Origin: Haloarcula japonica DSM 6131
GTDB lineage: Archaea; Halobacteriota; Halobacteria; Halobacteriales; Haloarculaceae
Length of the DNA stretch: 64,000 nucleotides
Direction of reading: 5' to 3'
Assembly: GCF_000336635.1 (NCBI RefSeq)
Contig: NZ_AOLY01000007.1
Span: 247,413 to 311,412, forward strand
Each line of letters opens with the position of its first letter. Position 1 is the stretch's first letter. The notes beneath the pieces were generated by a model. The model saw only the letters and a program-made list of their open reading frames with translations. It was not told where the DNA came from and made no database searches. Below are positions 1 through 64,000 of this stretch, piece by piece. Position numbers and translations under genes: made by a program.

Positions 1-240
1 CAGCGCACAGTGCTTGAAGCGGTCCAAGAGATTCCGTACGGCGAGGATGCATCCGTCGCACAGGTCGCGCACATGACACCGGATCTGGACGATGACGACG
101 AGGACGACCTCGCACAGGTCCGGAAGGCACTAGCCGCGAACCCTGTGCCGCTGTTGATTCCGGACCATCGGGTTCGGGACGGGCCGAGCGCCGCGCCGCC
201 GCCCGTCGAGCAGAAGCTCCGCGCCATCGAGGGCCTCTAA
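1..240 (+). CDS. MGMT/Ogt-family DNA-binding domain protein, 5' end outside window, catalytic Cys replaced by Asp
   Basis: The frame is open from base 1 and the real start lies upstream. The C-terminal 79 residues carry the methylguanine-DNA methyltransferase helix-turn-helix region: IPYGE near the visible start and NPVPLLIPDHRV near the end. In true O6-alkylguanine transferases the acceptor motif is PCHRV. Here the cysteine is aspartate (PDHR), so this copy cannot take an alkyl group by the standard chemistry. It may be an alkyltransferase-like (ATL) lesion-recognition protein. An acidic DDDDEDD insert sits between the two motifs. The gene converges on the CPBP protease gene with a 4-nt overlap of stop codons. 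Family assignment is firm; the function is inferred. Confidence 0.8.
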   Translation, partial: QRTVLEAVQEIPYGEDASVAQVAHMTPDLDDDDEDDLAQVRKALAANPVPLLIPDHRVRDGPSAAPPPVEQKLRAIEGL

Positions 241-1058
241 ACCCAGAGCCGGTCGACGCCCAGTCCCTCGTGGACAATCAGTTCGAGAGCGTTGACGAGG
301 TAGTGGGCAACGACGACGGTGAGCAAGCTGTTTGTCGCGATGAACAGGCCAGCGAGCCCCAGCCCCAGCGTTCCGGTGACGACGATGCCCGCACGGCCCT
401 GTGCGCCGTGGCCCAGCGCGAAGGCGACGGAAGCAACGATGGCCATCGCCCACGCCGGCGCGCTGAGGCCGGCTACGGGAACCCCGATAGCCGCCGCCCG
501 GAACAGCAGTTCCTCGACGATAGCGATGACTGGCAGGACGCCACCCAGCAGGACGACCCAGCCGCTGGCCGAGTCCGGGGCGAGCAGTTCCCGCAGCGAC
601 TCATCGAAGGTGACGCCGAAGCCGTCGGCTAGCGCGGCGGCGAGTTCGTTGCCCAGCCAGAACCCGACTCCCGCACTGATGCCGATAGCTAGCGCCGGCA
701 GTCCCGTCGAGAGGGAGTCTGCGGCGATGCCGAACGCGCTTGCCGGGATTTCGAAGTAGAACGCGCCGGCGACCAGCAGGACGCCGAACAGCCCCTGCGT
801 GAACGCGACGTTGGCAAGTAAGGCCCCTGTCGAGAGGTCACTCGGCGCAAGCGTATCCTCCATTTGCCGCCGCTGGGCCGCTGCCCGTTGTGTCTCGAAA
901 CGCGGGATGGTCGGGTCGCCGTCGGGCATCGAGATGCCGTCAGCTGTGGAGGAAACGCCGCCGTCGGGCCGTACGGCTCCCTGCGAGAGCCGCGCGAGAC
1001 CGAGAAGTGCGGTTAAAAGAAACCCCGTCAGGCCGACGAACGCGGCCCACTCGGGCAT
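237..1058 (-). CDS. CPBP-family intramembrane metalloprotease
   Basis: Predicted multi-pass membrane protein of 273 residues from the CAAX-protease/bacteriocin-processing (Abi/CPBP) family. The three family motifs are visible in order in the C-terminal half: EELLFR (EExxxR), a FALGH motif (FxxxH), and HYLVN (HxxxN), which together form the glutamate/histidine active site within the membrane. Hydrophobic segments start right after the initiator Met. Its ATG follows the TAA of lonB with no spacer, so the two are very likely one transcript and may be translationally coupled. The substrate is unknown. Haloarchaeal CPBP proteins have no firmly assigned targets, so coupling to LonB suggests, but does not prove, a role in membrane protein turnover. 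Confidence 0.85.
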   Translation of the reverse strand: MPEWAAFVGLTGFLLTALLGLARLSQGAVRPDGGVSSTADGISMPDGDPTIPRFETQRAAAQRRQMEDTLAPSDLSTGALLANVAFTQGLFGVLLVAGAFYFEIPASAFGIAADSLSTGLPALAIGISAGVGFWLGNELAAALADGFGVTFDESLRELLAPDSASGWVVLLGGVLPVIAIVEELLFRAAAIGVPVAGLSAPAWAMAIVASVAFALGHGAQGRAGIVVTGTLGLGLAGLFIATNSLLTVVVAHYLVNALELIVHEGLGVDRLWV

Positions 1059-3179
1059 TTATTGGGGACTTGGACTGCCGCTCTGTCGACCGACCTCGTG
1101 GTCGAGCGCCTTGCCCGTGATGGACTTGAGGCGGTCGACCAGCGAGTCTTTCTCTGCTTCGCCGGTCAGTGCGACCTCCAGGACCTCGGAGATGTGCGAG
1201 ACGGGGATGATTTCGATCATGTCCTCGTACTCGTCTTCGATCATCACGTCCTGGGTGTTCGCTTCGGGGATGATGACCGTATCGAGGCCGGACTTGGCGG
1301 CCGCCTCGATCTTGTGCGTGACGCCGCCGACCGGGAGCACGTCGCCCCGGACTGACAGCGAGCCGGTCATGGCGAGGTTCTGCTTGACGGGGACGTTCTC
1401 CAGCGCGGAGATGACCGCGGTGGCGACCGTGATAGAGGCGGAGTCGCCGTCGACGCCGCCCTCACCGGCCTGGACGAACTGGATGTGGACGTCCTTCTCG
1501 GAGATGTCCTCGTCGGAGAACTTCTTGATAATCGCCGAGACGTTCTGGACGGCCTCCTCGGCCATCTCCTGAAGCTGTCCCGTGGCGATGACCTGGCCGG
1601 GACCCTGTGACGGGCTGACCTCGGCCATGACGGGGAGGACGATACCGCTGTCCTCGCCCATGACGGCGAGCCCGTTGACACGGCCGACCACGTCGCCCTG
1701 ATTGACGGTGAGCTCGTAGTCTTTGCGGCGCTCGATGTAGTTGTCCGCGAGCTGTTGCTCGATGGACCGGGAGCGCCGTTTGGCCTGCAGCACGTCCGCT
1801 CGCTCGGTGCGGTCACGGTCCTCGGCGCGGGCAATGTCGCCGGCGACGCGGACCAGTCCACCCAGATCGCGGAACTTCAGGCTGAGGTGGCCTTTGCGGC
1901 CGGCGCGACGCCGGGCTTCCAGGATGAGCTCCTGGACAGCCTCCTCGGTGAAGTGCGGGAGCCGCCCGTCGTTTTCGACCTCTTGGGCGATGAACCGGGC
2001 GTACTTCCGTCGCATCTCGGGGTCGTCCTCGATGGTATCGTCCATGTACACCTCGTACCCGTACCCCTTGATACGGGAGCGCAGCGCGGGGTGCATGTTC
2101 TCCATCGCGTCGAGGTTCCCCGCGGCGATCATGATGAAGTCACAGGGGACGGGCTCGGTCTGGACCATCGCACCCGAGGAGCGCTCGGACTGGCCCGTAA
2201 TGGAGAACTCGCCCTCCTGAATCGCCGTCATCAGCTTCTGCTGGCTGCGGATGTCGAGCGTGTTGATCTCGTCGACGAACAGCACGCCCTTGTTGGCCTG
2301 GTGGATTGCGCCGGGCTCGACGCGGTCGTGGCTCGGCGTCTCCATTCCACCGGACTGGAACGGGTCGTGGCGGACGTCGCCAAGCAGCGCGCCGGCGTGA
2401 GCGCCCGTGGCGTCCTCGAACGGTGCGGTCTTCTGGTTGGCGTTGTTGACCAGCAGGTTCGGGATCATCGCGTCGCTGCCACGCGAGCCGTAGCGGAACG
2501 CGAGATAGATGACACCGGCCGCGAGAATCCCCAGCAGGACTTGCTGGACGAGGATCAGGGCGTAGCCGATGACGATGGCGATGATGATCCACATGAGGAA
2601 GGTCCGCATCTGGTTGCGCTTGCGGGCTTCCTCCTTGTGGGCCTCAACGATCTGTTCCCCTTTGCCGCCGGGGACGGTGCGAACTTTCGGCTCGTTGCCG
2701 TCGTCGGGATTGTGATAGACGAGAACGTCCTGCAGTTCCTCCCGCGGGAGCAGCTGGGACATCGCCTTCGCCAGCATCGACTTCCCCGTCCCGGGGGAGC
2801 CGATCATCATCACGTGGCGGCGCTGCTTAGCCGCCTTCTTGATCACGTCACGGGCGTGGTCCTGCCCGATGACCTGGTCGACGAGTCGGTCTGGCACTTC
2901 GATGTCGGCGGTCGATTCGATTTCGAGACCGCCGAGGAGATTCTCCTCGTCTCCGTCCAGTTCGGACTCGCCGTCAACTTGGACATCGCTTCCGAGTGTC
3001 GTTTCGGACGTTTCTCCCTCGCCCCATCGGTCCTCTGAGGGGTCGGATGGCTCGTCGGCCGAGGGATCAGAGGCAGGCTCGTCGGGGTTCTGTTTGGCCC
3101 CGTTGGTCGACGCCTCTTCCTCCCCAGCGTCGGATGCCTCCCGGTCAGGGTCGGGAGTCGCGTCGGTGTTGTCGCTCAT
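1059..3179 (-). CDS. lonB: Archaeal membrane-anchored Lon protease (LonB)
   Basis: ATP-dependent serine protease of 706 residues. In order it has an acidic, disordered N-terminus (about 1-95), an AAA+ domain with Walker A GSPGTGKS near residue 127, two transmembrane helices inserted in the AAA+ domain (about 194-230, the hallmark of archaeal LonB), Walker B FVDEIN, and a C-terminal Lon protease domain with the Ser-Lys dyad: Ser in GDSAS near 580 and Lys in THKIEA near 623. In Haloferax, LonB is essential and controls carotenoid enzymes, including phytoene synthase (family knowledge); the carotenoid genes at 12.7-15.5 kb are not linked to it here. It heads an operon with the CPBP protease. Confidence 0.97.
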   Translation of the reverse strand: MSDNTDATPDPDREASDAGEEEASTNGAKQNPDEPASDPSADEPSDPSEDRWGEGETSETTLGSDVQVDGESELDGDEENLLGGLEIESTADIEVPDRLVDQVIGQDHARDVIKKAAKQRRHVMMIGSPGTGKSMLAKAMSQLLPREELQDVLVYHNPDDGNEPKVRTVPGGKGEQIVEAHKEEARKRNQMRTFLMWIIIAIVIGYALILVQQVLLGILAAGVIYLAFRYGSRGSDAMIPNLLVNNANQKTAPFEDATGAHAGALLGDVRHDPFQSGGMETPSHDRVEPGAIHQANKGVLFVDEINTLDIRSQQKLMTAIQEGEFSITGQSERSSGAMVQTEPVPCDFIMIAAGNLDAMENMHPALRSRIKGYGYEVYMDDTIEDDPEMRRKYARFIAQEVENDGRLPHFTEEAVQELILEARRRAGRKGHLSLKFRDLGGLVRVAGDIARAEDRDRTERADVLQAKRRSRSIEQQLADNYIERRKDYELTVNQGDVVGRVNGLAVMGEDSGIVLPVMAEVSPSQGPGQVIATGQLQEMAEEAVQNVSAIIKKFSDEDISEKDVHIQFVQAGEGGVDGDSASITVATAVISALENVPVKQNLAMTGSLSVRGDVLPVGGVTHKIEAAAKSGLDTVIIPEANTQDVMIEDEYEDMIEIIPVSHISEVLEVALTGEAEKDSLVDRLKSITGKALDHEVGRQSGSPSPQ

Positions 3180-3217
3180 ACAAACGTTGCTAACATACTC
3201 ACGGAAGGCCTGTCGAC

Positions 3218-3328
3218 TGATATACTTTCTCCCCGTGTCGGTTGTTGCAACACCCCTAAAACCGCAGTACAGCGCCCGAATTAGGTGGGGCTGTATTTCC
3301 GCAGTACCGCGTCGTCGGGTTTATCAAA
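3218..3328. promoter_or_regulatory. Divergent promoter region between lonB and nadM
   Basis: On the plus strand, TTTATCAAA at 3320-3328 is centred about 27 bases before the nadM ATG, the expected TATA position for a leaderless haloarchaeal transcript. On the minus strand, AAGTATATC (about 3218-3228) lies about 40-45 bases before the lonB ATG, which would give a short leader. This is motif reading only; no transcript data were used. Confidence 0.5.
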
Positions 3329-3349
3329 CCACCACACCCACTGGGGAAT

Positions 3350-3916
3350 ATGCGTGGGTTCTACATCGGTCGCTTCCAGCCCTACCACAACGGCCATCAC
3401 TCGATGGTCGAGCGGATTTCGGAGGAAGTCGACGAGCTCGTTCTGGGTATCGGAAGCGCCGACGATTCACACACTACACACGACCCCTTTACGGCCGGTG
3501 AGCGGATTATGATGATCACGAAGGCTGTCGCGGAGTACGACCTGACGACCTACGTCGTGCCCCTCGAAGATATCAACCGCAACGCCGTCTGGGTGAGCCA
3601 TGTCGAGAGTATGTGTCCCGACTTCGACGTGGCGTACTCGAACAACCCGCTGGTGGTCCGCCTGTTCGAGGAGGCCGGCATCGAAGTCCGCCAGTCGCCG
3701 ATGTTCGACCGCGACCGGCTGGAGGGCAGCGAGATCCGCCAGCGGATGATCGACGACGAGTCCTGGCGCGACCGGGTCCCGTCGTCCGTCGTGCAGGTCA
3801 TCGAGGAGATCCACGGCATCAAGCGGCTCCAGCACGTCTCCGACAGCGACTCGCTCGAACGGTACGCCGCCACGGGCGAATCAGTCCCCGAATCGCTCGA
3901 CGACCTCGACGACTGA
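3350..3916 (+). CDS. nadM: Nicotinamide-nucleotide adenylyltransferase
   Basis: Archaeal-type NMN adenylyltransferase of 188 residues; it makes NAD+ from NMN and ATP in the cytoplasm. The nucleotidyltransferase signature GRFQPYHNGH (HxGH at 13-16) is at the N-terminus, and the second conserved site, EIRQRM, lies near residue 130. Archaeal NadM is usually about 170-180 residues; the slight excess is an acidic C-terminal tail typical of halophiles. The stop overlaps the next start by one base (TGATG), so it forms an operon with the SAM hydrolase. The TATA-like element 27 bases upstream of the ATG fixes the start. Confidence 0.95.
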   Translation: MRGFYIGRFQPYHNGHHSMVERISEEVDELVLGIGSADDSHTTHDPFTAGERIMMITKAVAEYDLTTYVVPLEDINRNAVWVSHVESMCPDFDVAYSNNPLVVRLFEEAGIEVRQSPMFDRDRLEGSEIRQRMIDDESWRDRVPSSVVQVIEEIHGIKRLQHVSDSDSLERYAATGESVPESLDDLDD

Positions 3917-4695
3917 TGATTACGCTCAGTTCCGATTTCGGATCACCCTACCCGGCGGCGATGAAAGGCGTCATCTGTCAGGCGACCGATGCGCGTATCG
4001 AGGATATCGCCCACGATTTTCCACGGCAGGACGTGCGAGCAGCGGCCTTCTGGCTCACGCAGACGCTCCCGTACTTCCCGCCGGCAGTTCACTGCGTCGT
4101 CGTGGACCCGGGCGTCGGGACCGACAGAGATGCTCTCGTGGTTCGCGCAGGCGACCACACGCTCGTGGGGCCTGACAACGGCGTCCTCCTGCCGGTCGCC
4201 CGCGAACTAGCCGAAAACCAAAACGACGCAGCCGACGCGTTCGAGGTGTTCACCTGGGCCTACGACGACCCGGCGAGCACGACCTTCCACGGGCGGGACG
4301 TGTTCGCGCCCGCCGCGGCAGCCGTCCACGATACCGGCGTCGACAACGTCGAAACCCGGTCCGAGGTCGCCCTGACAGACGACTACGTCGATTTCCGGTT
4401 CCCGGCGGCCGCAGTCGAAGGTGACGGAGCGACCGGTGAGGTCCTCGTCGTCGATGACTTCGGGAACGCTGTGACGAACATTCCCGGAGAGTTCCTCGCG
4501 AACCGGTTCGGCGGGACGGTCGCAGTCGATGGTGTCGAGGCCCCGGTTCGCCGAGCCTACGCCGCCGTCGACCGGGGTCAGCGACTCGTCACTGTCGGCA
4601 GCCATGGGAACGTCGAACTCGCCGTCAACCGCGGCCGCGGCGACGAAGCGTTCGGTGTCAGTACCGGGGACACAGTTACCGTCTCACTGTCTTGA
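3916..4695 (+). CDS. SAM hydrolase / SAM hydroxide adenosyltransferase (DUF62 family)
   Basis: Member of the SAM chlorinase/fluorinase-like family (259 residues). The non-halogenase members hydrolyse S-adenosylmethionine to adenosine and methionine using an activated water or hydroxide. The visible family motifs are SSDFG at the extreme N-terminus, DPGVGT in the middle of the N-domain, GPDNG after it, and a DDFGN motif in the C-terminal barrel domain. The start ATG overlaps the nadM stop by one base; an upstream extension of this frame exists but runs inside nadM, so I reject it. Pairing with nadM suggests a nucleoside or cofactor housekeeping role, which is inferred. Confidence 0.88.
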   Translation: MITLSSDFGSPYPAAMKGVICQATDARIEDIAHDFPRQDVRAAAFWLTQTLPYFPPAVHCVVVDPGVGTDRDALVVRAGDHTLVGPDNGVLLPVARELAENQNDAADAFEVFTWAYDDPASTTFHGRDVFAPAAAAVHDTGVDNVETRSEVALTDDYVDFRFPAAAVEGDGATGEVLVVDDFGNAVTNIPGEFLANRFGGTVAVDGVEAPVRRAYAAVDRGQRLVTVGSHGNVELAVNRGRGDEAFGVSTGDTVTVSLS

Positions 4696-4713
4696 CGTGT
4701 AATCACGTAGCAG

Positions 4714-4763
4714 TTTAGGCTCGCCAAAACATCGGTGGTCTTAAGTCTTTTAGGCGAACCTAA
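4714..4763 (+). promoter_or_regulatory. Two-box DtxR/Idr-like operator before the cupredoxin lipoprotein gene
   Basis: Two inverted repeats precede the gene at 4772. The upstream one is imperfect, TTTAGGCTCGCCAAA at 4714-4728. The downstream one, TTAGG-CGAA-CCTAA at 4750-4763, has perfect 5-bp arms and ends 8 bases before the ATG. TTAGG/CCTAA arms resemble binding sites of DtxR-family metal-dependent repressors (SirR, Idr1/Idr2 in haloarchaea; family knowledge). A TATA-like TTAAGT at 4741-4746 sits about 28 bases before the ATG, so the downstream box would cover the start of a leaderless transcript. Regulation by iron or manganese is inferred. Confidence 0.55.
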
Positions 4764-4771
4764 TCGTCTGT

Positions 4772-7240
4772 ATGCCACAGAGACGTGACTTGCTGAAGAC
4801 GGTGGGGATCGCTGCGACGGGACTGCTCGCCGGGTGTCCCAGTCAGGGGTCGTCAGAATCGAACACGGCGTCAGTTGATACCGAAGCAGCGACAGACCAG
4901 GTAACGGCTGCGGAAACCGACGATAGCGGCGAAAGCAGCGTCTCGGTCGGACCGATGACCGCTGTCGCGACTGAGTGGAACGTCTACCGGGCGCGGCTGT
5001 ACGATGCTGTCGCGCTGGGCCGGGCCGGCGCACCCGGTGCAGGGGCGAGTGTCGCCCAGAGCGTTTTCGCCCGGTTCGAAGGCGCGTCCGGCGAGTACGG
5101 GGCCCACGAACAGCTTGAGTCTACATCCGAGTCAGCATACGAGGGGTTCGAGGATGCCCTCGGGGCGGTCCAGTCGTCGCTGTCAGAGGGCGACGTGTCC
5201 GGAGCCGCCTCGGCCGCAGACGAGGCGTCGGGCCACCTCCAGACGGCTCAGCAGGCCGCTGCCGGACAGCAGGCCACCAGAGTACTGGACCTGCTCTTGC
5301 TGGGCAGTCGGGCGAGCAACGCCGCGATGGCTGGGTCACTGGGTGCTTACGAGGGGGCCGCCGCCATTGCGGAAGAGACGGTGACCGCGTTCGAGGATGC
5401 GCTGGTGTACAGCCAGATCGAGGAGGCGGACGCGGAGTCATACGAAGCCTTCGAGAACGCACTGGCCGGCATCGGTTCCGCCGCGGGTAACGAAGACACA
5501 AGCGGCGTCACTGAACAGGCCCGTGCCGCGCTCGATGCGACCGTTTCGGGCGCGTATGCGCTGGTTCAGGAAGCGTCGGTCGCCGGCGCGGGCCACCTCG
5601 CGACGATGCAGGCCCGTGGCTGGGATGCGGCCGCGCTCGCGTCCGCCGGCGGTCCCGGACAGGCGTACGCGCACACGGTCACGCTGAACAGCTACCGTGC
5701 TCGCGTCGCCGACGCGGACTGGCTCGCCGCCAACGATGCGACCGATGCAGCCTCGACGGCCGTCGAGAACGTCTTCGCTCACTTCGAGGGAGCGAACGCA
5801 CACGACGCGCTCGAAGAGGCTGACGGCGAAGCCTATGAGGCATTCGAGGGCGGGCTGGAAGACCTCTCCAGCGCTATCGGGAACGGGAACGCGGACGGTA
5901 TCGACAGCGCCACCGAAACGGTCGATACGAACCTCGTCGCTGGTATCGAAGCGTTGGTCGGCGGCGAGGACGCCCGCGCGGCGCTGGAGTCGGCGTTCTT
6001 CCGCGCCCGTATCGCGGACGCCCGCGAACTGTATCGCCTCGGTGACGCCGACAGCGCGGCGACGATTGTCTCGGACGTGTTCGCCCGCTTCGAGGAGAAC
6101 GAACTCGGCTTCCACGAGACGATGGAACACGAGAGCGAGGACCTCTACCACCGCTTCGAGGAGGAGCACCTCACCTCACTACAGTCGGCCTACGAGAACA
6201 ACGACAGCGAGGCCGTGGCGACCCACCACGACGGAGTCCAGCAGGCTCTGCTCGACTTTGAGGCGGCCCTGTCGACGGCCGTCGCCAGTGGTGCAGAAGC
6301 CGACTACATGATCGGCCGGGCCTTCGACGCGGCCGGGCTCGCGGCGCTGTCGGAGACCGACCGCGCGGCGACCGTCATTCAGGACACCTTTGCTCACTTC
6401 GAGAGCGGCGCGGCGGGCTTCCACGAGGCGCTGGAAGAGGCCGACGAGGAAACCTATGAGAGCTTCGAATCGACGCTTACGGACGTTCGCTCCGCGGCTG
6501 AAGACGGTGGGGACGTCACTGCTGCGGCGACGGCATTCAACGACGAGGCTATTGCGGCGGCGTACGCCATCGCCGGGAGCGCCGGCGGTAACGGGGAGGC
6601 TGCGGCGGCTATCGTGCAGGATGTTTTCGCGACCTTCGAGGAGGCTCGGGTCCACGAGATGCTGGAGGAAGCGGACCACGACGCCTACGAGAACTTCGAG
6701 GCTGCGCTGAGCGACTATTCGAAAGGGCTGACGAACGGCGACGGCAATCCGACAGTGCTTGCGGATGCCACCCGAACTGGACAGTTTGCCGTCGTCGGTG
6801 CTGTCGACAGCGCCCCGAGCGGATCCAGAGGCCACAGCAGCGAGGAGTCCGAAGACACCGAGTCGTCACTGTCCGGCGGCCCGAACGTCGTCGAGGGCGT
6901 TCCCGAGGACGCCGACCACGTCGTCGACATGGAGGCGGTGGCGTTCGCGCCCGAGGAACTCACGGTCAGCGTTGGTGACACAGTCGCCTGGAAACACGTC
7001 GGCGGCGAAGCGCACTCGGTCACCGCTATCGAAGAAGACCTCCCAGAGGACGCGACCTACTGGGCATCCGGTGGGTTCGAAAGCGAGTCGGCTGCACGCG
7101 AAGGGTGGGAGAACGGCGAGGGAGCCGTTCAGTCCGGCCAGAGTTACGTTCACACGTTCGAAGCGGCCGGCGAACACGCTTACGTCTGTATTCCGCACGA
7201 GGCCGCGGGGATGGCTGGCACCGTCGTCGTCGAGGAGTAA
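4772..7240 (+). CDS. Exported lipoprotein with six helical repeats and a C-terminal blue-copper (halocyanin-like) domain (DUF5059-like)
   Basis: An 822-residue surface protein. It starts with a twin-arginine-type lipoprotein signal (QRRDLLK, hydrophobic stretch, lipobox LAGC), so it is probably Tat-exported and lipid-anchored. The middle 650 residues hold about six related units, each with a segment like VFARFE or VFAHFE followed by an EEAD..YE.FE helix. The last 106 residues form a cupredoxin fold with copper ligands His near 748 (GEAHS), Cys 806 and His 809 (VCIPHE) and Met 814 (AGMAG). This suggests an electron-transfer or metal-handling role outside the cell. The upstream DtxR-like boxes point to metal-responsive expression. 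The repeat function is unknown; I believe the repeats match DUF5059 but could not search. Confidence 0.85.
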   Translation: MPQRRDLLKTVGIAATGLLAGCPSQGSSESNTASVDTEAATDQVTAAETDDSGESSVSVGPMTAVATEWNVYRARLYDAVALGRAGAPGAGASVAQSVFARFEGASGEYGAHEQLESTSESAYEGFEDALGAVQSSLSEGDVSGAASAADEASGHLQTAQQAAAGQQATRVLDLLLLGSRASNAAMAGSLGAYEGAAAIAEETVTAFEDALVYSQIEEADAESYEAFENALAGIGSAAGNEDTSGVTEQARAALDATVSGAYALVQEASVAGAGHLATMQARGWDAAALASAGGPGQAYAHTVTLNSYRARVADADWLAANDATDAASTAVENVFAHFEGANAHDALEEADGEAYEAFEGGLEDLSSAIGNGNADGIDSATETVDTNLVAGIEALVGGEDARAALESAFFRARIADARELYRLGDADSAATIVSDVFARFEENELGFHETMEHESEDLYHRFEEEHLTSLQSAYENNDSEAVATHHDGVQQALLDFEAALSTAVASGAEADYMIGRAFDAAGLAALSETDRAATVIQDTFAHFESGAAGFHEALEEADEETYESFESTLTDVRSAAEDGGDVTAAATAFNDEAIAAAYAIAGSAGGNGEAAAAIVQDVFATFEEARVHEMLEEADHDAYENFEAALSDYSKGLTNGDGNPTVLADATRTGQFAVVGAVDSAPSGSRGHSSEESEDTESSLSGGPNVVEGVPEDADHVVDMEAVAFAPEELTVSVGDTVAWKHVGGEAHSVTAIEEDLPEDATYWASGGFESESAAREGWENGEGAVQSGQSYVHTFEAAGEHAYVCIPHEAAGMAGTVVVEE

Positions 7241-7253
7241 CTGACGCTTTATT

Positions 7254-7304
7254 TTTTGGCTCGCCTAGAAACCGATGGCTTTTTGTGTTTTAGGGTAGCC
7301 TAAA
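7254..7304 (+). promoter_or_regulatory. Second copy of the two-box DtxR/Idr-like operator
   Basis: The pair is laid out exactly as before the gene at 4772: an imperfect repeat around GGCTCGCC at 7258-7265, and a perfect inverted repeat TTTAGG-GTAG-CCTAAA at 7289-7304. From GGCTCGCC to the following ATG is 54 bases in both places, and the CCTAA arm ends 8 bases before the ATG in both. Aligned without gaps over 59 bases, I count 42 identities. This is a duplicated promoter, now followed only by a very short ORF. Confidence 0.6.
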
Positions 7305-7311
7305 CAATTGT

Positions 7312-7428
7312 ATGCCGGACGAACAGGCCACACCGAGGCGGGACATCTGTCGCCGTAGCGAGTCGGGTACTGCCGTCCCTGTCGTCCGCGCAAACGCCGC
7401 CCGACAGGAGGTGAGAGTTCGGACGTGA
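7312..7428 (+). CDS. 38-codon ORF behind the duplicated operator; possibly the stump of a decayed Tat-signal gene
   Basis: The ORF begins at the ATG placed correctly relative to the duplicated promoter. Its N-terminus, MPDEQATPRRDICRR, looks like the start of a haloarchaeal twin-arginine signal of an iron-transport or redox lipoprotein (TPRRD pattern), but no hydrophobic segment or lipobox follows and the frame stops at 7428. I read it as either a truncated gene remnant or a small metal-regulated peptide. From 7429 to 7635, before the convergent permease stop, I see no recognisable coding sequence. Confidence 0.3.
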   Translation: MPDEQATPRRDICRRSESGTAVPVVRANAARQEVRVRT

Positions 7429-7635
7429 GCGTGTACTGACCTGTCAGTCTCGACCATCTTTCGCGGCGACGACCACCGTGGGCATAGCCCGTCGCCGCAT
7501 GCCACGAGTTTTTCGTGTCTGTCCCGTGGGCGTCTCGCCCCAAGGACGCCCCATTTCAGGTCCTTTGCTGTGGACCACACCGGAGCCGCCAATTCCTGCC
7601 AGCTACCGGTGTCCGGAACGTACGAGGACGGGACC

Positions 7636-8991
7636 TCAGTCCGAGTCGACCGACTCGGGGACGGTGGCTTCGATTCGAGCGACTTCGCGTTCCAGATACT
7701 CCCGCTCGAAGTACAGCACTTCGACTGCGATGACAGCACACGCGATAACCACGACCATGTAGAAGGTCCCGGGCTCGCGCGTCCAGAGGTTCTGTAGCAT
7801 CAACGGAAAGAACCCTAGTGCCCCGACCGCGCCGACGGCCGGTGGGACGGGGTGTACGGCGTCGCTGTCACGTTGCCTGAGCGCGAGGGCGCTCATCGCG
7901 CCGAAGATGATAATAAACGACAGCGAAGCGAAGGAAGTGATAGCGTTGAGGCTGCCGACCGCTGCGAAGGCCGCCGTGACGGCTCCGATGAGAACGACCG
8001 TCCGCTCGGGCACGCCGTCGGCCTCCGCGTCGCCGATGTGGTCTGGCAGGAGATCGTCGGTCAGCATCCCTTTCGCGAAGTGTGCCGCGGAGAACAGCGT
8101 GGCGTTGATGGCGCTACCGGTCGAGAACAGCGCCGACATCGACAGCAGCGCCGCCCCGAGCGACGCCAGGCCGTAGGGGGACAGCATCGTCGCCGCCGCA
8201 TCCTTCAGCGCGACGTGGGGAGTACTCGTCAGCGCGTCCGGTACGAGAGTGACGGTGACGATCCCGACCAGAACGTAGACGGCGACCGCAACCGGAATCG
8301 AGATGTACACCGCTTTCCGGATAGTTTCGGCCGGATCCTCGATACTTTCCTGATCGTAGAACAGCAACTGCCAGCCCTGAAACGCCACGAACGATATCGC
8401 TGCTGCGACAATCGGGTCGGCGCTCGTGAGCCGATCAAGGCCGAGGTCTACCGGTGTGGCGCTGAACCCGTACGCGTACACCAGCCCCAGGATACCGAAG
8501 GCGACCAGAATCGATAGCTTCAGCGCAACCAGCACGTTCTCGACCGCGCCCGTCGAGCCCGCACCGAGCAGATTCAGCCCGACGAACGCGGCGACTGCCA
8601 GCACGGAAACGACCGGCCGCATCGGCAGGCCCACGACGCCGTCGGGGAGGCCGAGCGCGATAGCGAACTCCGCGAACGCGAAGGCGTACATCGCCATCGA
8701 GCCGATGTAGCCGAACAGCAGCGTCCAACCGACCATGCCGGCGAGTGTGGTATTCCCGAGGTGACACTGCACGAACGACACCGAGCCGCCGTGGGCGTCA
8801 CGGAGCGAGTTGAGTGCGTTGTACGAGTACCCCGCACAGAGCGCGACGACGCCGGCTAGCACGAACGCCGCCCACGTCGCCGCCATCGTTATTTGCGCGA
8901 CGACGCCCAGCACGGCGTAGATGCCGCCGCCGATCATGCCGCCGAGCGCTATCGACACCGCCGCCGCGAGTCCGAGATCACTCTCGCCCAT
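7636..8991 (-). CDS. APC-superfamily amino acid permease
   Basis: Integral membrane transporter of 451 residues with about 12 hydrophobic segments. The N-terminal helix has the glycine-rich APC signature GGMIGGGIYAVLG right after MGESDLGLAAAVSIAL. I chose the ATG at 8991 because it places this first helix at the usual distance; the longer frame to 9108 adds a basic, non-conserved extension that runs up to the divergent endonuclease gene. Substrate cannot be told from sequence; amino acids or polyamines are likely. The gene ends facing the short ORF at 7312. Nothing in the context points to a pathway. Confidence 0.88.
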   Translation of the reverse strand: MGESDLGLAAAVSIALGGMIGGGIYAVLGVVAQITMAATWAAFVLAGVVALCAGYSYNALNSLRDAHGGSVSFVQCHLGNTTLAGMVGWTLLFGYIGSMAMYAFAFAEFAIALGLPDGVVGLPMRPVVSVLAVAAFVGLNLLGAGSTGAVENVLVALKLSILVAFGILGLVYAYGFSATPVDLGLDRLTSADPIVAAAISFVAFQGWQLLFYDQESIEDPAETIRKAVYISIPVAVAVYVLVGIVTVTLVPDALTSTPHVALKDAAATMLSPYGLASLGAALLSMSALFSTGSAINATLFSAAHFAKGMLTDDLLPDHIGDAEADGVPERTVVLIGAVTAAFAAVGSLNAITSFASLSFIIIFGAMSALALRQRDSDAVHPVPPAVGAVGALGFFPLMLQNLWTREPGTFYMVVVIACAVIAVEVLYFEREYLEREVARIEATVPESVDSD

Positions 8992-9113
8992 CGGACCCCG
9001 GACTACGACAGCGACAGCCAAGAACGTGGTGCCGCCACCCCACACGGGTCCCGTTCCGTCGACGGGCCGCCTTCGGGACAGGCGTTTTGTCGGTCCCAGC
9101 CCTGGCACCCGAT

Positions 9114-9947
9114 ATGAACGACGAGGAACCAGCGGAGAACATCAGCGGCGGGACCGCTGGCGGCGGCCAGTCGGCAACGTTCGACCCGGAAACGGCGGGG
9201 ACGCGAGCCGAAGCCATCGTGGACCATCTCGGCGAGATGTACTGGACGAAGACATACGGCGGCCGGGACGCCTTCGAGTGTCTGGTCCGGACGATTCTCA
9301 GTCAGAACACATCCGACAAGGCGAGCCAGCCCGCCCATGACGAACTGATGCGGCGGTATGGCGGCGATGAGGAGGCGAACAGCGAGGGAGACACGGACAG
9401 CGACCTCGCTCGCGCGCTAGCCGACGCCGATCAGCCCGAACTCGCCGAGACCATCTCCTCGGCCGGGCTGTACAACCAGAAATCAGAGCGCATCATCGCA
9501 TTGGCACAGCGCATCTGTGAGGAGTACGGCGGCGAATCGGGCTTCGACGAGTTCGTCAGAGAAGAAGACCCCGAGGCGGTGCGGTCGACGCTGCTCGATA
9601 TGAACGGCGTCGGTCCGAAGACCGCCGACTGCGTCCTGTTATTTGCGGGCGGTCGCGGCGGTGTCTTCCCAGTAGATACGCACGTCCACCGCATCGCCCG
9701 TCGGATGGGACTGGCCCCGGCTGACGCTGACCACGAGACCGTCCGTGAGTATCTGGAGCGCGACGTGCCAGCGGAGAAGTGTGGCTTCGGCCATACTGCG
9801 ATGATTCAGTTCGGCCGGGAGTACTGTAGCGCCCGCAAGCCGGCCTGTCTGGACGACCCCGATGCGTGCCCGCTGGCGGGCCACTGTGACCAGATCGGTG
9901 TCTATCCGGCCAGCGGCGAGGTCGTCGACCCCGCTGAAGCGGAGTGA
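9114..9947 (+). CDS. nth: Endonuclease III (DNA glycosylase/AP lyase)
   Basis: Base-excision repair enzyme of 277 residues for oxidised pyrimidines, with AP-lyase activity. The helix-hairpin-helix with catalytic lysine is at GVGPKTAD (Lys near 169), and the catalytic aspartate is in FPVDTHVHR (Asp near 188). The N-terminal conserved strand LSQNTSDKAS is present. Four C-terminal cysteines (about 238, 245, 252 and 258) should bind a 4Fe-4S cluster, but the spacing is C-x6-C-x6-C-x5-C instead of the usual C-x6-C-x2-C-x5-C. An acidic, low-complexity insert (about 84-100) is a halophile feature. The start was placed at MNDEEP; the long upstream extension runs antisense through the permease start. 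Confidence 0.93.
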   Translation: MNDEEPAENISGGTAGGGQSATFDPETAGTRAEAIVDHLGEMYWTKTYGGRDAFECLVRTILSQNTSDKASQPAHDELMRRYGGDEEANSEGDTDSDLARALADADQPELAETISSAGLYNQKSERIIALAQRICEEYGGESGFDEFVREEDPEAVRSTLLDMNGVGPKTADCVLLFAGGRGGVFPVDTHVHRIARRMGLAPADADHETVREYLERDVPAEKCGFGHTAMIQFGREYCSARKPACLDDPDACPLAGHCDQIGVYPASGEVVDPAEAE

Positions 9948-10079
9948 TGGGGCGGATTTTCGATCGTACTGGCCGTGTATAATTTCGTAGTAACTGCGAA
10001 CAGCCAGAAAGCCCCGAGGCGCTTTCAGGCTGTTAGAAGTGGCCGCGGAGGATAAGACAGCAGATACACTACCTAGCAG

Positions 10080-11111
10080 TCAGCCACGGTGGCCCCAGCG
10101 CTCACCGTCCTCGGCGTAGCGGGCGCTCACGATCCGGTTGAACTGGTCGTCGGACAGCGAGATATCCGTCGCGCCGACGTTCTCGTCGAGCTGGTCGACG
10201 GTACGAGCGCCGACGATGGGGACGCAGGTGAAGTCCGGCTGTTCGATGAGCCAGCGGAGCGCGACCTGCGCGGGCGTGGCGTCGAGTTCGTCTGCGACAG
10301 CGCGGAGTTCGTCGAGGACGTGCCAGCCGCGCTCGGAGAGGTAGAAGTCCTCGAAGCGGTCGGACAGCGAGCCACGGGAGCCTTCCGGCCCCTCGAAGGC
10401 CGTCGGGTCGTCGTCGTCCGTGCGCTCGTACTTGCCCGTGAGGAAGCCGCCGGCGAGCGGCGAGTACGGACAGACGGCCATGTCTTGGTCGGCACAGACG
10501 TCCAGGTAGTCCTTCACGTCGTCGCGGTAGCCGGCGTGGAACAGCGGCTGGGTCACCTCGAAGCGCTCGTAGTCTTCGACGTCGCTCTTCCAGAGGGCTT
10601 TGGTCAACTGCCAGGCGGCCATCGTCGACGCGCCGAGGTGGTGGACCTTGCCCGTGTGAACGAGGTCGTCGAGCGCCGACAGGGTCTCCTCGATGTCACT
10701 CTCTTCGTCCCAGCGGTGGATGTAGTAGAGGTCGAGGTAGTCCGTATCGAGGCGGTCGAGCGTTCCCTCGATCTGTGCGCGGATGTGCTTGCGCCCGAGG
10801 CCGGAGTCGTTCGGACCGGGCTCGCCGCGCCCGTCGAAGGGGAAGTACACCTTCGAGGCGATGACGAAGTCCTCGCGGTCGTAGTCATCGAGCCACTCGC
10901 CGATGTATTCCTCGCTGGTGCCGTTGGGATTACCGTAGACGTTGGCGGTGTCGATGAAGTTGATGCCGCGCTCCCACGCCGCATCGAGCAGTTCGTGGGC
11001 CTCCTCGCGGTCGGTCTCGACGACGCCGCCGGTCTCCCGGCCGAAGCGCCACGTGCCGAAACACAGCTGTGAGACTGTCGTCCCGGTCGAACCGAGTCTG
11101 GTGTATTCCAT
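10080..11111 (-). CDS. Aldo/keto reductase
   Basis: NAD(P)H-dependent oxidoreductase of 343 residues with a TIM-barrel AKR fold. It begins MEYTRLGSTG, and the catalytic tetrad is recognisable: Asp in DTANVYG, Tyr in the same motif, Lys in IASKVYFPF and His in YIHRWD. The C-terminal cofactor-binding stretch VPIVGARTVDQLDENV is typical of AKR11/AKR12-like proteins. The substrate is unknown; it belongs with the general stress or sugar-aldehyde reductases that are common in haloarchaea. It is monocistronic. The 132 bases between it and nth hold no gene I can see. Confidence 0.92.
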   Translation of the reverse strand: MEYTRLGSTGTTVSQLCFGTWRFGRETGGVVETDREEAHELLDAAWERGINFIDTANVYGNPNGTSEEYIGEWLDDYDREDFVIASKVYFPFDGRGEPGPNDSGLGRKHIRAQIEGTLDRLDTDYLDLYYIHRWDEESDIEETLSALDDLVHTGKVHHLGASTMAAWQLTKALWKSDVEDYERFEVTQPLFHAGYRDDVKDYLDVCADQDMAVCPYSPLAGGFLTGKYERTDDDDPTAFEGPEGSRGSLSDRFEDFYLSERGWHVLDELRAVADELDATPAQVALRWLIEQPDFTCVPIVGARTVDQLDENVGATDISLSDDQFNRIVSARYAEDGERWGHRG

Positions 11112-11225
11112 ATCGGAGCCACGCGGGGCTACCCGAAAAAGGGGTTCGGTCGCGGCGAGGGCTGACCGGTTTCTTCTCGGCCGGCACGCTTCTGTCGCGC
11201 GGGCACCGGCGTCGCTCGCCTCGTA

Positions 11226-11654
11226 TCAGGACGAACGGCCCGATAGTCGCGCGGCCGCGACGACCAGCCCGGTTACCAGCAGGAACGCAATCAACGAGAG
11301 GTTCGGAACGGTCAGGCCGAATATCCGGTACTGAATCTGTGCACAGCTGATCGCTCCGATGCCACAGGTCGTCTGGCTCACCTGCAGCCAGGAGTGGTAG
11401 CCCGCGATGGCACTCCCCGGCACCGCCAGCGGCAGCGCCGTCCGGACGACGCCGGGACGGTTTTCGACGGCGGCGACGCCGAGAATGACTACAAGCGGGT
11501 ACATCAGGATTCGCTGATACCAGCAGAGCCGGCAGGGCGTCAGTCCGAGGCCAAGCGAGAGAAAGAGGCTGCCGGCCGTCGCAACGGCGGCGACAGCAGC
11601 CGCCGCGGCCAACAGGAGCCGAGGTCGGTCGAAGACGGATCGGGAGTCAACCAC
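11226..11654 (-). CDS. dsbB: Disulfide bond formation protein B (DsbB)
   Basis: Four-helix membrane protein of about 142 residues that reoxidises a DsbA-type thiol oxidase and passes the electrons to quinone. The first redox pair is in PCRLCWYQR; the second pair is in TTCGIGAISCAQ. Both are where DsbB family members have them. I chose the GTG at 11654 (reading MVDSRSVFDRP) because it leaves a short N-terminus before the first helix; the longer ATG frame would overlap the whole gene at 11772 on the other strand. The probable partner, a DsbA-like lipoprotein, lies 8 kb away at 19622. Confidence 0.9.
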   Translation of the reverse strand: MVDSRSVFDRPRLLLAAAAAVAAVATAGSLFLSLGLGLTPCRLCWYQRILMYPLVVILGVAAVENRPGVVRTALPLAVPGSAIAGYHSWLQVSQTTCGIGAISCAQIQYRIFGLTVPNLSLIAFLLVTGLVVAAARLSGRSS

Positions 11655-11771
11655 AGGAAAGTCGGCGACGGCCGGCGAAAAAAGCGTTCCGAGAACCGAC
11701 CCGTCTCTGTACTGCCCTCGAATTGGCTCCTCAACACTCGCTTTTTCAGTCTCCCCGCCGACAGCCAGCGT

Positions 11772-12074
11772 ATGCCCGACGATTCGGACCCCGAAGCGAA
11801 CCTCGAACAGTGGAAGTCCGCGATGCAGGAAGAGCACGCCGAGGCCATCTCGAACCCGGACCCCGATGAGACCCACCAGATCGAGGGCGTGGCCCAGGTC
11901 ACGTATCGGGTGACTTTCGACTACGACGCCGAGGACGACGCGCTCGAACGGGCCAGCACCGAGGAAGTCGACGACCTGACCGACCCCGAACTGCTCTCCT
12001 GTGCCTGTGGCGTCCGCGGGATGACGTCCGAGGAAGCACGGGAGCACATGGCCGCCGCTGTCGAGCAGGCCTAA
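11772..12074 (+). CDS. Conserved haloarchaeal protein of unknown function
   Basis: A 100-residue acidic soluble protein. No known motif stands out, but the C-terminal half has a paired-cysteine turn, SCACGVRG, followed by a helix MTSEEAREHM. It reads like a small one-domain protein with a strand-rich middle (QVTYRVTFDY). Its ATG lies 118 bases from the divergent dsbB start. Codon usage and acidity match the neighbours. No function can be given. Confidence 0.75.
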   Translation: MPDDSDPEANLEQWKSAMQEEHAEAISNPDPDETHQIEGVAQVTYRVTFDYDAEDDALERASTEEVDDLTDPELLSCACGVRGMTSEEAREHMAAAVEQA

Positions 12075-12092
12075 ACAGGGACAGCAGTCCAC

Positions 12093-12641
12093 TCAGTCGT
12101 GGATAGTGACGCCGTCCTGATCGACCGAGATGTCGAGCAGGCTGGTCACATCGTAGTCGGTGTCGTCGAGCGCCGACTCGCCCTGTTTCCGGAAGACGAC
12201 GACGATATCCGAGATGTCCGCCCCGATGTCGTCGAGCGCCTCGCAGATGGATGCCATTGTTCCGCCGGTCGAGAGCAGGTCGTCGACAATGAGCAGGTCG
12301 TCGCCCGCCTCGATGTCGTTGATGAACATCTCCGACTCGGAGTAGCCGGTGGTCTTGTGCAGCGGGACCTCATCCTCAAGGCCGTAGGAGCGCTTGCGGA
12401 TGACCACGAGCGGGATATCCGTCTGGAGCGAGAGCGCGGTCGCGATGTGGATGCCCATCGCCTCCGGCGCGACGATCTTGTCCACGTCGAGGTCGGCTGC
12501 CCGTGTCACGCCGACGACGACCTCGCGAAGGAGTTCCGGCTCCAGCATCGGCACGCCGTTACTGAGCGGGTGGACCAGATAGGAATATCCGTCCTTGTCG
12601 ATGATCGGGGCCTCGTGCAGCGACTCGCGGAGCTTCTCCAT
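12093..12641 (-). CDS. hpt: Purine phosphoribosyltransferase (HGPRTase-like Hpt)
   Basis: Type I phosphoribosyltransferase of 182 residues for purine salvage. It joins a free purine base (hypoxanthine or guanine, possibly adenine) to PRPP. The PRPP-binding loop is LLIVDDLLSTGGTM near residue 120, and EAMGIHIATAL binds the base side. Haloarchaea carry several closely related paralogues in the APRT-like branch, so base preference is not settled by sequence. The start ATG at 12641 follows a short untranslated stretch. It converges with the small gene at 11772 with an 18-base gap. Confidence 0.88.
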   Translation of the reverse strand: MEKLRESLHEAPIIDKDGYSYLVHPLSNGVPMLEPELLREVVVGVTRAADLDVDKIVAPEAMGIHIATALSLQTDIPLVVIRKRSYGLEDEVPLHKTTGYSESEMFINDIEAGDDLLIVDDLLSTGGTMASICEALDDIGADISDIVVVFRKQGESALDDTDYDVTSLLDISVDQDGVTIHD

Positions 12642-12756
12642 GCCACCGTTACCTGAAGCGGGACAATAAACTGTTCGAGCCTCCGCTGTGATGTGTGCCA
12701 CGGTATCACGACACGACCCACATGGTTCGGACAAATTGCCCGCACAGGGGACGGCG

Positions 12757-14286
12757 TCAGTCCGCTTTCGAGGCCGAGCGGTCCTGTTTCGTCTCGAACG
12801 GGCTGTCTTCGATGATGTCCTGGGCGGTGTGCTCGCCGCTGATAAGACACATCGGCATCCCGATGCCGGGCGTTGTGTAAGCTCCAGTGTAGTAGAGCCC
12901 GTCGAGGCCGGCGCGGTGGCTGGGGCGGAGCGGCCCGGTCTGGAACAGGGTATGTGCCAGTCCGAGCGCCGTCCCCTGTGGGTCGCCGTAGCGCTCGGCG
13001 AACTCACTGACGCACGCCGTCTCCTCGACAACGATGCGGTCGCGGAGGTCCACGCCGGTCTGCTCGGCGAGGTCGTCGAGAACGAACTCCCGGTACTCCT
13101 CTCGGATGTCGGGGCCGTCGTCCAGCCCCGGCGCGATGGGGACGAGGACGACGACGGCGTGGTGGCCGTCGGGAGCGACCGTCTCGTCGGTCTTCGACGT
13201 GACCGAGAGATAGTAGGCGGGGTCGTCGGGCCACACCGGACGGTCGAATATCTGCTCGAAGTGGTCGTCCCAGTCCGTCGGCAGGACCAGCGAGTGGTGG
13301 GCCAGCGGGTCCACGTCGCCTTCGACGCCGAGATACAACATGAACGCCGACGGCGCGTAGGTCTGGTCGTCCCAGTGGTCGGGGTCATGGTCGCGAACAG
13401 CAGGGTCGAGCAGATTCTGCTCGGTGTAGGCGGGGTTGGCGTTGCTGACCACGACATCGGAGCCGACGACGCCGTCCTCAGTGGTCAGTTCGAACGCCCC
13501 CGCCTCGCCGGCGATGTGATGGACTTCAGTTCCAGTCTGGATGTCGACGCCGAGTTCCCGAGCCAGCGACCCGAGGCCGTCGACGACGCCGGCGATGCCG
13601 CCCTCCGGGTAGAACACGTTCATGTTCAGGTCGACGTGGCTCATGATGCTGTACAGCGCTGGGGTGTTGTGTGGCGCGCCGCCGAGAAACACCAGCGTGT
13701 ATTCGAGCAACTGCCGGAGTTTCGGGTGGTCGATGTAGCGGCTGACGTAGTCGTCCATCGAGCCGAACAGTCGGGCCCGCGGCGCAAGCGGGAGGAGGTC
13801 GGTGTCGACGTAGTCACGCAACCGCTCGCGGCCCTCGTAGACGACCCGGTCCATCGCCAGTTCGTAGTTCTGTTCGGCCCGGTCGAGATACTCGGCCAGC
13901 GCGTCGCCGGCTCCATCCTCGTAGGATTCGAACACCTCGTACGCGTTCTCGCGGTTTGGACGCATCGTTACGCGGTCCCCGTCCTTCCAGAACACCCGGT
14001 ACTGGGGGTCCAGTCGCTCCAGTTCGTAGTAGTCCGTTGGCTCACGGTCGAAGTGCCCGAAGAAGCGTTCGAACACGTCGGGCATCAGGTACCACGACGG
14101 GCCGGTGTCGAACCGGAAGCCGTCGCGTTCGAGGACGCCTGCGTGGCCGCCGAGGCGGTCGTGGCGTTCGAGCAGTCGTACGTCGGCCCCGGCGTCGGCC
14201 AGATAGCACGCAGCCGAGAGGCCGCCGAAGCCGCCGCCGACGACGGTCACCGTCCGGTCGCTTGGGAGGCCATCACGCATACCCAC
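12757..14286 (-). CDS. crtI: Phytoene desaturase-family (CrtI-like) FAD-dependent desaturase
   Basis: Carotenoid-pathway oxidoreductase of 509 residues. The N-terminus has the dinucleotide-binding motif VVGGGFGGLSAACYLADAG followed by LLERHDRLGGHAG, and the C-terminus has the CrtI signature region (GLYYTGAYTTPGIGMPM). The family removes hydrogens from phytoene to give lycopene or further desaturated carotenoids. Haloarcula species carry several CrtI paralogues, including a 3,4-desaturase (CrtD) for bacterioruberin, so the exact step is uncertain. The CrtD-LyeJ-CruF trio is not seen here, which favours a phytoene desaturase role. It is head-to-head with the Brp/Blh gene, with 143 bp between starts. 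Confidence 0.85.
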   Translation of the reverse strand: MGMRDGLPSDRTVTVVGGGFGGLSAACYLADAGADVRLLERHDRLGGHAGVLERDGFRFDTGPSWYLMPDVFERFFGHFDREPTDYYELERLDPQYRVFWKDGDRVTMRPNRENAYEVFESYEDGAGDALAEYLDRAEQNYELAMDRVVYEGRERLRDYVDTDLLPLAPRARLFGSMDDYVSRYIDHPKLRQLLEYTLVFLGGAPHNTPALYSIMSHVDLNMNVFYPEGGIAGVVDGLGSLARELGVDIQTGTEVHHIAGEAGAFELTTEDGVVGSDVVVSNANPAYTEQNLLDPAVRDHDPDHWDDQTYAPSAFMLYLGVEGDVDPLAHHSLVLPTDWDDHFEQIFDRPVWPDDPAYYLSVTSKTDETVAPDGHHAVVVLVPIAPGLDDGPDIREEYREFVLDDLAEQTGVDLRDRIVVEETACVSEFAERYGDPQGTALGLAHTLFQTGPLRPSHRAGLDGLYYTGAYTTPGIGMPMCLISGEHTAQDIIEDSPFETKQDRSASKAD

Positions 14287-14429
14287 TGCTAACGACTACG
14301 CCTGAAAAAGGGTTCCTCGGATTCCCAGAGCCTCACAACGGAGATCTCTCGGTTCAAACCACCGATCCGTTCCCAGTTCGCTGGAATCCCTTGTATCGTT
14401 TATTGTGAGTATTTCCCTAGGCTCGCGAT

Positions 14430-15494
14430 ATGCCCACGACCAGCCTGGGGTCCATCTGGCAGCGGCATCGGGACACCGACCGCCATCCGTCGCTTTTGCT
14501 TTCGCGGGTGAGCCTGCTGGTACTCGCTGTTACGTTCGGTCTCCTCGGCGCTGCCGAGGTTCGAGTTCCGCTCCGGGCCCAGATGGTGGTGTACCTCGTC
14601 GGGATGGTCGCGCTCAATCTCCCCCACGGCGGGTACGAGCACTTCGAGAACCTCCGCCGCCGTCGCCCCTCGTTCCGCTGGCGGTACGTCGCGGTGTATC
14701 TGACGGCTATCGGCGGGTTCGTCGGCCTGTTTCTCGCCGCGCCAGTCGCCGGCCTCGCGCTGGCGCTGACTGTCGCCATGGCGAAGGGTGGCCTCGGCGG
14801 CCTGCAAGTGTTGGAAGCCACGAGCGGCACCGACCACCTGCAGACCCGGTTCCAGCGCGGGCTGGCGGCAGCTGTCCGCGGCGGTGCGGTGATGCTCGTC
14901 CCAATCGTGTTCTGGCCGGAGACGTTCCACGCGTTCAGTTCGCTGATGGTCGGCCTCGTCGAACCGGGGGCACTCTCGTCGTACGCAGGGCCGTTCGACA
15001 CAACCCGGCTCGTCATCGGGTCGGGCTACGGGCTCGCTCTGACGGCGCATATCGCGCTGGGCTACGTACGCGGCGGCGGCCGCTCCTGGCTCGTCGACGC
15101 GGGGGAGTCGTTGCTGCTGGCGGCGTACTTCGCGTTCGTCCCAGTCCTCGTCGCTGTCGGCCTGTACTTCCCGTTCTGGTACTCCGCCCGACAGGTGGCG
15201 CGGACGGCGTCCGTCGAAACGGAGCCGGTCGGCGACGAGCGCTGGGACCTGCTCGGCGGCGCGGACGCCTCGACCGTTGCGTTGCGCGCCTGGGTCGTCC
15301 TCGTTGTCGGGGCGCTGGCCACCTTCGGTGTCCTCGTCGCCGTCTACTGGGCGTTCCCGAACCCGCTGGGAACGGGCAACCTGCTCCCCGGTGCGGTGGC
15401 GTTCTGGAGCATGTTCATCAGTATCGTCGCGCTCCCGCACATCGTCGTCGGGTCACTTCTCGACCGGGACCGGGGTATCTGGTACGTGCCGTGA
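14430..15494 (+). CDS. Brp/Blh-family beta-carotene 15,15'-dioxygenase
   Basis: Multi-pass membrane enzyme of 354 residues; family members cleave beta-carotene to two retinals, the chromophore of rhodopsins. Conserved iron-binding histidines are recognisable in LPHGGYEH near residue 64, in LTAHIALGY in the middle, and in LPHIVVGSLLDR near the C-terminus. About eight or more hydrophobic segments are visible. The sequence is fairly divergent from the typical GIPHGxxDH form (here NLPHGGYEH), so activity is likely but unproven. No opsin gene is in the window. It is divergent from the desaturase gene, which acts earlier in the same pathway. Confidence 0.85.
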   Translation: MPTTSLGSIWQRHRDTDRHPSLLLSRVSLLVLAVTFGLLGAAEVRVPLRAQMVVYLVGMVALNLPHGGYEHFENLRRRRPSFRWRYVAVYLTAIGGFVGLFLAAPVAGLALALTVAMAKGGLGGLQVLEATSGTDHLQTRFQRGLAAAVRGGAVMLVPIVFWPETFHAFSSLMVGLVEPGALSSYAGPFDTTRLVIGSGYGLALTAHIALGYVRGGGRSWLVDAGESLLLAAYFAFVPVLVAVGLYFPFWYSARQVARTASVETEPVGDERWDLLGGADASTVALRAWVVLVVGALATFGVLVAVYWAFPNPLGTGNLLPGAVAFWSMFISIVALPHIVVGSLLDRDRGIWYVP

Positions 15495-15572
15495 CGCCCC
15501 ACTCCTGAGGAGGACCGCGACGCCGACCCGCAGATGACTAGCTTTCTGTAGTTGGCGGACACCCGGGACAGT

Positions 15573-16763
15573 ATGTCTGAATTCCGCCCCGTCCCGACGA
15601 CTGACCGCGAAGCCTGCCAGCGGATACTCCAGTATGCGTTCGCGCCCAGCAAGGGGCCTGTAGCCCCAGACTCAGACGGTGACTGGCCGCCGTCGCTGTT
15701 CGACCAGCGAGGCCTCTACGAGGACGACACCCTCCGGGCGGTCTGCAAGCTGTACTTTCTCGATACGACCGTCCGCGGCGCGGCGACGACGGTCGGTGGC
15801 CTCGGTGCGGTGGCAACGCCGCCAGAGCACCGCGGGCAGGGATTTGCTGCCGACCTCTGTCGGCACGCACTGTCTGAGTACCGCGAGGCCGGCGTCGGCT
15901 TCGTCACCCTCTGGCCGTTTTCGACGCCGTTCTACCGACGCCTGGGCTGGGGGACGGCAAACACCTATCACCGCTTCGACCTGCCCCCGTCAGCGCTCCC
16001 GGACTACGACACTGCCGGACAGTTGGTCCGTCTCGACGCCGACGACTGGGAGCGCCTCCGCCGGGTCGAGACCGCTGCAGCCGCCGGGACGGCACTCTCG
16101 CTCCGACGCTCAGAAGCGTGGTGGCGCGAGCGGACCCTCGCCGACTGGGACGGCGGCGGCGTCCCGTACTGCTACGGCTACGAACGCGACGGCGACCTCC
16201 GTGGGTACCTTGTGTACACCGTCGCGGACGACGCCGACCACACGCTCTCGGTTTCGAACTTCGCGGCCGTCGATGAGGAGGCCCGCCGCGCACTGTTCGC
16301 GTTCCTCGGGAATCACGGCGCACAGATCGAGCGTGTCACGCTCCAGCTACCGCCTGATACTGACCTCCTCCATCGCGTCGACGACCCCGGTGCAGTCGAC
16401 TGCACGGTCGAGGCCGGGCCGATGGTTCGGCTCACCGACGTGGGCCACCTCGAACGCCTCGACTGGCCCGGGGGCGACCTCGACTGTACGCTCTCGGTCA
16501 GCGATCCGCTGCTCGACCGCAACGACGGCCAGTTCCGACTGTCAGTGAGCGGTGGGACCGCGACGGTCGACCCGCTTCCAACTATCGACTCGGCAGCCGA
16601 TGTGGCCGTCGACATCGCGACCCTCACCCAACTGGCGGTCGGAACCCACGGCGTCGACGCCGCTGAACGCCTGGCTGGTCTGGAAATACACAACGAGTCA
16701 GCTCGAGATTCGTTCGCGGACGTTTTCGAGCCCGAACCAGTCTATCTGGGCGAGTTCTTCTGA
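15573..16763 (+). CDS. Eis-like GNAT N-acetyltransferase
   Basis: A 396-residue protein with the tripartite layout of the Eis family: an N-terminal GNAT domain with acetyl-CoA-binding loop TPPEHRGQGFAADLC, a second degenerate GNAT region (about 170-280), and a C-terminal sterol-carrier-like domain ending in a short hydrophobic PVYLGEFF. In bacteria, Eis proteins acetylate aminoglycosides and other amines. The C-terminal carboxylate takes part in catalysis, and the phenylalanine ending here fits that pattern. The natural substrate in haloarchaea is unknown. The start ATG at 15573 was preferred over one 21 bases upstream because MSEFRPVP matches the usual domain edge. Confidence 0.85.
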   Translation: MSEFRPVPTTDREACQRILQYAFAPSKGPVAPDSDGDWPPSLFDQRGLYEDDTLRAVCKLYFLDTTVRGAATTVGGLGAVATPPEHRGQGFAADLCRHALSEYREAGVGFVTLWPFSTPFYRRLGWGTANTYHRFDLPPSALPDYDTAGQLVRLDADDWERLRRVETAAAAGTALSLRRSEAWWRERTLADWDGGGVPYCYGYERDGDLRGYLVYTVADDADHTLSVSNFAAVDEEARRALFAFLGNHGAQIERVTLQLPPDTDLLHRVDDPGAVDCTVEAGPMVRLTDVGHLERLDWPGGDLDCTLSVSDPLLDRNDGQFRLSVSGGTATVDPLPTIDSAADVAVDIATLTQLAVGTHGVDAAERLAGLEIHNESARDSFADVFEPEPVYLGEFF

Positions 16764-16771
16764 GCGGTCGC

Positions 16772-18106
16772 TTACCCGGCCGACGGCGAGTCGTCAGCGT
16801 CGTCCTCGCTGATATCGACCGTCGAGATTCGAGTACCGTCAACGCCTGTCACCTCGAACACGTATCCGGCCGCTTCAGCGGTGTCGCCGACCTCCGGCGC
16901 GCGGTCGAGCTGACTCAGCACCAGCCCGCCGATGGTTTCGACCGCGTCCCTGTCGATATCGACACCGAGGGCCTCGCCGACTGTCGACAGCGGGACGCCG
17001 CCGTCGGCGTCGTAGCTCCCGTCGCTTTGCTTGCGGATGGCGTGTTCGCGGCCGTCGACGTCGAACTCGTCGCGCAGGTCGCCGACGACGGCCTCGACCA
17101 CGTCTTCGATTGTCGCGATACCCTCCAGCGACCCCCATTCGTCGATGACCGCGGCCATCTGCCGGCGGTCTTGCCTGAACTGTAACAGGAGGTCGTTGAT
17201 CGCTGTCGTCTCCGGGACGACCGGTATCTCCCGGGCGATGTCGCCGGCGGTCGCGTTCTCGTTGCCTTCTTCACCGGCCCGCAGCACGTCCTTGACGTCG
17301 ATGAATCCGACAATCTGGTCGCTGTCGTCGGCATCGACCACCGGATAGCGGGTGTGTCCTTCGTCGAGAACGACCGCCCGGATATCTGACATCGTGGCGT
17401 CGGCTGGGACGCTCACAACGTCGGGTCGCGGGACCATGATCTCCCGGACGACTGTATCGTCGAGGTCGAACACGCGCTCTATCATGTCGACCTCCGACGA
17501 ATCGATGTTCCCTTCCTCGCCAGACTGAGCCAGCACTCGGCGTATCTCTCGTTCGCCGAGCGTCTCGTCCGTCTCCGAGGCCGGCGGGACACCCAGCAAT
17601 TGCGTAAAGGCGTTGGCCGAGCCGTTGAACACGACGATCCCGGGATAGAACAGGTAGTAAAACAGCTTCATCGGCGGCGCAAGCAACAGCGAGAGCCGCT
17701 CAGTCCGGGCGATGGCGAACGTCTTGGGCGCGAGTTCGCCGAAAACGACGTGGAGGAACGTGATGATGGTGAACCCAATCGCGAACGCGACGACGTGGAG
17801 GAGGCTCTCCGGCAGTACCGGAGCGAGGACGGGTTCAAGTAGCGCTGCGACGGCGGGCTCACCGACCCATCCCAGTCCCAGCGAGGCGAGTGTAATCCCG
17901 AGCTGGGTCACCGCGAGATAGTTGTCCAAGTCCGCCATCACTGCCTGAAGCGAGCCCGCACCGGCCCGGCCTTCGTCAGCGAGCTGTTCGACCGACGTGC
18001 CGCGAACGCGAACGAACGCGAACTCAGCGGCGACGAAAAAGCCGTTCAATCCTACGAGTACCAGCGCTACGAGAAGCTGCGCCGCCGAGAGCGCGAGGTT
18101 TACCAT
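16772..18106 (-). CDS. CNNM/CorC-type membrane protein with CBS pair
   Basis: A 444-residue member of the DUF21-CBS family (CNNM, YfjD/CorB, sometimes labelled hemolysin). In order it has a DUF21 domain with four membrane helices (about 1-170), two CBS domains (about 210-330), and a CorC_HlyC domain (about 345-430) ending in an acidic tail. Family members act in magnesium or other divalent-cation efflux; the CBS pair probably binds ATP-Mg. The start at 18106 is supported by GGAGGG just upstream. An upstream ATG at 18151 adds a basic 15-residue leader and is less likely. It converges with the Eis-like gene, 8 bases apart. Confidence 0.88.
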   Translation of the reverse strand: MVNLALSAAQLLVALVLVGLNGFFVAAEFAFVRVRGTSVEQLADEGRAGAGSLQAVMADLDNYLAVTQLGITLASLGLGWVGEPAVAALLEPVLAPVLPESLLHVVAFAIGFTIITFLHVVFGELAPKTFAIARTERLSLLLAPPMKLFYYLFYPGIVVFNGSANAFTQLLGVPPASETDETLGEREIRRVLAQSGEEGNIDSSEVDMIERVFDLDDTVVREIMVPRPDVVSVPADATMSDIRAVVLDEGHTRYPVVDADDSDQIVGFIDVKDVLRAGEEGNENATAGDIAREIPVVPETTAINDLLLQFRQDRRQMAAVIDEWGSLEGIATIEDVVEAVVGDLRDEFDVDGREHAIRKQSDGSYDADGGVPLSTVGEALGVDIDRDAVETIGGLVLSQLDRAPEVGDTAEAAGYVFEVTGVDGTRISTVDISEDDADDSPSAG

Positions 18107-18252
18107 CGTACCCTCCGGGCGGAGCGCGTCGGTGCGTGCATACCGATGCATTAGGGCCGACCTACTAAAGTGCTGGAACGGACGCGTGTGAACGACAGTC
18201 ACCCGCTGTGCCTGAGCGCTGCACACGTGTTGTCCGACTGGGATACGCCGAC

Positions 18253-19101
18253 TCAGTCGCCTTGCTCGGTCTCGGGACTGTCGACGTCGAGGTCCGCATC
18301 CGACCCGACGAGCGCGATGTGACCGTAGTTGAGGCCCGCGACGAACACCGAGCCGCCGATGACGTTGCCGGCGGTCGTCATGGCGATGAAGCGGCCGAAC
18401 TGCCCGAGCGTAACGCCGGTTCCCATGAACATCGCGCCCAGGACCTCCGTCGTCCCGAGGATGGCGTGGTGGAACGGGCCGAACCCGATGGCGCTCGTCA
18501 CGAGGAGGGTGATGAGGACCTGCCCGATGGTGTCGCGGCTGGCCGCGACCAGCCAGGTGGTCAGCCCCATCAGCCAGCCGGCGACAATCCCCGAGAGGAG
18601 GATAACCCACGAGGGGTGAGACAGCAGCGACCCCGCGAGGCTGTCGAACGCCGCCGGAGTGACGATGGCCATCTCCGGTCCCAGCACCGCGATGAGCCCG
18701 GCGAACACTGCACAGCCGAGCAGGTTCGCAGCGTAGACGACGCCCCAGAGCCGACCGAGCTCGCCCAGCCCGCTGCGGTCGTCGAGCACCGGCAACACGG
18801 CCAGCGTCGTGTGCGCGGTGAACAGCTCTGTCTGCCCGAGGACGACGAAGAGGAACGCGATAGACGAACTGCCGGCGAGCAACGCCTGCTTGACCAACTC
18901 CGAGGAGAACGTCGGCGAGAACGTCAACACCATCCCCATGAACAACGCGCCGAAGCTGAGGTTCAGCCCCGCCGAGAACCCGGAGAGGAACAGCCCCCTG
19001 CTCGGTCGACGGAGCTCCTTGAGGGCGTTCTCCATCTCGCGTTCGAGGATGTTGCTGTAGGAAAGCGATGCACCGGACGGGTCGTCGGTACTATCACTCA
19101 T
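18253..19101 (-). CDS. Formate/nitrite transporter (FNT) family channel
   Basis: Six-helix pentameric channel protein of 282 residues. Features include an N-terminal cytoplasmic helix (EMENALKELRRPSRGLF), an FSAGLNLSFGALFMG first helix, VVLGQTELFTAHT in the first re-entrant loop (the conserved selectivity region), and VIGGSVFVAGLNYGH near the C-terminus. An acidic tail follows. Substrates in the family are formate, nitrite or hydrosulfide; this subfamily (YfdC/HsC-like) cannot be assigned from sequence. It is monocistronic, followed by the CNNM gene on the same strand after about 150 bases. Confidence 0.88.
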   Translation of the reverse strand: MSDSTDDPSGASLSYSNILEREMENALKELRRPSRGLFLSGFSAGLNLSFGALFMGMVLTFSPTFSSELVKQALLAGSSSIAFLFVVLGQTELFTAHTTLAVLPVLDDRSGLGELGRLWGVVYAANLLGCAVFAGLIAVLGPEMAIVTPAAFDSLAGSLLSHPSWVILLSGIVAGWLMGLTTWLVAASRDTIGQVLITLLVTSAIGFGPFHHAILGTTEVLGAMFMGTGVTLGQFGRFIAMTTAGNVIGGSVFVAGLNYGHIALVGSDADLDVDSPETEQGD

Positions 19102-19621
19102 GCTATAGTTTCAAGCAGGCTGGTCGCCGACTCGGTCGTCGTTCTCGGAACCGACCTTGACGCCGTTCTGACCGACCACACGCGTCCCGATGTGTCTGTC
19201 AGTGAACTGCGCAACCATACACACAAACGTGAGCACACGGACGTGAATGCGGTTGGGATGCATATGCAGGCAACAGTCCTCGCGAGCCGCCGCGGTTTCT
19301 CGTGCGCGGTCGGAAATTTCGGCCGCGGTACAGTGTAATTACTCGCTACCGTTCAAAATCCGTGTCTGGCACCTGCTGAGAATCTGATCGGGGCCTCTAT
19401 CTCCCGGCCGCAATTAGGCACCCGTAGAGACGTCGTCTCCAGTCAAAAATGGAAGCCTCGGCACTCATAGGGTTCGTCATCAACAGGGAGTCACCCCGGT
19501 TCGGCCCAGTGAGTCGTCGTCATCGGCCGCCAGATGGTACCGCCGCCGGCGACAAGACGGTTACTCATCGTGGCCACACGGTGGAACAAACGCTAAACCA
19601 ACGCGGGCCAACCAGTCGTAT
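19102..19621. other. 520-base intergenic region between FNT channel and DsbA-like gene
   Basis: This divergent region is unusually long for the window. I see no protein with family features in it. It contains a 10-bp palindrome TGCATATGCA at 19259-19268 and a few AT-rich patches. A 58-codon ORF (19449-19625) ends at the start of the next gene, but its composition is not protein-like. It presumably carries both promoters; the remainder is unexplained. Confidence 0.6.
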
Positions 19622-20278
19622 ATGAACAGACGACGCTTTCTCACACTTTCCGGGGTGGGTGTCGTCGGCGCGGTAGCAGGCTGCAGTAGCGAGGCGGACA
19701 GCGCCGAATCCGTTGACAGCCACCCGGCGGCCGCCGACCTCGACGCCCAGCCCCGCCGCGGCGAGTTGGGCGGCCACGTCATCTTGGCGTTCGAAGACCC
19801 CTCCTGTCCCACGTGTCGTCGCTTCCACGAGAACACGCTGCCGGACATTCGGGAGAACATCGTGGACGCAGGCAAAGGCGCGTACGTCGTCCGGACCTAC
19901 CCGGTCATCTACCCCTGGGGTGAGCCGGCGACGCAGGCGCTTGAGTCGACGTTTACCCGCGGCAGCGAGGCGTACTGGGCGTTGTTCGAGCACTACTTCG
20001 CCGAACAGTCGTCGTTTGACCCGGACAACGTGCTGGACCGGACGGCGATGTTTCTCACCGAAGAGACGGAAATAGATGGCGAGGCGGTCGCACGTGACGC
20101 GCGAGAACAAGCACATGACGACGCTGTGCAGGCTGATATTCAGGCGGCCGAGGACGCTGGACTGGGTGAGACGACGCCGATCATTCTGCTGTTTGAGGAC
20201 GGTGAGTTCGTGACGAAGGTCAACGGGAGCGTCAGTTACGACCTCATCGCGGAGGCGCTGGGAGAGCGTGACGGATGA
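19622..20278 (+). CDS. DsbA-like thioredoxin-fold lipoprotein
   Basis: Predicted extracytoplasmic thiol oxidoreductase of 218 residues. A twin-arginine signal with lipobox (MNRRRFL, then hydrophobic residues, then AGC with Cys 21) indicates Tat export and lipid anchoring. The thioredoxin fold has active site SCPTCRRFH (Cys 62 and Cys 65), a helical insertion, and the cis-proline strand TTPIILLFEDG near the C-terminus, all typical of DsbA/DSBA-like domains. It would oxidise or isomerise cysteines in exported proteins. The stop overlaps the start of the following membrane-protein gene by 4 bases (ATGA), so the two are co-translated. DsbB at 11226 is the probable electron acceptor. Confidence 0.88.
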   Translation: MNRRRFLTLSGVGVVGAVAGCSSEADSAESVDSHPAAADLDAQPRRGELGGHVILAFEDPSCPTCRRFHENTLPDIRENIVDAGKGAYVVRTYPVIYPWGEPATQALESTFTRGSEAYWALFEHYFAEQSSFDPDNVLDRTAMFLTEETEIDGEAVARDAREQAHDDAVQADIQAAEDAGLGETTPIILLFEDGEFVTKVNGSVSYDLIAEALGERDG

Positions 20279-20874
20279 GCATCGCACGCGGGCTCCGATT
20301 GCCGACGACGCGCGGCGACTGGCGACTCATGGGTCGGACGGTCAGGCTCGTGCTCACGCTGCCGGTCTACGCGGTCGTCGCCGCAGTCGCTGCCGTCGTC
20401 TCGCTGACGCTGTTCGTCGTCTCGCTGAACGTCCCACTGGTGCTGGACCTCGTAGTCGGTGGGTCGCTCCCGCTCGCCAGCCGGCTGCGCGTCCTCGCCG
20501 AGCTGTACCCGTTCATCGGCACGTCATTCAACCCCGCACAGGGGATTCTGCTGGTCGTCGTCGCCGTCCTCACCGGCGTCGACATCGGGCTGGCGACCTA
20601 CCACTTCCGCGAGCACGGCCTCGACCTCCAGCAGGGCGGCGCTGGCGTCGCGGGCGTCGTCCTCGGGACGCTCGGCGCGGGCTGTGCGGCCTGCGGGTCG
20701 GCGGTCCTGCTGGGGCTGTTGTCGCTGCTGGGTGTCTCGACCTCGCTGCTGTTTCTGCCCCTCGACGGGCTGGAGTTCGCGCTGCTTGCGCTCGCGGTGC
20801 TGACCCTCTCTATCTACTGGCTCGCTGAGGGGATGCGCGGCGGCGAGATCAACGGGTGCCCGGTCGACCTCTGA
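20275..20874 (+). CDS. Membrane protein with a CAAC motif, coupled to the DsbA-like lipoprotein
   Basis: A 199-residue membrane protein with about five hydrophobic helices (roughly 22-50, 52-64, 90-108, 122-135 and 140-182). A cysteine pair, GCAACGSAVL (Cys 137 and Cys 140), lies at the start of a helix following a glycine-rich loop. This arrangement resembles small membrane redox carriers, but I do not recognise a named family. It overlaps the DsbA-like gene by 4 bases. The likely role is a membrane partner in thiol redox transfer or in metallo-protein maturation; this is inference from context. A third cysteine is at the C-terminus (GCPVDL). Confidence 0.8.
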   Translation: MSIARGLRLPTTRGDWRLMGRTVRLVLTLPVYAVVAAVAAVVSLTLFVVSLNVPLVLDLVVGGSLPLASRLRVLAELYPFIGTSFNPAQGILLVVVAVLTGVDIGLATYHFREHGLDLQQGGAGVAGVVLGTLGAGCAACGSAVLLGLLSLLGVSTSLLFLPLDGLEFALLALAVLTLSIYWLAEGMRGGEINGCPVDL

Positions 20875-20979
20875 CCCTGTCGTTGGCGGGTCCTCGTTTC
20901 GCCTCGGTCGTGGAGTCCCAACCGCCCCAGCGGGAGAAAACGTATAGTGTCGTCAGACCAACACCCGTATCGAGAAGGT

Positions 20980-21495
20980 ATGCCCGAAACGGAGTCCCCC
21001 GCCGAGTACGAGCACCTCCACCGGAAGCGGAAAGAAACGGCCGGCACGGTCGAACTGGCTGAGGTCGTCGACGTGTGGGTCGGCGAGAATGAACTCGTCT
21101 GTCGGTTCCAGTTCGACTGGGCAACCGAGACGATACAGCGGCGCTACGATTTAGACAGCGACCGCGATATCGCCAAGGTCGAACGGCTCTGTGAAGCGAA
21201 CGGCCTGCAGTTCGAGCAGGCCAGTCATTTAGCGGGATCACTAGTCGAGCTCGAATACACCGGTTCGCAGTGGCTGCCACGACCGGAAGCCGCGTACACC
21301 GACGGCGAGGGCTCGGCGGTCGAGACGTTCCGTGCGGAGTGGCGCTTACTGGTGGATGAACTGGCGCAGTCGCCCGCGTTCGTCCGGCGGGGCATCGAAC
21401 GCGTCCGTGGGCTGTCGACGACGCAACTGATCATCGGCGTCATCCTCGTGAAGAAAGTCGCTATCATCGCGTTGCTGGCGCACCTCTTGCTGTAG
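20980..21495 (+). CDS. Conserved haloarchaeal protein with C-terminal membrane anchor
   Basis: A 171-residue protein with an acidic soluble domain of about 140 residues (YEHLHRKRKETAGTVEL, FQFDWATETIQRRYDL) and one C-terminal hydrophobic helix (QLIIGVILVKKVAIIALLAH), so it is probably tail-anchored. I do not recognise a functional motif. I chose the ATG at 20980; an upstream GTG (20947) would add 11 residues but sits in an AT-rich, promoter-like stretch. Its stop is 31 bases from the convergent YchF gene end. Confidence 0.72.
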   Translation: MPETESPAEYEHLHRKRKETAGTVELAEVVDVWVGENELVCRFQFDWATETIQRRYDLDSDRDIAKVERLCEANGLQFEQASHLAGSLVELEYTGSQWLPRPEAAYTDGEGSAVETFRAEWRLLVDELAQSPAFVRRGIERVRGLSTTQLIIGVILVKKVAIIALLAHLLL

Positions 21496-21526
21496 CCCGG
21501 TACGAAAACGGTGCGACAGCGCCCGC

Positions 21527-22714
21527 TCAGTTCGTCGTCGTGATCTCGACCACGTCGCGGTGGTCGAGTTCGGTGTCAGCGCCGATCTGTCGCTCGGTGC
21601 GCACGTCGTGGGCGTGGAGGAACCCCTCGCCGATGTCGGTGTGCAGGAAGTACGCGAAGTCCTCCGCGGTCGACCCGTCTGGGAGGACGAAGCAGTCCTG
21701 CAGGAAGGTACCGTCCTCCTGGGGCTTGCGCGCGCCGGGGAACACGGCAATCGCGCCCAGTTCCTCGAACAGCGCGGTTTCCAGCGCCTGCTGGACGCCC
21801 GTGCCGCCGAACTCGGTGACGAACTCCCGGATCTGTTCCAGCCCCGCGGCCTTCTCCTCGGGGAGATCAGCCGTCACGGTGAAGTCCTCGTCGCCCGGTC
21901 GGTAGTCAAGCACGCCCTGCTCGTTGCCGTTCTTCAGCGCCTTCTCCGCGTGGGCCGAGACGGGCACGAACGTGAGGTGCTCGTACTCCGGGTCCTCGGT
22001 GATTGGCTCCCAGTTCGCCTGGGCTTCGGGGGTGTCCATCTTGTTCGCCGCGATGAGCATCGGCTTCGTCCGGATGCGGATCTCGCGGGCGAGCGCCTCC
22101 CTGTCCTCGTCGTCCCAGGTGTCGGGGTCCAGTTCCAGGTCCAGCGCGAGCACGACCTGTTTGATCTCGTCGGCGTTGATCTTGAACGCCGACATCTGCT
22201 CCGCGAGGTCGTCCTCGATGGCCTTGTCCTCGCCGTGGTACCCCGATCGGTAGCGCTCGATGCCCTTCTCGAGGATGTCGAGATACCACATGTCCAGTTC
22301 GTCTTCGAGGAAGTCGATGTCCTCGCGGGGGTCGTGGTCCTCGGTGGGTTCGCCCTCGAGGTCCGTCTCGCCGGTGAAATCGACGACGTGGACGAGCACG
22401 TCGGCCTCGTTGAGGTCCGTGAGGAATTGGTTCCCCAGCCCTTTCCCCTCGTGTGCGCCGGGCACGAGGCCGGCCACGTCGACGAGTTTCGTCGGGACGA
22501 ACCGCACGCCCTCGGTACAGTAGCCGTGGTTAGGCGTGCAGGTGTGGTCGAACTCCGGGGCCGCGCAGTCGACGCGGACGTAGGCCTCGCCCATCGAGGG
22601 GTCGATGGTCGTGAACGGGTACGCGCCCTCGGGTACGTCGTTCATCGTCGCCGCATTGAAAAAGGTGGACTTGCCGACAGAGGGTTTGCCGACGAGTCCG
22701 ATCTTGTAGCTCAT
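21527..22714 (-). CDS. YchF/OLA1-family ATPase with TGS domain
   Basis: Obg-type P-loop protein of 395 residues; the family prefers ATP and associates with ribosomes. G1 is GKPSVGKS near residue 8, G3 is DVAGLV near 79, and G4 is NKMD near 216. The central region is a long helical insert (EDHDPREDIDFLEDELDM), and the C-terminal TGS domain includes LPDGSTAEDFAYFLHTDIG. The archaeal form has the extra insertion of about 60 residues between G3 and G4, which makes it a little longer than bacterial YchF. It is transcribed away from the GNAT gene, which is on the same strand upstream. Confidence 0.95.
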   Translation of the reverse strand: MSYKIGLVGKPSVGKSTFFNAATMNDVPEGAYPFTTIDPSMGEAYVRVDCAAPEFDHTCTPNHGYCTEGVRFVPTKLVDVAGLVPGAHEGKGLGNQFLTDLNEADVLVHVVDFTGETDLEGEPTEDHDPREDIDFLEDELDMWYLDILEKGIERYRSGYHGEDKAIEDDLAEQMSAFKINADEIKQVVLALDLELDPDTWDDEDREALAREIRIRTKPMLIAANKMDTPEAQANWEPITEDPEYEHLTFVPVSAHAEKALKNGNEQGVLDYRPGDEDFTVTADLPEEKAAGLEQIREFVTEFGGTGVQQALETALFEELGAIAVFPGARKPQEDGTFLQDCFVLPDGSTAEDFAYFLHTDIGEGFLHAHDVRTERQIGADTELDHRDVVEITTTN

Positions 22715-22814
22715 TGCACCGACGAAGCGGTTTCAGCGGCTTAAACGCTGTTACACGAGCGAGGAGAGCGTGTTAGTAACACACGTACTGCGCGCCGCGA
22801 ATGCGATCCAGCGT

Positions 22815-23312
22815 TCACAACCGCCGCTCGTACACGTTGACGGGGTGTTCCTGTCCGCCGACCTCGACCATCCGTCCGCCGACCTTCTCGAAGTGCTGCC
22901 GGTAAAACCCGTTACCGATCTCGTTTTCCGCCAGCACCTCGTCGCGGATTTTCCGCACCGAAAGCTCGTGCAGGTGCTGTTCGCCCCGATGCAACAGCTC
23001 TGCTCCAATACCTTCGCCCCAGTAGTCCGGATGGACGTACAGATCGAGGTCGCCGAAACCCGTCGCGTCCGTCATCCCACAGCTCATGTACGCCACCACG
23101 TCGTCGTCGGCCGTCGAGACGAACAAGCCGACCTCTTCAAGCTCGATCATCCGCTCCAGGACCGGCGGAGCATACCCCTCCCTGAGATGTTCGTTCACAG
23201 TCTCTTCGCCGAGAATGTTGTCGTACACCGCGTGCCACGCGGCCCTGGCTACTCGGCGGATATCCGCGATGTCCACCGATTCGGCCGGTCGGATGGTCGT
23301 TTGGAACGACAT
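22815..23312 (-). CDS. GNAT N-acetyltransferase
   Basis: A 165-residue GCN5-related acetyltransferase. The core shows RPAESVDIADIRRV at the N-terminus and an acetyl-CoA-binding region with a YWGEGIGAELLHRG loop (motif A), followed by ENEIGNGFYRQHFEKVG near the end (motif B). Substrate is not predictable. The start MSFQTTIRP at 23312 is preferred over an upstream ATG that adds 8 residues. It is divergent from trpC, with 131 bases between start codons. Confidence 0.88.
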   Translation of the reverse strand: MSFQTTIRPAESVDIADIRRVARAAWHAVYDNILGEETVNEHLREGYAPPVLERMIELEEVGLFVSTADDDVVAYMSCGMTDATGFGDLDLYVHPDYWGEGIGAELLHRGEQHLHELSVRKIRDEVLAENEIGNGFYRQHFEKVGGRMVEVGGQEHPVNVYERRL

Positions 23313-23414
23313 GTGTAAACGTGTGACGTGATACACTATAGAACTGTGGCCTGCTTGACAGCGAGCGCGATCCGATATTCCACCGGTACTGTCCCGGTGA
23401 GAGGGTAACTCTTA

Positions 23415-23430
23415 TGTACACTTCTGTACG
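23415..23430 (+). promoter_or_regulatory. Pair of TGTAC sites before trpC (possible TRP-box operator)
   Basis: TGTACA at 23415-23420 and TGTACG at 23425-23430 are spaced 10 bases apart, one helical turn. The stretch GTACA-CTTC-TGTAC at 23416-23429 is also a perfect inverted repeat. The pair ends 13 bases before the trpC ATG. In Methanothermobacter the tryptophan repressor TrpY binds TGTACA boxes (established in that organism); use of the same word here is suggestive only. Confidence 0.4.
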
Positions 23431-23443
23431 TTAGTGTTCAGTA

Positions 23444-24256
23444 ATGGACGACAGTGAGGAGATAGCACCAGCGGTCCAGTCAATTCTCGATGCGGCGCGT
23501 GAGCGCGGTGGCGGCGGTGACCGGGTTTCGGTGACGGGCCGGTCGCTGCCCGACGCCTTCGACGCGGCGGCGGCCGACGGGCGGACACCGGTCATCGCCG
23601 AAATCAAACCGACGAGCCCGACCGCCGAGGGCGAACGGACCGACGACCCGGTCGACCTCGCCCAGCAGATGGTCGAGGGCGGCGCGGCGGCGTTGTCCGT
23701 GCTGACGGAGCCGGAGCATTTCGGCGGGTCGGCGGCGACGCTCGAACGGGTCCGCGATGCCGTCGACGTTCCGGTGCTCCGGAAGGACTTCATCCTCCAC
23801 GAGGAGCAACTGGACGTCGTCGAAGCGGATGTCGTCCTACTCATCGTCCGCTTTCTCGAAGCCGAGGGGACCGACGACCTGGCGGACCTGCTCGCGGCGG
23901 CCCGCGAGCGTGGCTTTCAGGTTCTCGTGGAGACCCACACGGCCGCGGAGGTCGAGAAAGCCATCGATGCCGGCGCTGACATCATCGGCGTCAACAACCG
24001 CGACCTCGCGGAGCTGGAGGTCGACCTCGGCACGTTTGAGTCCGTCGCGACCGACGTGCCCGAGAGCGTCACGCTCATTGCGGAAAGCGGCATACAGACG
24101 GAGGAAGACGTGACGCGGATGCGACGGGCCGGCGCGGACGCCCTGCTGATCGGCTCGGCAATCATGGACCACGGCGCGGCGACGGACGTGGAAGCGAACA
24201 CCCGACGACTGACACGCGCGGACACTGACGCGGCTGAGACGACTACAGATACATGA
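23444..24256 (+). CDS. trpC: Indole-3-glycerol phosphate synthase
   Basis: Tryptophan biosynthesis enzyme of 270 residues; it converts carboxyphenylaminodeoxyribulose phosphate to indole-3-glycerol phosphate. It is a TIM barrel with the family motifs [11 protein letters not shown] (catalytic Lys) near residue 50, [11 protein letters not shown] near 108, [13 protein letters not shown] in the middle and [11 protein letters not shown] near the end. First gene of trpC-trpB-trpA: its stop overlaps trpB by 4 bases. The leading TGTACA boxes may control it. A 3' tail of about 15 residues beyond the barrel is rich in Asp and Thr. Confidence 0.96.
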
Positions 24257-25515
24257 GTACAGACGACGCATACGACCCCAAGTTCGGCGAGTACGGTGGA
24301 CAGTACGTGCCCGAGGCGCTGATGCCGGCTATCGAGGAGCTGACCGACGCCTACCAGCGGTACGTGCTCGAAAACGAGGACGGCTTCATGGACGAGTTCC
24401 GGGAGCGGCTGGCCGACTTCGGCGGCCGGCCGACCCCGCTGCAGTACGCTGATCAGCTCTCGACCCGGTACGACACGGACGTTTACCTCAAGCGCGAGGA
24501 CCTGCTGCACGGTGGCGCACACAAGCTCAACAACGCGCTGGGCCAGGTGCTGCTGGCGAAGTACATGGGCAAGGAACGTATCATCGCCGAGACCGGGGCC
24601 GGCCAGCACGGCACGGCGACGGCGATGGCGGCAGCCCACCTCGATATGCCCTGTGAGATCTACATGGGCGAGACCGACATCGCGCGCCAGCGCCCCAACG
24701 TGTTCCGGATGCGCATCAACGGCTCCGAAGTGAACCCGGTGACGGTCGGCCGCGGCACGCTGAAGGAGGCCATCTCCGAGACGATGCGCGACTGGGCGAC
24801 CACCGTCGAGAACACCCACTACGTCATCGGCAGCGTCGTCGGCCCGCATCCGTTCCCGAAGATGGTGCGGGACTTCCAGGCGGTCATCTCCGAGGAAGCC
24901 CGCGAGCAGGCCATCGAGAAGACCGGCGGGCTGCCCGATTCAGTCCTCGCGTGTGCCGGCGGCGGGTCGAACACGATGGGCACCTTCGCCCACTTCGTCG
25001 ACGATAGCGATGTCGACCTCTACGCCGTCGAGGCCGGCGGTTCCTCGCTGCGGGTCGACGAGGAGGAAGGCGTCGCGCCCAACTCCGCGACCCTCTCGAC
25101 CGGCGACGAGGGCGTTCTCCACGGCGCGCGCACGAAGCTCCTGCAGGACTCGGACGGCCAGATCATGGAATCCCACTCCGTCTCCGCCGGCCTGGACTAC
25201 GCCGGCGTCGGTCCGGAACTCGCCCACCTGGTCGACGAGGACCGCGTCATCCCGGTCAACGTCGACGACGACGCCGCGCTGGAGGCGTTCCATCGCCTCT
25301 CCCAGGACGAGGGCATCATCCCGGCCCTGGAGACGGCTCACGCCTTCGGCTACCTCGAAGAGCACCACGACGAGGTCGGCGACACCGTTGTCGTCAACGT
25401 CTCCGGCCGCGGCGACAAGGACCTCGAAACAGTCATCGAGGAGACCAGCAAACGGGACCTCGACATCGCACCGGACATGTCTATCTTCGAGCGGGTCGGC
25501 GGGGGTGGCCTCTGA
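24253..25515 (+). CDS. trpB: Tryptophan synthase beta subunit
   Basis: Pyridoxal-phosphate enzyme of 420 residues that joins indole and serine to tryptophan. The PLP lysine lies in [12 protein letters not shown] near residue 93, and the phosphate-binding glycine loop is [10 protein letters not shown] near 240. [11 protein letters not shown] and [12 protein letters not shown] are family signatures. This is the TrpB1 type that works with TrpA. It overlaps trpC by 4 bases and its stop overlaps the trpA start by one base (TGATG), so the three form a tight operon and give equal amounts of the subunits. Confidence 0.97.
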
Positions 25516-26345
25516 TGGGCCTCGAACGCGCCTTCGCCGACGAGCCCGCCTTCGTCCCGTATCTCGCGGCCGGCGACCCGAACTACGAGGCATCGCTGGA
25601 GTACGTCGAGGCGCTGGCTCGCGGCGGCGCGGACGTCATCGAACTCGGCCTGCCGTTCTCCGAGCCCATCGCGGAGGGGAAAACAATCCAGAACGCCATC
25701 GTCCGCTCACTGGAAGCCGGAATGACGCCCGACCGCTTCTTCGAGTTCGTCGAAGACCTCGACGTGGACGTGCCGCTAGTGTGTATGACCTACTACAACC
25801 TCATCTATCAGTACGGCGAGGGTGAGGGTCCACGACCGTTCGTGGAGAAGGCCGCCGCGGTCGGCATCGAAGGTCTCGTCGTCCCGGATCTACCTGCCGA
25901 GGAGGCCGGCCCGCTCCGGACGGCCTGTGATGAGTTCGGCCTCGATTTGGTGTTCATCGTCGCGCCGACGACGAAGGGTGACCGGCTCGAGCGGATGCTC
26001 GAACAGGTGTCAGGGTACGTCTACGTCCAGGCGCGTCTGGGCGTCACCGGCGCGCGCGAGGACGTGGACGACGCGACCGAGGAGTCGCTGGCCCGGCTCT
26101 CTGACTGGGACGTGCCGAAAGCCGTCGGGTTCGGCATCAAGACGGGCGACCACGCCGAACGGATCGTCAGCGCCGGCGCTGACGGGGTTATCGTCGGCTC
26201 CGCGCTGGTCGACATCGTCGCCGAGGGCCACGAGAACGGCGATCCCGTCGACGAAGTGGCCGACCGGCTCGAAGCGAAAGCTCGTGAACTCAAAGACGGC
26301 GCGCTCCGGGGGGCGTCGGAACGACCGCAACCGGAACGCACATAA
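25515..26345 (+). CDS. trpA: Tryptophan synthase alpha subunit
   Basis: TIM-barrel lyase of 276 residues that releases indole from indole-3-glycerol phosphate and channels it to TrpB. The general base Glu is in [11 protein letters not shown] (Glu 43). The second catalytic acid, Asp 60 in the E. coli enzyme (LADG), is Glu 54 here in [11 protein letters not shown]. The phosphate-binding loop [12 protein letters not shown] is present and so is [10 protein letters not shown]-terminal extension rich in Arg and Glu is unusual for the family. The D-to-E change may be a haloarchaeal trait. Confidence 0.96.
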
Positions 26346-26371
26346 TCGTACTTGCCACACTGTCTCATATC

Positions 26372-27175
26372 ATGACTGCAGGAAAACGCGCACGACTCGA
26401 ACGCATCGGGACAGACGACACATACGTCATCGTCCCGATGGACCACGGCATCACAATGGGGGCCGTAAAGGGTCTCAAAGACATCGAATCGACCATCGAC
26501 GCGGTCACCAGCGGCGGCGCGGACGCCGTCCTCACCCAGCGGGGCATCGCCGGCCGCGTCCATCCGAACAAGAACGACGCGGGCTACATCACGCATCTCA
26601 ACGGCTCGACCACTATCGGCCCCGACGAGCAGGACAAGCGGACCACGGGGACGGTCGGGGATGCCATTCGCGCCGGGGCCGACGCCGTCTCGTTCCACAT
26701 CAACGTCGGCAGCCAGTACGAGCCCGAACAGATCGAGGAGCTCTCCCAACTGACGACCGAGGCCAGCCAGTACGGCCTGCCGGTGCTGGCGATGGCCTAC
26801 GCCCGCGGCCCCGAAATCGACTCCGAGAACGAGGACTACAATCAGTCCGTCGGCCATGCCGTCCGACTGGCCGAAGAACTGGGCGCGGACATCGTCAAGA
26901 CCGGCTACACCGGCTCCGCCGAGACCTTCCAGCACGTCGTCGAGTCCACGTCGTTGCCGGTGGTCATCGCTGGCGGCTCGAAAGGAACTGACGAAGATAC
27001 CGTTCGTATGGTCCGAGGAACGATGGATGCGGGAGCTTCCGGCGTCTCGATGGGCCGCTCTATTTTCCAGCACGACGAACCGGAGAAGATTGCCCGTGCT
27101 GTCTCCGCCGTCGTCCACGACGACGCTACCACCGAGGAGGCGCTCCGCGAGGCCGGCCTGGCCGTCGAGGCCTAA
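26372..27175 (+). CDS. 2-amino-3,7-dideoxy-D-threo-hept-6-ulosonate (ADH) synthase
   Basis: Archaeal first enzyme of the alternative shikimate route (AroA', MJ0400-type), 267 residues. It condenses 6-deoxy-5-ketofructose-1-phosphate with aspartate semialdehyde. Class I aldolase features include VPMDHGITMGAVKGL at the N-terminus and the Schiff-base lysine in IVKTGYTGSAETF near residue 175. PVVIAGGSKG binds phosphate. It lies 26 bases after trpA on the same strand, so it may be co-transcribed. It ends in a 4-base overlap with the convergent MinD-like gene. Its partner enzyme, dehydroquinate synthase II, is at 28670. Confidence 0.93.
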   Translation: MTAGKRARLERIGTDDTYVIVPMDHGITMGAVKGLKDIESTIDAVTSGGADAVLTQRGIAGRVHPNKNDAGYITHLNGSTTIGPDEQDKRTTGTVGDAIRAGADAVSFHINVGSQYEPEQIEELSQLTTEASQYGLPVLAMAYARGPEIDSENEDYNQSVGHAVRLAEELGADIVKTGYTGSAETFQHVVESTSLPVVIAGGSKGTDEDTVRMVRGTMDAGASGVSMGRSIFQHDEPEKIARAVSAVVHDDATTEEALREAGLAVEA

Positions 27176-28428
27176 AGGCCAAACAGCGACCGCATTCGCG
27201 ACCCGAGACCGTCAGCTTCGTCTCCGTCGCCGGCATCCGCATCGTTCTCGCTGGAAACATCCGACGGCGAGTCACTGGTTTCCTGTTCCGGGCCGTCGGT
27301 ATCTCGTGACGCACCGGCGTCTCGCTCTGCCGCGTCAGCATCCTGCTCCGGCCCATCGATCGATGCTGATTCGTTTTCCACCAGATCGGTGCCGTCGATT
27401 ATCGACGCGGTTTCGGCTTCGTTTTCGGCGTCCACCTCCGATGCGACCGGCTCACCGGCGTCGGTCAGTTCGGCTACGTCGTCCGCCGGCGGATCGCCCA
27501 CCCTGTCCTGTTTGGTTGGTGCTGGACCGATCAGATCGCTGTCGTCCCTGATTGCGTCCGATGGGTGGACTGTCTTGCCACCGTCCGTTGTCCCGGGGAT
27601 GTGCCGCTGTGGTGGCTGTTCCGCTGGCCGGGTCGTCGGTTCTGGGTCGTCCGAGTCGGGTGGCTCCCCTGAACCGGCCGCATCTGCCATGGTATCGGTC
27701 GACGCTTTCTCCGTATCGACGAGCTGCTCCGAAATCCGCTCGTACGCGATTGCTGCGCCGCTGTTCGGTGCGTTCCGGACGACGGGCGTACCACTGTCCT
27801 GGGAGTGCGGGACGGCGTCGTCTTCCGGCACGTGGCCGAGCAGTTCGACGTCGAGGAACTCCGCGATTTCATCGGCTCCCGGCGACGCGCCCGTCCCGGA
27901 TTTCGTGAGGATGAGGCCCCGAACCGGCGCTTCGACTCGCTCTGCGAGTTCTTTGGTGTTCGAGACGTTTCTGATCGATGCCACGCGCGGCGTCGAAATG
28001 AGCAACACGTCGTCAGCGAGCTTGAGCGGCCGAATCGTCTCCTCGCTCAGTCCTGCCGGGGTGTCCAACAGCACGATGTCGTGGTGCCACCGGAGGGTTT
28101 CGACGATGCCGGGCAGCCGGTCGAGGTCGGTATCCGCGTACCCTTCGAGTGTGGTCCCACTCGGCACGATTGACAGGTCAGCGTCAGTCTCATACATCGC
28201 CTCTGTGACTGCCGCCTCGCCGGCGAGTACATCGTGAAACGTCGCGTCCTCGTCGGTGTCGATGTCGACATCGAGAAAGTCGACGAGGTTCGCCATCGCG
28301 AGGTCCATCTCCACGACGACGGTCGAGTATCCGGCCTTCGCCAGCAGTGTACCGAGGTTGATGCTGGACGTCGTTTTTCCGATCCCCCCTTTCGCCCCGG
28401 CGATTGTGTAGATGTGGTTAGTAACCAT
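27172..28428 (-). CDS. MinD/ParA-type ATPase with long acidic C-terminal tail
   Basis: A 418-residue deviant Walker A ATPase. The motif GAKGGIGKTT is at 11-20, the Walker A' aspartate region is VVVEMDLAMANLVDF near 38-52, and Walker B is IVLLDTPAGLSEE near 118-130. The catalytic domain ends near residue 245. The remaining roughly 170 residues are disordered and rich in Asp, Glu, Ser and Pro, closing with GLGSRMRSLFGL, a short amphipathic end that could bind membrane. Haloarchaeal MinD paralogues position the archaellum and chemosensory arrays rather than dividing sites (shown for MinD4 in Haloferax). Whether this is MinD4 is uncertain. The gene interrupts the aromatic cluster and is antisense to it. 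Confidence 0.85.
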   Translation of the reverse strand: MVTNHIYTIAGAKGGIGKTTSSINLGTLLAKAGYSTVVVEMDLAMANLVDFLDVDIDTDEDATFHDVLAGEAAVTEAMYETDADLSIVPSGTTLEGYADTDLDRLPGIVETLRWHHDIVLLDTPAGLSEETIRPLKLADDVLLISTPRVASIRNVSNTKELAERVEAPVRGLILTKSGTGASPGADEIAEFLDVELLGHVPEDDAVPHSQDSGTPVVRNAPNSGAAIAYERISEQLVDTEKASTDTMADAAGSGEPPDSDDPEPTTRPAEQPPQRHIPGTTDGGKTVHPSDAIRDDSDLIGPAPTKQDRVGDPPADDVAELTDAGEPVASEVDAENEAETASIIDGTDLVENESASIDGPEQDADAAERDAGASRDTDGPEQETSDSPSDVSSENDADAGDGDEADGLGSRMRSLFGL

Positions 28429-28669
28429 CCGTAGCTGGACCGTATTATGTGAATCCTTTATTAGTAAGGCTCATTGATAAGTCTATTGGCCGACATTTAA
28501 TTACGATAACCAGGCACGAATAAATAACAAATGTTGTATTCCCCGTATTCTGATTTCAGGAAATCCAACCAATATCGCCTGCCGTGCGCATATCACTTCC
28601 CTGTCTGTCACCCGACAGGCTGACCCGGGTTCCGCCACGTTCAAGCCCCGCCGTTGCGGACGTGGGCGT
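28429..28669. promoter_or_regulatory. AT-rich intergenic region with divergent promoters
   Basis: About 240 bases between the MinD-like gene and aroB'. The first half is unusually AT-rich for this genome, with stretches such as CCTTTATTAGTAAGG and CATTTAATTACG. No coding sequence is evident. It should hold both promoters; no clear operator was recognised. Confidence 0.5.
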
Positions 28670-29836
28670 ATGACTCGAAGCGTCTGGCTCAAAGCCGACA
28701 GCGAGGTCGGCGACTGGGAGACACGGAAACGCCGGATAACCGCCGGTATCGAGGCCGGCGTCGACTGGGTACTGGTCGACGAGGAAGACGTCGACCGCGT
28801 CTCGGAATTCGGCGAAATAAACATCGCTGCGTTCACCAACGGCGATGTCCACGTGATGGAGGCCGAGGCGGAGGACTCAGAGGCTGACGCTACCATCGTC
28901 GGGAAAGACGGCGAAGGTGACGGCACGGTTGACCTCCCATCTGACTTCTCCGGTTCCGCTGACCTCTCGACGCTCCGGCAGAACGGGGCCGCCCCCGACG
29001 GCGGCTACGTCCGCATCTTCGACGAGGACTACGAAGCGTTTGCCGAAGCAGTCGCCGCCGAAGCCGACTTCACTATCGTCATCGGCGAGAACTGGCAGAT
29101 CATTCCGCTCGAAAACCTCATCGCCCGTGTTGGCGAGGAGACAGACCTTATTGCAGGTGTCCGGACCGCCGAGGACGCCCGGACGGCCTACGAGACGCTG
29201 GAACTGGGGGCCGACGGCGTCCTGCTGGACACCGACGATGTCGACGAAATACGCAAGACAGTGGAGGTCCGCGACGAGATGGGTCGGGAGTCACTCGATC
29301 TGGAGTACGCCGAGGTCACCGCCATCGAGCAGACCGGCTCCGCTGACCGCGTCTGTATCGACACGGGCAGCCTGATGGAACACGACGAAGGGATGCTCGT
29401 CGGTTCGATGGCTCGCGGACTCTTCTTCGTCCATGCTGAGACGGCTGAATCCCCATACGTTGCTTCCCGGCCGTTCCGCGTCAACGCCGGCGCGGTCCAC
29501 GCCTACGTCCGGACCCCTGACGGCGGCACGAAGTACCTCTCGGAACTCCAGTCCGGTGATGAGGTCCAGATCGTCGACGCGAACGGGCGCACTCGCGAGG
29601 CTATAGTCGGCCGCGCGAAAATCGAGAAACGTCCGATGTTCCGCGTACAGGCCCAGACCGAGGACGGCGACCGAATCGAGACGCTGCTCCAGAACGCCGA
29701 GACGATCAAGGTCCACACCCAGAATGGGCGAACCGCCGTTACGGACCTCGAACCGGGCGACGAAATCCTCATTCACCACGAGGACACGGCAACGCACTTC
29801 GGTGAGCGGATCGAAGAAAGTATCATCGAAAAGTAA
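28670..29836 (+). CDS. 3-dehydroquinate synthase type II (AroB')
   Basis: Archaeal dehydroquinate synthase (MJ1249 type), 388 residues. It oxidatively deaminates and cyclises ADH to 3-dehydroquinate with NAD. The N-terminal TIM-barrel-like half begins MTRSVWLKADSEVGDW. The C-terminal half has signature stretches such as VGSMARGLFFVHAE, YVASRPFRVNAGAVHAY and the ending ILIHHEDTATHFG. Length matches the family (about 370-390). Together with ADH synthase and AroD it covers three consecutive steps of the archaeal shikimate pathway within 5 kb. No operator was identified. The gene is monocistronic; the next gene is convergent. Confidence 0.93.
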   Translation: MTRSVWLKADSEVGDWETRKRRITAGIEAGVDWVLVDEEDVDRVSEFGEINIAAFTNGDVHVMEAEAEDSEADATIVGKDGEGDGTVDLPSDFSGSADLSTLRQNGAAPDGGYVRIFDEDYEAFAEAVAAEADFTIVIGENWQIIPLENLIARVGEETDLIAGVRTAEDARTAYETLELGADGVLLDTDDVDEIRKTVEVRDEMGRESLDLEYAEVTAIEQTGSADRVCIDTGSLMEHDEGMLVGSMARGLFFVHAETAESPYVASRPFRVNAGAVHAYVRTPDGGTKYLSELQSGDEVQIVDANGRTREAIVGRAKIEKRPMFRVQAQTEDGDRIETLLQNAETIKVHTQNGRTAVTDLEPGDEILIHHEDTATHFGERIEESIIEK

Positions 29837-29872
29837 GCTGTTCCGACTTGGGGTTCGACCACGAACTGTCGG

Positions 29873-30289
29873 TTACTGCTGGTCCGCCTCGACCGGTTCC
29901 AGTTGTGTCGTACACCAGTGACAGAAGTCGATGTCCTCGTCGAGTTCCTTGCCGCAGTTCGGACACGTCGTGCCGGCTTCGACCTCCTGAGCCTGATTTT
30001 CGTTGACCGCAACCCAGTAGGCGTCGACGACGTTGAGCGTCGTGATCACGACCGAACCGATCGTCACCTCGGTGGGTCTGGACTGATACGACGATGAGAT
30101 AGCCTCAATACTTAGCTGGGTGACAGGGTCGATAGCGCCAGTGACGACGAACACCACCGACAGCATGAACAGTAACCCGAGCCACAGCAGTCCCCGCACC
30201 CACTTACGGAGGTAGAAGTGTCCCAACCCAGGGAAGATGAACGCAAGCACTACGGCCAGTAACGGCCGCTTGCGTCCTTTGTCAGTCAT
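29873..30289 (-). CDS. Small membrane protein with TM2-like helices and C-terminal zinc ribbon
   Basis: A 138-residue protein. Two hydrophobic helices (LLAVVLAFIFPGLGHFY and LLWLGLLFMLSVVFVV) form a TM2-like hairpin. A third, weaker segment is in the middle (IGSVVITTLNVVDAYWVAV). The C-terminus carries a zinc ribbon, CPNCGKELDEDIDFCHWC (C-x2-C then C-x2-C), so it may fold a metal-binding cytoplasmic domain. Function is unknown. It follows aroD on the same strand after an 84-base gap and may be its downstream partner. Confidence 0.8.
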   Translation of the reverse strand: MTDKGRKRPLLAVVLAFIFPGLGHFYLRKWVRGLLWLGLLFMLSVVFVVTGAIDPVTQLSIEAISSSYQSRPTEVTIGSVVITTLNVVDAYWVAVNENQAQEVEAGTTCPNCGKELDEDIDFCHWCTTQLEPVEADQQ

Positions 30290-30373
30290 ACTCGGCGAGT
30301 CTATCTCGCATACCCCTATATCTTCCGAAGGATCACTGTCCGGACGAAAGCCCCGTAGCGGGCAGCTACCGGC

Positions 30374-31063
30374 TCAGGCGTCGCTCTGTAGCTGTTCGAC
30401 CAGGGTCCGGAGCGTCGCGAGGTCGTACTGGCCCGGAGCGGTCGCGTCAGCGGGGTCGACCGGTGCGTAGCCGATGCGGGAGCCGTACAGCGGGGCGACG
30501 GCTCTGGAGTGGCGACCGGCCGCACCCATGCACATCGTGGCGACCTGTTCGCCCTCGGCAGTCAGTTCGCGGGTCGCGCCAAGCATCGCCAGTACGTCGT
30601 CCGGCGACTGGGCTGTGCTGGCCATCTTCCCAACGTCGCCCTGAGAGCAGGCCCGTTCGAGGTGGTCGACGATCACCTCACGGTCGGGCGTCGACTCGAA
30701 GTTGTGCGTCGAGACGACCACGGACGCGCCGTGGTCTCGGGCAACGTCGGTGACACGGCCGGCGTCGTGGTCGCCAGCCCCCGAAAGTGCCGCAAGCTCC
30801 AGGTCGACGGCCGTCACGGCGTCGTGTTCGAGCGCGGTTTCGAGCGCGTCGAGCCGTCCAGCGGTGTCGGCGGCTTCGCCGCCCTCCCAGGTCGGCCGGT
30901 TCGTGACGAGTATCGGGAGGTCACCGTCGTAGGCGTCCAGTTGTGCCAGCGGGTCGTCGGCAAAATCCATCCGTAGCTCCAGCCCGTCGGCGTCGGCGCG
31001 GGCGGCCGGCTCCACCCTGAGGTCGTCGGTGGCGGCGAGCAGGGTGAACGACTTGAAGTCCAT
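30374..31063 (-). CDS. aroD: 3-dehydroquinate dehydratase, type I
   Basis: Third enzyme of the shikimate route, 229 residues. It converts 3-dehydroquinate to 3-dehydroshikimate through a Schiff base. The catalytic His is in VVVSTHNFESTP, and the Schiff-base Lys is in DVGKMASTAQSP. MDFADDPLAQLDAYDG and PILVTNRPTWEGG are the N-terminal barrel strands. I chose the start at MDFKSFTLLAATDDLR, 24 bases after an upstream in-frame ATG. Upstream on the same strand is the CTAG-type methyltransferase with a 36-base gap, so the two may be co-transcribed. Confidence 0.93.
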   Translation of the reverse strand: MDFKSFTLLAATDDLRVEPAARADADGLELRMDFADDPLAQLDAYDGDLPILVTNRPTWEGGEAADTAGRLDALETALEHDAVTAVDLELAALSGAGDHDAGRVTDVARDHGASVVVSTHNFESTPDREVIVDHLERACSQGDVGKMASTAQSPDDVLAMLGATRELTAEGEQVATMCMGAAGRHSRAVAPLYGSRIGYAPVDPADATAPGQYDLATLRTLVEQLQSDA

Positions 31064-31099
31064 ACCTCGGCTTTGACGGAGCCGCACAAAAAGCCGCGC

Positions 31100-32128
31100 T
31101 TACTCGACTGGCTTGTGGATGGCCCGAAAGCCGTCGTCGGTCGATTCGACGGAGTCGACCGCGTAGAACTGGATCCGTTGTTCCTGTTTCGTGTTGACGG
31201 CGAAGTCGTACTGCTCGGCCTCGTAGCCCGGTTCTTTGCCGTCGGCACGCCGCTGCTCCACCCACGAGCGGTGGTCGTCGAGGCGCTGGCGGGCGATGGT
31301 TCGGGAGCGCTCCGGGGCGGTGGCGACCCGTTCTTCGAGCGCCGACAACAGGTCCGGGTCGCGGTCCACACCCACCGAGTTCCGGCCGGCGACCATCGCC
31401 GCCAGCGTCGTCGTCCCGGTACCCAGAAACGGGTCGAGCACCGTATCGCCGTACACCGAAAACATCGAGATGAGCCGATAGGGAACCGTCAGCGGGAAGG
31501 CACCCGAGCGATCCCGCAGCCCGTCGTCGAGGTTCTGGCTCTCGCCGGGCAGCTCCCAGAGGTCGGAGAACCACTCGTTGCGCTCCTCCCAGAAATAGGC
31601 GCTCTCGTAGCGACGGTCCGCGCCCGGTTCGAGGCGGCGACGCTCCCCGTTGCGGAACACGAGGATGTGTTCGTGTTCTAACGTCGGGTAGGCGTTCGGC
31701 GGGACCATCCCCGAACCCATGAACTTCGCACCGCTGTTGGTGGGTTTGCGCCATAGAATATCCGGCAGCGCGCGCAGTCCGTGGTCGGTCAGCCGGTCGG
31801 TTATCTCCGCGTGGTTTGGATAGGAGCGAAACCCATCCTCCAGAGATCGCGTCGCGTCCCCGACGTTGATACAGGCGATGCCGCCGGGAACCAGCACGCG
31901 CTCTAGCTCGGCCCACACCGCATCGAGCACGTCGTGCATCAGCGTGAACGCCCGGTCGCCGTCCTCGTCGTCCAGGGCCGCTCCGATGTCGGGATCCAGG
32001 TCGGTGAAGATGTCGTCCCACATCTCGATCATCGGGTAGGGCGGCGACGTGACCACCAGTTCGACGCTGTCGTCGGGGCACTCGAGTGTGCGGGCATCAC
32101 CGGTTCGAACCCGGTGTGTCGTCTCCAT
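31100..32128 (-). CDS. Orphan DNA cytosine-N4 methyltransferase, probably CTAG-specific (Zim-like)
   Basis: A 342-residue beta-class methyltransferase: the catalytic motif TSPPYP (27-32) comes first and the SAM motif DPFLGTGTT (232-240) near the C-terminus. The SPPY form is used by N4-cytosine enzymes. No restriction endonuclease gene is adjacent. In Haloferax, an orphan methyltransferase (Zim) modifies CTAG and sits near aroD/aroB'-type genes; the same neighbourhood here (aroD directly downstream) supports that assignment, though I could not align them. The start METTHRVRTG at 32128 has a CTAG 26 bases upstream. CTAG is scarce in this window. Confidence 0.82.
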   Translation of the reverse strand: METTHRVRTGDARTLECPDDSVELVVTSPPYPMIEMWDDIFTDLDPDIGAALDDEDGDRAFTLMHDVLDAVWAELERVLVPGGIACINVGDATRSLEDGFRSYPNHAEITDRLTDHGLRALPDILWRKPTNSGAKFMGSGMVPPNAYPTLEHEHILVFRNGERRRLEPGADRRYESAYFWEERNEWFSDLWELPGESQNLDDGLRDRSGAFPLTVPYRLISMFSVYGDTVLDPFLGTGTTTLAAMVAGRNSVGVDRDPDLLSALEERVATAPERSRTIARQRLDDHRSWVEQRRADGKEPGYEAEQYDFAVNTKQEQRIQFYAVDSVESTDDGFRAIHKPVE

Positions 32129-32153
32129 ACCGGTCCCAGCGGACGGGACGACT

Positions 32154-32157
32154 CTAG
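32154..32157. promoter_or_regulatory. CTAG site 26 bases before the methyltransferase start codon
   Basis: A single CTAG at 32154-32157 sits where the TATA/BRE of a leaderless transcript of the methyltransferase would be. If the enzyme methylates CTAG, this could give feedback on its own promoter. No wet-lab evidence; the site could be chance. Confidence 0.3.
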
Positions 32158-32249
32158 TCTTGCGGTTATCGGTCGACGGCGTACACGCTCTGCGTGTGAC
32201 AACGGATGGCAAAAACAGCCCTCACAGCGGTGCGACGCAAATACCGAGC

Positions 32250-33215
32250 TTACGCGACAGGCAGGTCCTGCTCGGCTTCCAGCAGTTCGTGATACCGGTT
32301 TCGGATAGTGACCTCGGAGATATCGGCGACCTCGGAGACGGCGGCCTGGGTCGTTTTCTCGTTGGTCAGCAGGGCGGCGGCGTACACTGCAGCTGCAGCG
32401 AGGCCGACCGGTGACTTGCCGGAGTGGACGCCCTGTTCCTTGGCGTTCTGGAGGAGCTGGCGGGCGCGGTGCTCGGCCTCGTCGGACAGTTCCAGCGAGG
32501 AGGCAAAGCGCGGGACGTAGCTCTCGGGGTCTGCGGGGCGGACTTCAAGCGAGAGTTCGCGGACGACGTAGCGGTAGGTCCGGGCGATTTCGCTCTTTTC
32601 GACCCGGGAGACCTCCGTGATCTCGTCGAGCGAGCGCGGGACGCCGGCCTGGCGTGCGGCGGCGTAGACGGAGGCCGTCGAGACGCCCTCGATGGAGCGG
32701 CCGGGAAGCAGATCCTCGTCGAGTGCGCGGCGGTAGATGACGCTGGCCGTCTCGCGGACGTTCTCCGGCAGTCCAAGCGCAGAGGCCATCCGGTCGATTT
32801 CGCCCAGCGCCTGCTTGAGGTTGCGCTCCTTGGAGTCGCGGGTTCGGAACCGTTCGTTCCACTTGCGCAGGCGCTGCATCTTCTGGCGCTGTTTGCCCGA
32901 CAGGGAGTTGCCGTAGGCGTCCTTGTCGCGCCAGTCGATGTTGGTCGAGAGCCCCTTGTCGTGCATCATGTTCGTTGTCGGTGCGCCGACGCGGGACTTC
33001 TCGTCTTTCTCGCTGGAGTCGAACGCGCGCCACTCGGGGCCGCGGTCGATTTCGTCGGATTCGACGACTAGCCCACAGTCTTCACAGACCGTTTCGCCGT
33101 GTTCGTCGTCGATAACGAGCGAGCCACTGCACTCCGGGCACGCTGTGCTCTCCGATTCCGTCGACTCCGTCGTCTGTTCTTCACGCTGCTGTCGCGTCCG
33201 TGTGTGTTCACTCAT
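32250..33215 (-). CDS. tfb: Transcription initiation factor IIB (TFB)
   Basis: General archaeal transcription factor of 321 residues that bridges TBP-TATA and RNA polymerase. The N-terminal zinc ribbon uses Cys 26, 29, 44 and 47 (ACPECSGSL and VCEDCGLV). A B-reader/B-linker region follows (DRGPEWRAFDSSEKDEKSRV). Two cyclin-like repeats (about 125-215 and 220-310) complete it; the C-terminal repeat ends with an SEVTIRNRYHELLEAEQDL helix that contacts BRE. Haloarchaea have several TFBs with different gene sets; this one is not assigned to a numbered copy. The N-terminal acidic and polar leader is longer than usual. Confidence 0.96.
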   Translation of the reverse strand: MSEHTRTRQQREEQTTESTESESTACPECSGSLVIDDEHGETVCEDCGLVVESDEIDRGPEWRAFDSSEKDEKSRVGAPTTNMMHDKGLSTNIDWRDKDAYGNSLSGKQRQKMQRLRKWNERFRTRDSKERNLKQALGEIDRMASALGLPENVRETASVIYRRALDEDLLPGRSIEGVSTASVYAAARQAGVPRSLDEITEVSRVEKSEIARTYRYVVRELSLEVRPADPESYVPRFASSLELSDEAEHRARQLLQNAKEQGVHSGKSPVGLAAAAVYAAALLTNEKTTQAAVSEVADISEVTIRNRYHELLEAEQDLPVA

Positions 33216-33485
33216 TGGTTGCGAAGGCGGGTGCTCACCGGGTGGGAGACATCACAGAACCCGGAGGCAGTCGGTAACACTGTATTCGAACGAAAGTCAT
33301 TAAAACATTCCGGTATTGTCGTAGAGACCGCCGCCACACGTCACGAAACCCACGTTTGTGCATTACTCGCATGACCATTCATATAACGGCCATCGCGCAT
33401 TTTCCCGTCGAGCGCCCGGATACCTGATAAAACGGGACGTTCAGCCGACGACAATGGGTGAGTCCGAGCGTACAGCGGAGCCGGG

Positions 33486-35303
33486 TCAGTCGTTCGTTTC
33501 CGGTTCGATGGCCTCGGCGGACTGGGACTCCTCAACGGCCGTCGTCAGCGAGACGTTGAGCCAGGCCATCGACGCGATGCCGCCGATGATGGTCACAACG
33601 TTCTTGACCGCGTGGTCGACGATTGCGACACCGATAGCGGCGGCGACGCCGACCGGCGTCAGTGACGCGACGATAACGGTGAACGCGCCCTCGTAGAGGC
33701 CGACCCCGCCGGGAGTCAGCGGCAGGACCTTTGCGAGGTTCCCAACGCTGACCGCGAAGAAGCCGACGGCGACCAGCGACGGCGTCAGGCTGTAGCCAAA
33801 GGCCTCGAAGACGATCAGGGCCGTAATCACGTCGAACGTCCAGATGAGGAGGCTTCCGATGCCGACACGTGTGAAGGCCGACCCGTCCGCTGCCACTGTC
33901 TGTACGTCGCCCACGAACCCTTCGATAATGCCGGCGACGTAGTCGGCGTAGGAGTCGCTGCTCAGTCGCCCGATAACCGCCCGAACGAGGTTCCGGTCGC
34001 TCCGCGCACTGGCGACGATAGCCACCACCGCTCCGATTGCTGCGAGTCCGACGCCGGCTGCCACGGCGACGGCCGTCCGCCCGCTGCTGGCCGCGTCACC
34101 GCCGACGGTCCCACCTGTCAACGCGGTCAGCAGCTGCTCTGCCGACCCCGTCGCGGCCAGCCCGATCATGACGACGCCGGCGAGCAGCGTGATGGTCAGC
34201 AGGTCGAACACCCGTTCGACGGCAAGCGAGGCGAACCCGGAGGGGTACGGAATCGAGCGGCGGGCCTTGATGACGTACGCCCGGACGGCGTCACCGGCTC
34301 GCGCCGGGAACACGAGGTTTCCAGTCTGGCTGATGAATATCGCCCCTGTGAGGAAGCCCCACCGCTCCCGATACCCCATCGAGACGAGGATGTCGCGGTA
34401 GCGGACACCGCGGAGCGGCCACGAGACAGCATAGACGACAGCGCTCAGTGCGATGATTTCCGGCGCTGCGCCCGCCATCTCCCTGAGCACGCGGTCGGGG
34501 TCGAGATACTGGGTCATCAACAGGAGAGCGACGACGACCAGCATCGTCCCCGCGCCGAGCGATACCTCGCGGGTAATCCGGGGGCTAACCGACAGCTCCC
34601 AGAAGGTCCGGAGTACCTGGCTGCCCATGCCGAACACGTCCCGAACGATGTCGACCTTCGAGTCGCCCTTGGGTGTCCAGTCGACGGGGAATTCCTTCAC
34701 CCGGTAGCCGTTGCGCTGGGCCTTCACCAGCAGTTCCGTGTCCCAGAACCAGTGTTCGTCCTGAACGAGAGGCAACAGCGTCTCCAGTGCCCCCCGGTCG
34801 AAGGCCTTGAAGCCACACTGGTGGTCCTTGAGGTCCGACCGGAGGACAGTTCGGACGAGCGTGTTGTAGCCGAAACTCGGAATCCCTCGCTTTGCAGGTC
34901 TGTCGGCGCGGTTGTCGGGCATCCAACGTGACCCCGTCGCCACGTCGTAACCGTCGAGTCGAACGGCGTTGACGAGTTCTTCGAGATGCGACATGTCCGT
35001 CGCCAGATCCGTATCGAAATACACCAGCGTCTCGCCGTCGGCCCGCTCGAAGGCGTACTCTAACGCACCGCCGCGGCCCAACCGCTCGTCGCTGTGGACG
35101 TGCCGGACCCGGCTGTCTTCGTTTGCGAGTCGCGTCGCGATCTCCGGCGTGCGGTCCGAGCAGCCGTCCTCCGCGACGATGACCTCGTACGTGTCCTCGG
35201 GGAGAAACGAGGCGAGCGTCTCGAGCGTCGCCGATACCGTCTGCTCGATGGTGTCTGCCTCGTTGTAGGCAGGGAGAACGACGCTCACCTCGACCGCAGT
35301 CAT
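33486..35303 (-). CDS. Glycosyltransferase fused to a flippase-like membrane domain (AglD-like)
   Basis: A 605-residue fusion. The N-terminal GT2 (dolichyl-phosphate-mannose-synthase-like) domain starts VVLPAYNEADTIEQT and has the DxD-type site FDTDLATDM near residue 97, then CGFKAFDR. The C-terminal part (about 235-590) is a multi-helix LPG-synthase/UPF0104-type membrane domain. Haloferax AglD has this layout and charges dolichol with the last mannose of the S-layer glycoprotein N-glycan. The downstream sugar chain in this strain is unknown, so the name AglD is by architecture. Upstream on the same strand is a radical SAM gene, with 67 bases between. Confidence 0.88.
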   Translation of the reverse strand: MTAVEVSVVLPAYNEADTIEQTVSATLETLASFLPEDTYEVIVAEDGCSDRTPEIATRLANEDSRVRHVHSDERLGRGGALEYAFERADGETLVYFDTDLATDMSHLEELVNAVRLDGYDVATGSRWMPDNRADRPAKRGIPSFGYNTLVRTVLRSDLKDHQCGFKAFDRGALETLLPLVQDEHWFWDTELLVKAQRNGYRVKEFPVDWTPKGDSKVDIVRDVFGMGSQVLRTFWELSVSPRITREVSLGAGTMLVVVALLLMTQYLDPDRVLREMAGAAPEIIALSAVVYAVSWPLRGVRYRDILVSMGYRERWGFLTGAIFISQTGNLVFPARAGDAVRAYVIKARRSIPYPSGFASLAVERVFDLLTITLLAGVVMIGLAATGSAEQLLTALTGGTVGGDAASSGRTAVAVAAGVGLAAIGAVVAIVASARSDRNLVRAVIGRLSSDSYADYVAGIIEGFVGDVQTVAADGSAFTRVGIGSLLIWTFDVITALIVFEAFGYSLTPSLVAVGFFAVSVGNLAKVLPLTPGGVGLYEGAFTVIVASLTPVGVAAAIGVAIVDHAVKNVVTIIGGIASMAWLNVSLTTAVEESQSAEAIEPETND

Positions 35304-35370
35304 ACGCTCTTGGTCATCCCCGGAGTGAAAAGTACTTTCCGTTCGATACGCTGACGAGTCGGAAAAACCG

Positions 35371-37089
35371 TTAGTCAGCGCCTTCCGGCGACTGAGCAGT
35401 CACGAACCGCTCGATAGAGTCTACGTCGATGTCCCCGGACGACTCGTAGGGTCTGTTTACCACCACGTCACCGGCGGTACTCCGTCCAATGCCGGGAATC
35501 GCGGTGAGTTCGTCCATCGACGCGCTGTTGAGATCCAGCGGGTAGGGGACGCCGGTGACCGACCGATAGCCGTGGTCGGTGACTGCGATGTCGACGACGC
35601 TACCGAGCTCGCGCTCGCCCGGAATGCCCACGAGCAGCGGGTAGGTCCCCAGCTGCCGGCCGAAGGTCTTGCCGTCTTGGTGGTACTCCAGATGTACGTC
35701 CGGAAGGACCGTCCCCGGCGGCGCGACCCGCTTGAGCATCGGGTTGTCGATGGTCTCCCGGACCTCCTGTTTGTACTGCTTGAACAGTTGCTTGTGGTCC
35801 TTGGCGATCTCCGCGCCGGTGTCTGCCATGTCGGTCCCCTCGAAGGCCATCACCTGCCGGATGTTTACCCGCCGGAGCATCAGCCCCTCGTCGTACACCC
35901 GCTGGAGGAACCGTTTGTTGTGCTCGAAGGTCTCCCGCGTCTCGCCTTTCAGCCCGTGGACGAGGTTGATGCCGGGTAGGAGTTTGGGGAGCCGTCGAGC
36001 GGCGTCGTCACCGAAATTGGGAGCGGTGCCTTTCTCTCCGCCAGGCCGCCAGCCAGCCACCTCGTTGACGATCTTCACCGCCTCGAAACACTGGTCGGCG
36101 GTGACGTTGAGGTTGTTGTCGCTCATCACGTTCGGGTCGGCCGACTCCAGGCCGAACGCGGCGGTGTCGCCGGGCGTGTTGTGCTCAGCGATGATGCGGA
36201 TCCCCTCGCGGGCCTTCTCGGGCCACTTGACGACCGTGATGGGGTTCATGTTGTCGAGGTGCAGCGTCTCCAGATCCGGCGCAACCTCGCGGATACCGCC
36301 GTAGAGCCGCCGGAGGGCGTCCGGGTTGGGCGCTTCGCCGTCGCCGCCGTAGGCTAAGATATCGGCCTGCCGGCCGAGTCGGAAGTGCTTCACGCCGCGG
36401 TCGGAGAGGGCGTCGACCTCGTCGACGACGCTCTCGGGCGGCCGGAAGTCCGGGTTGCCGTACATCGGCTCCGTGCAGAAGGAACACCGGTACGGACAGC
36501 CCCGGGAGGTCTCCATCTCGCAGATGAGGTACTCCGGGTGGTTCGGGTGCTGTTCGACGACGAACGCGCCGGCGCGGGCCCAGCGGGTCTCCTCCTCGAT
36601 GTCACGGTAGCGGTCGTTGAACCCTTCCAGACCGGATTCCACGAGGTCGAACACGGCGGCCTCCACGTCGGCCATGGCGAGGAAGTCGAAATCGAGGTCA
36701 TCGCGGGCCGTCTCGCTCGCGCCCTCGTTGGCCTCGCCGACGCCGAAGCGGACGGGGCCGCCCATGATGGACGTCCCGTTGGCTGTCCAGGCCAGTTCGC
36801 GCACTTCGTCGGGTTCCGCCGGCGTCCCGCCGACGTACTTGCCGGGGACGGTCATACCGCCGACGTACACCAGCAGGTCAGCGGCCTCTACGTCGCGCCA
36901 GACGGCGTTGTCCTCCCGGAGTTCGTCGATGGTGTGATACGTGATCTGCTCTCGGGGGACGCCGGCGTCGACGAGCGCGCCGGCGGCGTACCGCGGATAC
37001 GTCGAGATGTACGGCGGCACCCCGAAGTGTGCGGGCTCGTCGACGTAGCCGTCGACGATGGTTACGTCGAGCGTCTCGGGGTCAGTCAT
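35371..37089 (-). CDS. Radical SAM protein with N-terminal B12-binding-like and C-terminal helix-hairpin-helix regions
   Basis: A 572-residue iron-sulfur enzyme. Residues 1-190 resemble the B12-binding-like N-domain of this superfamily (VTIVDGYVDEPAHFGVPPY). The radical SAM cluster site is SRGCPYRCSFC (C-x3-C-x2-C) near residue 200. A barrel follows with GLESADPNVM and KGETRETFEHNKRFL. The C-terminus ends in a helix-hairpin-helix, DELTAIPGIGRSTAGDV, probably for nucleic acid. No substrate can be assigned. Archaeal proteins of this layout are widespread and uncharacterised. The HhH suggests action on RNA or DNA, or simply a scaffold. Confidence 0.85.
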   Translation of the reverse strand: MTDPETLDVTIVDGYVDEPAHFGVPPYISTYPRYAAGALVDAGVPREQITYHTIDELREDNAVWRDVEAADLLVYVGGMTVPGKYVGGTPAEPDEVRELAWTANGTSIMGGPVRFGVGEANEGASETARDDLDFDFLAMADVEAAVFDLVESGLEGFNDRYRDIEEETRWARAGAFVVEQHPNHPEYLICEMETSRGCPYRCSFCTEPMYGNPDFRPPESVVDEVDALSDRGVKHFRLGRQADILAYGGDGEAPNPDALRRLYGGIREVAPDLETLHLDNMNPITVVKWPEKAREGIRIIAEHNTPGDTAAFGLESADPNVMSDNNLNVTADQCFEAVKIVNEVAGWRPGGEKGTAPNFGDDAARRLPKLLPGINLVHGLKGETRETFEHNKRFLQRVYDEGLMLRRVNIRQVMAFEGTDMADTGAEIAKDHKQLFKQYKQEVRETIDNPMLKRVAPPGTVLPDVHLEYHQDGKTFGRQLGTYPLLVGIPGERELGSVVDIAVTDHGYRSVTGVPYPLDLNSASMDELTAIPGIGRSTAGDVVVNRPYESSGDIDVDSIERFVTAQSPEGAD

Positions 37090-37246
37090 ACCCCTCGCTT
37101 GACGTTCGATGCCTAAAACCGTGTCTGGTTGTCATGGCCACCCTGTCACAGTGGCCACGGTGAGGATTGTTCTGCGGTTCGTACTGTTCGACGTACATCT
37201 CCTCGCTGAGACGGTACAGTGAAAAATCACCCAGCGGCAAACGAAC

Positions 37247-38701
37247 TCAGTCGTCGGCGACAGCGGACGACGAGACCGAATCAGCCTGCTCGGAACCGTC
37301 GTATCGGCCACCGAACAGCGTTGTTGCGAACAGGATCAGCGGCGAGAGGAACGCGAAGAAGTAGTACGGGGCGTACGCAAGCGTTCCAACCCCGAAGACT
37401 GCAGACATATAGACGGCACCGGCGTGCCACGGGAAGAGCGCGCCGGTCGGGGTTCCGGCGGACTCGATAGCCTGTGAGAGGTCGTCGCTGGCCAGGCCGT
37501 ACTCGTTGTAGAGGTTCCGGAGCGTGAGACCGGGAACGACGATGCTCATGTACTGTTGGGCCGAGAAGGCGTTGACGAAGATGGCCGACACGCCGGTCCC
37601 GACGACTAAGCTACGCGGGCCGCGGACGGCCGTCGCGAGATGGTGTGCGAGTACGGCGAGGACGCCGGTCCGTTCGAGGAGCCCACCGAGACTGAGGGCC
37701 GCGACGACGACAGCAATTGTCCAGGCCGATCCTGAGACACCACCGCTGGCCAGCAGGTCGTTCACGAGCGCCGTCCCCGTCTCAGGGGCCGTCCCGTCGA
37801 GAAAGACGGTCCACGCGGCAGTGAACGACCGGCCCTGCACGAAGATGGTCGTGAAGGCCCCGGCGAAGACCCCGGCGACCAGCGTCGGGAGCGCGGGGAT
37901 TCCGTACAGCGCCAGCCCGAAGGTGACAACGAGCGGGATGAGTACCAACGCCGAGAGTTCGTAGCTGCCAGCAAGTGCGCCCTGTATCTCGGCGACGCGC
38001 CCGGTCGGGATTTCACCGACAGCACGCAGTCCCAGCGCGGCGTAGAGCAGTACTGAGAGGCCAAACGCCAGAACGGTCCCGTTGCGCATCGCCCGGATGT
38101 GGTCGTAGAGGTCGGTGTTCGTCACGGCGGCCGCGAGATTCGTCGTGTCCGAGAGGGGTGACTGCTTGTCGCCTGCGTAGGCACCTGAGAGGATCGCACC
38201 GGCGGTCATCGGCGTTGGCACGCCGAGGCCGGAGCCAATGCCGATGAAGGCCACGCCGAGCGTGCCGGCCGTCGTCCACGACGAGCCGATGGAAAAGGCG
38301 ACGACCATCGCAAGCAGCGCTGTCGCCGGCAGGAACACGTCCGGCGTCAGTATCGAGAGCCCGTAGTACATCAGCCCGGGGATAGTTCCCGCGCTAATCC
38401 ACGTCGCAATGAGCCCGTAGATGATGAACAGGATGAGAATGGCCTGCAGTCCCATCAGTAGACTGTCCGCGAGGCCCTCGTAGAGGTCGTCCCACGAGTA
38501 CCCCAGCCAGTATTTGCCGACTGCACCAGTCAGTACGATGCTCCAGAGCAGGGGCCCGTGTGGGGCCAGCTTCAGATATCCCGATCCGATGCCGAGGAAG
38601 AGCACGACACCGAGTACGGGAACCAGCGCCTGCAGTACCCCCGGACGGCGCTCCGGCGGGATGTCCTCGTACGTCAGCGGTTCGAGAGTGAGTGATGTCA
38701 C
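37247..38701 (-). CDS. NhaC-family Na+/H+ antiporter
   Basis: Membrane antiporter of 484 residues with about 11-12 helices. It lacks the NhaA/NhaB features and shows NhaC traits: an LALIPVVTFG-type helix, SSWTTAGTLGVAFIGIG (a conserved SWTT-containing membrane motif), AYAGDKQSPLSDTTNLAA (the conserved DKxSPLSDTTN cation-site motif) and VVPGLTLRNLYNEYGLA. This supports sodium extrusion in exchange for protons, useful in a halophile. It could also act on malate or arginine as some NhaC-like carriers do. The C-terminal 20 residues are disordered. Confidence 0.9.
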   Translation of the reverse strand: MTSLTLEPLTYEDIPPERRPGVLQALVPVLGVVLFLGIGSGYLKLAPHGPLLWSIVLTGAVGKYWLGYSWDDLYEGLADSLLMGLQAILILFIIYGLIATWISAGTIPGLMYYGLSILTPDVFLPATALLAMVVAFSIGSSWTTAGTLGVAFIGIGSGLGVPTPMTAGAILSGAYAGDKQSPLSDTTNLAAAVTNTDLYDHIRAMRNGTVLAFGLSVLLYAALGLRAVGEIPTGRVAEIQGALAGSYELSALVLIPLVVTFGLALYGIPALPTLVAGVFAGAFTTIFVQGRSFTAAWTVFLDGTAPETGTALVNDLLASGGVSGSAWTIAVVVAALSLGGLLERTGVLAVLAHHLATAVRGPRSLVVGTGVSAIFVNAFSAQQYMSIVVPGLTLRNLYNEYGLASDDLSQAIESAGTPTGALFPWHAGAVYMSAVFGVGTLAYAPYYFFAFLSPLILFATTLFGGRYDGSEQADSVSSSAVADD

Positions 38702-38956
38702 GTCTACGCCGGCCTAATAACTCTTATGTATTAAAAAGAGCGATAATATCTCTGTAGCGCATATGAGACACTATCACTTTCAAGGCTAGCGTTACCAAAC
38801 ATCGATACAGCAGACACAAAGCGCGGCTAACGCACACCTGACTGGCGGCCACGCTGGTTGCTATCGACGGCTCGAATGAGGCAATCAAATATTTCGTGCC
38901 AGTGCAGTCGGTCGCCTCACCGGTACTCTGCCGAACATACCCAGGTAGCCACAGTC
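38702..38956. other. Intergenic region between NhaC and ABC exporter genes
   Basis: About 255 bases with no ORF of note. Next to the NhaC start is an AT-rich patch with an inverted repeat, CTCTT...AAGAG, with ten bases between the arms, near 38723-38742. It could be part of the NhaC promoter or the ABC gene's transcription end. Confidence 0.4.
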
Positions 38957-40879
38957 TCAGTCGTCAGCGCTGACCGCCCGGTCGTCGGCCTGCGCGTGCC
39001 AGAGGTCAGCGTAGTCGCCGTTGGCCGCGAGTAGGTCGGTGTGGCTGCCGCGCTCGACGATTTCGCCGTCGTCCATCACGACGATGCGGTCCGCGTCCTG
39101 AATCGTGGAGAGGCGGTGCGCGATGACGAAGGCGGTACGGTCCGCGACCAGTTGCTCGATGCTCTCCTGGATGCGGTCTTCCGTCTCCGTGTCCACGTCG
39201 CTGGTGGCCTCGTCGAAGATGATGATCTCGGGGTCGTTCAGCAGGGCGCGGGCGATGGCGACCCGCTGGCGCTGGCCGCCAGAGAGCTTGATGCCGCGCT
39301 CGCCGATCTGTGTGTTGTACCCCTCGGGCAGGCCCTCGATGAACTCGTGGGCCTGGGCGGCCTTCGCCGCGTCGCGGACGCGGTCGCGGGCGGTCTCCCA
39401 GCCGGCCGCACCGGTCTCCTCGGTAGACTGTTCTGCGTCGAGCACCCCGCGGTCGCCGTAGGCGATGTTCTCGGCGACGGTCCCCGAGAACAGGTACGGC
39501 TGCTGTTCGACGATGGCGATCTCGCTCCTGAGGCTCTGGAGGCCGTACTCGCGTACGTCGACGCCGTCGACGCTGACAGAACCATCATCCACGTCGTGGA
39601 ACCGGGGGATCAGTTTCAGCAGGGTCGACTTGCCGGCTCCGGTCGCCCCAGCGAGGCCGATTGTCGCCCCGTCAGGCACGTCTAGCGACACATCACGGAC
39701 AACTGGCGGCTCGTCGCCGTAGCCGAAGGTCACGCCGTCGAATTCGACGGACCCGTCGATGCTAGCCGGTTCGTACGGATCACCGGGGTCGGTAACTTCG
39801 GGCTCCTGGCCCAGCAGGCCGAACACGCGTTCGGCGCTGGACTTTGCGAGCTGGTACTTGTTGGCCGACTTGCCGACCCGACGCATCGGCGAGTACAGCC
39901 GGCGGATGTAGAGGAAGAAGGCGGTGAAGGCCCCCGCTGACAGCGCCGCCTCCCCCTCCGGATTCGTGATGAAGTCCATCCCGGCGACGTACAGGATCAG
40001 GACGAACACGATCCCGGTCAACAGCCGCAGGCCGGCGAAGAAGGCCCGGCGGATGCGCAGCGCGGCGACCTTCTCGTCGTGGTACTCCTGGCTCTGCTCG
40101 GTCACCCGCTCGCGCTCGAAGTCGTAGCGGTCGAAGGCCTTGATCACCGGCGCGCCGCTGAGGTTGTTCTCTAGCCGGGTGTTGAGCCGCGACACCGTCT
40201 GTCGGATGGAGCGGTACCGCGGCTCGATCCAGGTGAGGAAGAAGCCGCTGGCGACGCCGATGATGGGGACCGGCGCGAGCGCGATGAGCGCCAGCTTCGG
40301 CGAGTAGGTCCAGAGAATGACCGCGATGCCGCCGACGGTCGCCACCACTCGGATCATCTGGCGGAACTCCGTGTTCAGAAACGACTCTAGGCGGTTGATG
40401 TCGCTGTTGAGTATCGACATCATCCCGCCGGTCTGGTGGTTCGCAAAGAAGGACAGCGAGAGGTGCTGGAGGTGGTCGTACGTGTCGTTTCTGAGGTCTC
40501 GTTGGATTTTCTGGGCGCTCGACTGCAGGAGATACCGGGAGGCAAAGCGTGTCGCCGAACGGATGAGGTACGCGATGGCCGCGATGACGACGAGCCGCTG
40601 GAGGAACGCGATCCGGGCGGCTTCGCCCGTGATTGTACCGGGCGGCAGCAACCCGGCTCTCGTCAGCAGCCCCGGTTCGCCGCTGCTGAGGACGACGCGG
40701 TCGATGGCTGCGGCGACGATTATCGGCGGCACCAGACGGGCAAACCGGGTACAGAACGCCGCGACGATGCCGATGAACAGCCGCAGCCAATAGGGGGTGG
40801 CGTACCGGACAAGCTTGACCATCGGGTGGCCGTCGATGTTCTCGCGGACGCCCTCGAAGCCGCCCTGATCGGCAGGCAT
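38957..40879 (-). CDS. ABC exporter, fused permease-ATPase (multidrug/lipid type)
   Basis: A 640-residue half-transporter of the MsbA/LmrA type, acting as a dimer. Residues about 20-340 form six membrane helices (type 1 exporter fold). The ATPase domain (about 385-620) has Walker A GATGAGKST, a Q-loop EQQPYLFSG, the signature LSGGQRQRVAIARALL and Walker B IIIFDEATSD, with switch His in AHRLSTIQ. Substrate is unknown: drugs, lipids or peptides are possible. Its start is set at MPADQGGFEGVREN; the frame is short upstream. Neighbours are unrelated (DUF429 and NhaC). Confidence 0.93.
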   Translation of the reverse strand: MPADQGGFEGVRENIDGHPMVKLVRYATPYWLRLFIGIVAAFCTRFARLVPPIIVAAAIDRVVLSSGEPGLLTRAGLLPPGTITGEAARIAFLQRLVVIAAIAYLIRSATRFASRYLLQSSAQKIQRDLRNDTYDHLQHLSLSFFANHQTGGMMSILNSDINRLESFLNTEFRQMIRVVATVGGIAVILWTYSPKLALIALAPVPIIGVASGFFLTWIEPRYRSIRQTVSRLNTRLENNLSGAPVIKAFDRYDFERERVTEQSQEYHDEKVAALRIRRAFFAGLRLLTGIVFVLILYVAGMDFITNPEGEAALSAGAFTAFFLYIRRLYSPMRRVGKSANKYQLAKSSAERVFGLLGQEPEVTDPGDPYEPASIDGSVEFDGVTFGYGDEPPVVRDVSLDVPDGATIGLAGATGAGKSTLLKLIPRFHDVDDGSVSVDGVDVREYGLQSLRSEIAIVEQQPYLFSGTVAENIAYGDRGVLDAEQSTEETGAAGWETARDRVRDAAKAAQAHEFIEGLPEGYNTQIGERGIKLSGGQRQRVAIARALLNDPEIIIFDEATSDVDTETEDRIQESIEQLVADRTAFVIAHRLSTIQDADRIVVMDDGEIVERGSHTDLLAANGDYADLWHAQADDRAVSADD

Positions 40880-40948
40880 AGACGGTAGTTGGGCCGGAAA
40901 CTGATATATGCCGGGCTTCGGCCCGGAGACGGTGACGCCACCGCGTTG

Positions 40949-41746
40949 TTAAACGTAGATACAGCCCTCACTCTCGGGGCCAACTGCTGGCGGTCTGGCA
41001 CCGTCGGCCAGTCGCCCCGCCGAAACCACGGCGGCAAGCGAGTCCAGCGCGTCGTGGTTGCCGAGGTAGGTGTCGCGGTGCTCGCCGACCGTGACGCTGC
41101 AGCTTTCGACCGCCGAAATATTCGCTTCCCGGCGCTGTTCCGGTTCGTCGACGTTCTTGTACCCCTCGCGGTAGCAGCCCAGCCAGCCGAAGGTCGCGGC
41201 GGGGTACACCTCGGCCACGAGCGTGTCGGCGTCCCAGCCCTGCATCGGTACGACGGCCGTCCCGTCGTCGTCTCCCAGTTTCCCGAGCACGTCCCGGACG
41301 CCGTAGAAGGTCATACTGCGCGTCCGGTTCGTGTAGGGACACAGCGCACCGCGTCGGAAGTCCGTCTCCCGGCGCAGGTCCCGGCTTCCGGTCGCCATCT
41401 CGGCGGTGTGCCGGCACGCCTCGGAGAGCGACGCCGGGTCGGTCGGGCCGCTGCCGCTCGCAAGCCAGTCGACGAAGCCCGACCAGGTACCGCTACATTG
41501 GGCGTCAAGGAGCGCCTGGGGCAGGCTGAACGGGAAATCCAGCCCGACCGTGCCCACATCGTCATCCGTGATGCGGTCGACGAGGCCGGCGTGGGCCGTC
41601 TCGCGGTCCCGGCCCCACTCGTCCGTCGCGCGGTAGCATCGCTGTACGTCCAGCCCGTCCTCCGTCGGTATCGCCTCGGTAACCCAGAGTGCATCGCCAG
41701 CGGCCGCTGCGCCGCTGAAGTCCACCCCGAGGACGCGTTCACTCAT
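40949..41746 (-). CDS. DUF429-family protein (RNase H-like fold)
   Basis: A 265-residue protein of the DUF429 family, predicted by others to have an RNase H-like nuclease fold. It opens with VLGVDFSGAAAAGDALW, where the early aspartate is the expected catalytic position, and has a second acidic motif TVGLDFPFSLPQALLD and the typical EVYPAATFGWLG. Biological role is unknown. I chose ATG 41746, where MSERVLGVDFSG matches the family start, rather than the upstream in-frame ATG, which adds 57 residues. It is divergent from the zinc-finger gene at 41852. Confidence 0.85.
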   Translation of the reverse strand: MSERVLGVDFSGAAAAGDALWVTEAIPTEDGLDVQRCYRATDEWGRDRETAHAGLVDRITDDDVGTVGLDFPFSLPQALLDAQCSGTWSGFVDWLASGSGPTDPASLSEACRHTAEMATGSRDLRRETDFRRGALCPYTNRTRSMTFYGVRDVLGKLGDDDGTAVVPMQGWDADTLVAEVYPAATFGWLGCYREGYKNVDEPEQRREANISAVESCSVTVGEHRDTYLGNHDALDSLAAVVSAGRLADGARPPAVGPESEGCIYV

Positions 41747-41851
41747 ACGCCCGAGTACGGCGGTGACGGCATCAATGTTGGGACTGGCAGGAGCTGAGCG
41801 AACACTTCCCCGTCCGTAAGGGGTTTGTCCCCGACGGACCAACGAAATAGT

Positions 41852-42010
41852 ATGCCAGCCACCATGGAGGTCGTCTGCACGGACGACAGCTGCGAACTCG
41901 ACATGTTCGAGATGCACTACACGTACGATATGCCGGACGATGTCGAACTCGCGGCGTTCTCCTGTCCGTACTGCGGCGGGACGGACTGCCTCGACGAAAT
42001 CGAACTATGA
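41852..42010 (+). CDS. Small zinc-finger protein (52 residues), overlapping the Hsp20-like gene
   Basis: Short ORF with a clear metal-binding pattern: CTDDSC (C-x4-C) and CPYCGGTDC (C-x2-C then C). The remaining residues are acidic and hydrophobic, as expected for a tiny haloarchaeal zinc-finger protein. The same kind of 50-60 residue protein (DUF7559-like) is conserved in haloarchaea, as far as I recall. It ends at 42010, sharing the stop/start bases ATGATG with the Hsp20-like gene, so the pair is co-translated. Confidence 0.85.
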   Translation: MPATMEVVCTDDSCELDMFEMHYTYDMPDDVELAAFSCPYCGGTDCLDEIEL

Positions 42011-42531
42011 TGCGCGACATCGGCTCGTCCATCAGCAACGCCATCTTCGAGAACATCGGCCGGGCCGCCGGTCGGGTACAGGAGAACAAGCCGCTGCCCT
42101 CGGACCTGCTTGAGTCGGACGACGCTTACCTCGTCGTCTTCGACGCCCCCGGCACGACGGCGTCGGACATCCAGGTCCGGTACATCGACGACCGCGTGGA
42201 GGTCCGAATCGACCGCTTCCGTGACTTCTACGAGGGCTTCGAAATGCGCTACCCGGGCCGCGGGCTCGCACTCGACGGGAGCGTCACGCTTCCGAGCGAT
42301 GCGGCTGTCGACCCGGAGACAGCCCAGGCGACGCTCAAAAGCAACGGCACGCTCCACGTCCGCGTTCCGAAGGCCGACACGGACCACGACGAGGACGAGG
42401 CCACGGATGTCGGTGTCGAAACCGACGAGAGCGAGACGGCCGAGGACAACGAAGCGGATGCGGACAGCGGAACGGCTGACGTCGAAGACGTGACCGAATC
42501 AGCCGATGAGAGCGAAGACGACGACGCCTGA
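42007..42531 (+). CDS. Hsp20/alpha-crystallin-like protein with acidic tail
   Basis: A 174-residue protein. The central part (about 35-120) shows the alpha-crystallin-like beta-sandwich: YLVVFDAPGTTASDIQVRY, then VEVRIDRFRDF, then SNGTLHVRVPK, equivalent to the last Hsp20 strand. The N-terminus is short and helical and the C-terminal 50 residues are an acidic disordered tail. This group of Hsp20-like proteins in haloarchaea is close to GvpH-like and archaeal gas-vesicle accessory proteins; general chaperone function is likely. ATG at 42007 or 42010 are both possible (ATGATG). Both overlap the preceding gene's stop. Confidence 0.85.
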   Translation: MMRDIGSSISNAIFENIGRAAGRVQENKPLPSDLLESDDAYLVVFDAPGTTASDIQVRYIDDRVEVRIDRFRDFYEGFEMRYPGRGLALDGSVTLPSDAAVDPETAQATLKSNGTLHVRVPKADTDHDEDEATDVGVETDESETAEDNEADADSGTADVEDVTESADESEDDDA

Positions 42532-42561
42532 CCGCCCTGTATACACTTTCTTACAGCGTAT

Positions 42562-43665
42562 TCACTTGTCCCAGTCACGTGTCGGGTCGTCCAGCGCGGC
42601 GAATTCTTCCGAGCCGTCGAACCGTGTCGGGTCGACGCGGTCGGGCAGGTGTTCTGAAAGCGGGTTCCGACGATCGAGAACAGCTGCGGCGAGATAGTTC
42701 CCCAGCGCCGGAGCCCGCATGAGCCCGTGGCCCTGCCAGCCAGTCGCCACCCAGAGCCCGTCGCCGGCCTGCCCGGCCAGCGGCGCGCCGTCCGGCGTCG
42801 CCGTACACAGACCGGCCCAGGCCCGGTCACACGCCGGAGCGAGCGCCGTCACCTGCTCAACCCGGTCGAGGCTCCGAGTGACGAACTCGGCGTCCGCTGC
42901 CGGGTCCCAGTCTCTCGGGTCGACCTCGTGTGCGCCGTCGCCGACCAGCAGTGCGTTGCCCTTCGGCCGCCAGTAGAACTCCCGTGTCGCGTCGTAGAAC
43001 GACGGCAGCGTGGCATCGATAGGCTCGGTCACGAGGGCCTGCGCCCGGTAGGCTTTCAGCGCGAGCGAGACGCCGACATCGGCGACAAGTGGCTTTGTTT
43101 GCGGGCCAGCCGCGACGACCACCGCATCAAACGTCCGGGTCTCATCCGGCGTTTCGACGGTCGTCGTCGACGCGAGGGAGACCGGGGATTCTGTTTCGAT
43201 GGTCGCACCCGCTTTGCGGGCCGTTTCGGCGAGCGTCGCCACCACCTTGTCCGGGTCGAGTACGCCGGCCTTGCGGGCGAGGCCGGCCACCTCGATACCG
43301 CCGGTGTCTAGGGCCGGGTAGCGGTCGCCGAGTTCCGCCGGTGTGAGCGCGTCGACCGCGACGCCGTTTTTCTGCATCCCCGTGATCTGCTCGCGGACAG
43401 CCGTGGCGTCGCTCTCGTCGCGCGCGACCCAGACGTAGGGCTGTGGCTCGAACAGGTCCAGGTCGCGGTAACGAGTGAGCGCGTCCGCGGCGACGGCGGC
43501 GTCCACGTCGTCAGCGAACGCGTCGTAGCAGAGGCCGGCCGCTTGCCCGCTCGCGCCGCTTCCGAGGGTGTCACGTTCAAATACCGTTACCGATGCGTTG
43601 TGGCGAGCCAGTGCCAGTGCGGTCGACAGGCCGACTGCCCCACCGCCGACGACGGCGACGCTCAT
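42562..43665 (-). CDS. FAD-dependent amine oxidoreductase (DAO family)
   Basis: A 367-residue flavoenzyme. The N-terminal Rossmann motif is VAVVGGGAVGLSTALALARHN and continues with VFERDTLGSGASGQAAG. The family includes glycine oxidase, sarcosine oxidase and D-amino acid dehydrogenase. The C-terminal FAD-contact part is GLCTATPDGAPLAGQ and WVATGWQGHGLMRAP. Substrate is not known. Its start ATG directly follows the TAA of the luciferase-like gene (TAAATG), so they form an operon. The gene may oxidise a small secondary amine. Confidence 0.9.
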   Translation of the reverse strand: MSVAVVGGGAVGLSTALALARHNASVTVFERDTLGSGASGQAAGLCYDAFADDVDAAVAADALTRYRDLDLFEPQPYVWVARDESDATAVREQITGMQKNGVAVDALTPAELGDRYPALDTGGIEVAGLARKAGVLDPDKVVATLAETARKAGATIETESPVSLASTTTVETPDETRTFDAVVVAAGPQTKPLVADVGVSLALKAYRAQALVTEPIDATLPSFYDATREFYWRPKGNALLVGDGAHEVDPRDWDPAADAEFVTRSLDRVEQVTALAPACDRAWAGLCTATPDGAPLAGQAGDGLWVATGWQGHGLMRAPALGNYLAAAVLDRRNPLSEHLPDRVDPTRFDGSEEFAALDDPTRDWDK

Positions 43666-44451
43666 TTACGAGAGAAAGGGGTCGAGTCCACGGGCCGGGT
43701 AGCCGACAATCGTGTCGACACCGATATCATGGAGCCGTTCGGTTCGCTCGGCGACTGTTTCGGCAGAGCCGACGAGCGCGTAGTCGCGGATAGCCTGCTT
43801 GAGTACGTCTCTGGCCCGACCGGTCGCTCGGCTGTCCGTCGGTGCGCCCTCAGGCAGTGCGTTCCGAACCGGGCCGCGTCGGGCCGCGTAGTCGCCGACA
43901 GCGTCGAGCATCGCGTCCTCGTTGTTCGAGAGCACCAGCGGAGCGTAAACGGCAATCGAACCGTCGAAGCCGGCCGTCCGGAGCGTCCGAACGTCGCGGG
44001 CGGTCGTCCGCGAGAGGAGTTCGTACTGCGTCCCGCCGACCGCCAGCGCGAGGCGCTCGATACCCTCAGTTCCGACCCATGGGTCGCTGGCGTCGTCGAC
44101 AGCCGCCCGTAACCGCGGTGCGACGGCCCGTTCGGCCTCGTCCTCCGAGAGATACGCGCTATGGCCGGCGACCAGAACACGTCCCGCACCTGCCGGCAGC
44201 GCGTCGAACCCACTGTCGTCGCCCAGCGGGTCGAAGCCGTCGGCCCGGATCGGCGTGGTGACGCGTACGTCGGCGGTCGATGCCAGTCGCTCGATAGTGT
44301 CCGTTTCCGGGACGTGGGCCGACCCTTCGTAATCGACTGCGAGCGTCTCGACGTCGAGGGCTGTCGCTCGGGACACGTCCACTTCTGTTGGCTTGAGCGC
44401 CACCGCGTCGATGCCGGCGGCCGCGAGCGTCGCACCGGTAAGCGTGGTCAT
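43666..44451 (-). CDS. Luciferase-like (LLM-fold) protein of unknown function
   Basis: A 261-residue protein. The C-terminal half (QAIRDYALVGSAETVAERTERLHDIGVDTIVGYPARG) resembles the end of F420- or flavin-dependent LLM-fold enzymes, and the N-terminal half is a barrel-like series of strands (VDAVALKPTEVDV, VRVTTPIRADGFDPLG). It is shorter than most LLM enzymes (about 330) and lacks an obvious cofactor site, so it may not be catalytic in the usual sense. Abutting the FAD oxidoreductase suggests they act on the same compound. Confidence 0.6.
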   Translation of the reverse strand: MTTLTGATLAAAGIDAVALKPTEVDVSRATALDVETLAVDYEGSAHVPETDTIERLASTADVRVTTPIRADGFDPLGDDSGFDALPAGAGRVLVAGHSAYLSEDEAERAVAPRLRAAVDDASDPWVGTEGIERLALAVGGTQYELLSRTTARDVRTLRTAGFDGSIAVYAPLVLSNNEDAMLDAVGDYAARRGPVRNALPEGAPTDSRATGRARDVLKQAIRDYALVGSAETVAERTERLHDIGVDTIVGYPARGLDPFLS

Positions 44452-44526
44452 CCAGTTACGCGATTATCGGAGCGGGGTCGCAAAATCCTGTCGCTCTCGG
44501 TAGCTAAGCCCGAACAGCGGCCCGCG

Positions 44527-45147
44527 TCACTCGGCTTCGTCGCGCACGCTCGGCGGTAAGTCGTCGTCGGGCTCCATGTACCGGTCGGGCTCGGGCGGCA
44601 TCCGCCAGTCGGTCGCGAGTTCGAGCAACTGGACGAGCATTCGCGCCGTCGCACCCCAGACGGTGTAGCCGTCGACGTAGAAGAAGTGGAGTCGAATCTC
44701 GCCGTAGTGGGGGTGGTCGCGGTGTTCGGACTCGTAGTTGTCCAGATCCGTCAGCTCCGATACCGGAAGGGCAACAATTTCGGCGACTTCTTCGTCTGAA
44801 GGTAGATAGTCGCGGTCCGGAATCCGCCCGACGAACGGGCGCACGGAGTAGCGAGTGATGGTCCGGATATCGTCCAGCCGGCCGACGACGTTGACTGCCA
44901 GCGGGTCGAGCCCGATCTCCTCGTTCGCCTCCCGGAGCGCCGTCCGCAGCAGGTCCTCGTCTTCGGGCTCGCGGCCGCCGCCGGGGAACGACATTTGCCC
45001 GGGGTGGTCCGACAGGTGGTCGGCACGTTTCGTGAACAGTATCGCCTCGCCCGCAGGTCGCGTGACGACCGGGGCGATGACGGCGGCCTCCTGTGGCTCA
45101 TCGTCCACGACGACTGGCTCGTGGGCCGCGACCCGGTCAAACTGCAT
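44527..45147 (-). CDS. NUDIX hydrolase, CoA pyrophosphatase type
   Basis: A 206-residue cytoplasmic hydrolase. The NUDIX box is GGGREPEDEDLLRTALREAN, followed by EEIGL. The CoA-pyrophosphatase signature is LFTKRADHLSDHPGQMSFPG, which precedes the box and matches the UPF0035 pattern (LLT.R...L..H.GQ..FPGG). It would split CoA into phosphopantetheine and 3',5'-ADP, or act on damaged CoA. The start MQFDRVAAHEPV follows a short intergenic gap; the end is close to the preceding gene in the same direction (luciferase-like). Confidence is high for the fold, moderate for the substrate. Confidence 0.92.
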   Translation of the reverse strand: MQFDRVAAHEPVVVDDEPQEAAVIAPVVTRPAGEAILFTKRADHLSDHPGQMSFPGGGREPEDEDLLRTALREANEEIGLDPLAVNVVGRLDDIRTITRYSVRPFVGRIPDRDYLPSDEEVAEIVALPVSELTDLDNYESEHRDHPHYGEIRLHFFYVDGYTVWGATARMLVQLLELATDWRMPPEPDRYMEPDDDLPPSVRDEAE

Positions 45148-45237
45148 AGCGTACTGTAGGTGACCGACCGTCTTAATTCGGGTGGCTCACTCCCTCGAAA
45201 TGTCTGATTTAATCGTGTGGGTATCGGGGCACTGGGC

Positions 45238-45708
45238 TCACACGTCGTCGAGTCGGTCCCGGAGGCCGTCCATCTCGACGTTCTCCCAGGCTTCGATGTC
45301 GTAGCTCACGTCGAGTAGCGTCCCGACGCGGTCTTCGTCACCGTTCTTGACGGCCATCACCGCGTCTTCCCGGAAGCGGGCCTTGATGGCCTCGATAACG
45401 GCGTCACGCGCGAGGTCGCGGGCCGGCACGTCCATGATGTGCGGGAGGTCGGCCGCACCGTCGGGCAGAGCCGGGAACGCGACAGGGCCGACGACCAGTA
45501 GCGTCTCGTCGGCGTCGGCGGCGTGGTCGTCGACAGTGACGAGATGGTACGAGTCGATAGCGTCGTCGATAGCCGCCGCTACTACCTCCGGGTCGTCGTC
45601 GATGCCCTGCTTGAAGGCGAGTTCGCCGCAGGCGTCGAGGAGCTCCGCTCTGGTGAGCGAGCCAAAGAGGTCGACGACGCCAGCCAGCTCGTCCGGTTGC
45701 AGGTCCAT
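45238..45708 (-). CDS. Conserved haloarchaeal protein of unknown function
   Basis: A 156-residue acidic protein. The N-terminal 60 residues are helical (LQPDELAGVVDLFGSLTRAEL) and read as a helix-turn-helix-like or small helical bundle; the centre has a strand pattern YHLVTVDDHAA and LLVVGPVAFPALPDGA. No catalytic motif. The start at 45708 is preferred since the longer ORF to 47046 is antisense to, or frame-shifted from, the MFS gene. It follows the MFS transporter gene after 32 bases on the same strand. Confidence 0.72.
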   Translation of the reverse strand: MDLQPDELAGVVDLFGSLTRAELLDACGELAFKQGIDDDPEVVAAAIDDAIDSYHLVTVDDHAADADETLLVVGPVAFPALPDGAADLPHIMDVPARDLARDAVIEAIKARFREDAVMAVKNGDEDRVGTLLDVSYDIEAWENVEMDGLRDRLDDV

Positions 45709-45740
45709 ACAGGTGACGCGGCACCGAGCGGCTTCAGCCT

Positions 45741-46913
45741 TTAGGCTCGGGCTGCGCTTGGCAGCCGACCGTCGAGGTGCAGCGTCACCATCGCAGCGAG
45801 GACGACGAGCAGCGCCAGCCCCATGCCGCGAAGCAGCGCCGGGAAGGTGACGCCGGCGTCCAGCAGGGCCCCGACGAGCGCGCTCCCGGGGGCCTGCATC
45901 ACCATCATGCCCGCGCCGTAGGTGGCGTAGGCGCTCGCGCGGTGGCGGTCGGGGAGCGAGCCGAGCAGGTACGCGTCCACCGCCGGAAAGATGCTGTGGA
46001 TGACGTAGCCGACGACGACGCTGAACGCGGCCAGCGACCAGAACCCAGTCAGCGACGGGAGCACAAGTACGCAGCCGGTAAAGGCCGCCAGGATCGTCAG
46101 GAGGTACGGAATCGACGGGAGCCGGTCGGCCAGACGGCCACTGACGTAGAAGGCCGGCACGCCGGCCCCGAACGCGAGCAACAGGAGCGTCCGTCCCCGT
46201 CCGGGCGTGAGACCGACGCTCGTGGCGTAGGTGACGTAGAAATTGAACAGCCCGTTCCAGACCAGTCCCGCGACGCCGATGGTACCGACGCTGGTGACGA
46301 TGATGTGCCACTGGGCACGCGCTGCGCCGAGGAGGTCGCGGTCTTCGCTCCCGGCGTCGGGGAGTCGGGAGCGTCTCGCGACGATAGTGAAAGCGACGGT
46401 TACCAGTCCCGCGGCGACGGCGATCCCCTGTAGCGCGGTTCGCCACGTGCCGACGATAAGCACGAACGAGATCAGGGCGGGCGCACCGACGGCCGCGAGT
46501 TGGGAGGCTACGCCGTGTTGCCCGAGCGCGCGACCGGGCCGCTCCGGAAACAGTTCGCTGACCAGTGTGTTGGCCGCGGTCAGGTAGATGCCGCTCGCAA
46601 GCCCCATGATGAACGCGCCGACGAGCAACAGCGTCGGGTCGAACGCGAGCGCGGTGAACGTCGTCCCGAGGGTCAACACGACACCGGAGCCGAAGATGAC
46701 CTTCGCCCGCGATATCCGGGTCAGCAGGACGCCGGTCGGCAGCCGCGGGAGCGCGCTCCCGGCCCAGGCCATCGTTGCGAGCAGTCCGAGCGTCGCATCG
46801 GACGCTCCCGTTGTCGCCCGAATCGGCTCGATGAGTGGTGCAAAGACGACTCTGGCGAGGTTGATGCAGAACACCATCCCCAACAGCGAGCCGAAGATAC
46901 GGCGACGAGACAC
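45741..46913 (-). CDS. MFS transporter
   Basis: A 390-residue major facilitator with 12 predicted helices. It begins MSRRRIFGSLLGMVFCINLA. The cytoplasmic loop after helix 2 contains LPTGVLLTRISRAKVIFGSG, the position of the MFS A motif. The second half opens with HIIVTSVGTIGVAGLVWNG. Substrate is unknown; closest in general look to sugar-phosphate/drug families. I chose GTG 46913 because the frame beyond it is basic and would overlap the zinc-finger gene at 46997. Confidence 0.87.
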   Translation of the reverse strand: MSRRRIFGSLLGMVFCINLARVVFAPLIEPIRATTGASDATLGLLATMAWAGSALPRLPTGVLLTRISRAKVIFGSGVVLTLGTTFTALAFDPTLLLVGAFIMGLASGIYLTAANTLVSELFPERPGRALGQHGVASQLAAVGAPALISFVLIVGTWRTALQGIAVAAGLVTVAFTIVARRSRLPDAGSEDRDLLGAARAQWHIIVTSVGTIGVAGLVWNGLFNFYVTYATSVGLTPGRGRTLLLLAFGAGVPAFYVSGRLADRLPSIPYLLTILAAFTGCVLVLPSLTGFWSLAAFSVVVGYVIHSIFPAVDAYLLGSLPDRHRASAYATYGAGMMVMQAPGSALVGALLDAGVTFPALLRGMGLALLVVLAAMVTLHLDGRLPSAARA

Positions 46914-46996
46914 GACCGGTGATAGATCGGAAAACTTGAACAACGTTCCGGAACGCCGCCACGGGGTTTTTACACGCGGGTAGCACACTGGCAGGT

Positions 46997-47167
46997 ATGG
47001 ACTCAGTGAGGAAGGCCCTCCGAGCAGGCGACGTCGAGAAGGACAACTACGGACGGCTCTCCTGTACCAGTTGTGACGAGCCGCTCGCAACGGAAAACGA
47101 CCCGGACGAGGTCGGGAAAGTGCGCGTCTGTCCCGAATGCGACGGCAAGTGGAAGGAACTCAGCTAG
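46997..47167 (+). CDS. Small zinc-finger protein (56 residues, HVO_0758-like)
   Basis: A 56-residue ORF starting MDSVRKALRAGDVEKDNYG. Two Cys pairs, CTSC and CPEC, are about 25 residues apart and should bind one zinc ion. The pattern (basic start, LSCTSCDEPL, NDPDEVGKVRVCPECD) resembles the Haloferax zinc-finger micro-protein family HVO_0758, from memory. Function is unknown; such proteins affect growth and biofilm in other haloarchaea. It is too short to appear in a typical gene list. Its stop is directly followed by the convergent stop of the aldo/keto reductase (TAGCTA at 47165-47170). Confidence 0.88.
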   Translation: MDSVRKALRAGDVEKDNYGRLSCTSCDEPLATENDPDEVGKVRVCPECDGKWKELS

Positions 47168-48253
47168 CTACTCGAAGACGGCGTCGAACGCGTCAGCGCC
47201 GAGCGGTTCGTACCGACCGGCATCGACGTTTTCCCGGGCGTGCTCGACAGACCCCGTGCCGACCAGCGAGCAGGTCACGCCCGGCGCGCTGCGTGCGAAG
47301 TTGATGGCGCGCTGTGCGCTCGTCTCGCCCGAGAGCTTCGCCGCGATGTCGTCCGGGATTTCTGCCGCCAGCTGTCCCTGCATGATGGAAGCGCTGGTGA
47401 ACACGTCTAGCCCGGCCTCGTGCGCGAACCACAGCGCCGACTGTGGCCCCTCCGCGCCGTCGTGGGACTCAACAGTGAATGCGTCGGCCATCGAGACGTT
47501 GAACGGCAACTGAATCGCACGGAGATGCGTCGCCGCGTTGCCGACCGTTTCTGCCGCGGCACGGGCACGCTCAACGACTTCCGGTAGCGAGAGGTAGCTG
47601 TCGTGGTCGGTGGGCACGCGAAACGCTTCCCACGTCGCGAGCCCGTAGTGTTTGATGTCGCCAGCCGCTGCTCGCTCCTCCAGTTGCTCGAAGGTCGCCT
47701 CTAGCTGATCGTACACTGCCTCGCGGGACTTGGATTTCAGTTGCGTCTCCGGATTGTGGACGTAGTAGAGGTCAATTGTGTCCAGATCGAGGTTCGAAAG
47801 CGACCGGTCGACCTGGTCGTCGATGTAGTCGGGTGCGATGCAGTGTTGCCCCGCGACGAGGTCGTCGCGGTCGACGATGCCGGTGTCGAGATACTCCGAC
47901 CGGACGAACGCGCCGGGGTCAGCCGGGCGCTCCCCGTCAAACGGGATGAACCCGCCTTTCGTCGCAACAGCGATCGCTTCACGGTCCACGTCAGCGTCCG
48001 CGACGGCGTCGCCGACGATGCGTTCGGAGCGCTGGTGTCGGTAGTTTATCGCCGTGTCGACGACGTTGATGCCCGACTCCAGCGCCGTGACGATGGCGTC
48101 GTGGTAGTTCGCGTCCCGCTCGTCGCTCGGGTCGCCCAGATACGTACCGATGCCGATACTGGAGACGACGCCGTCGCCGAATCGGCGGTAGAACGTGCGC
48201 GCGAACTCGTCGTGGTCGTCCCGGTACGCCCAGGTCGCCTCCCGTGTGGCCAT
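47168..48253 (-). CDS. Aldo/keto reductase-family protein
   Basis: A 361-residue AKR barrel. The catalytic Asp/Tyr region is NVVDTAINYRHQRSE, the lysine is in AIAVATKGGFIPF and the histidine is in DLYYVHNPETQ. The C-terminal nucleotide-binding part is VTCSLVGTGSVEHARENV. It is more diverged than the other AKR in the window (10080). AKR proteins with GGFIPFDGERP and C-terminal motifs like this are present in archaea without assigned substrate. The start was set at MATREATWAY; an upstream ATG would add 14 residues without any conserved character. Confidence 0.88.
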   Translation of the reverse strand: MATREATWAYRDDHDEFARTFYRRFGDGVVSSIGIGTYLGDPSDERDANYHDAIVTALESGINVVDTAINYRHQRSERIVGDAVADADVDREAIAVATKGGFIPFDGERPADPGAFVRSEYLDTGIVDRDDLVAGQHCIAPDYIDDQVDRSLSNLDLDTIDLYYVHNPETQLKSKSREAVYDQLEATFEQLEERAAAGDIKHYGLATWEAFRVPTDHDSYLSLPEVVERARAAAETVGNAATHLRAIQLPFNVSMADAFTVESHDGAEGPQSALWFAHEAGLDVFTSASIMQGQLAAEIPDDIAAKLSGETSAQRAINFARSAPGVTCSLVGTGSVEHARENVDAGRYEPLGADAFDAVFE

Positions 48254-48324
48254 ACCAGTCGTTGGTCGGGCAGTGACAAAAGGACAGAGATTCACTGGAA
48301 TCGCAAGCGCGCTCCAGTCGCTCG

Positions 48325-49509
48325 TTACAGCTCGCCGCTCATGGCGTCGAACACCCGCTCACGGAACTCCTCACGGGAGACGCCGTCACTGGGGCCGAGG
48401 CCGGCCATGTGCTTGACCGGGACCTTCCCGCCGCCCATCCGGGCGTGGCCACCCCCCTCGGCCATCGGGATATTGTCGACGACGGCTTCTATCGCCCGCC
48501 CGATGTGGACGCGGTCGTCCCGCGAGCGCCCGGCGATGCGCATGGTCCCTTCCTTCTCACCGACGACGACGACCGCGGAGACCCCTTCCAGGGTCTCCAG
48601 TTCATCTGCCGCCTGTGGAATGGCGTCCGTGTTCGACACCTCGCCCACGTCGCTGAACGCGTAGGGCGCTCGCACCTCTCGTTTCCCGATGGCTCGGGAT
48701 TTCACGTCGAGTACTTCTGCGTCGACCTGGGGGTTCGCGATGCGGTTGAGCAGGTCGCTGTCCATCCCATCGTAGAGGTACGCGGCAGCCGCGAAGTCCT
48801 CGGATTGACACCCGTTTGTCAGCGACCGGGTGTCGGACTGGATACCGTACATCAGCCCCGTTGCCAGCGCACAAGGGACGGTTTCGGCCGGTGCAGCGTC
48901 GATATCGATACCCTCGTTCCCCTGTGTGTCGCTGAACTCGAACTCCAACTGATTGAAGTAGCTCGCGAAGATGGTCGCACAGGCCCCGTAATCGGACCGG
49001 ATATCGGTGAACTCGCTACCGCTGCCGTTGCCGGGATGGTGGTCGATGACGGCGACTGGCTCGACCTCCTCGGCACCGGGGAAGCCGCGTGCCGTGTTGT
49101 GGTCGACGAGGACGACCGCCTCTGCGTCGATGTCGTTGACAGTTTCGACGTGCTCGAAATCCAGATCCAGCACCGTCTGGAAAGCCCGGTTCTCCGGGCG
49201 GCGTATCTCTCCGGGGTACAGCAACGACGCTGACGTATCAGTGCCGGCGACGAGTTGGTTGACGGCCAGGGCAGAGGCCATCGCGTCCGGGTCCGGGTTC
49301 GGGTGCATCAACACCGCGATTCGGTCGTAGCCGGTCAGTGTCCGGCGCAGTCGCTCACCGGGCGTTCGGCTGAGATACCGACGCAGCCAGACGCCGGCTC
49401 CGAGAAGGACGAGGAGGGCCACAGCGACACCAGCGATCAGCAGGGGATTCTCGCTAGCGAACGCCGCGGCGGCGTCGACCTGCAGTCCGCCGCCGGCAAC
49501 GCGTGTCAT
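48325..49509 (-). CDS. Membrane-anchored DHH-family phosphoesterase
   Basis: A 394-residue protein with one N-terminal helix (LLIAGVAVALLVLLGAGVWL), then a DHH domain (motifs HPNPDPDAMASAL, VVLVDHNTARG and AVIDHHPGNGS) and a DHHA1 domain with GGGHARMGGGKVP. The family includes nanoRNase/pAp phosphatase and c-di-AMP phosphodiesterase (GdpP type). The membrane anchor and DHH-DHHA1 order recall GdpP-like enzymes but lack PAS/GGDEF parts. It probably acts on a nucleotide substrate near the membrane. Anchoring was judged by the short basic side (RRYLSRTPGERLRR) after the helix. Confidence 0.9.
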   Translation of the reverse strand: MTRVAGGGLQVDAAAAFASENPLLIAGVAVALLVLLGAGVWLRRYLSRTPGERLRRTLTGYDRIAVLMHPNPDPDAMASALAVNQLVAGTDTSASLLYPGEIRRPENRAFQTVLDLDFEHVETVNDIDAEAVVLVDHNTARGFPGAEEVEPVAVIDHHPGNGSGSEFTDIRSDYGACATIFASYFNQLEFEFSDTQGNEGIDIDAAPAETVPCALATGLMYGIQSDTRSLTNGCQSEDFAAAAYLYDGMDSDLLNRIANPQVDAEVLDVKSRAIGKREVRAPYAFSDVGEVSNTDAIPQAADELETLEGVSAVVVVGEKEGTMRIAGRSRDDRVHIGRAIEAVVDNIPMAEGGGHARMGGGKVPVKHMAGLGPSDGVSREEFRERVFDAMSGEL

Positions 49510-49558
49510 ACCACGCCCTTCGCCAGCCTATCAGTAATAAAGTTCGCCCCTGATGCAG

Positions 49559-50449
49559 CTAATTTTGCTGGTATTCTCGAATAGCGTCGCGGTACCCCTC
49601 CCGGAACGTCGGGTACTCGAACTTATACCCGAGTTCCCGGAGTTGGTCGTTTGAGCACCGCTTGCTCGTCTGAATACGTCGCTTTGCGGTCTCTGAGAGG
49701 CTATCGTCAGCGAGTCGTTCCTCAGTCGTCTGTTTCGGTGGGAACGGAACATCACACTGTTCGGCCAGCCAGTCCGCAAAAGCCCACTTTTCGACGGGTT
49801 CGTCGTCGACGACCAGCACGACTTCCTCGCGGTGGTCCTCGGTCAACAGATGGCGCACGGCACCAGCTGCGTCGGCCCGGTGGACCATGTTCAGGTAGCC
49901 GGCCGTCACCGGGCCCTCCAGATACCGCTCCAGTCGGTAGCGGTCCGGGCCGTACAGGCCGGCAAAGCGCGCGACCGAGCCGTGGCCGCCGTGTTCCACG
50001 GGCCGCTCGCGGGCGACCCGCTCCGCTTCGGCCAGCACTTCGGTCTTCTCGGTCTGTGGGTCCAGCGGCGTCTCCTCGTCGACCCACGCGCCGTCGTGGT
50101 CGCCGTAGACGCCGGTACTGGAGGTGTACACCAGCCGTTCGGGCGGGTCGGCCCGCGACCAGAAGTGGTCGATAGCTGTCCGGAGCCCCTCGACGTACAC
50201 CTCGCGAGCGGCCTCAGCACCCCTGCCGCCGGAGCTCGCGGCAAAAACGAGCCAGTCGGCGTCCGGTACCGCTGACAGCGACTCTGGGTCGGTCACGTCG
50301 GCCCGGACAGCCTCAAAGCCGGCGTCCTCAATAGCCACGATACCGTCGTCGGACCGGCGAACGCCCACGACCTCGTGGTCGTCGTGCAACTGCCGCCCGA
50401 GTTCGATGCCGACGTAGCCACAGCCCAGAATGGCGACGCGCTCCGTCAC
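49559..50449 (-). CDS. NAD-dependent epimerase/SDR-like protein
   Basis: A 296-residue Rossmann protein. It opens with VAILGCGYVGIELGRQL, an NAD(P)-binding motif near the start, and has YTSSTGVYGDHDG (SSxxxY motif), then VARFAGLYGPDR. It is close to the short 'extended atypical SDR' group (YeeZ-like), where the catalytic Lys is missing from YxxxK. Role is unknown; sugar-nucleotide epimerase is the default annotation. The start is GTG at 50449, sharing 4 bases (GTGA) with the stop of the upstream gene. Confidence 0.85.
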   Translation of the reverse strand: MTERVAILGCGYVGIELGRQLHDDHEVVGVRRSDDGIVAIEDAGFEAVRADVTDPESLSAVPDADWLVFAASSGGRGAEAAREVYVEGLRTAIDHFWSRADPPERLVYTSSTGVYGDHDGAWVDEETPLDPQTEKTEVLAEAERVARERPVEHGGHGSVARFAGLYGPDRYRLERYLEGPVTAGYLNMVHRADAAGAVRHLLTEDHREEVVLVVDDEPVEKWAFADWLAEQCDVPFPPKQTTEERLADDSLSETAKRRIQTSKRCSNDQLRELGYKFEYPTFREGYRDAIREYQQN

Positions 50450-50880
50450 CGCTTTTCCCCCTCTATGTAGCTGTGTAGGAGGGCGTACTCGGCCAGCGTC
50501 ACTGGATATCTGCCTTCGATTTTCTGCTGGATCTCCTTTGGCTCCAGTTCGTCGTCGATGCCGGAAGCCAACGATTCTACGTCCATTACGGCCGTCGTCA
50601 TCCCCATCAGGAGGATATCCTGCGCTTCGGCTTGCAACGCGTCGGCGTCCGGCCGGTTCGGCCCGGTCGCCAGTACGGCGACCGCCTCGTCGAGCGTTCG
50701 GTCGGCGACATCGCCGTCGGCGAACGCTGCCACTGTCGCTCGGTCGAGTCCCGTCGCGTCGACGATTTCCTCGACGCCGACTGTCTCGACTGTCTCGGCC
50801 AGCACGGTGCCGTAGGCCGCCAGTAACTCCTCTGGGGACTGCTCGCCCGCGTCTGGAAACTCGCCTCGAAGCATGGGCAT
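50446..50880 (-). CDS. Conserved haloarchaeal protein (DUF5791-like)
   Basis: A 144-residue acidic helical protein. It begins MPMLRGEFPDAGEQSPEEL and ends LLHSYIEGEKR. The middle reads like tandem helices (EEIVDATGLDRATVAAFADG is helix-turn-helix-like, followed by TLDEAVAVLATG). I think it corresponds to DUF5791. Function is unknown. Either ATG (50880 or 50874) is possible. The GTGA overlap with the epimerase gene suggests the two are co-translated. It lies just past the large surface-protein gene, 44 bases before its stop. Confidence 0.75.
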   Translation of the reverse strand: MPMLRGEFPDAGEQSPEELLAAYGTVLAETVETVGVEEIVDATGLDRATVAAFADGDVADRTLDEAVAVLATGPNRPDADALQAEAQDILLMGMTTAVMDVESLASGIDDELEPKEIQQKIEGRYPVTLAEYALLHSYIEGEKR

Positions 50881-50924
50881 CGGTATGTCCCCGGGGTATT
50901 TTACTTCGGTTATGCGGCCCGAAG

Positions 50925-53900
50925 TCAGGAGCCTGCGTCCGGCCACCCGCTGGAGTCCTCCACAGCGTTGCCGCCCTTATCACCAACCCCGCGCGGTTTG
51001 GGCGGAACCACGACGACAACGCCCGTATCGGCTCTGAACGAGACGCGGTCGGCGGTACCCAACCGCTCGTCCGTTCCGTCGTCGTCTACGTCAAGCGTGA
51101 CGTTGTGCCCGTCACGCGCATAGGTGGTCTGTGCGCCGGGCTCGCCCGGCGGCCCGTGACTCGCAGAGACGGCGAACCGTGCGTACTCGCCCTCGACAGT
51201 CACCCACCAGATGTTCGCCGTCGCGTACCAAGGAGTGACTGGCGGTGCCAGCGGGAGGCCCGCCGGAAGTCTGTCCGTCCCAAGCCGCTTCTTTGCGAAC
51301 TGCTGTGCCTTCTGTTCACCGGCACTTGCCAGGGCGCTACTCAGTTCGTTTTTCGCAACGGACCGCACCGCCGAGGCCGTCCCGTTCGTCGACCCCCGCG
51401 TCGGTCTGGTCGCTGGCGTATCGACCGAAAGTAGCTGCAGGCGGAGGCGGTCGCGTTCGACCCGCGTGAGGTTCAGTCGGGCACCAGCGACGCGGGCGAC
51501 CCGTTCCTGGGCGGAGCCGTTGGTCAGCGCCAGTGCCCTGGCCGCCGATGTTTCCCACGGCGACATCGCTTCAGTGACGATGGCCTTGCTCTCGTCCTGT
51601 TCAGCCTCGGTGTGCTGGGAGACTGCCAGCCAGAGCGTCGTCGTCATCTCCCTGTTGGCCGCCGCAACCTCCCGCTGGAGTGCGTCGCGTTCCGAAGCGA
51701 GCGTGGCGTTCGACTCCGCTTCGAGGGTTTCGTTCGCGGCCGCGAGTGTGTTCGCTGCCGTTGCGAGCCGTACCCTATCACCGGACTCGAACGCACCGCC
51801 AACGACGGCGTCGGCGGCGTCGCCGTACGGGACTGTGAACACGTTCGCGTTCCGCGCCACCAGCGGATGCTCGCTCCCATCCAGCGCGCGATACCGGCTC
51901 TCGTCCAGCTCGGCCAGCGTCAGATACGGCGTCTGCGTATCGACCCGTGTTCTGACGGGGCCGGCGGGGCCAACCGGGACCGGACGGGGCCGCGGAACGG
52001 GCGTCTCGCGGGCTGTTAACCCTTTTCGGAGGGAACGCAGCGACCCTTCGGTGCGTTCAGATAGCTGTGTAGCGACTCGCTCCCGGTTGTCACCTCGTGC
52101 CGTGGCCTGCTCGTCCAACTCCGTCAATACCGCATTCAGATAGGTCAGCCGGGCCGCGACGCGTGCCTTCTGTGCCGCGCTGTCGTAGGTGTCCGGAACG
52201 GCCGCGAGGGTGGCACGACGTTGTTCGACCCGTTTTCGGAGTTCCTGCGGGGGATTCGTCTCAAACGTCCCGACACGCCCTCGCTCGACGGAGACGGTCG
52301 TGTTGCGGACTGACGCCCGTAGACTCATGAGGTCCCGATACACCCAGTTCCGAAGCTCTGGCGGTCGGTCAGCCGTCACCGTCGCCTCTGTCCGGCTGAG
52401 ACTGTTGTCGACGACTCGTTCGGCCACACTGTCACGGCCCCCGGCATTGCCGACAAGCGTGTCCAGCGCTTTCGGCTCCACATCGGCGAAATTCGACCCG
52501 TCCAACGGGCTTGCGCTGGCGTCGTGGGCGGTCCGAATCGAGCGGTTCGGTGCCGGTGAACGGCCGTGATGGCGGCCGACGACGGCGACGGTCACGCGAT
52601 AGCGCGCGGTGCTTGACGTCGTTGTCCGCTCACGTACTGACCCGTTCTGCCAGATGGCGGTCCGCGTGTACTGACGCTCGACAGTCCGACTGAACGTCTC
52701 CAAGGTATGCCAGTCGTCTGGCGTCGCGACGCGACCACTGGCGTTCTTGACCGCTTCCACCGAGGAGGTCGTTCGCTCGCGGACCAGCGTCCACTCGGTG
52801 CCCGGCGATGGCGGCGTCCCCGGCGGTCCCCCGCCCAGTCGATGCTTGTCGGTTTCCAGCGCTACCTCAACCGTGTATGCGTCTTCGAGCGTCTCGTTGA
52901 GCGCTGACGGCTCGGTAACGGATCGGAACGCAGTGTCGGCTGTCTCGTTGACGCCGACGGTCATCGAATCGGACGGATTCGGACTGGCTGTGGACTTCGG
53001 ACGCGGCGGCGTCTCGCTGACCGGCTTGTACTGGGCTTGGTCGAGTACTTCCGTTGAATACGCTGTCCCCTGGCTCCCCCGAATCAGGTCCTCGATTCCT
53101 GTCATCGCTGTCGCCTCGGTCAGCGCACGGCGACCGGCCGGGTCGCTCCGGCCGAAAGTCGACCGCTGGACGCCGAGCAGTGCGCCGTTCGCCGCCAGCG
53201 AGACGTGCCGGTTCGCGACGACGTTTTCGATGCCCGCGCCGCTGTACTGCGCATAGCCTCTCGCCCACGCCATTGGGTACAGCCGGGCTGTCATCCGCCG
53301 GCTCAGCCCCGGCTTGTCCAGGCCGTTGTTCAGACGCGTCTGGTAGGTCGACACTTGATCGTGGAGCATGAGCGCCTGTGTCGGGACGACGACGGTCGGC
53401 GAGACTCGTCGCGTCGAGACCACCGCTCCGTTGCGCCGGACCGTCAGAACGACATTCTCGACCGTCGCCCGCATCGCAGTCTCGTTCGGCCCGGCGCGTT
53501 CGACCGAGACGCGGTGTTTCGCCGCCCGGAGGTCGCTTGCGTTAGAAACCGCCGGCAGGTTGGCGGTCACGGTCACGTCGCCGCTTCGGCCAGAGACGCG
53601 CTCCAGTCTATCGGCGACCCTGAGATAGGCGCGGATTCTAAGCGAATCCCGGAACGCCGTCGAGTCATTCAGAACCCGACCAGCGGGTGTGTCAGCCGGC
53701 GTGACGACCGGGTTCGCCGCTGCCTGCCGGCCAGCTGTCGAGACGCCGTCCCGCACGGCGACTTGCGTCTCCGCCATAGCCTGATTCAGCGCCCGTTCGA
53801 CCGTCGTCTCGCTTGGGGCCGGCTCGCTAACGAACGTCGGGGCCAGCGTGAGACTGCTCACCAGCAGGAGAACGCCGAGCAACGCGAAGGGGACTCGGCC

Positions 53901-53927
53901 GCGCGTATCGTCTCTCACGGCGACCAC
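50925..53927 (-). CDS. Large membrane-anchored extracellular protein of the pilus-like cluster (DUF7286-like)
   Basis: A 1000-residue protein with one hydrophobic helix close to the N-terminus (RGRVPFALLGVLLLVSSLTL) and a long outer part rich in Arg, Thr and Asp. This includes sections that look beta-rich (VENVVLTVRRNGAVVSTRRV) and helical sections (LAAANETLEAESNATLASER). Many NxS/T sequons suggest it may be N-glycosylated outside the cell. The family resembles DUF7286 from haloarchaeal pilus-like clusters. It is the last gene of the cluster, with a 13-base overlap with the gene before it. It could be a tip adhesin or large minor pilin. Confidence 0.8.
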   Translation of the reverse strand: MVAVRDDTRGRVPFALLGVLLLVSSLTLAPTFVSEPAPSETTVERALNQAMAETQVAVRDGVSTAGRQAAANPVVTPADTPAGRVLNDSTAFRDSLRIRAYLRVADRLERVSGRSGDVTVTANLPAVSNASDLRAAKHRVSVERAGPNETAMRATVENVVLTVRRNGAVVSTRRVSPTVVVPTQALMLHDQVSTYQTRLNNGLDKPGLSRRMTARLYPMAWARGYAQYSGAGIENVVANRHVSLAANGALLGVQRSTFGRSDPAGRRALTEATAMTGIEDLIRGSQGTAYSTEVLDQAQYKPVSETPPRPKSTASPNPSDSMTVGVNETADTAFRSVTEPSALNETLEDAYTVEVALETDKHRLGGGPPGTPPSPGTEWTLVRERTTSSVEAVKNASGRVATPDDWHTLETFSRTVERQYTRTAIWQNGSVRERTTTSSTARYRVTVAVVGRHHGRSPAPNRSIRTAHDASASPLDGSNFADVEPKALDTLVGNAGGRDSVAERVVDNSLSRTEATVTADRPPELRNWVYRDLMSLRASVRNTTVSVERGRVGTFETNPPQELRKRVEQRRATLAAVPDTYDSAAQKARVAARLTYLNAVLTELDEQATARGDNRERVATQLSERTEGSLRSLRKGLTARETPVPRPRPVPVGPAGPVRTRVDTQTPYLTLAELDESRYRALDGSEHPLVARNANVFTVPYGDAADAVVGGAFESGDRVRLATAANTLAAANETLEAESNATLASERDALQREVAAANREMTTTLWLAVSQHTEAEQDESKAIVTEAMSPWETSAARALALTNGSAQERVARVAGARLNLTRVERDRLRLQLLSVDTPATRPTRGSTNGTASAVRSVAKNELSSALASAGEQKAQQFAKKRLGTDRLPAGLPLAPPVTPWYATANIWWVTVEGEYARFAVSASHGPPGEPGAQTTYARDGHNVTLDVDDDGTDERLGTADRVSFRADTGVVVVVPPKPRGVGDKGGNAVEDSSGWPDAGS

Positions 53928-54787
53928 GTCCTGACAGTGACGCGGACGCGGCTCGCCCGAACGGCGCTGGCAGCGTCCGCCGGCGAGTCGTACCGCGACT
54001 GCATATCGGTCCGAAGTCGCGCGGCGAGCGCCGCGGTCAGGTCGCGGTTCATTTCGACTGTCGACTGTCGTTCAACGGTAACGCTCGTCCCTGTCAGATC
54101 GGCCATGCGCTCGTACCGTGCGGCCATCAGCACGTCTGCGGGGAAGTCACCACGGAGGGCGTACCGCGACTGCGTCGGCGGGAACAGCCCGTCGACGACA
54201 CTCCGAGCCACGACAGTCGCTACGCCGTCGTAGCCGCCTGCCTTTGCTGCTTCACGGGCCGGCTCCGAGACGTTCGCCATCCCACTCGGGACGGTCACCG
54301 TCGCCGCCCGAACGTCTACAGCGTCCGGCGGTCGGTCGCCGACGCGGTACTCGGCGCTGACTGGCGCACCGCGATACGGTGCCCAGGTGACGCGGACGGA
54401 TGTTCGATGCCCGCGGCTGTGGAGTCTGTCACGCGTCGCCGCAGCGACTTTTGACTCGAAGTCCGTGCCGGCACTCGACAGTCGCTCGCCGTCGACGGTG
54501 ACGCCGCTCATCGCCGCTTCACCGAGCAGTTCCGCGACAGTCCCGTGACTCGTCCGCTGCCGTCGCGTGGCGTGGTCGGGCGGCCTGCGGCGCTCTGACG
54601 GCGGGACGAGCAACTCATACTCGACGCTCGCGGTACTCGTCGCCAGCGTCGACGCTTGCTCGGCCGCGGGGTTCGTGGCCGCCGCTGGCTTTTCCATCCC
54701 GACGCCGCTCACGAGAGTCCCCGCAGCGGCACCGACGAGCAGGAGGAACACCGTCACGTCGGCGACGGCGCTCATGGCTCGGGTCAT
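53915..54787 (-). CDS. Pilin-like single-helix surface protein (DUF7284-like)
   Basis: A 290-residue protein with a hydrophobic N-terminal helix (SAVADVTVFLLLVGAAAGTLV) and an extracellular part (RTSVRVTWAPYRGAPVSAEY) of beta character. It is similar in type to a prepilin-like subunit, but no clear PibD cleavage motif is present. The ATG at 54787 shares bases with the preceding stop (ATGA overlap); a GTG 6 bases upstream is an alternative. It sits in a run of three single-helix proteins between the platform protein and the 1000-residue protein. The name is by cluster position. Confidence 0.75.
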   Translation of the reverse strand: MTRAMSAVADVTVFLLLVGAAAGTLVSGVGMEKPAAATNPAAEQASTLATSTASVEYELLVPPSERRRPPDHATRRQRTSHGTVAELLGEAAMSGVTVDGERLSSAGTDFESKVAAATRDRLHSRGHRTSVRVTWAPYRGAPVSAEYRVGDRPPDAVDVRAATVTVPSGMANVSEPAREAAKAGGYDGVATVVARSVVDGLFPPTQSRYALRGDFPADVLMAARYERMADLTGTSVTVERQSTVEMNRDLTAALAARLRTDMQSRYDSPADAASAVRASRVRVTVRTWSP

Positions 54788-55179
54788 CGCCACACCCGAA
54801 CGGTGAGCGTTCCGCGACGAACTGCTCCCGGTCCGACCCGCACACTCACTGTTCTGGTTTCGGTGTCGGCGCTGTTCGGTGGTTTTTGACCACTGCTCCA
54901 TCGCTCGCCGGTCGTTACCGTGATGGTCGCGTTCCCGTGGTAGTTCGTCGGAACCGTATCGAGCGCGCTATTGAGCTCCTCTGGCCGAACGATGCCCGCC
55001 GACGAGAGCCGCTGTTCCACAGCATCGGCGGTCGGCGTAGCGACGTTGCGGTCGTCGTCGAGCGTGCCGAACGCGTCGTCTACCACGCCGGCATACAGCG
55101 ACACGCCGAGCGTGACGGCGAAGACGGCAACGAGGGCGGCCAGCGGTTCCGTGGTCGCCCTATCCGACGATGGTGACAT
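54784..55179 (-). CDS. Pilin-like single-helix protein (DUF7285-like)
   Basis: A 131-residue protein. The N-terminal helix EPLAALVAVFAVTLGVSLYAG follows a short polar leader (MSPSSDRATT), as in pilin-like subunits where a glutamate precedes the helix. The rest is a short extracellular beta domain (ATITVTTGERWSSG, TVSVRVGPGAVRR). It overlaps the gene before it by 20 bases and the one after by 4, so expression is coupled. The DUF number is from memory of similar haloarchaeal clusters. Confidence 0.75.
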   Translation of the reverse strand: MSPSSDRATTEPLAALVAVFAVTLGVSLYAGVVDDAFGTLDDDRNVATPTADAVEQRLSSAGIVRPEELNSALDTVPTNYHGNATITVTTGERWSSGQKPPNSADTETRTVSVRVGPGAVRRGTLTVRVWR

Positions 55180-55621
55180 CAGTCCCTCCCCAGGCGACGT
55201 GCCTGACGGTCACCCGGTCCGGAGCCGGTCGCCACCCGTCGTCCGTAGTCCGCGCCCGGCGGATATCCCGACGGAATGCGTCCGGTGATTCGTATACCGC
55301 CTTCGGCCGCTCCCCGTCCACCACAGTCTGTAGCTGCTTGGTCCGCGCCGGGACAGCCGTTCGAATCAGCCATGCGGTGGCTGTCCCACCGTCGTTGCGG
55401 AGACGGATTTCGCGGCCATCGAACGCCCACTCCGTAGCGACGAGTCGACGATGTCCGACGGACCCAGGCGGGCTGGTCGTGATCTCATCGATAGTCGCGG
55501 CCGCAGCCGTCGCGTCCGGCGGTGCGGTCGTCGGGAGGCCGACGACGACGCCGAGGACGGCCACGCTCACTGTTCCCAGGCCGACCCAGAGATACAGCGT
55601 ATCGACGTGCGTTTCGAACAT
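55160..55621 (-). CDS. Pilin-like single-helix protein (DUF7283-like)
   Basis: A 153-residue protein with an N-terminal membrane helix (YLWVGLGTVSVAVLGVVVGL) and an extracellular domain. It ends HVAWGGTDVTIVG, as a beta strand. It stands next to the platform protein gene, 34 bases downstream. Like its neighbours it may be a minor pilin, since small single-helix proteins beside a secretion ATPase usually are. No function is known. Confidence 0.75.
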   Translation of the reverse strand: MFETHVDTLYLWVGLGTVSVAVLGVVVGLPTTAPPDATAAAATIDEITTSPPGSVGHRRLVATEWAFDGREIRLRNDGGTATAWLIRTAVPARTKQLQTVVDGERPKAVYESPDAFRRDIRRARTTDDGWRPAPDRVTVRHVAWGGTDVTIVG

Positions 55622-55655
55622 GGAACAGCCTGGCCGCGTTTTCTGATTTAAATTC

Positions 55656-57401
55656 TCAGACCAGCAGCCCGGTGGCGACGACGGCGACGAGGAAGGTGGC
55701 CGTGGCCGACAGGAGCGCTAAGCCGGCCCGGTAGCCAACGAGCGCGCGGTCGAGGCCCCGATGCAGGCTCGTCGATAGCGCCGTCAGCAAAACAGCCAGA
55801 ACGAGCACGTACCAGCCGATCACCGGCCCCAGCAACGCACTCGGAACGGTGGCGAACTGTTCGCCGCCGCCCATCGACCTGGCCAGCGCGACGGTTGCGC
55901 CGCCGATAAGCGGACCGAACAGCGCGGCGGTGTTCGACAGCGTTTCCGTTATCTGCGAGAGGTCCCTACGCGTCTTGCGCTCGATGGTCCGGAGTGCGTC
56001 CAGATGCTCGCCCATCGCCGTCACGGCCGCTCCCGCCGGTGGCCCGATTGTCGCGGCTGTATCCAGCAGGGTCGCCACCTGGCGGGTGCGACGGCTTGGA
56101 ACGTCAGCGAGCGCCCCGCCGGGACCCAGAAACGCACCCTCGACGCTGGTCCTGAGGCGTTCCTGACGCGCGACAGCGGCCTCAATGACGGCGCTGGTCG
56201 GTTGGGGAGTCTCGTCGACAGTCTCGACAAGCGCGGCTTCGACCGACTGGCCGCGGTCCAGTCGTCGACCGACGGCCGATAGCGCGTCCGGAAGGCCCGC
56301 TTCGATGTCGGTGATGCGGTCGCGGACTTCGGCGACGGGTCGGTAGTAGTTGACGAGCGCGCTCCCGACGCCGGTCCCGAATGCGCCGACGGGAGACGCC
56401 CACGTAGCGACGAGTGCGCCGGCAAGGAGCCACCCACCGATTCCGGTGACGATGCCGACTGCGATTGATGGGAGTGCCGATACCGGTACGTCCGGATGAC
56501 TCCGCGGGATTGTTGCCGGCGGGAAAGCCACTGGTCGCCGTCCCAGAAGCCAGCAGCAGGCGACCAGCAGCGCGGCGGGTAAGACGACACCGTAGCTCCC
56601 GACCAGCACAGAGGCTGTCACTGGGACACCCGCGGCAGCGGCGGCAGGCAGCAGTGACGCCATCGCTAATGGCAGGAGAACACCGAACGCGTACAGCCCG
56701 GACGCCGGCCCTCGGAGTGAGGCCGCGAAGGCCGCCATCTCGTCACGCGCCCCATCGAGGATGCATTGTCGCGCACGTTCGAGCACTTCAGGCCGCTCCT
56801 CGGCCGGGGCCGCCGTCGCGTTCTCGACCAGCCCGACTGCGCGTTCGAGCGCCGGGAATCTGTCGCTCCAGGCTGTCGCGAACGTTCCCAGACCGTTCCG
56901 TGGCGTGCCCGCGGCTCGCCGCTGATGGTGTTCCAGCCGTGTAGCGAGCAGACCGTTTCCGGTCCGCCCGGCGAACGCCGCCGCCCGCTCAGCGCTTGGC
57001 CATAGCGTCGCGCCGAGCACCAGTGTCGTGACGAGCGAGGGCGCGGCCCCCAGCGTTCGGATGCGCTTTGCCTCCGCTGCGAACGGCACGCCGTACCGTC
57101 CAAGCGCCGCGACGCTCAGGGACAGGGCGAGGACTCCGAGGCTGATTGTCGTCGCCAGCAGTCCAGTCACTGCCACAGCGACGAGCAGTGCGAGCAGGGA
57201 GCCACACACCGCAACGGCGTAGCTCGCCGTTAGCAGTATCTCAGGTGGAGCCGAAATCGAAAGTAGCCGACACGCTCGCCGATAGTCGTCTGGTACCGCA
57301 ACAGTGCCCGGGTATGCGGAAACGAGCACAGTTATGAGCGGTGTGGCTGATACCGTGTTCGCGTCGTCACGGGAGTCGTCTGAACTGCTGGTGTGGTTCA
57401 T
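55656..57401 (-). CDS. Type II/IV secretion platform protein (TadC/FlaJ-like), two GspF-like domains
   Basis: A 581-residue multi-pass membrane protein. Two blocks resemble T2SSF domains: the first around residues 150-240 with following helices and the second around 350-490 (IEAGLPDALSAVGRRLDRGQ, VIEAAVARQERLRTSVEG). About eight hydrophobic segments in three groups are visible. Its role would be the inner-membrane platform on which the ATPase acts to assemble pilin subunits. It follows the ATPase gene with a 4-base overlap. Length exceeds the bacterial TadB or TadC (about 300), since both halves are fused, as in archaeal FlaJ/PilC. Confidence 0.9.
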   Translation of the reverse strand: MNHTSSSDDSRDDANTVSATPLITVLVSAYPGTVAVPDDYRRACRLLSISAPPEILLTASYAVAVCGSLLALLVAVAVTGLLATTISLGVLALSLSVAALGRYGVPFAAEAKRIRTLGAAPSLVTTLVLGATLWPSAERAAAFAGRTGNGLLATRLEHHQRRAAGTPRNGLGTFATAWSDRFPALERAVGLVENATAAPAEERPEVLERARQCILDGARDEMAAFAASLRGPASGLYAFGVLLPLAMASLLPAAAAAGVPVTASVLVGSYGVVLPAALLVACCWLLGRRPVAFPPATIPRSHPDVPVSALPSIAVGIVTGIGGWLLAGALVATWASPVGAFGTGVGSALVNYYRPVAEVRDRITDIEAGLPDALSAVGRRLDRGQSVEAALVETVDETPQPTSAVIEAAVARQERLRTSVEGAFLGPGGALADVPSRRTRQVATLLDTAATIGPPAGAAVTAMGEHLDALRTIERKTRRDLSQITETLSNTAALFGPLIGGATVALARSMGGGEQFATVPSALLGPVIGWYVLVLAVLLTALSTSLHRGLDRALVGYRAGLALLSATATFLVAVVATGLLV

Positions 57402-59260
57402 AGCTGGACCTCGTCTGAGGGCGGTTCGTTCCGAGGCATCTCGACAGCTACTGACTGCTCGAACCGTTCGGCTCGCGCCTCGATAACGTCGAGTACCTCG
57501 GCGTAGGACTCACCGGGAGCGGCGAGTGACTCAACCAGACGGCTGTTACCCCGCGTCAGGCGACCGGTAGCCGTCGCCGTTGACTCATTGCGCTCGTAGA
57601 GCATCTCGAAAGAGATGTCATCGCCGTGAGAGACGATTTCTGCGACAGATGCGATACCGCGGCCGTACTCTGATGCGGGCGGAGCCATCGTCACCACGAG
57701 GTCCGTCGCCGCGAACGACTGGACCGGGACGCCGAGGTCCGACACCAGCCGTTCCCGAACGGCTTCTGGGCCGTTACCGTGAATCGTTCCGAGGACGGCT
57801 CCGTCGCCGCCACCGACACGCATCGCCTCGTAGAGAACGCTGGCCTCCTCGCCACGGACCTCCCCAACGGCGAGCGCCCCTTCGCCGAGTCGGAGCGCGG
57901 TCCGCAGGGCCTCTGTTGCATTGACTGACGGCCCCTCTCCTCTGGCAGTCCGAAGCGCCTGCACGTCCCGTCCGTCGGACTGCAGCGATGACGCCGGGAG
58001 TTCGGGCGTGTCCTCGATGAGGACAGTTCGAACATCGCGCGGAATCTCCCAGAGCAGCGCGCCCAGCGCCGTCGTCTTGCCTGCACCCCGGGGACCAGCA
58101 ATGAGGCAGGCCCCGCCGCGCTCCGCGACGACGGACAGCAGGCCGGCGACAGGGGCCGGCATCGTCCCGTTGTCGACGAAGTCGGCCAGCAGCCACACAT
58201 CGCTGTCGTGGGCGCGAAAAGCGAAGGCGAGGCCGTCACTGACCGGTTCGCTCACACCGGCGACGCGAATCTGCCGGTCAGCCACCGTCACTGTCGCATC
58301 GAGGGTCGGGTTCGCTCGCGAGAACGCCCGGCCGCTCGCCCGTCTGAACATCGACGCCAGTGTGTTCGCGCCCGCCGGCGTCAGGTGGACGTTCGTTCGC
58401 ATGGTTTCACCGCCACACTGCACTCGGAGCCGGGTGTCGCTCACTGGGGCTGTCGCGAACACGTCTAACACCCGCTGATCGGCGAAGATATCTTCGAGAA
58501 TCCCGAGCCCACCCGTGTGCTTCTCAAGCACGGCACCGATGGCGGTTGCCGTCATACTGTCACCGGCCACCGCAGTAGCTGCGTCGTACGGGTGACAGCC
58601 ACCGTCGACGGTGGCTGTTGCGATCCGCTCGTACGCTTCGACAAGCGTCTCCATCGTATCTGCGTCGAACCGCTGTTCGCGGGGCTCGACATGATACATC
58701 GGCAGGTGGTCTCCGTGCGTGTCATATCTCCGAACGACGGCGTCCGTCGGGAGCGTCTGCTGGTCCCGGAGAGCCGCATCCGCCGGCGGCGCTGCCCCGA
58801 CGCGGGCGTCGCTAATCGTTGGTCCAGTGTATGCAGTAAGCGCCTGTTCGCTGGTATCGAAGCCCTCTGTGGCGACTACCAACCCAGTCTCCGCCGCCAG
58901 ATCAGCGACCGGTCCCGCTCGGCCGACTGCCTCCGCGGCGGCAGCGACGGGGTCCCGACGAGCACGGTCTGCGAGGCGGTCGTCCAGCGAGGCGACTCTG
59001 GTCGCGAACCGGCCAGCCGCAGTGAGCACTGCCGCTGCCCGGTCGACGTACACCCGCTCCTGACCTGCTTGCTTTGTGACGACGGTCTCGATACCGGTCG
59101 ACGCGAGCGAATCGATGACTGTCGCCCGGCAGTCAGCCGACGCGGCGAGGTCACCACCGTCAGGACAATCGTCCGCTGTCACCACTAGCTGCCCATCCTC
59201 CATGGCCGTTTCACAGCGACAGCCAGACACTGTCGATGACCCGAAGAGCCACTCACGCAT
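57398..59260 (-). CDS. Type II/IV secretion ATPase (TadA/PilB-like)
   Basis: A 620-residue hexameric motor for pilus assembly or secretion. The N-terminal 200 residues include a Cys-rich start (VSGCRC) seen in haloarchaeal members. The ATPase core has Walker A GPRGAGKTT, an Asp box VLIEDTPEL, Walker B ALAVGEVRGEE and a His box AVLGTIHGNGPE in the VirB11/TadA order. I chose ATG 59260 (MREWLFGSS); the upstream ATG adds 20 residues that overlap the preceding gene. It overlaps that gene by 8 bases and the platform gene by 4. Whether it builds a pilus or exports is unknown. Confidence 0.93.
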   Translation of the reverse strand: MREWLFGSSTVSGCRCETAMEDGQLVVTADDCPDGGDLAASADCRATVIDSLASTGIETVVTKQAGQERVYVDRAAAVLTAAGRFATRVASLDDRLADRARRDPVAAAAEAVGRAGPVADLAAETGLVVATEGFDTSEQALTAYTGPTISDARVGAAPPADAALRDQQTLPTDAVVRRYDTHGDHLPMYHVEPREQRFDADTMETLVEAYERIATATVDGGCHPYDAATAVAGDSMTATAIGAVLEKHTGGLGILEDIFADQRVLDVFATAPVSDTRLRVQCGGETMRTNVHLTPAGANTLASMFRRASGRAFSRANPTLDATVTVADRQIRVAGVSEPVSDGLAFAFRAHDSDVWLLADFVDNGTMPAPVAGLLSVVAERGGACLIAGPRGAGKTTALGALLWEIPRDVRTVLIEDTPELPASSLQSDGRDVQALRTARGEGPSVNATEALRTALRLGEGALAVGEVRGEEASVLYEAMRVGGGDGAVLGTIHGNGPEAVRERLVSDLGVPVQSFAATDLVVTMAPPASEYGRGIASVAEIVSHGDDISFEMLYERNESTATATGRLTRGNSRLVESLAAPGESYAEVLDVIEARAERFEQSVAVEMPRNEPPSDEVQL

Positions 59261-59726
59261 GGCTACGCCTCGCCGCGGCTTGGGATTTAAACCGATGGAC
59301 CTGCAGTATCCGCTGGCCATCTGACCGCGTCAGCACGAATACGAGCCGATGTGTGCCGGATTCGTCAAGCCGGCCGGTCGAGGCTGTTGTTCGGATCGGA
59401 ATACCGACCAGCCGTTCGGTCTGTTTCCGGGACTCAACTGTCCAGGTTGCGACGCCGACACCGGCCCGCTCCGCGAACTGTAGCTGACTGACGCCGGCAT
59501 TCGTGTAGGTCCGCGCGGGGAGTCGTATCTCCACCACGCGTCGCGCATCGCCGTTCGGCGTCGCGTCGTCAGTCTCGACCAGTATCGTCAATTCGGCTCC
59601 TAGTTCGTCCAGTTGGCGCTCCATGGTATCGCTGGCTGTGTCAGCTCTGGCCGTCGACAGTGCTGGCGCTGATGCACCGACAAGTGCGGTCATGACTGCG
59701 ACAGCGAGGACCAGTCGGTATATCAC
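59253..59726 (-). CDS. Exported small protein of the pilus-like cluster (DUF7311-like)
   Basis: A 157-residue protein with an N-terminal hydrophobic helix (YRLVLAVAVMTALVGASAPAL) that looks like a signal peptide or anchor with a possible AxA cleavage site (ASA/APA). The mature part has beta character (RRVVEIRLPARTY, GVATWTVES, HRLVFVLTRSD). The stop of this gene overlaps the ATPase start by 8 bases and its start overlaps the previous gene's stop by 4. It belongs to the cluster by position; function is unknown. Confidence 0.75.
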   Translation of the reverse strand: MIYRLVLAVAVMTALVGASAPALSTARADTASDTMERQLDELGAELTILVETDDATPNGDARRVVEIRLPARTYTNAGVSQLQFAERAGVGVATWTVESRKQTERLVGIPIRTTASTGRLDESGTHRLVFVLTRSDGQRILQVHRFKSQAAARRSHA

Positions 59727-60235
59727 AGCAGCGCACGGATACGCCCGATAACGCCCGCACCAGTGGTCTCGCCGTCGGGATTACCGCCGTCGGTGATAGC
59801 GGAGAAATCGGTCGGCTCCTCGGTTGTGGCGTTCGTTTCTGTGCGATCACCGCTATCCGACAAGCCTGGATGGCCCTGTACCGTCTCCGCCCGTAACTGG
59901 TCGGTCCCCGCCGCTGGTGGGTCAGATATCGACGGCGACGACGGTGCTTCGTCGAGTCGGGTTTCCAGTCGGTCGGTCGCCGCCAGTGCCGCGTCAGCCC
60001 GCTGCTCGACATCTTCGTTGACCGAGCGGATGTTCCCCACGTAGCCGCGGAGGGCCTGTGTGGCGGCTTCGAGCTCCGCCGTCCGCTCGTCGATGTCGTC
60101 GATACGCTGTTCGACGGTGGCCACGCGGCTCTCCAATTCAGCGAGCTCTGTCACGTCCGGGAACTCAGTCGTTCCGTCCGTGACCGCACGTTCGACCGTG
60201 TGGAGTCGTTCGGCCAGCGTCTCGATATCTGTCAT
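59723..60235 (-). CDS. Coiled-coil cytoplasmic protein of the pilus-like cluster (DUF7310-like)
   Basis: A 170-residue protein. Residues 1-95 form a heptad-rich coiled coil (LAERLHTVERAV, LAELESRVATVEQRID, ADAALAATDRLETRLD). The rest is disordered and polar and ends with GVIGRIRALL, a short amphipathic end. No signal or helix for the membrane. It may connect the ATPase to other parts or regulate it. The start ATG at 60235 lies 89 bases after the stop of the small pilin-like gene. Confidence 0.75.
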   Translation of the reverse strand: MTDIETLAERLHTVERAVTDGTTEFPDVTELAELESRVATVEQRIDDIDERTAELEAATQALRGYVGNIRSVNEDVEQRADAALAATDRLETRLDEAPSSPSISDPPAAGTDQLRAETVQGHPGLSDSGDRTETNATTEEPTDFSAITDGGNPDGETTGAGVIGRIRALL

Positions 60236-60324
60236 ATCCGGCCCTGGTCCCGTGCTGGTACTTGAACGCTCGGACGGGGTGTCGTGTGAGCCGTGCCTAT
60301 CACCGACACCAAGTCCTGCCTGTT

Positions 60325-60453
60325 TCACACGCCCATGCCGAGGATGAACAGCGCGAGGACGACGGAGATGAGCAGGGTCGCCAGAATCAGCAGCGCGACG
60401 ATTGTGACCGAGGAGAGCGCTTTGTCGTCGGAGCGGAATGTGCGTAGAGGCAT
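60325..60453 (-). CDS. 42-residue pilin-like peptide at the head of the pilus-like cluster
   Basis: A tiny ORF of 42 residues: a polar leader MPLRTFRSDDKA followed by a continuous hydrophobic segment (LSSVTIVALLILATLLISV, then VLALFILGMGV). A KA dipeptide just before the helix resembles the prepilin peptidase (PibD) site [KR][GA]. It lies first in the same-strand gene run, 89 bases before the coiled-coil gene, and is too short for standard gene lists. It could be a structural mini-pilin similar in size to Flp pilins of Tad systems, or a small membrane protein. Confidence 0.6.
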   Translation of the reverse strand: MPLRTFRSDDKALSSVTIVALLILATLLISVVLALFILGMGV

Positions 60454-60611
60454 GTTGTGAACGTCCGATAGGGGTTCTCGTCGGGTCGGACCGACGCCGT
60501 ACCGTTAGCTCTACCAAACGCGTCAAATCACTAAACTGTACTCTTTCTCAACCGGTTCGGGTGGAGAGGGCGTTTCAAAGGTGCCACTACCGGAACCGGT
60601 ACCAGCGAACG

Positions 60612-60618
60612 TTTATAT
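60612..60618 (+). promoter_or_regulatory. TATA-like element for the gene at 60643
   Basis: TTTATAT centred 28 bases before the ATG at 60643 fits a haloarchaeal leaderless promoter. The 189-base region 60454-60642 also holds the promoter for the pilus-like cluster on the minus strand, where no clear TATA was recognised. Confidence 0.55.
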
Positions 60619-60642
60619 CCGATTCCGGGGACACCTCGGCCC

Positions 60643-61008
60643 ATGCCCGATAGCGATCAGGTAAAGGCGGCGCTCACGGCGCTCGTTGACGGTGAGGTCG
60701 ACAGTGAAGACGGTGATAGAGCCGCCCGAGTAGCCGGCCGGGACGACAGCACCGCGGGCCGGAGAGTCATCGAGGAACGAGGTGACGACGCCGACGACTA
60801 CCGGACAGTCATCGAGCGAGCCACCCAGGCAATCGACGATTTAGACGAAGCGGTCGCCTTCGTCGAGACGTTCGGCGTCGGACGACTTGAAGCGGCCGTC
60901 GCACAGGCCGACCACGAAGTGAGTGGGCTGGCCGACGAGGGTCGCGCGGCTCTGCGAGCATTCCGACGGTACCGGGACGCCGCCGGCGGGACCGACACTG
61001 AGGTGTAG
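60643..61008 (+). CDS. Conserved haloarchaeal helical protein of unknown function
   Basis: A 121-residue acidic protein that looks all-helical: DDYRTVIERATQAIDDLDEA, FVETFGVGRLEAAVAQADHE and ALRAFRRYRDAAGG. No motif or membrane segment. It is upstream of mre11 on the same strand with an 84-base gap, so it may share a promoter with repair genes or be independent. Placement next to mre11-rad50 in haloarchaea is something I recall only loosely. Confidence 0.75.
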   Translation: MPDSDQVKAALTALVDGEVDSEDGDRAARVAGRDDSTAGRRVIEERGDDADDYRTVIERATQAIDDLDEAVAFVETFGVGRLEAAVAQADHEVSGLADEGRAALRAFRRYRDAAGGTDTEV

Positions 61009-61092
61009 ATACTGGACAGACCACACTGCCGTCGACCACTTTCACTCCGGTCACGATACCTCTTTAGGTGGCGCTGGCTTACCGGTGGGCAA

Positions 61093-62334
61093 ATGACACG
61101 GGTGATACACACCGGCGATACCCACGTCGGGTATCAGCAGTACAACGTCCCCGACCGCCGGGACGACTTCCTCGACGCGTTCCGGCAGGTGGTCCGGGAC
61201 GCCATCGCTGACGACGCCGACGCCGTCGTTCACGCCGGTGACCTGTTCCACGACCGACGCCCGGCCCTGGCCGACATCATGGGTACGCTTACCGTTCTCG
61301 AAGAACTATCTGAAGCCGACATTCCCTTCCTCGCCGTCGTGGGAAATCACGAGGCAAAACGGGACGCTCAGTGGCTCGACCTGTACGAGTCACTCGGCCT
61401 GGCGACGCGGCTGAGCGACGAGCCGACCGTCATCGGCGACACCGCCTTCTACGGTCTCGATTTCGTCCCGCGTTCACAACGTGACGACCTCGACTACGAC
61501 TTCGCTGCCCACGACGCGGACAGAGCCGCGCTGGTCACCCACGGTCTGTTCCAGCCGTTCGACTACGGCGACTGGGACGCCGACGAAATCCTCACCGAGT
61601 CGTCGGTCGAGTTCGACGCGATGTTGCTCGGCGACAACCACGACCCCGGCAAACAGCAGGTCGAGGACACCTGGGTCACCTACTGCGGATCGACCGAGCG
61701 CGCAAGCGCGAGCGAGCGTGAGGATCGGGGCTACAACATCGTCACCTTCGACGACGAGGTCCGGATCACCCGCCGCGGTCTCGACACCCGCGAGTACGTC
61801 TTCGTCGACGTGGACCTCGGGCCCGAGGAAGGCATCGAGCGGGTCCGCAGCCGCGTTGGCCAGCACGACCTAGAAGATGCCGTCGTCATCGTCTCTATCA
61901 GCGGCGACGGCGACCCGGTTACCCCCGCTAGCGTCGAATCGTTCGCGCTCGACCGGGGTGCGCTCGTGGCTCGCGTCACCGACCACCGGGAAATAACGGC
62001 CGAGGAGCGCGAAACCGAGATTAGCTTCGCTGACCCGGACGACGCCGTTACCGAGCGCGTCCGCGACCTGGGGTTGAGCGAGGCCGCTCACGACATCGAC
62101 GAGACGATCCGCGCCTCGAAGGTCGCCGACGCGAACGTCAAAGACGAGGTCGAACGGCACGTGCGTGAACTACTTAATGAGGATTCAGATGCTTTCGCAG
62201 CCGACACGGCCGCGAGCGACGGAGCGGCCGACACCGCGAGCGCAGACGAGGACGACACCGACGACGGAGAGGCGGTGAACGAGGCCGACAAGACGGACGG
62301 CGAGAACCAGGCGAGCGTCGAGGAGTTCCTGTAA
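61093..62334 (+). CDS. mre11: DNA double-strand break repair nuclease Mre11
   Basis: Metallophosphoesterase of 413 residues, the nuclease subunit of the Mre11-Rad50 complex that processes DNA ends. The phosphoesterase motifs are HTGDTHVGY (Asp/His, near 6-14), [23 protein letters not shown] (GNHE), then VTHGLFQP and LLGDNHDP. The capping domain follows and the last 60 residues are an acidic linker to the Rad50-binding region. In Haloferax, Mre11-Rad50 restrains homologous recombination so that breaks are handled by faster repair (established knowledge). Its stop is 13 bases before the rad50 ATG. Confidence 0.96.
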
Positions 62335-62347
62335 TGGAGGGTCGACA

Positions 62348-64000
62348 ATGAAATTCCAGCGCGTCAAGCTATCCAATTTCAAGTGCTACGACGATGCAGA
62401 CCTGCGACTGGACAACGGCGTGACCATCATCCACGGGCTCAACGGGAGCGGGAAGTCATCCCTGCTGGAGGCCTGCTTCTTCGCGCTGTACGGCTCGAAG
62501 GCCCTGGACGAGACTCTCGGTGACGTGGTTACCATCGGGGCCGACGACTGCACCGTCGAACTGTGGTTCTCGCACGCCGGCGGCGACTACCACCTCACGC
62601 GCCGGGTCCGCGCGACCGGCGCGCAACCGACGACGGCGAAGTGCGTCCTGGAGACGCCCGAAGGAAACTACGAGGGGGCGCGCGACGTGCGCCGCCGGAT
62701 CACGGAACTCCTGCGGATGGACAGCGAGGCGTTCGTCAACTGCGCCTACGTCCGTCAGGGCGAGGTGAACAAGCTCATCAACGCCTCACCGAGCGACCGC
62801 CAGGACATGCTCGATGACCTCCTGCAACTGGGGAAACTGGAGGAGTACCGCGAGCGGGCCAGTGACGCCCGCGTTGGCGTCGGTCGCGTACGTGATGATA
62901 AGCAGGGTGCGCTCTCGCAACTCGACGAACAGATTCAGGAGAAAGAGGAGAAGGGACTCCACGAGCGCCTGAACGGCCTCGAGACGAAGGAATCCGAGCT
63001 GCAGGACGAGATCGAGCACATCGAGGACCAGAAGGCCACCGCCGAGGAGACGCTCACGCAGGCCGAGTCTGTCCTCGAAGAGTACGAGGAGAAACGCGAG
63101 GAGCTGTCGGCGCTGGAAGACGACATCGAAGAGCTGGAGACGACGATCACAGAGACTGAGACCGAACGAACCGAGCTCAAAGAGCGGATCAGCGACCTGC
63201 AGGACCGGAGGGAGACGCTACAGGAGGAACTCTCGGAAACGGTGGCCGAAACCGACCTCGACAGTACGGACACCGATCCGGAAACCGTCGATGCACGGCT
63301 GGACGAACTACAGTCCCGCGACGACGAACTGCAGAGTCGAATCGAGGACCAGCGCGTCGATGCGAAGGAACACAGCAGCACCGCCGACGCGCTGGCCGAG
63401 AGCGCCGACGACCTCGAATCTCGGGCCGAGGAGAAGCGCGAGGAGGCCAACGAACTGGAAGCCGACATCGAAGCGGCGCGGGAGACAATCGCCGAGCGCC
63501 GGGAACAGATCAGCGATATCGACGACCAGATCGCCGCCCTTGAGGCCAGATTCGAGGACGCGCCGACTGACCGAGAGGGGGCGAAGTCGCACAAAGAATC
63601 CGTCGCCAGCGACCTCGAAGAGGCCCGACAGCGGGTGACCGAACTGGAGACGAAACTGGCGAGCGAGCGGGACTCGCTCGAAGAGGCCGAGGCGCTGCTG
63701 GAGGCCGGCAAATGTCCCGAGTGCGGCCAAGACGTGGCCGAGTCACCGCACGTCGAATCCATCGAAGACGACCGCGAGCGGATTGCGGAGTTAGAGGAGA
63801 CGCTTTCGGACGCCCGCGAAGAAGTCGAGACCCTGGAGTCGAAACACGAAACGGCGACGGAACTGGTCGAGACAACGGACGAGCTATCGACGCTGGAGAA
63901 CAACCGCTCGAACATCGTCCAACTGGTCGAGGAGAAGGAAGACGGGCTCGACGCGGACCAAGAGCGCATCGAGACGCTCCGCGAGGAAGCGACGGACCAC
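62348..64000 (+). CDS. rad50: DNA double-strand break repair ATPase Rad50 (3' end beyond window)
   Basis: Only the first 551 codons lie in the window. The N-terminal ABC-type half has Walker [11 protein letters not shown] near residue 34 and a Q-loop region [10 protein letters not shown] near 140. From about 190 on is a long antiparallel coiled coil with many Glu/Asp/Arg heptads. The zinc hook KCPECGQD (Cys 456 and Cys 459) is visible, followed by the return coil. The C-terminal ATPase half (signature and Walker B) is outside. GGAGG 8 bases upstream of the ATG supports the start and co-translation with mre11. Confidence 0.97.

Follow-up and report, generated by a model that had tools for sequence, protein, structure and literature searches.

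A conserved and covarying, probably non-coding RNA behind an iron-regulon operator of Haloarcula: a candidate archaeal iron-sparing regulator

Bacteria have repeatedly evolved small RNAs that ration scarce iron. Among them RyhB, PrrF, FsrA and IsrR are iron-repressed and lineage-restricted, and their genes share neither sequence nor synteny (PMC9410917). In Mycobacterium tuberculosis the small RNA MrsI (ncRv11846) has an IdeR site in its promoter and is expressed on iron starvation (PMC8628891; PMC9410917). The nearest archaeal cases concern zinc transport and nitrogen: s479 of Haloferax volcanii is a haloarchaeal sRNA of metal homeostasis that acts on zinc transporter mRNAs (PMC8155600), and sRNA154 of Methanosarcina mazei acts on nitrogen-metabolism mRNAs (PMC5867862). 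As for the regulators, the DtxR-family proteins Idr, SirR and TroR are described as controlling iron homeostasis in Halobacterium and Haloferax (PMC11349517). No archaeal sRNA governed by the operator of an iron regulator came up in a literature search of incomplete coverage.

The locus considered here lies in a stretch of 64,000 nucleotides from Haloarcula japonica DSM 6131, analysed at its full length and called the window below. A sequence-only reading of this DNA had pointed to two two-box operators of the same order and spacing, ahead of positions 4772 and 7312, and the positions bear this out: from the start of GGCTCGCC to the ATG there are exactly 54 bases in both (4718 to 4772; 7258 to 7312), and in both the CCTAA arm ends 8 bases ahead of the ATG. 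Both operators consist of two TTAGG-N4-CCTAA-type boxes set 35 bp apart (spans 4715-4763 and 7255-7303), and each pair flanks a likely TATA element. The features concerned are as follows.

4715..4728, + strand: upstream box of the first operator, TTAGGCTCGCCAAA, one mismatch to TTAGG-N4-CCTAA, conserved in orthologs
4750..4763, + strand: downstream box of the first operator, TTAGGCGAACCTAA, an exact palindrome (the genome has 19 such sites), located 8 bp ahead of the start codon of the DUF5059-cupredoxin gene
4772..7240, + strand: gene of a lipoprotein with DUF5059 (PF16502, E 1.6e-270) and plastocyanin/azurin (PF00127, E 2e-14) domains, the putatively co-regulated neighbour
7255..7268, + strand: upstream box of the second operator, TTTGGCTCGCCTAG, two mismatches to TTAGG-N4-CCTAA
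7280..7287, + strand: likely TATA element TTTTTGTG, flanked by the two boxes and lying 25-32 bp ahead of the ATG, assigned from position and conservation in the alignment
7290..7303, + strand: downstream box of the second operator, TTAGGGTAGCCTAA, an exact palindrome, as is present ahead of the RNA described below at 31 of 31 loci
7312..7428, + strand: ORF of 38 codons inside that RNA, present but probably not the product that is conserved

The likeness of the two operators had been put at 42 of 59 bases; an ungapped recount gives 40 of 59. Elsewhere in the window, the next-best match to the first operator (34/59) was with itself, as the reverse complement at 4707, followed by one of 31/59. 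The upstream box of the second operator is better matched, at equal distance, in many relatives and is degenerate or missing in four copies. The two promoters had been regarded as a duplication. Their shared layout stands, but duplication is unproven, as paired boxes 36-37 bp apart are also found at other operators in this and other haloarchaeal genomes. Moreover, since many further haloarchaeal genera have the operator ahead of their DUF5059-cupredoxin gene too, no local duplication is needed to account for the likeness.

The first operator had been assigned to a cupredoxin lipoprotein gene, and a plastocyanin/azurin domain is indeed found at the C-terminus of the 4772-7240 product. An iron operator stands upstream of the DUF5059-cupredoxin gene in the window and in most of the other haloarchaeal genera examined (loci L118-L137), suggesting that the unnamed DUF5059 domain may have a widespread iron-related function. 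The locus is syntenic, with a SAM hydroxide adenosyltransferase gene upstream and, downstream, an amino-acid permease gene that is convergent in the window and several relatives. About half of the genomes have the DUF5059 gene between the adenosyltransferase gene and the RNA. In one relative (G030, contig C11, locus L046) the DUF5059 gene is deleted, a remnant of a TTTAGGCCCGC box being joined directly to its last ~25 codons, and the operator of the RNA and the RNA itself follow intact.

To what regulon do these operators belong? The source genome contains 19 exact TTAGG-N4-CCTAA sites, versus one for a reversed-pattern control. Nine of the 19 precede Fe/siderophore-type binding lipoproteins, eight of them of the Peripla_BP_2 class and one of SBP_bac_6/8, classes that bind siderophores and ferric iron, and the same genome has two genes with the DtxR-family C-terminal domain (PF02742). 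Since the palindrome is thus common to iron-uptake genes and the genome encodes DtxR-family regulators, the second operator can be assigned to the iron regulon, whose boxes DtxR-family proteins would bind. The idea of a metal regulator, put forward in the sequence-only reading, therefore gains from the regulon content and from the two DtxR-family genes; both products that it proposed behind the second operator, a lost gene and a peptide, fare badly, as discussed below. A further iron operator was seen at G000:C35:111242-111410 of the source genome (locus L066, 1501-1672), 8 bp ahead of a 49-aa acidic ORF (MPSQTDDVEVSED...) which adjoins a convergent Dps-like gene. This peptide has no Pfam match and recurs throughout the order, in 55 of 60 genomes; it is a genuine conserved small protein, probably iron-regulated.

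The second operator heads a proposed, previously undescribed small structured RNA of ~215-290 nt that is probably non-coding. The sequence after the operator is conserved in orthologs throughout the genus (among the named relatives are Haloarcula sebkhae, argentinensis, vallismortis, amylolytica, mannanilytica and pellucida), and in the window's own clade the conservation extends over ~280 nt, well beyond the stop of the 38-codon ORF. The 5′ end of the proposed RNA was placed from the position of the TATA element and its 3′ end from the loss of conservation (~7590), while the core common to all copies ends at 7525. Its parts are these.

7308..7590, + strand: proposed RNA, its DNA conserved beyond the ORF in orthologs; both ends approximate
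7316..7388, + strand: 5′ helix of CGGACGAACAGG (7316-7327) with CCTGTCGTCCG (7378-7388), predicted with high probability in the window copy
7407..7413, + strand: GGAGGTG motif, Shine-Dalgarno-like and complementary to the 16S 3′ end
7461..7526, + strand: RNA core, made up of a helix (7463-7471/7490-7498), the CACGAG hairpin (7503-7517) and the TCTGTCCC tail (7518-7525)
7528..7576, + strand: two extra hairpins, GGGCGTC/GACGCCC (7528-7551) and GGTCC/GGACC (7559-7576), seen when the window sequence is folded and also kept in the close clade

The distribution of the RNA follows the genus closely. A hairpin pattern derived from its most constant part, CACGAG-N3..9-TCGTGTCTGTCCC, has a single occurrence in every one of 26 Haloarcula genomes within a 392-genome sample of the order; the sole genome of another genus with a match in this sample, G093, has neither the operator nor the helix at that place. 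With a covariance model of the core (E<=1e-6), a single copy was found in 31 of 32 Haloarcula genomes, among them all 28 of good quality, and the only genome in which the core is missing is 71% complete; the window copy is matched by covariance model R1 at E 2.1e-8. An exact operator palindrome is situated 160-305 nt upstream of the core hairpin at all 31 loci. Outside Haloarcula, the genome search with the core model gave nothing better than E 0.02 and no credible copy, and the four loci fetched from among these weak matches (E 0.02-0.1) all lack the operator. A search of Rfam 15 with positions 7200-7700 assigned no family (best 12.9 bits, E 7.8, for a gathering threshold of 35). A scan for terminators and bacterial-type promoters, which is uninformative for archaea, found nothing.

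The core helix (GCGGCGACG/(C)GTCGCCGC) encloses a short hairpin with a GGGC loop, in many lineages of the sequence ACCGT-GGGC-ACGGT. Most lineages, though not the window's clade, have a further hairpin of variable sequence inside the helix. Then follow the CACGAG/CTCGTG hairpin and the invariant TCTGTCCC, often with a T-rich stretch after it. Covariation was weak in a first alignment with three helices (A4) and is clear in alignment A5, to which five more divergent copies and the third hairpin of the branch were added. Over the 19 distinct sequences of A5, pairing is kept in 90.8% of cells; double-sided changes affect 6 pairs and 11 cells, versus 1.9 and 2.2 in shuffles (none of 500 reached the observed values), and when partners were slid at most 4 pairs and 6 cells with such changes were obtained. 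The covariation of the core is therefore above both controls. Folded alone, the window RNA is not more stable than its shuffles (z -0.70), so the case for structure rests on the comparison of copies. Several other lineages, though not all, are likewise predicted to form the 5′ helix around the ATG, its partners having changed, and the two extra hairpins at 7528-7576 could form the 3′ end of the RNA. The nearly invariant GGGC loop (GGGCA, 7480-7483) could also pair with TGTCC of the invariant tail (7520-7524) in a possible pseudoknot, which is beyond the reach of covariation because both sides hardly vary.

Taking operator, regulon and RNA together, the second operator is likely to govern a small regulatory RNA of the Haloarcula iron regulon that is structured, probably non-coding and repressed by iron, and that would spare iron in trans. 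Its transcription and the direction of its regulation are inferred: with iron present, a DtxR-family repressor would sit on both boxes flanking the TATA element and silence the RNA, and when iron runs short it would be produced alongside the siderophore-type binding proteins and the DUF5059-cupredoxin lipoprotein. It would then act in trans as a riboregulator that pairs with mRNAs and so restrains non-essential use of iron; its part in iron sparing is likewise a proposal, as are its targets. A duplex-energy search of the RNA against 13 Fe-S gene starts (one of them counted twice) and 47 control frames, a crude procedure that leaves accessibility aside and works from uncertain start sites, showed no difference (-48.7 vs -49.5 kcal/mol).

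The lack of a target signal in this search would also agree with an iron-regulated RNA whose partner is a protein or the ribosome instead of the mRNAs of iron proteins, acting either as a sponge or by engaging the 30S subunit through GGAGGUG. The motif GGRGGTG, complementary to the 16S 3′ end, is kept in 31 of 31 RNA copies (as GGGGGTG in three of them) and lies ~40-117 nt after the operator in every one, and the invariant TCTGTCCC tail and the nearly invariant GGGC loop would suit a protein or ribosome as well. However, several copies have GGAGGUG in a predicted base-paired state, and this mode of action is considered unlikely, if the strongest of the competing explanations. No start codon stands at a constant distance after the motif in the 31 copies.

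Somewhat less probable still is translation from a leaderless ATG, with a small iron-regulated peptide as the product or as the second output of a dual-function RNA. Of the 31 copies, 30 retain the ATG at 8 bp from the operator, most ORFs are 36-42 codons long, with differing stop codons, and in the close clade in-frame pN/pS is 0.63 versus 1.1 and 1.25 in the other frames; for these reasons a dual-function RNA keeps some probability. The ORF at 7312-7428 is real, as had been noted, but the metal-regulated peptide read into it is recognisable at its own locus in only 15 of the 31 genomes bearing the RNA and is not detectable by protein search in the other 16. In the sister copies L034 and L045 an indel of one base shifts the frame and removes the stop, and in G015 (L111) no ATG follows the operator, with operator, GGAGGTG and core all intact. 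The translations are mostly basic and Arg-rich, and the 22 variable columns are spread over codon positions as 9/5/8. The 49-aa protein of the same regulon, with its 55 of 60 genomes, shows by contrast what a conserved small protein looks like here. A core in 31 of 32 genomes, a peptide in 15 and covarying helices are instead the marks of a stand-alone RNA.

It is very improbable that the second operator is left over from a decayed gene, that is, from a co-regulated protein gene of which only promoter and stump survive. The short ORF, next to an operator that drives a long gene, had invited such a view, and comparison of strains for an intact gene after 7312 had been suggested; the relatives examined have no intact protein gene there, the region after the operator is conserved and covarying, and the gene that does disappear, in G030, is the DUF5059 gene, the RNA being retained. 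The case also shows that what looks like the promoter of a mere gene stump may conceal a conserved RNA. Finally, a structured RNA behind a promoter might be the 5′ leader or riboswitch of a downstream gene, a reading that is rejected almost outright since the downstream amino-acid permease gene is convergent in the window and several relatives.

How does the proposed iron-sparing RNA compare with the systems already described? To MrsI it is akin in that the promoter of this sRNA has a site for IdeR, an iron regulator of the DtxR type, and the Haloarcula operator is of the DtxR type too; MrsI differs in being bacterial, about 100 nt long and having known targets. With RyhB, PrrF, FsrA and IsrR it would share the class of iron-sparing sRNAs and a restricted lineage, and confinement to one genus is as expected, since the bacterial iron-sparing sRNAs share neither sequence nor synteny; these four, however, are bacterial, Fur-controlled and have known targets, whereas the Haloarcula operator is of the DtxR type. 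Like s479 it would be a haloarchaeal sRNA of metal homeostasis, but s479 is encoded beside CRISPR-Cas and has a crRNA-like handle, and the portions of the source used here report no metal-regulator operator for it (PMC8155600). Like sRNA154 it is archaeal, putatively nutrient-related, conserved within its genus and folded into a structure, but sRNA154 is under another regulator and serves nitrogen-metabolism mRNAs (PMC5867862). The defined promoter and core structure, the single-copy conservation throughout the genus and the availability of cultured hosts make an archaeal iron-rationing RNA directly testable, and the candidate may be the archaeal counterpart of the bacterial iron-saving small RNAs. 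That this sRNA, present throughout Haloarcula, is the first regulatory RNA of archaea to spare iron, held down by an iron-dependent repressor of the DtxR family, reprogramming the use of iron in trans and evolved independently of RyhB, MrsI and IsrR, is a claim for which the balance stands about level.
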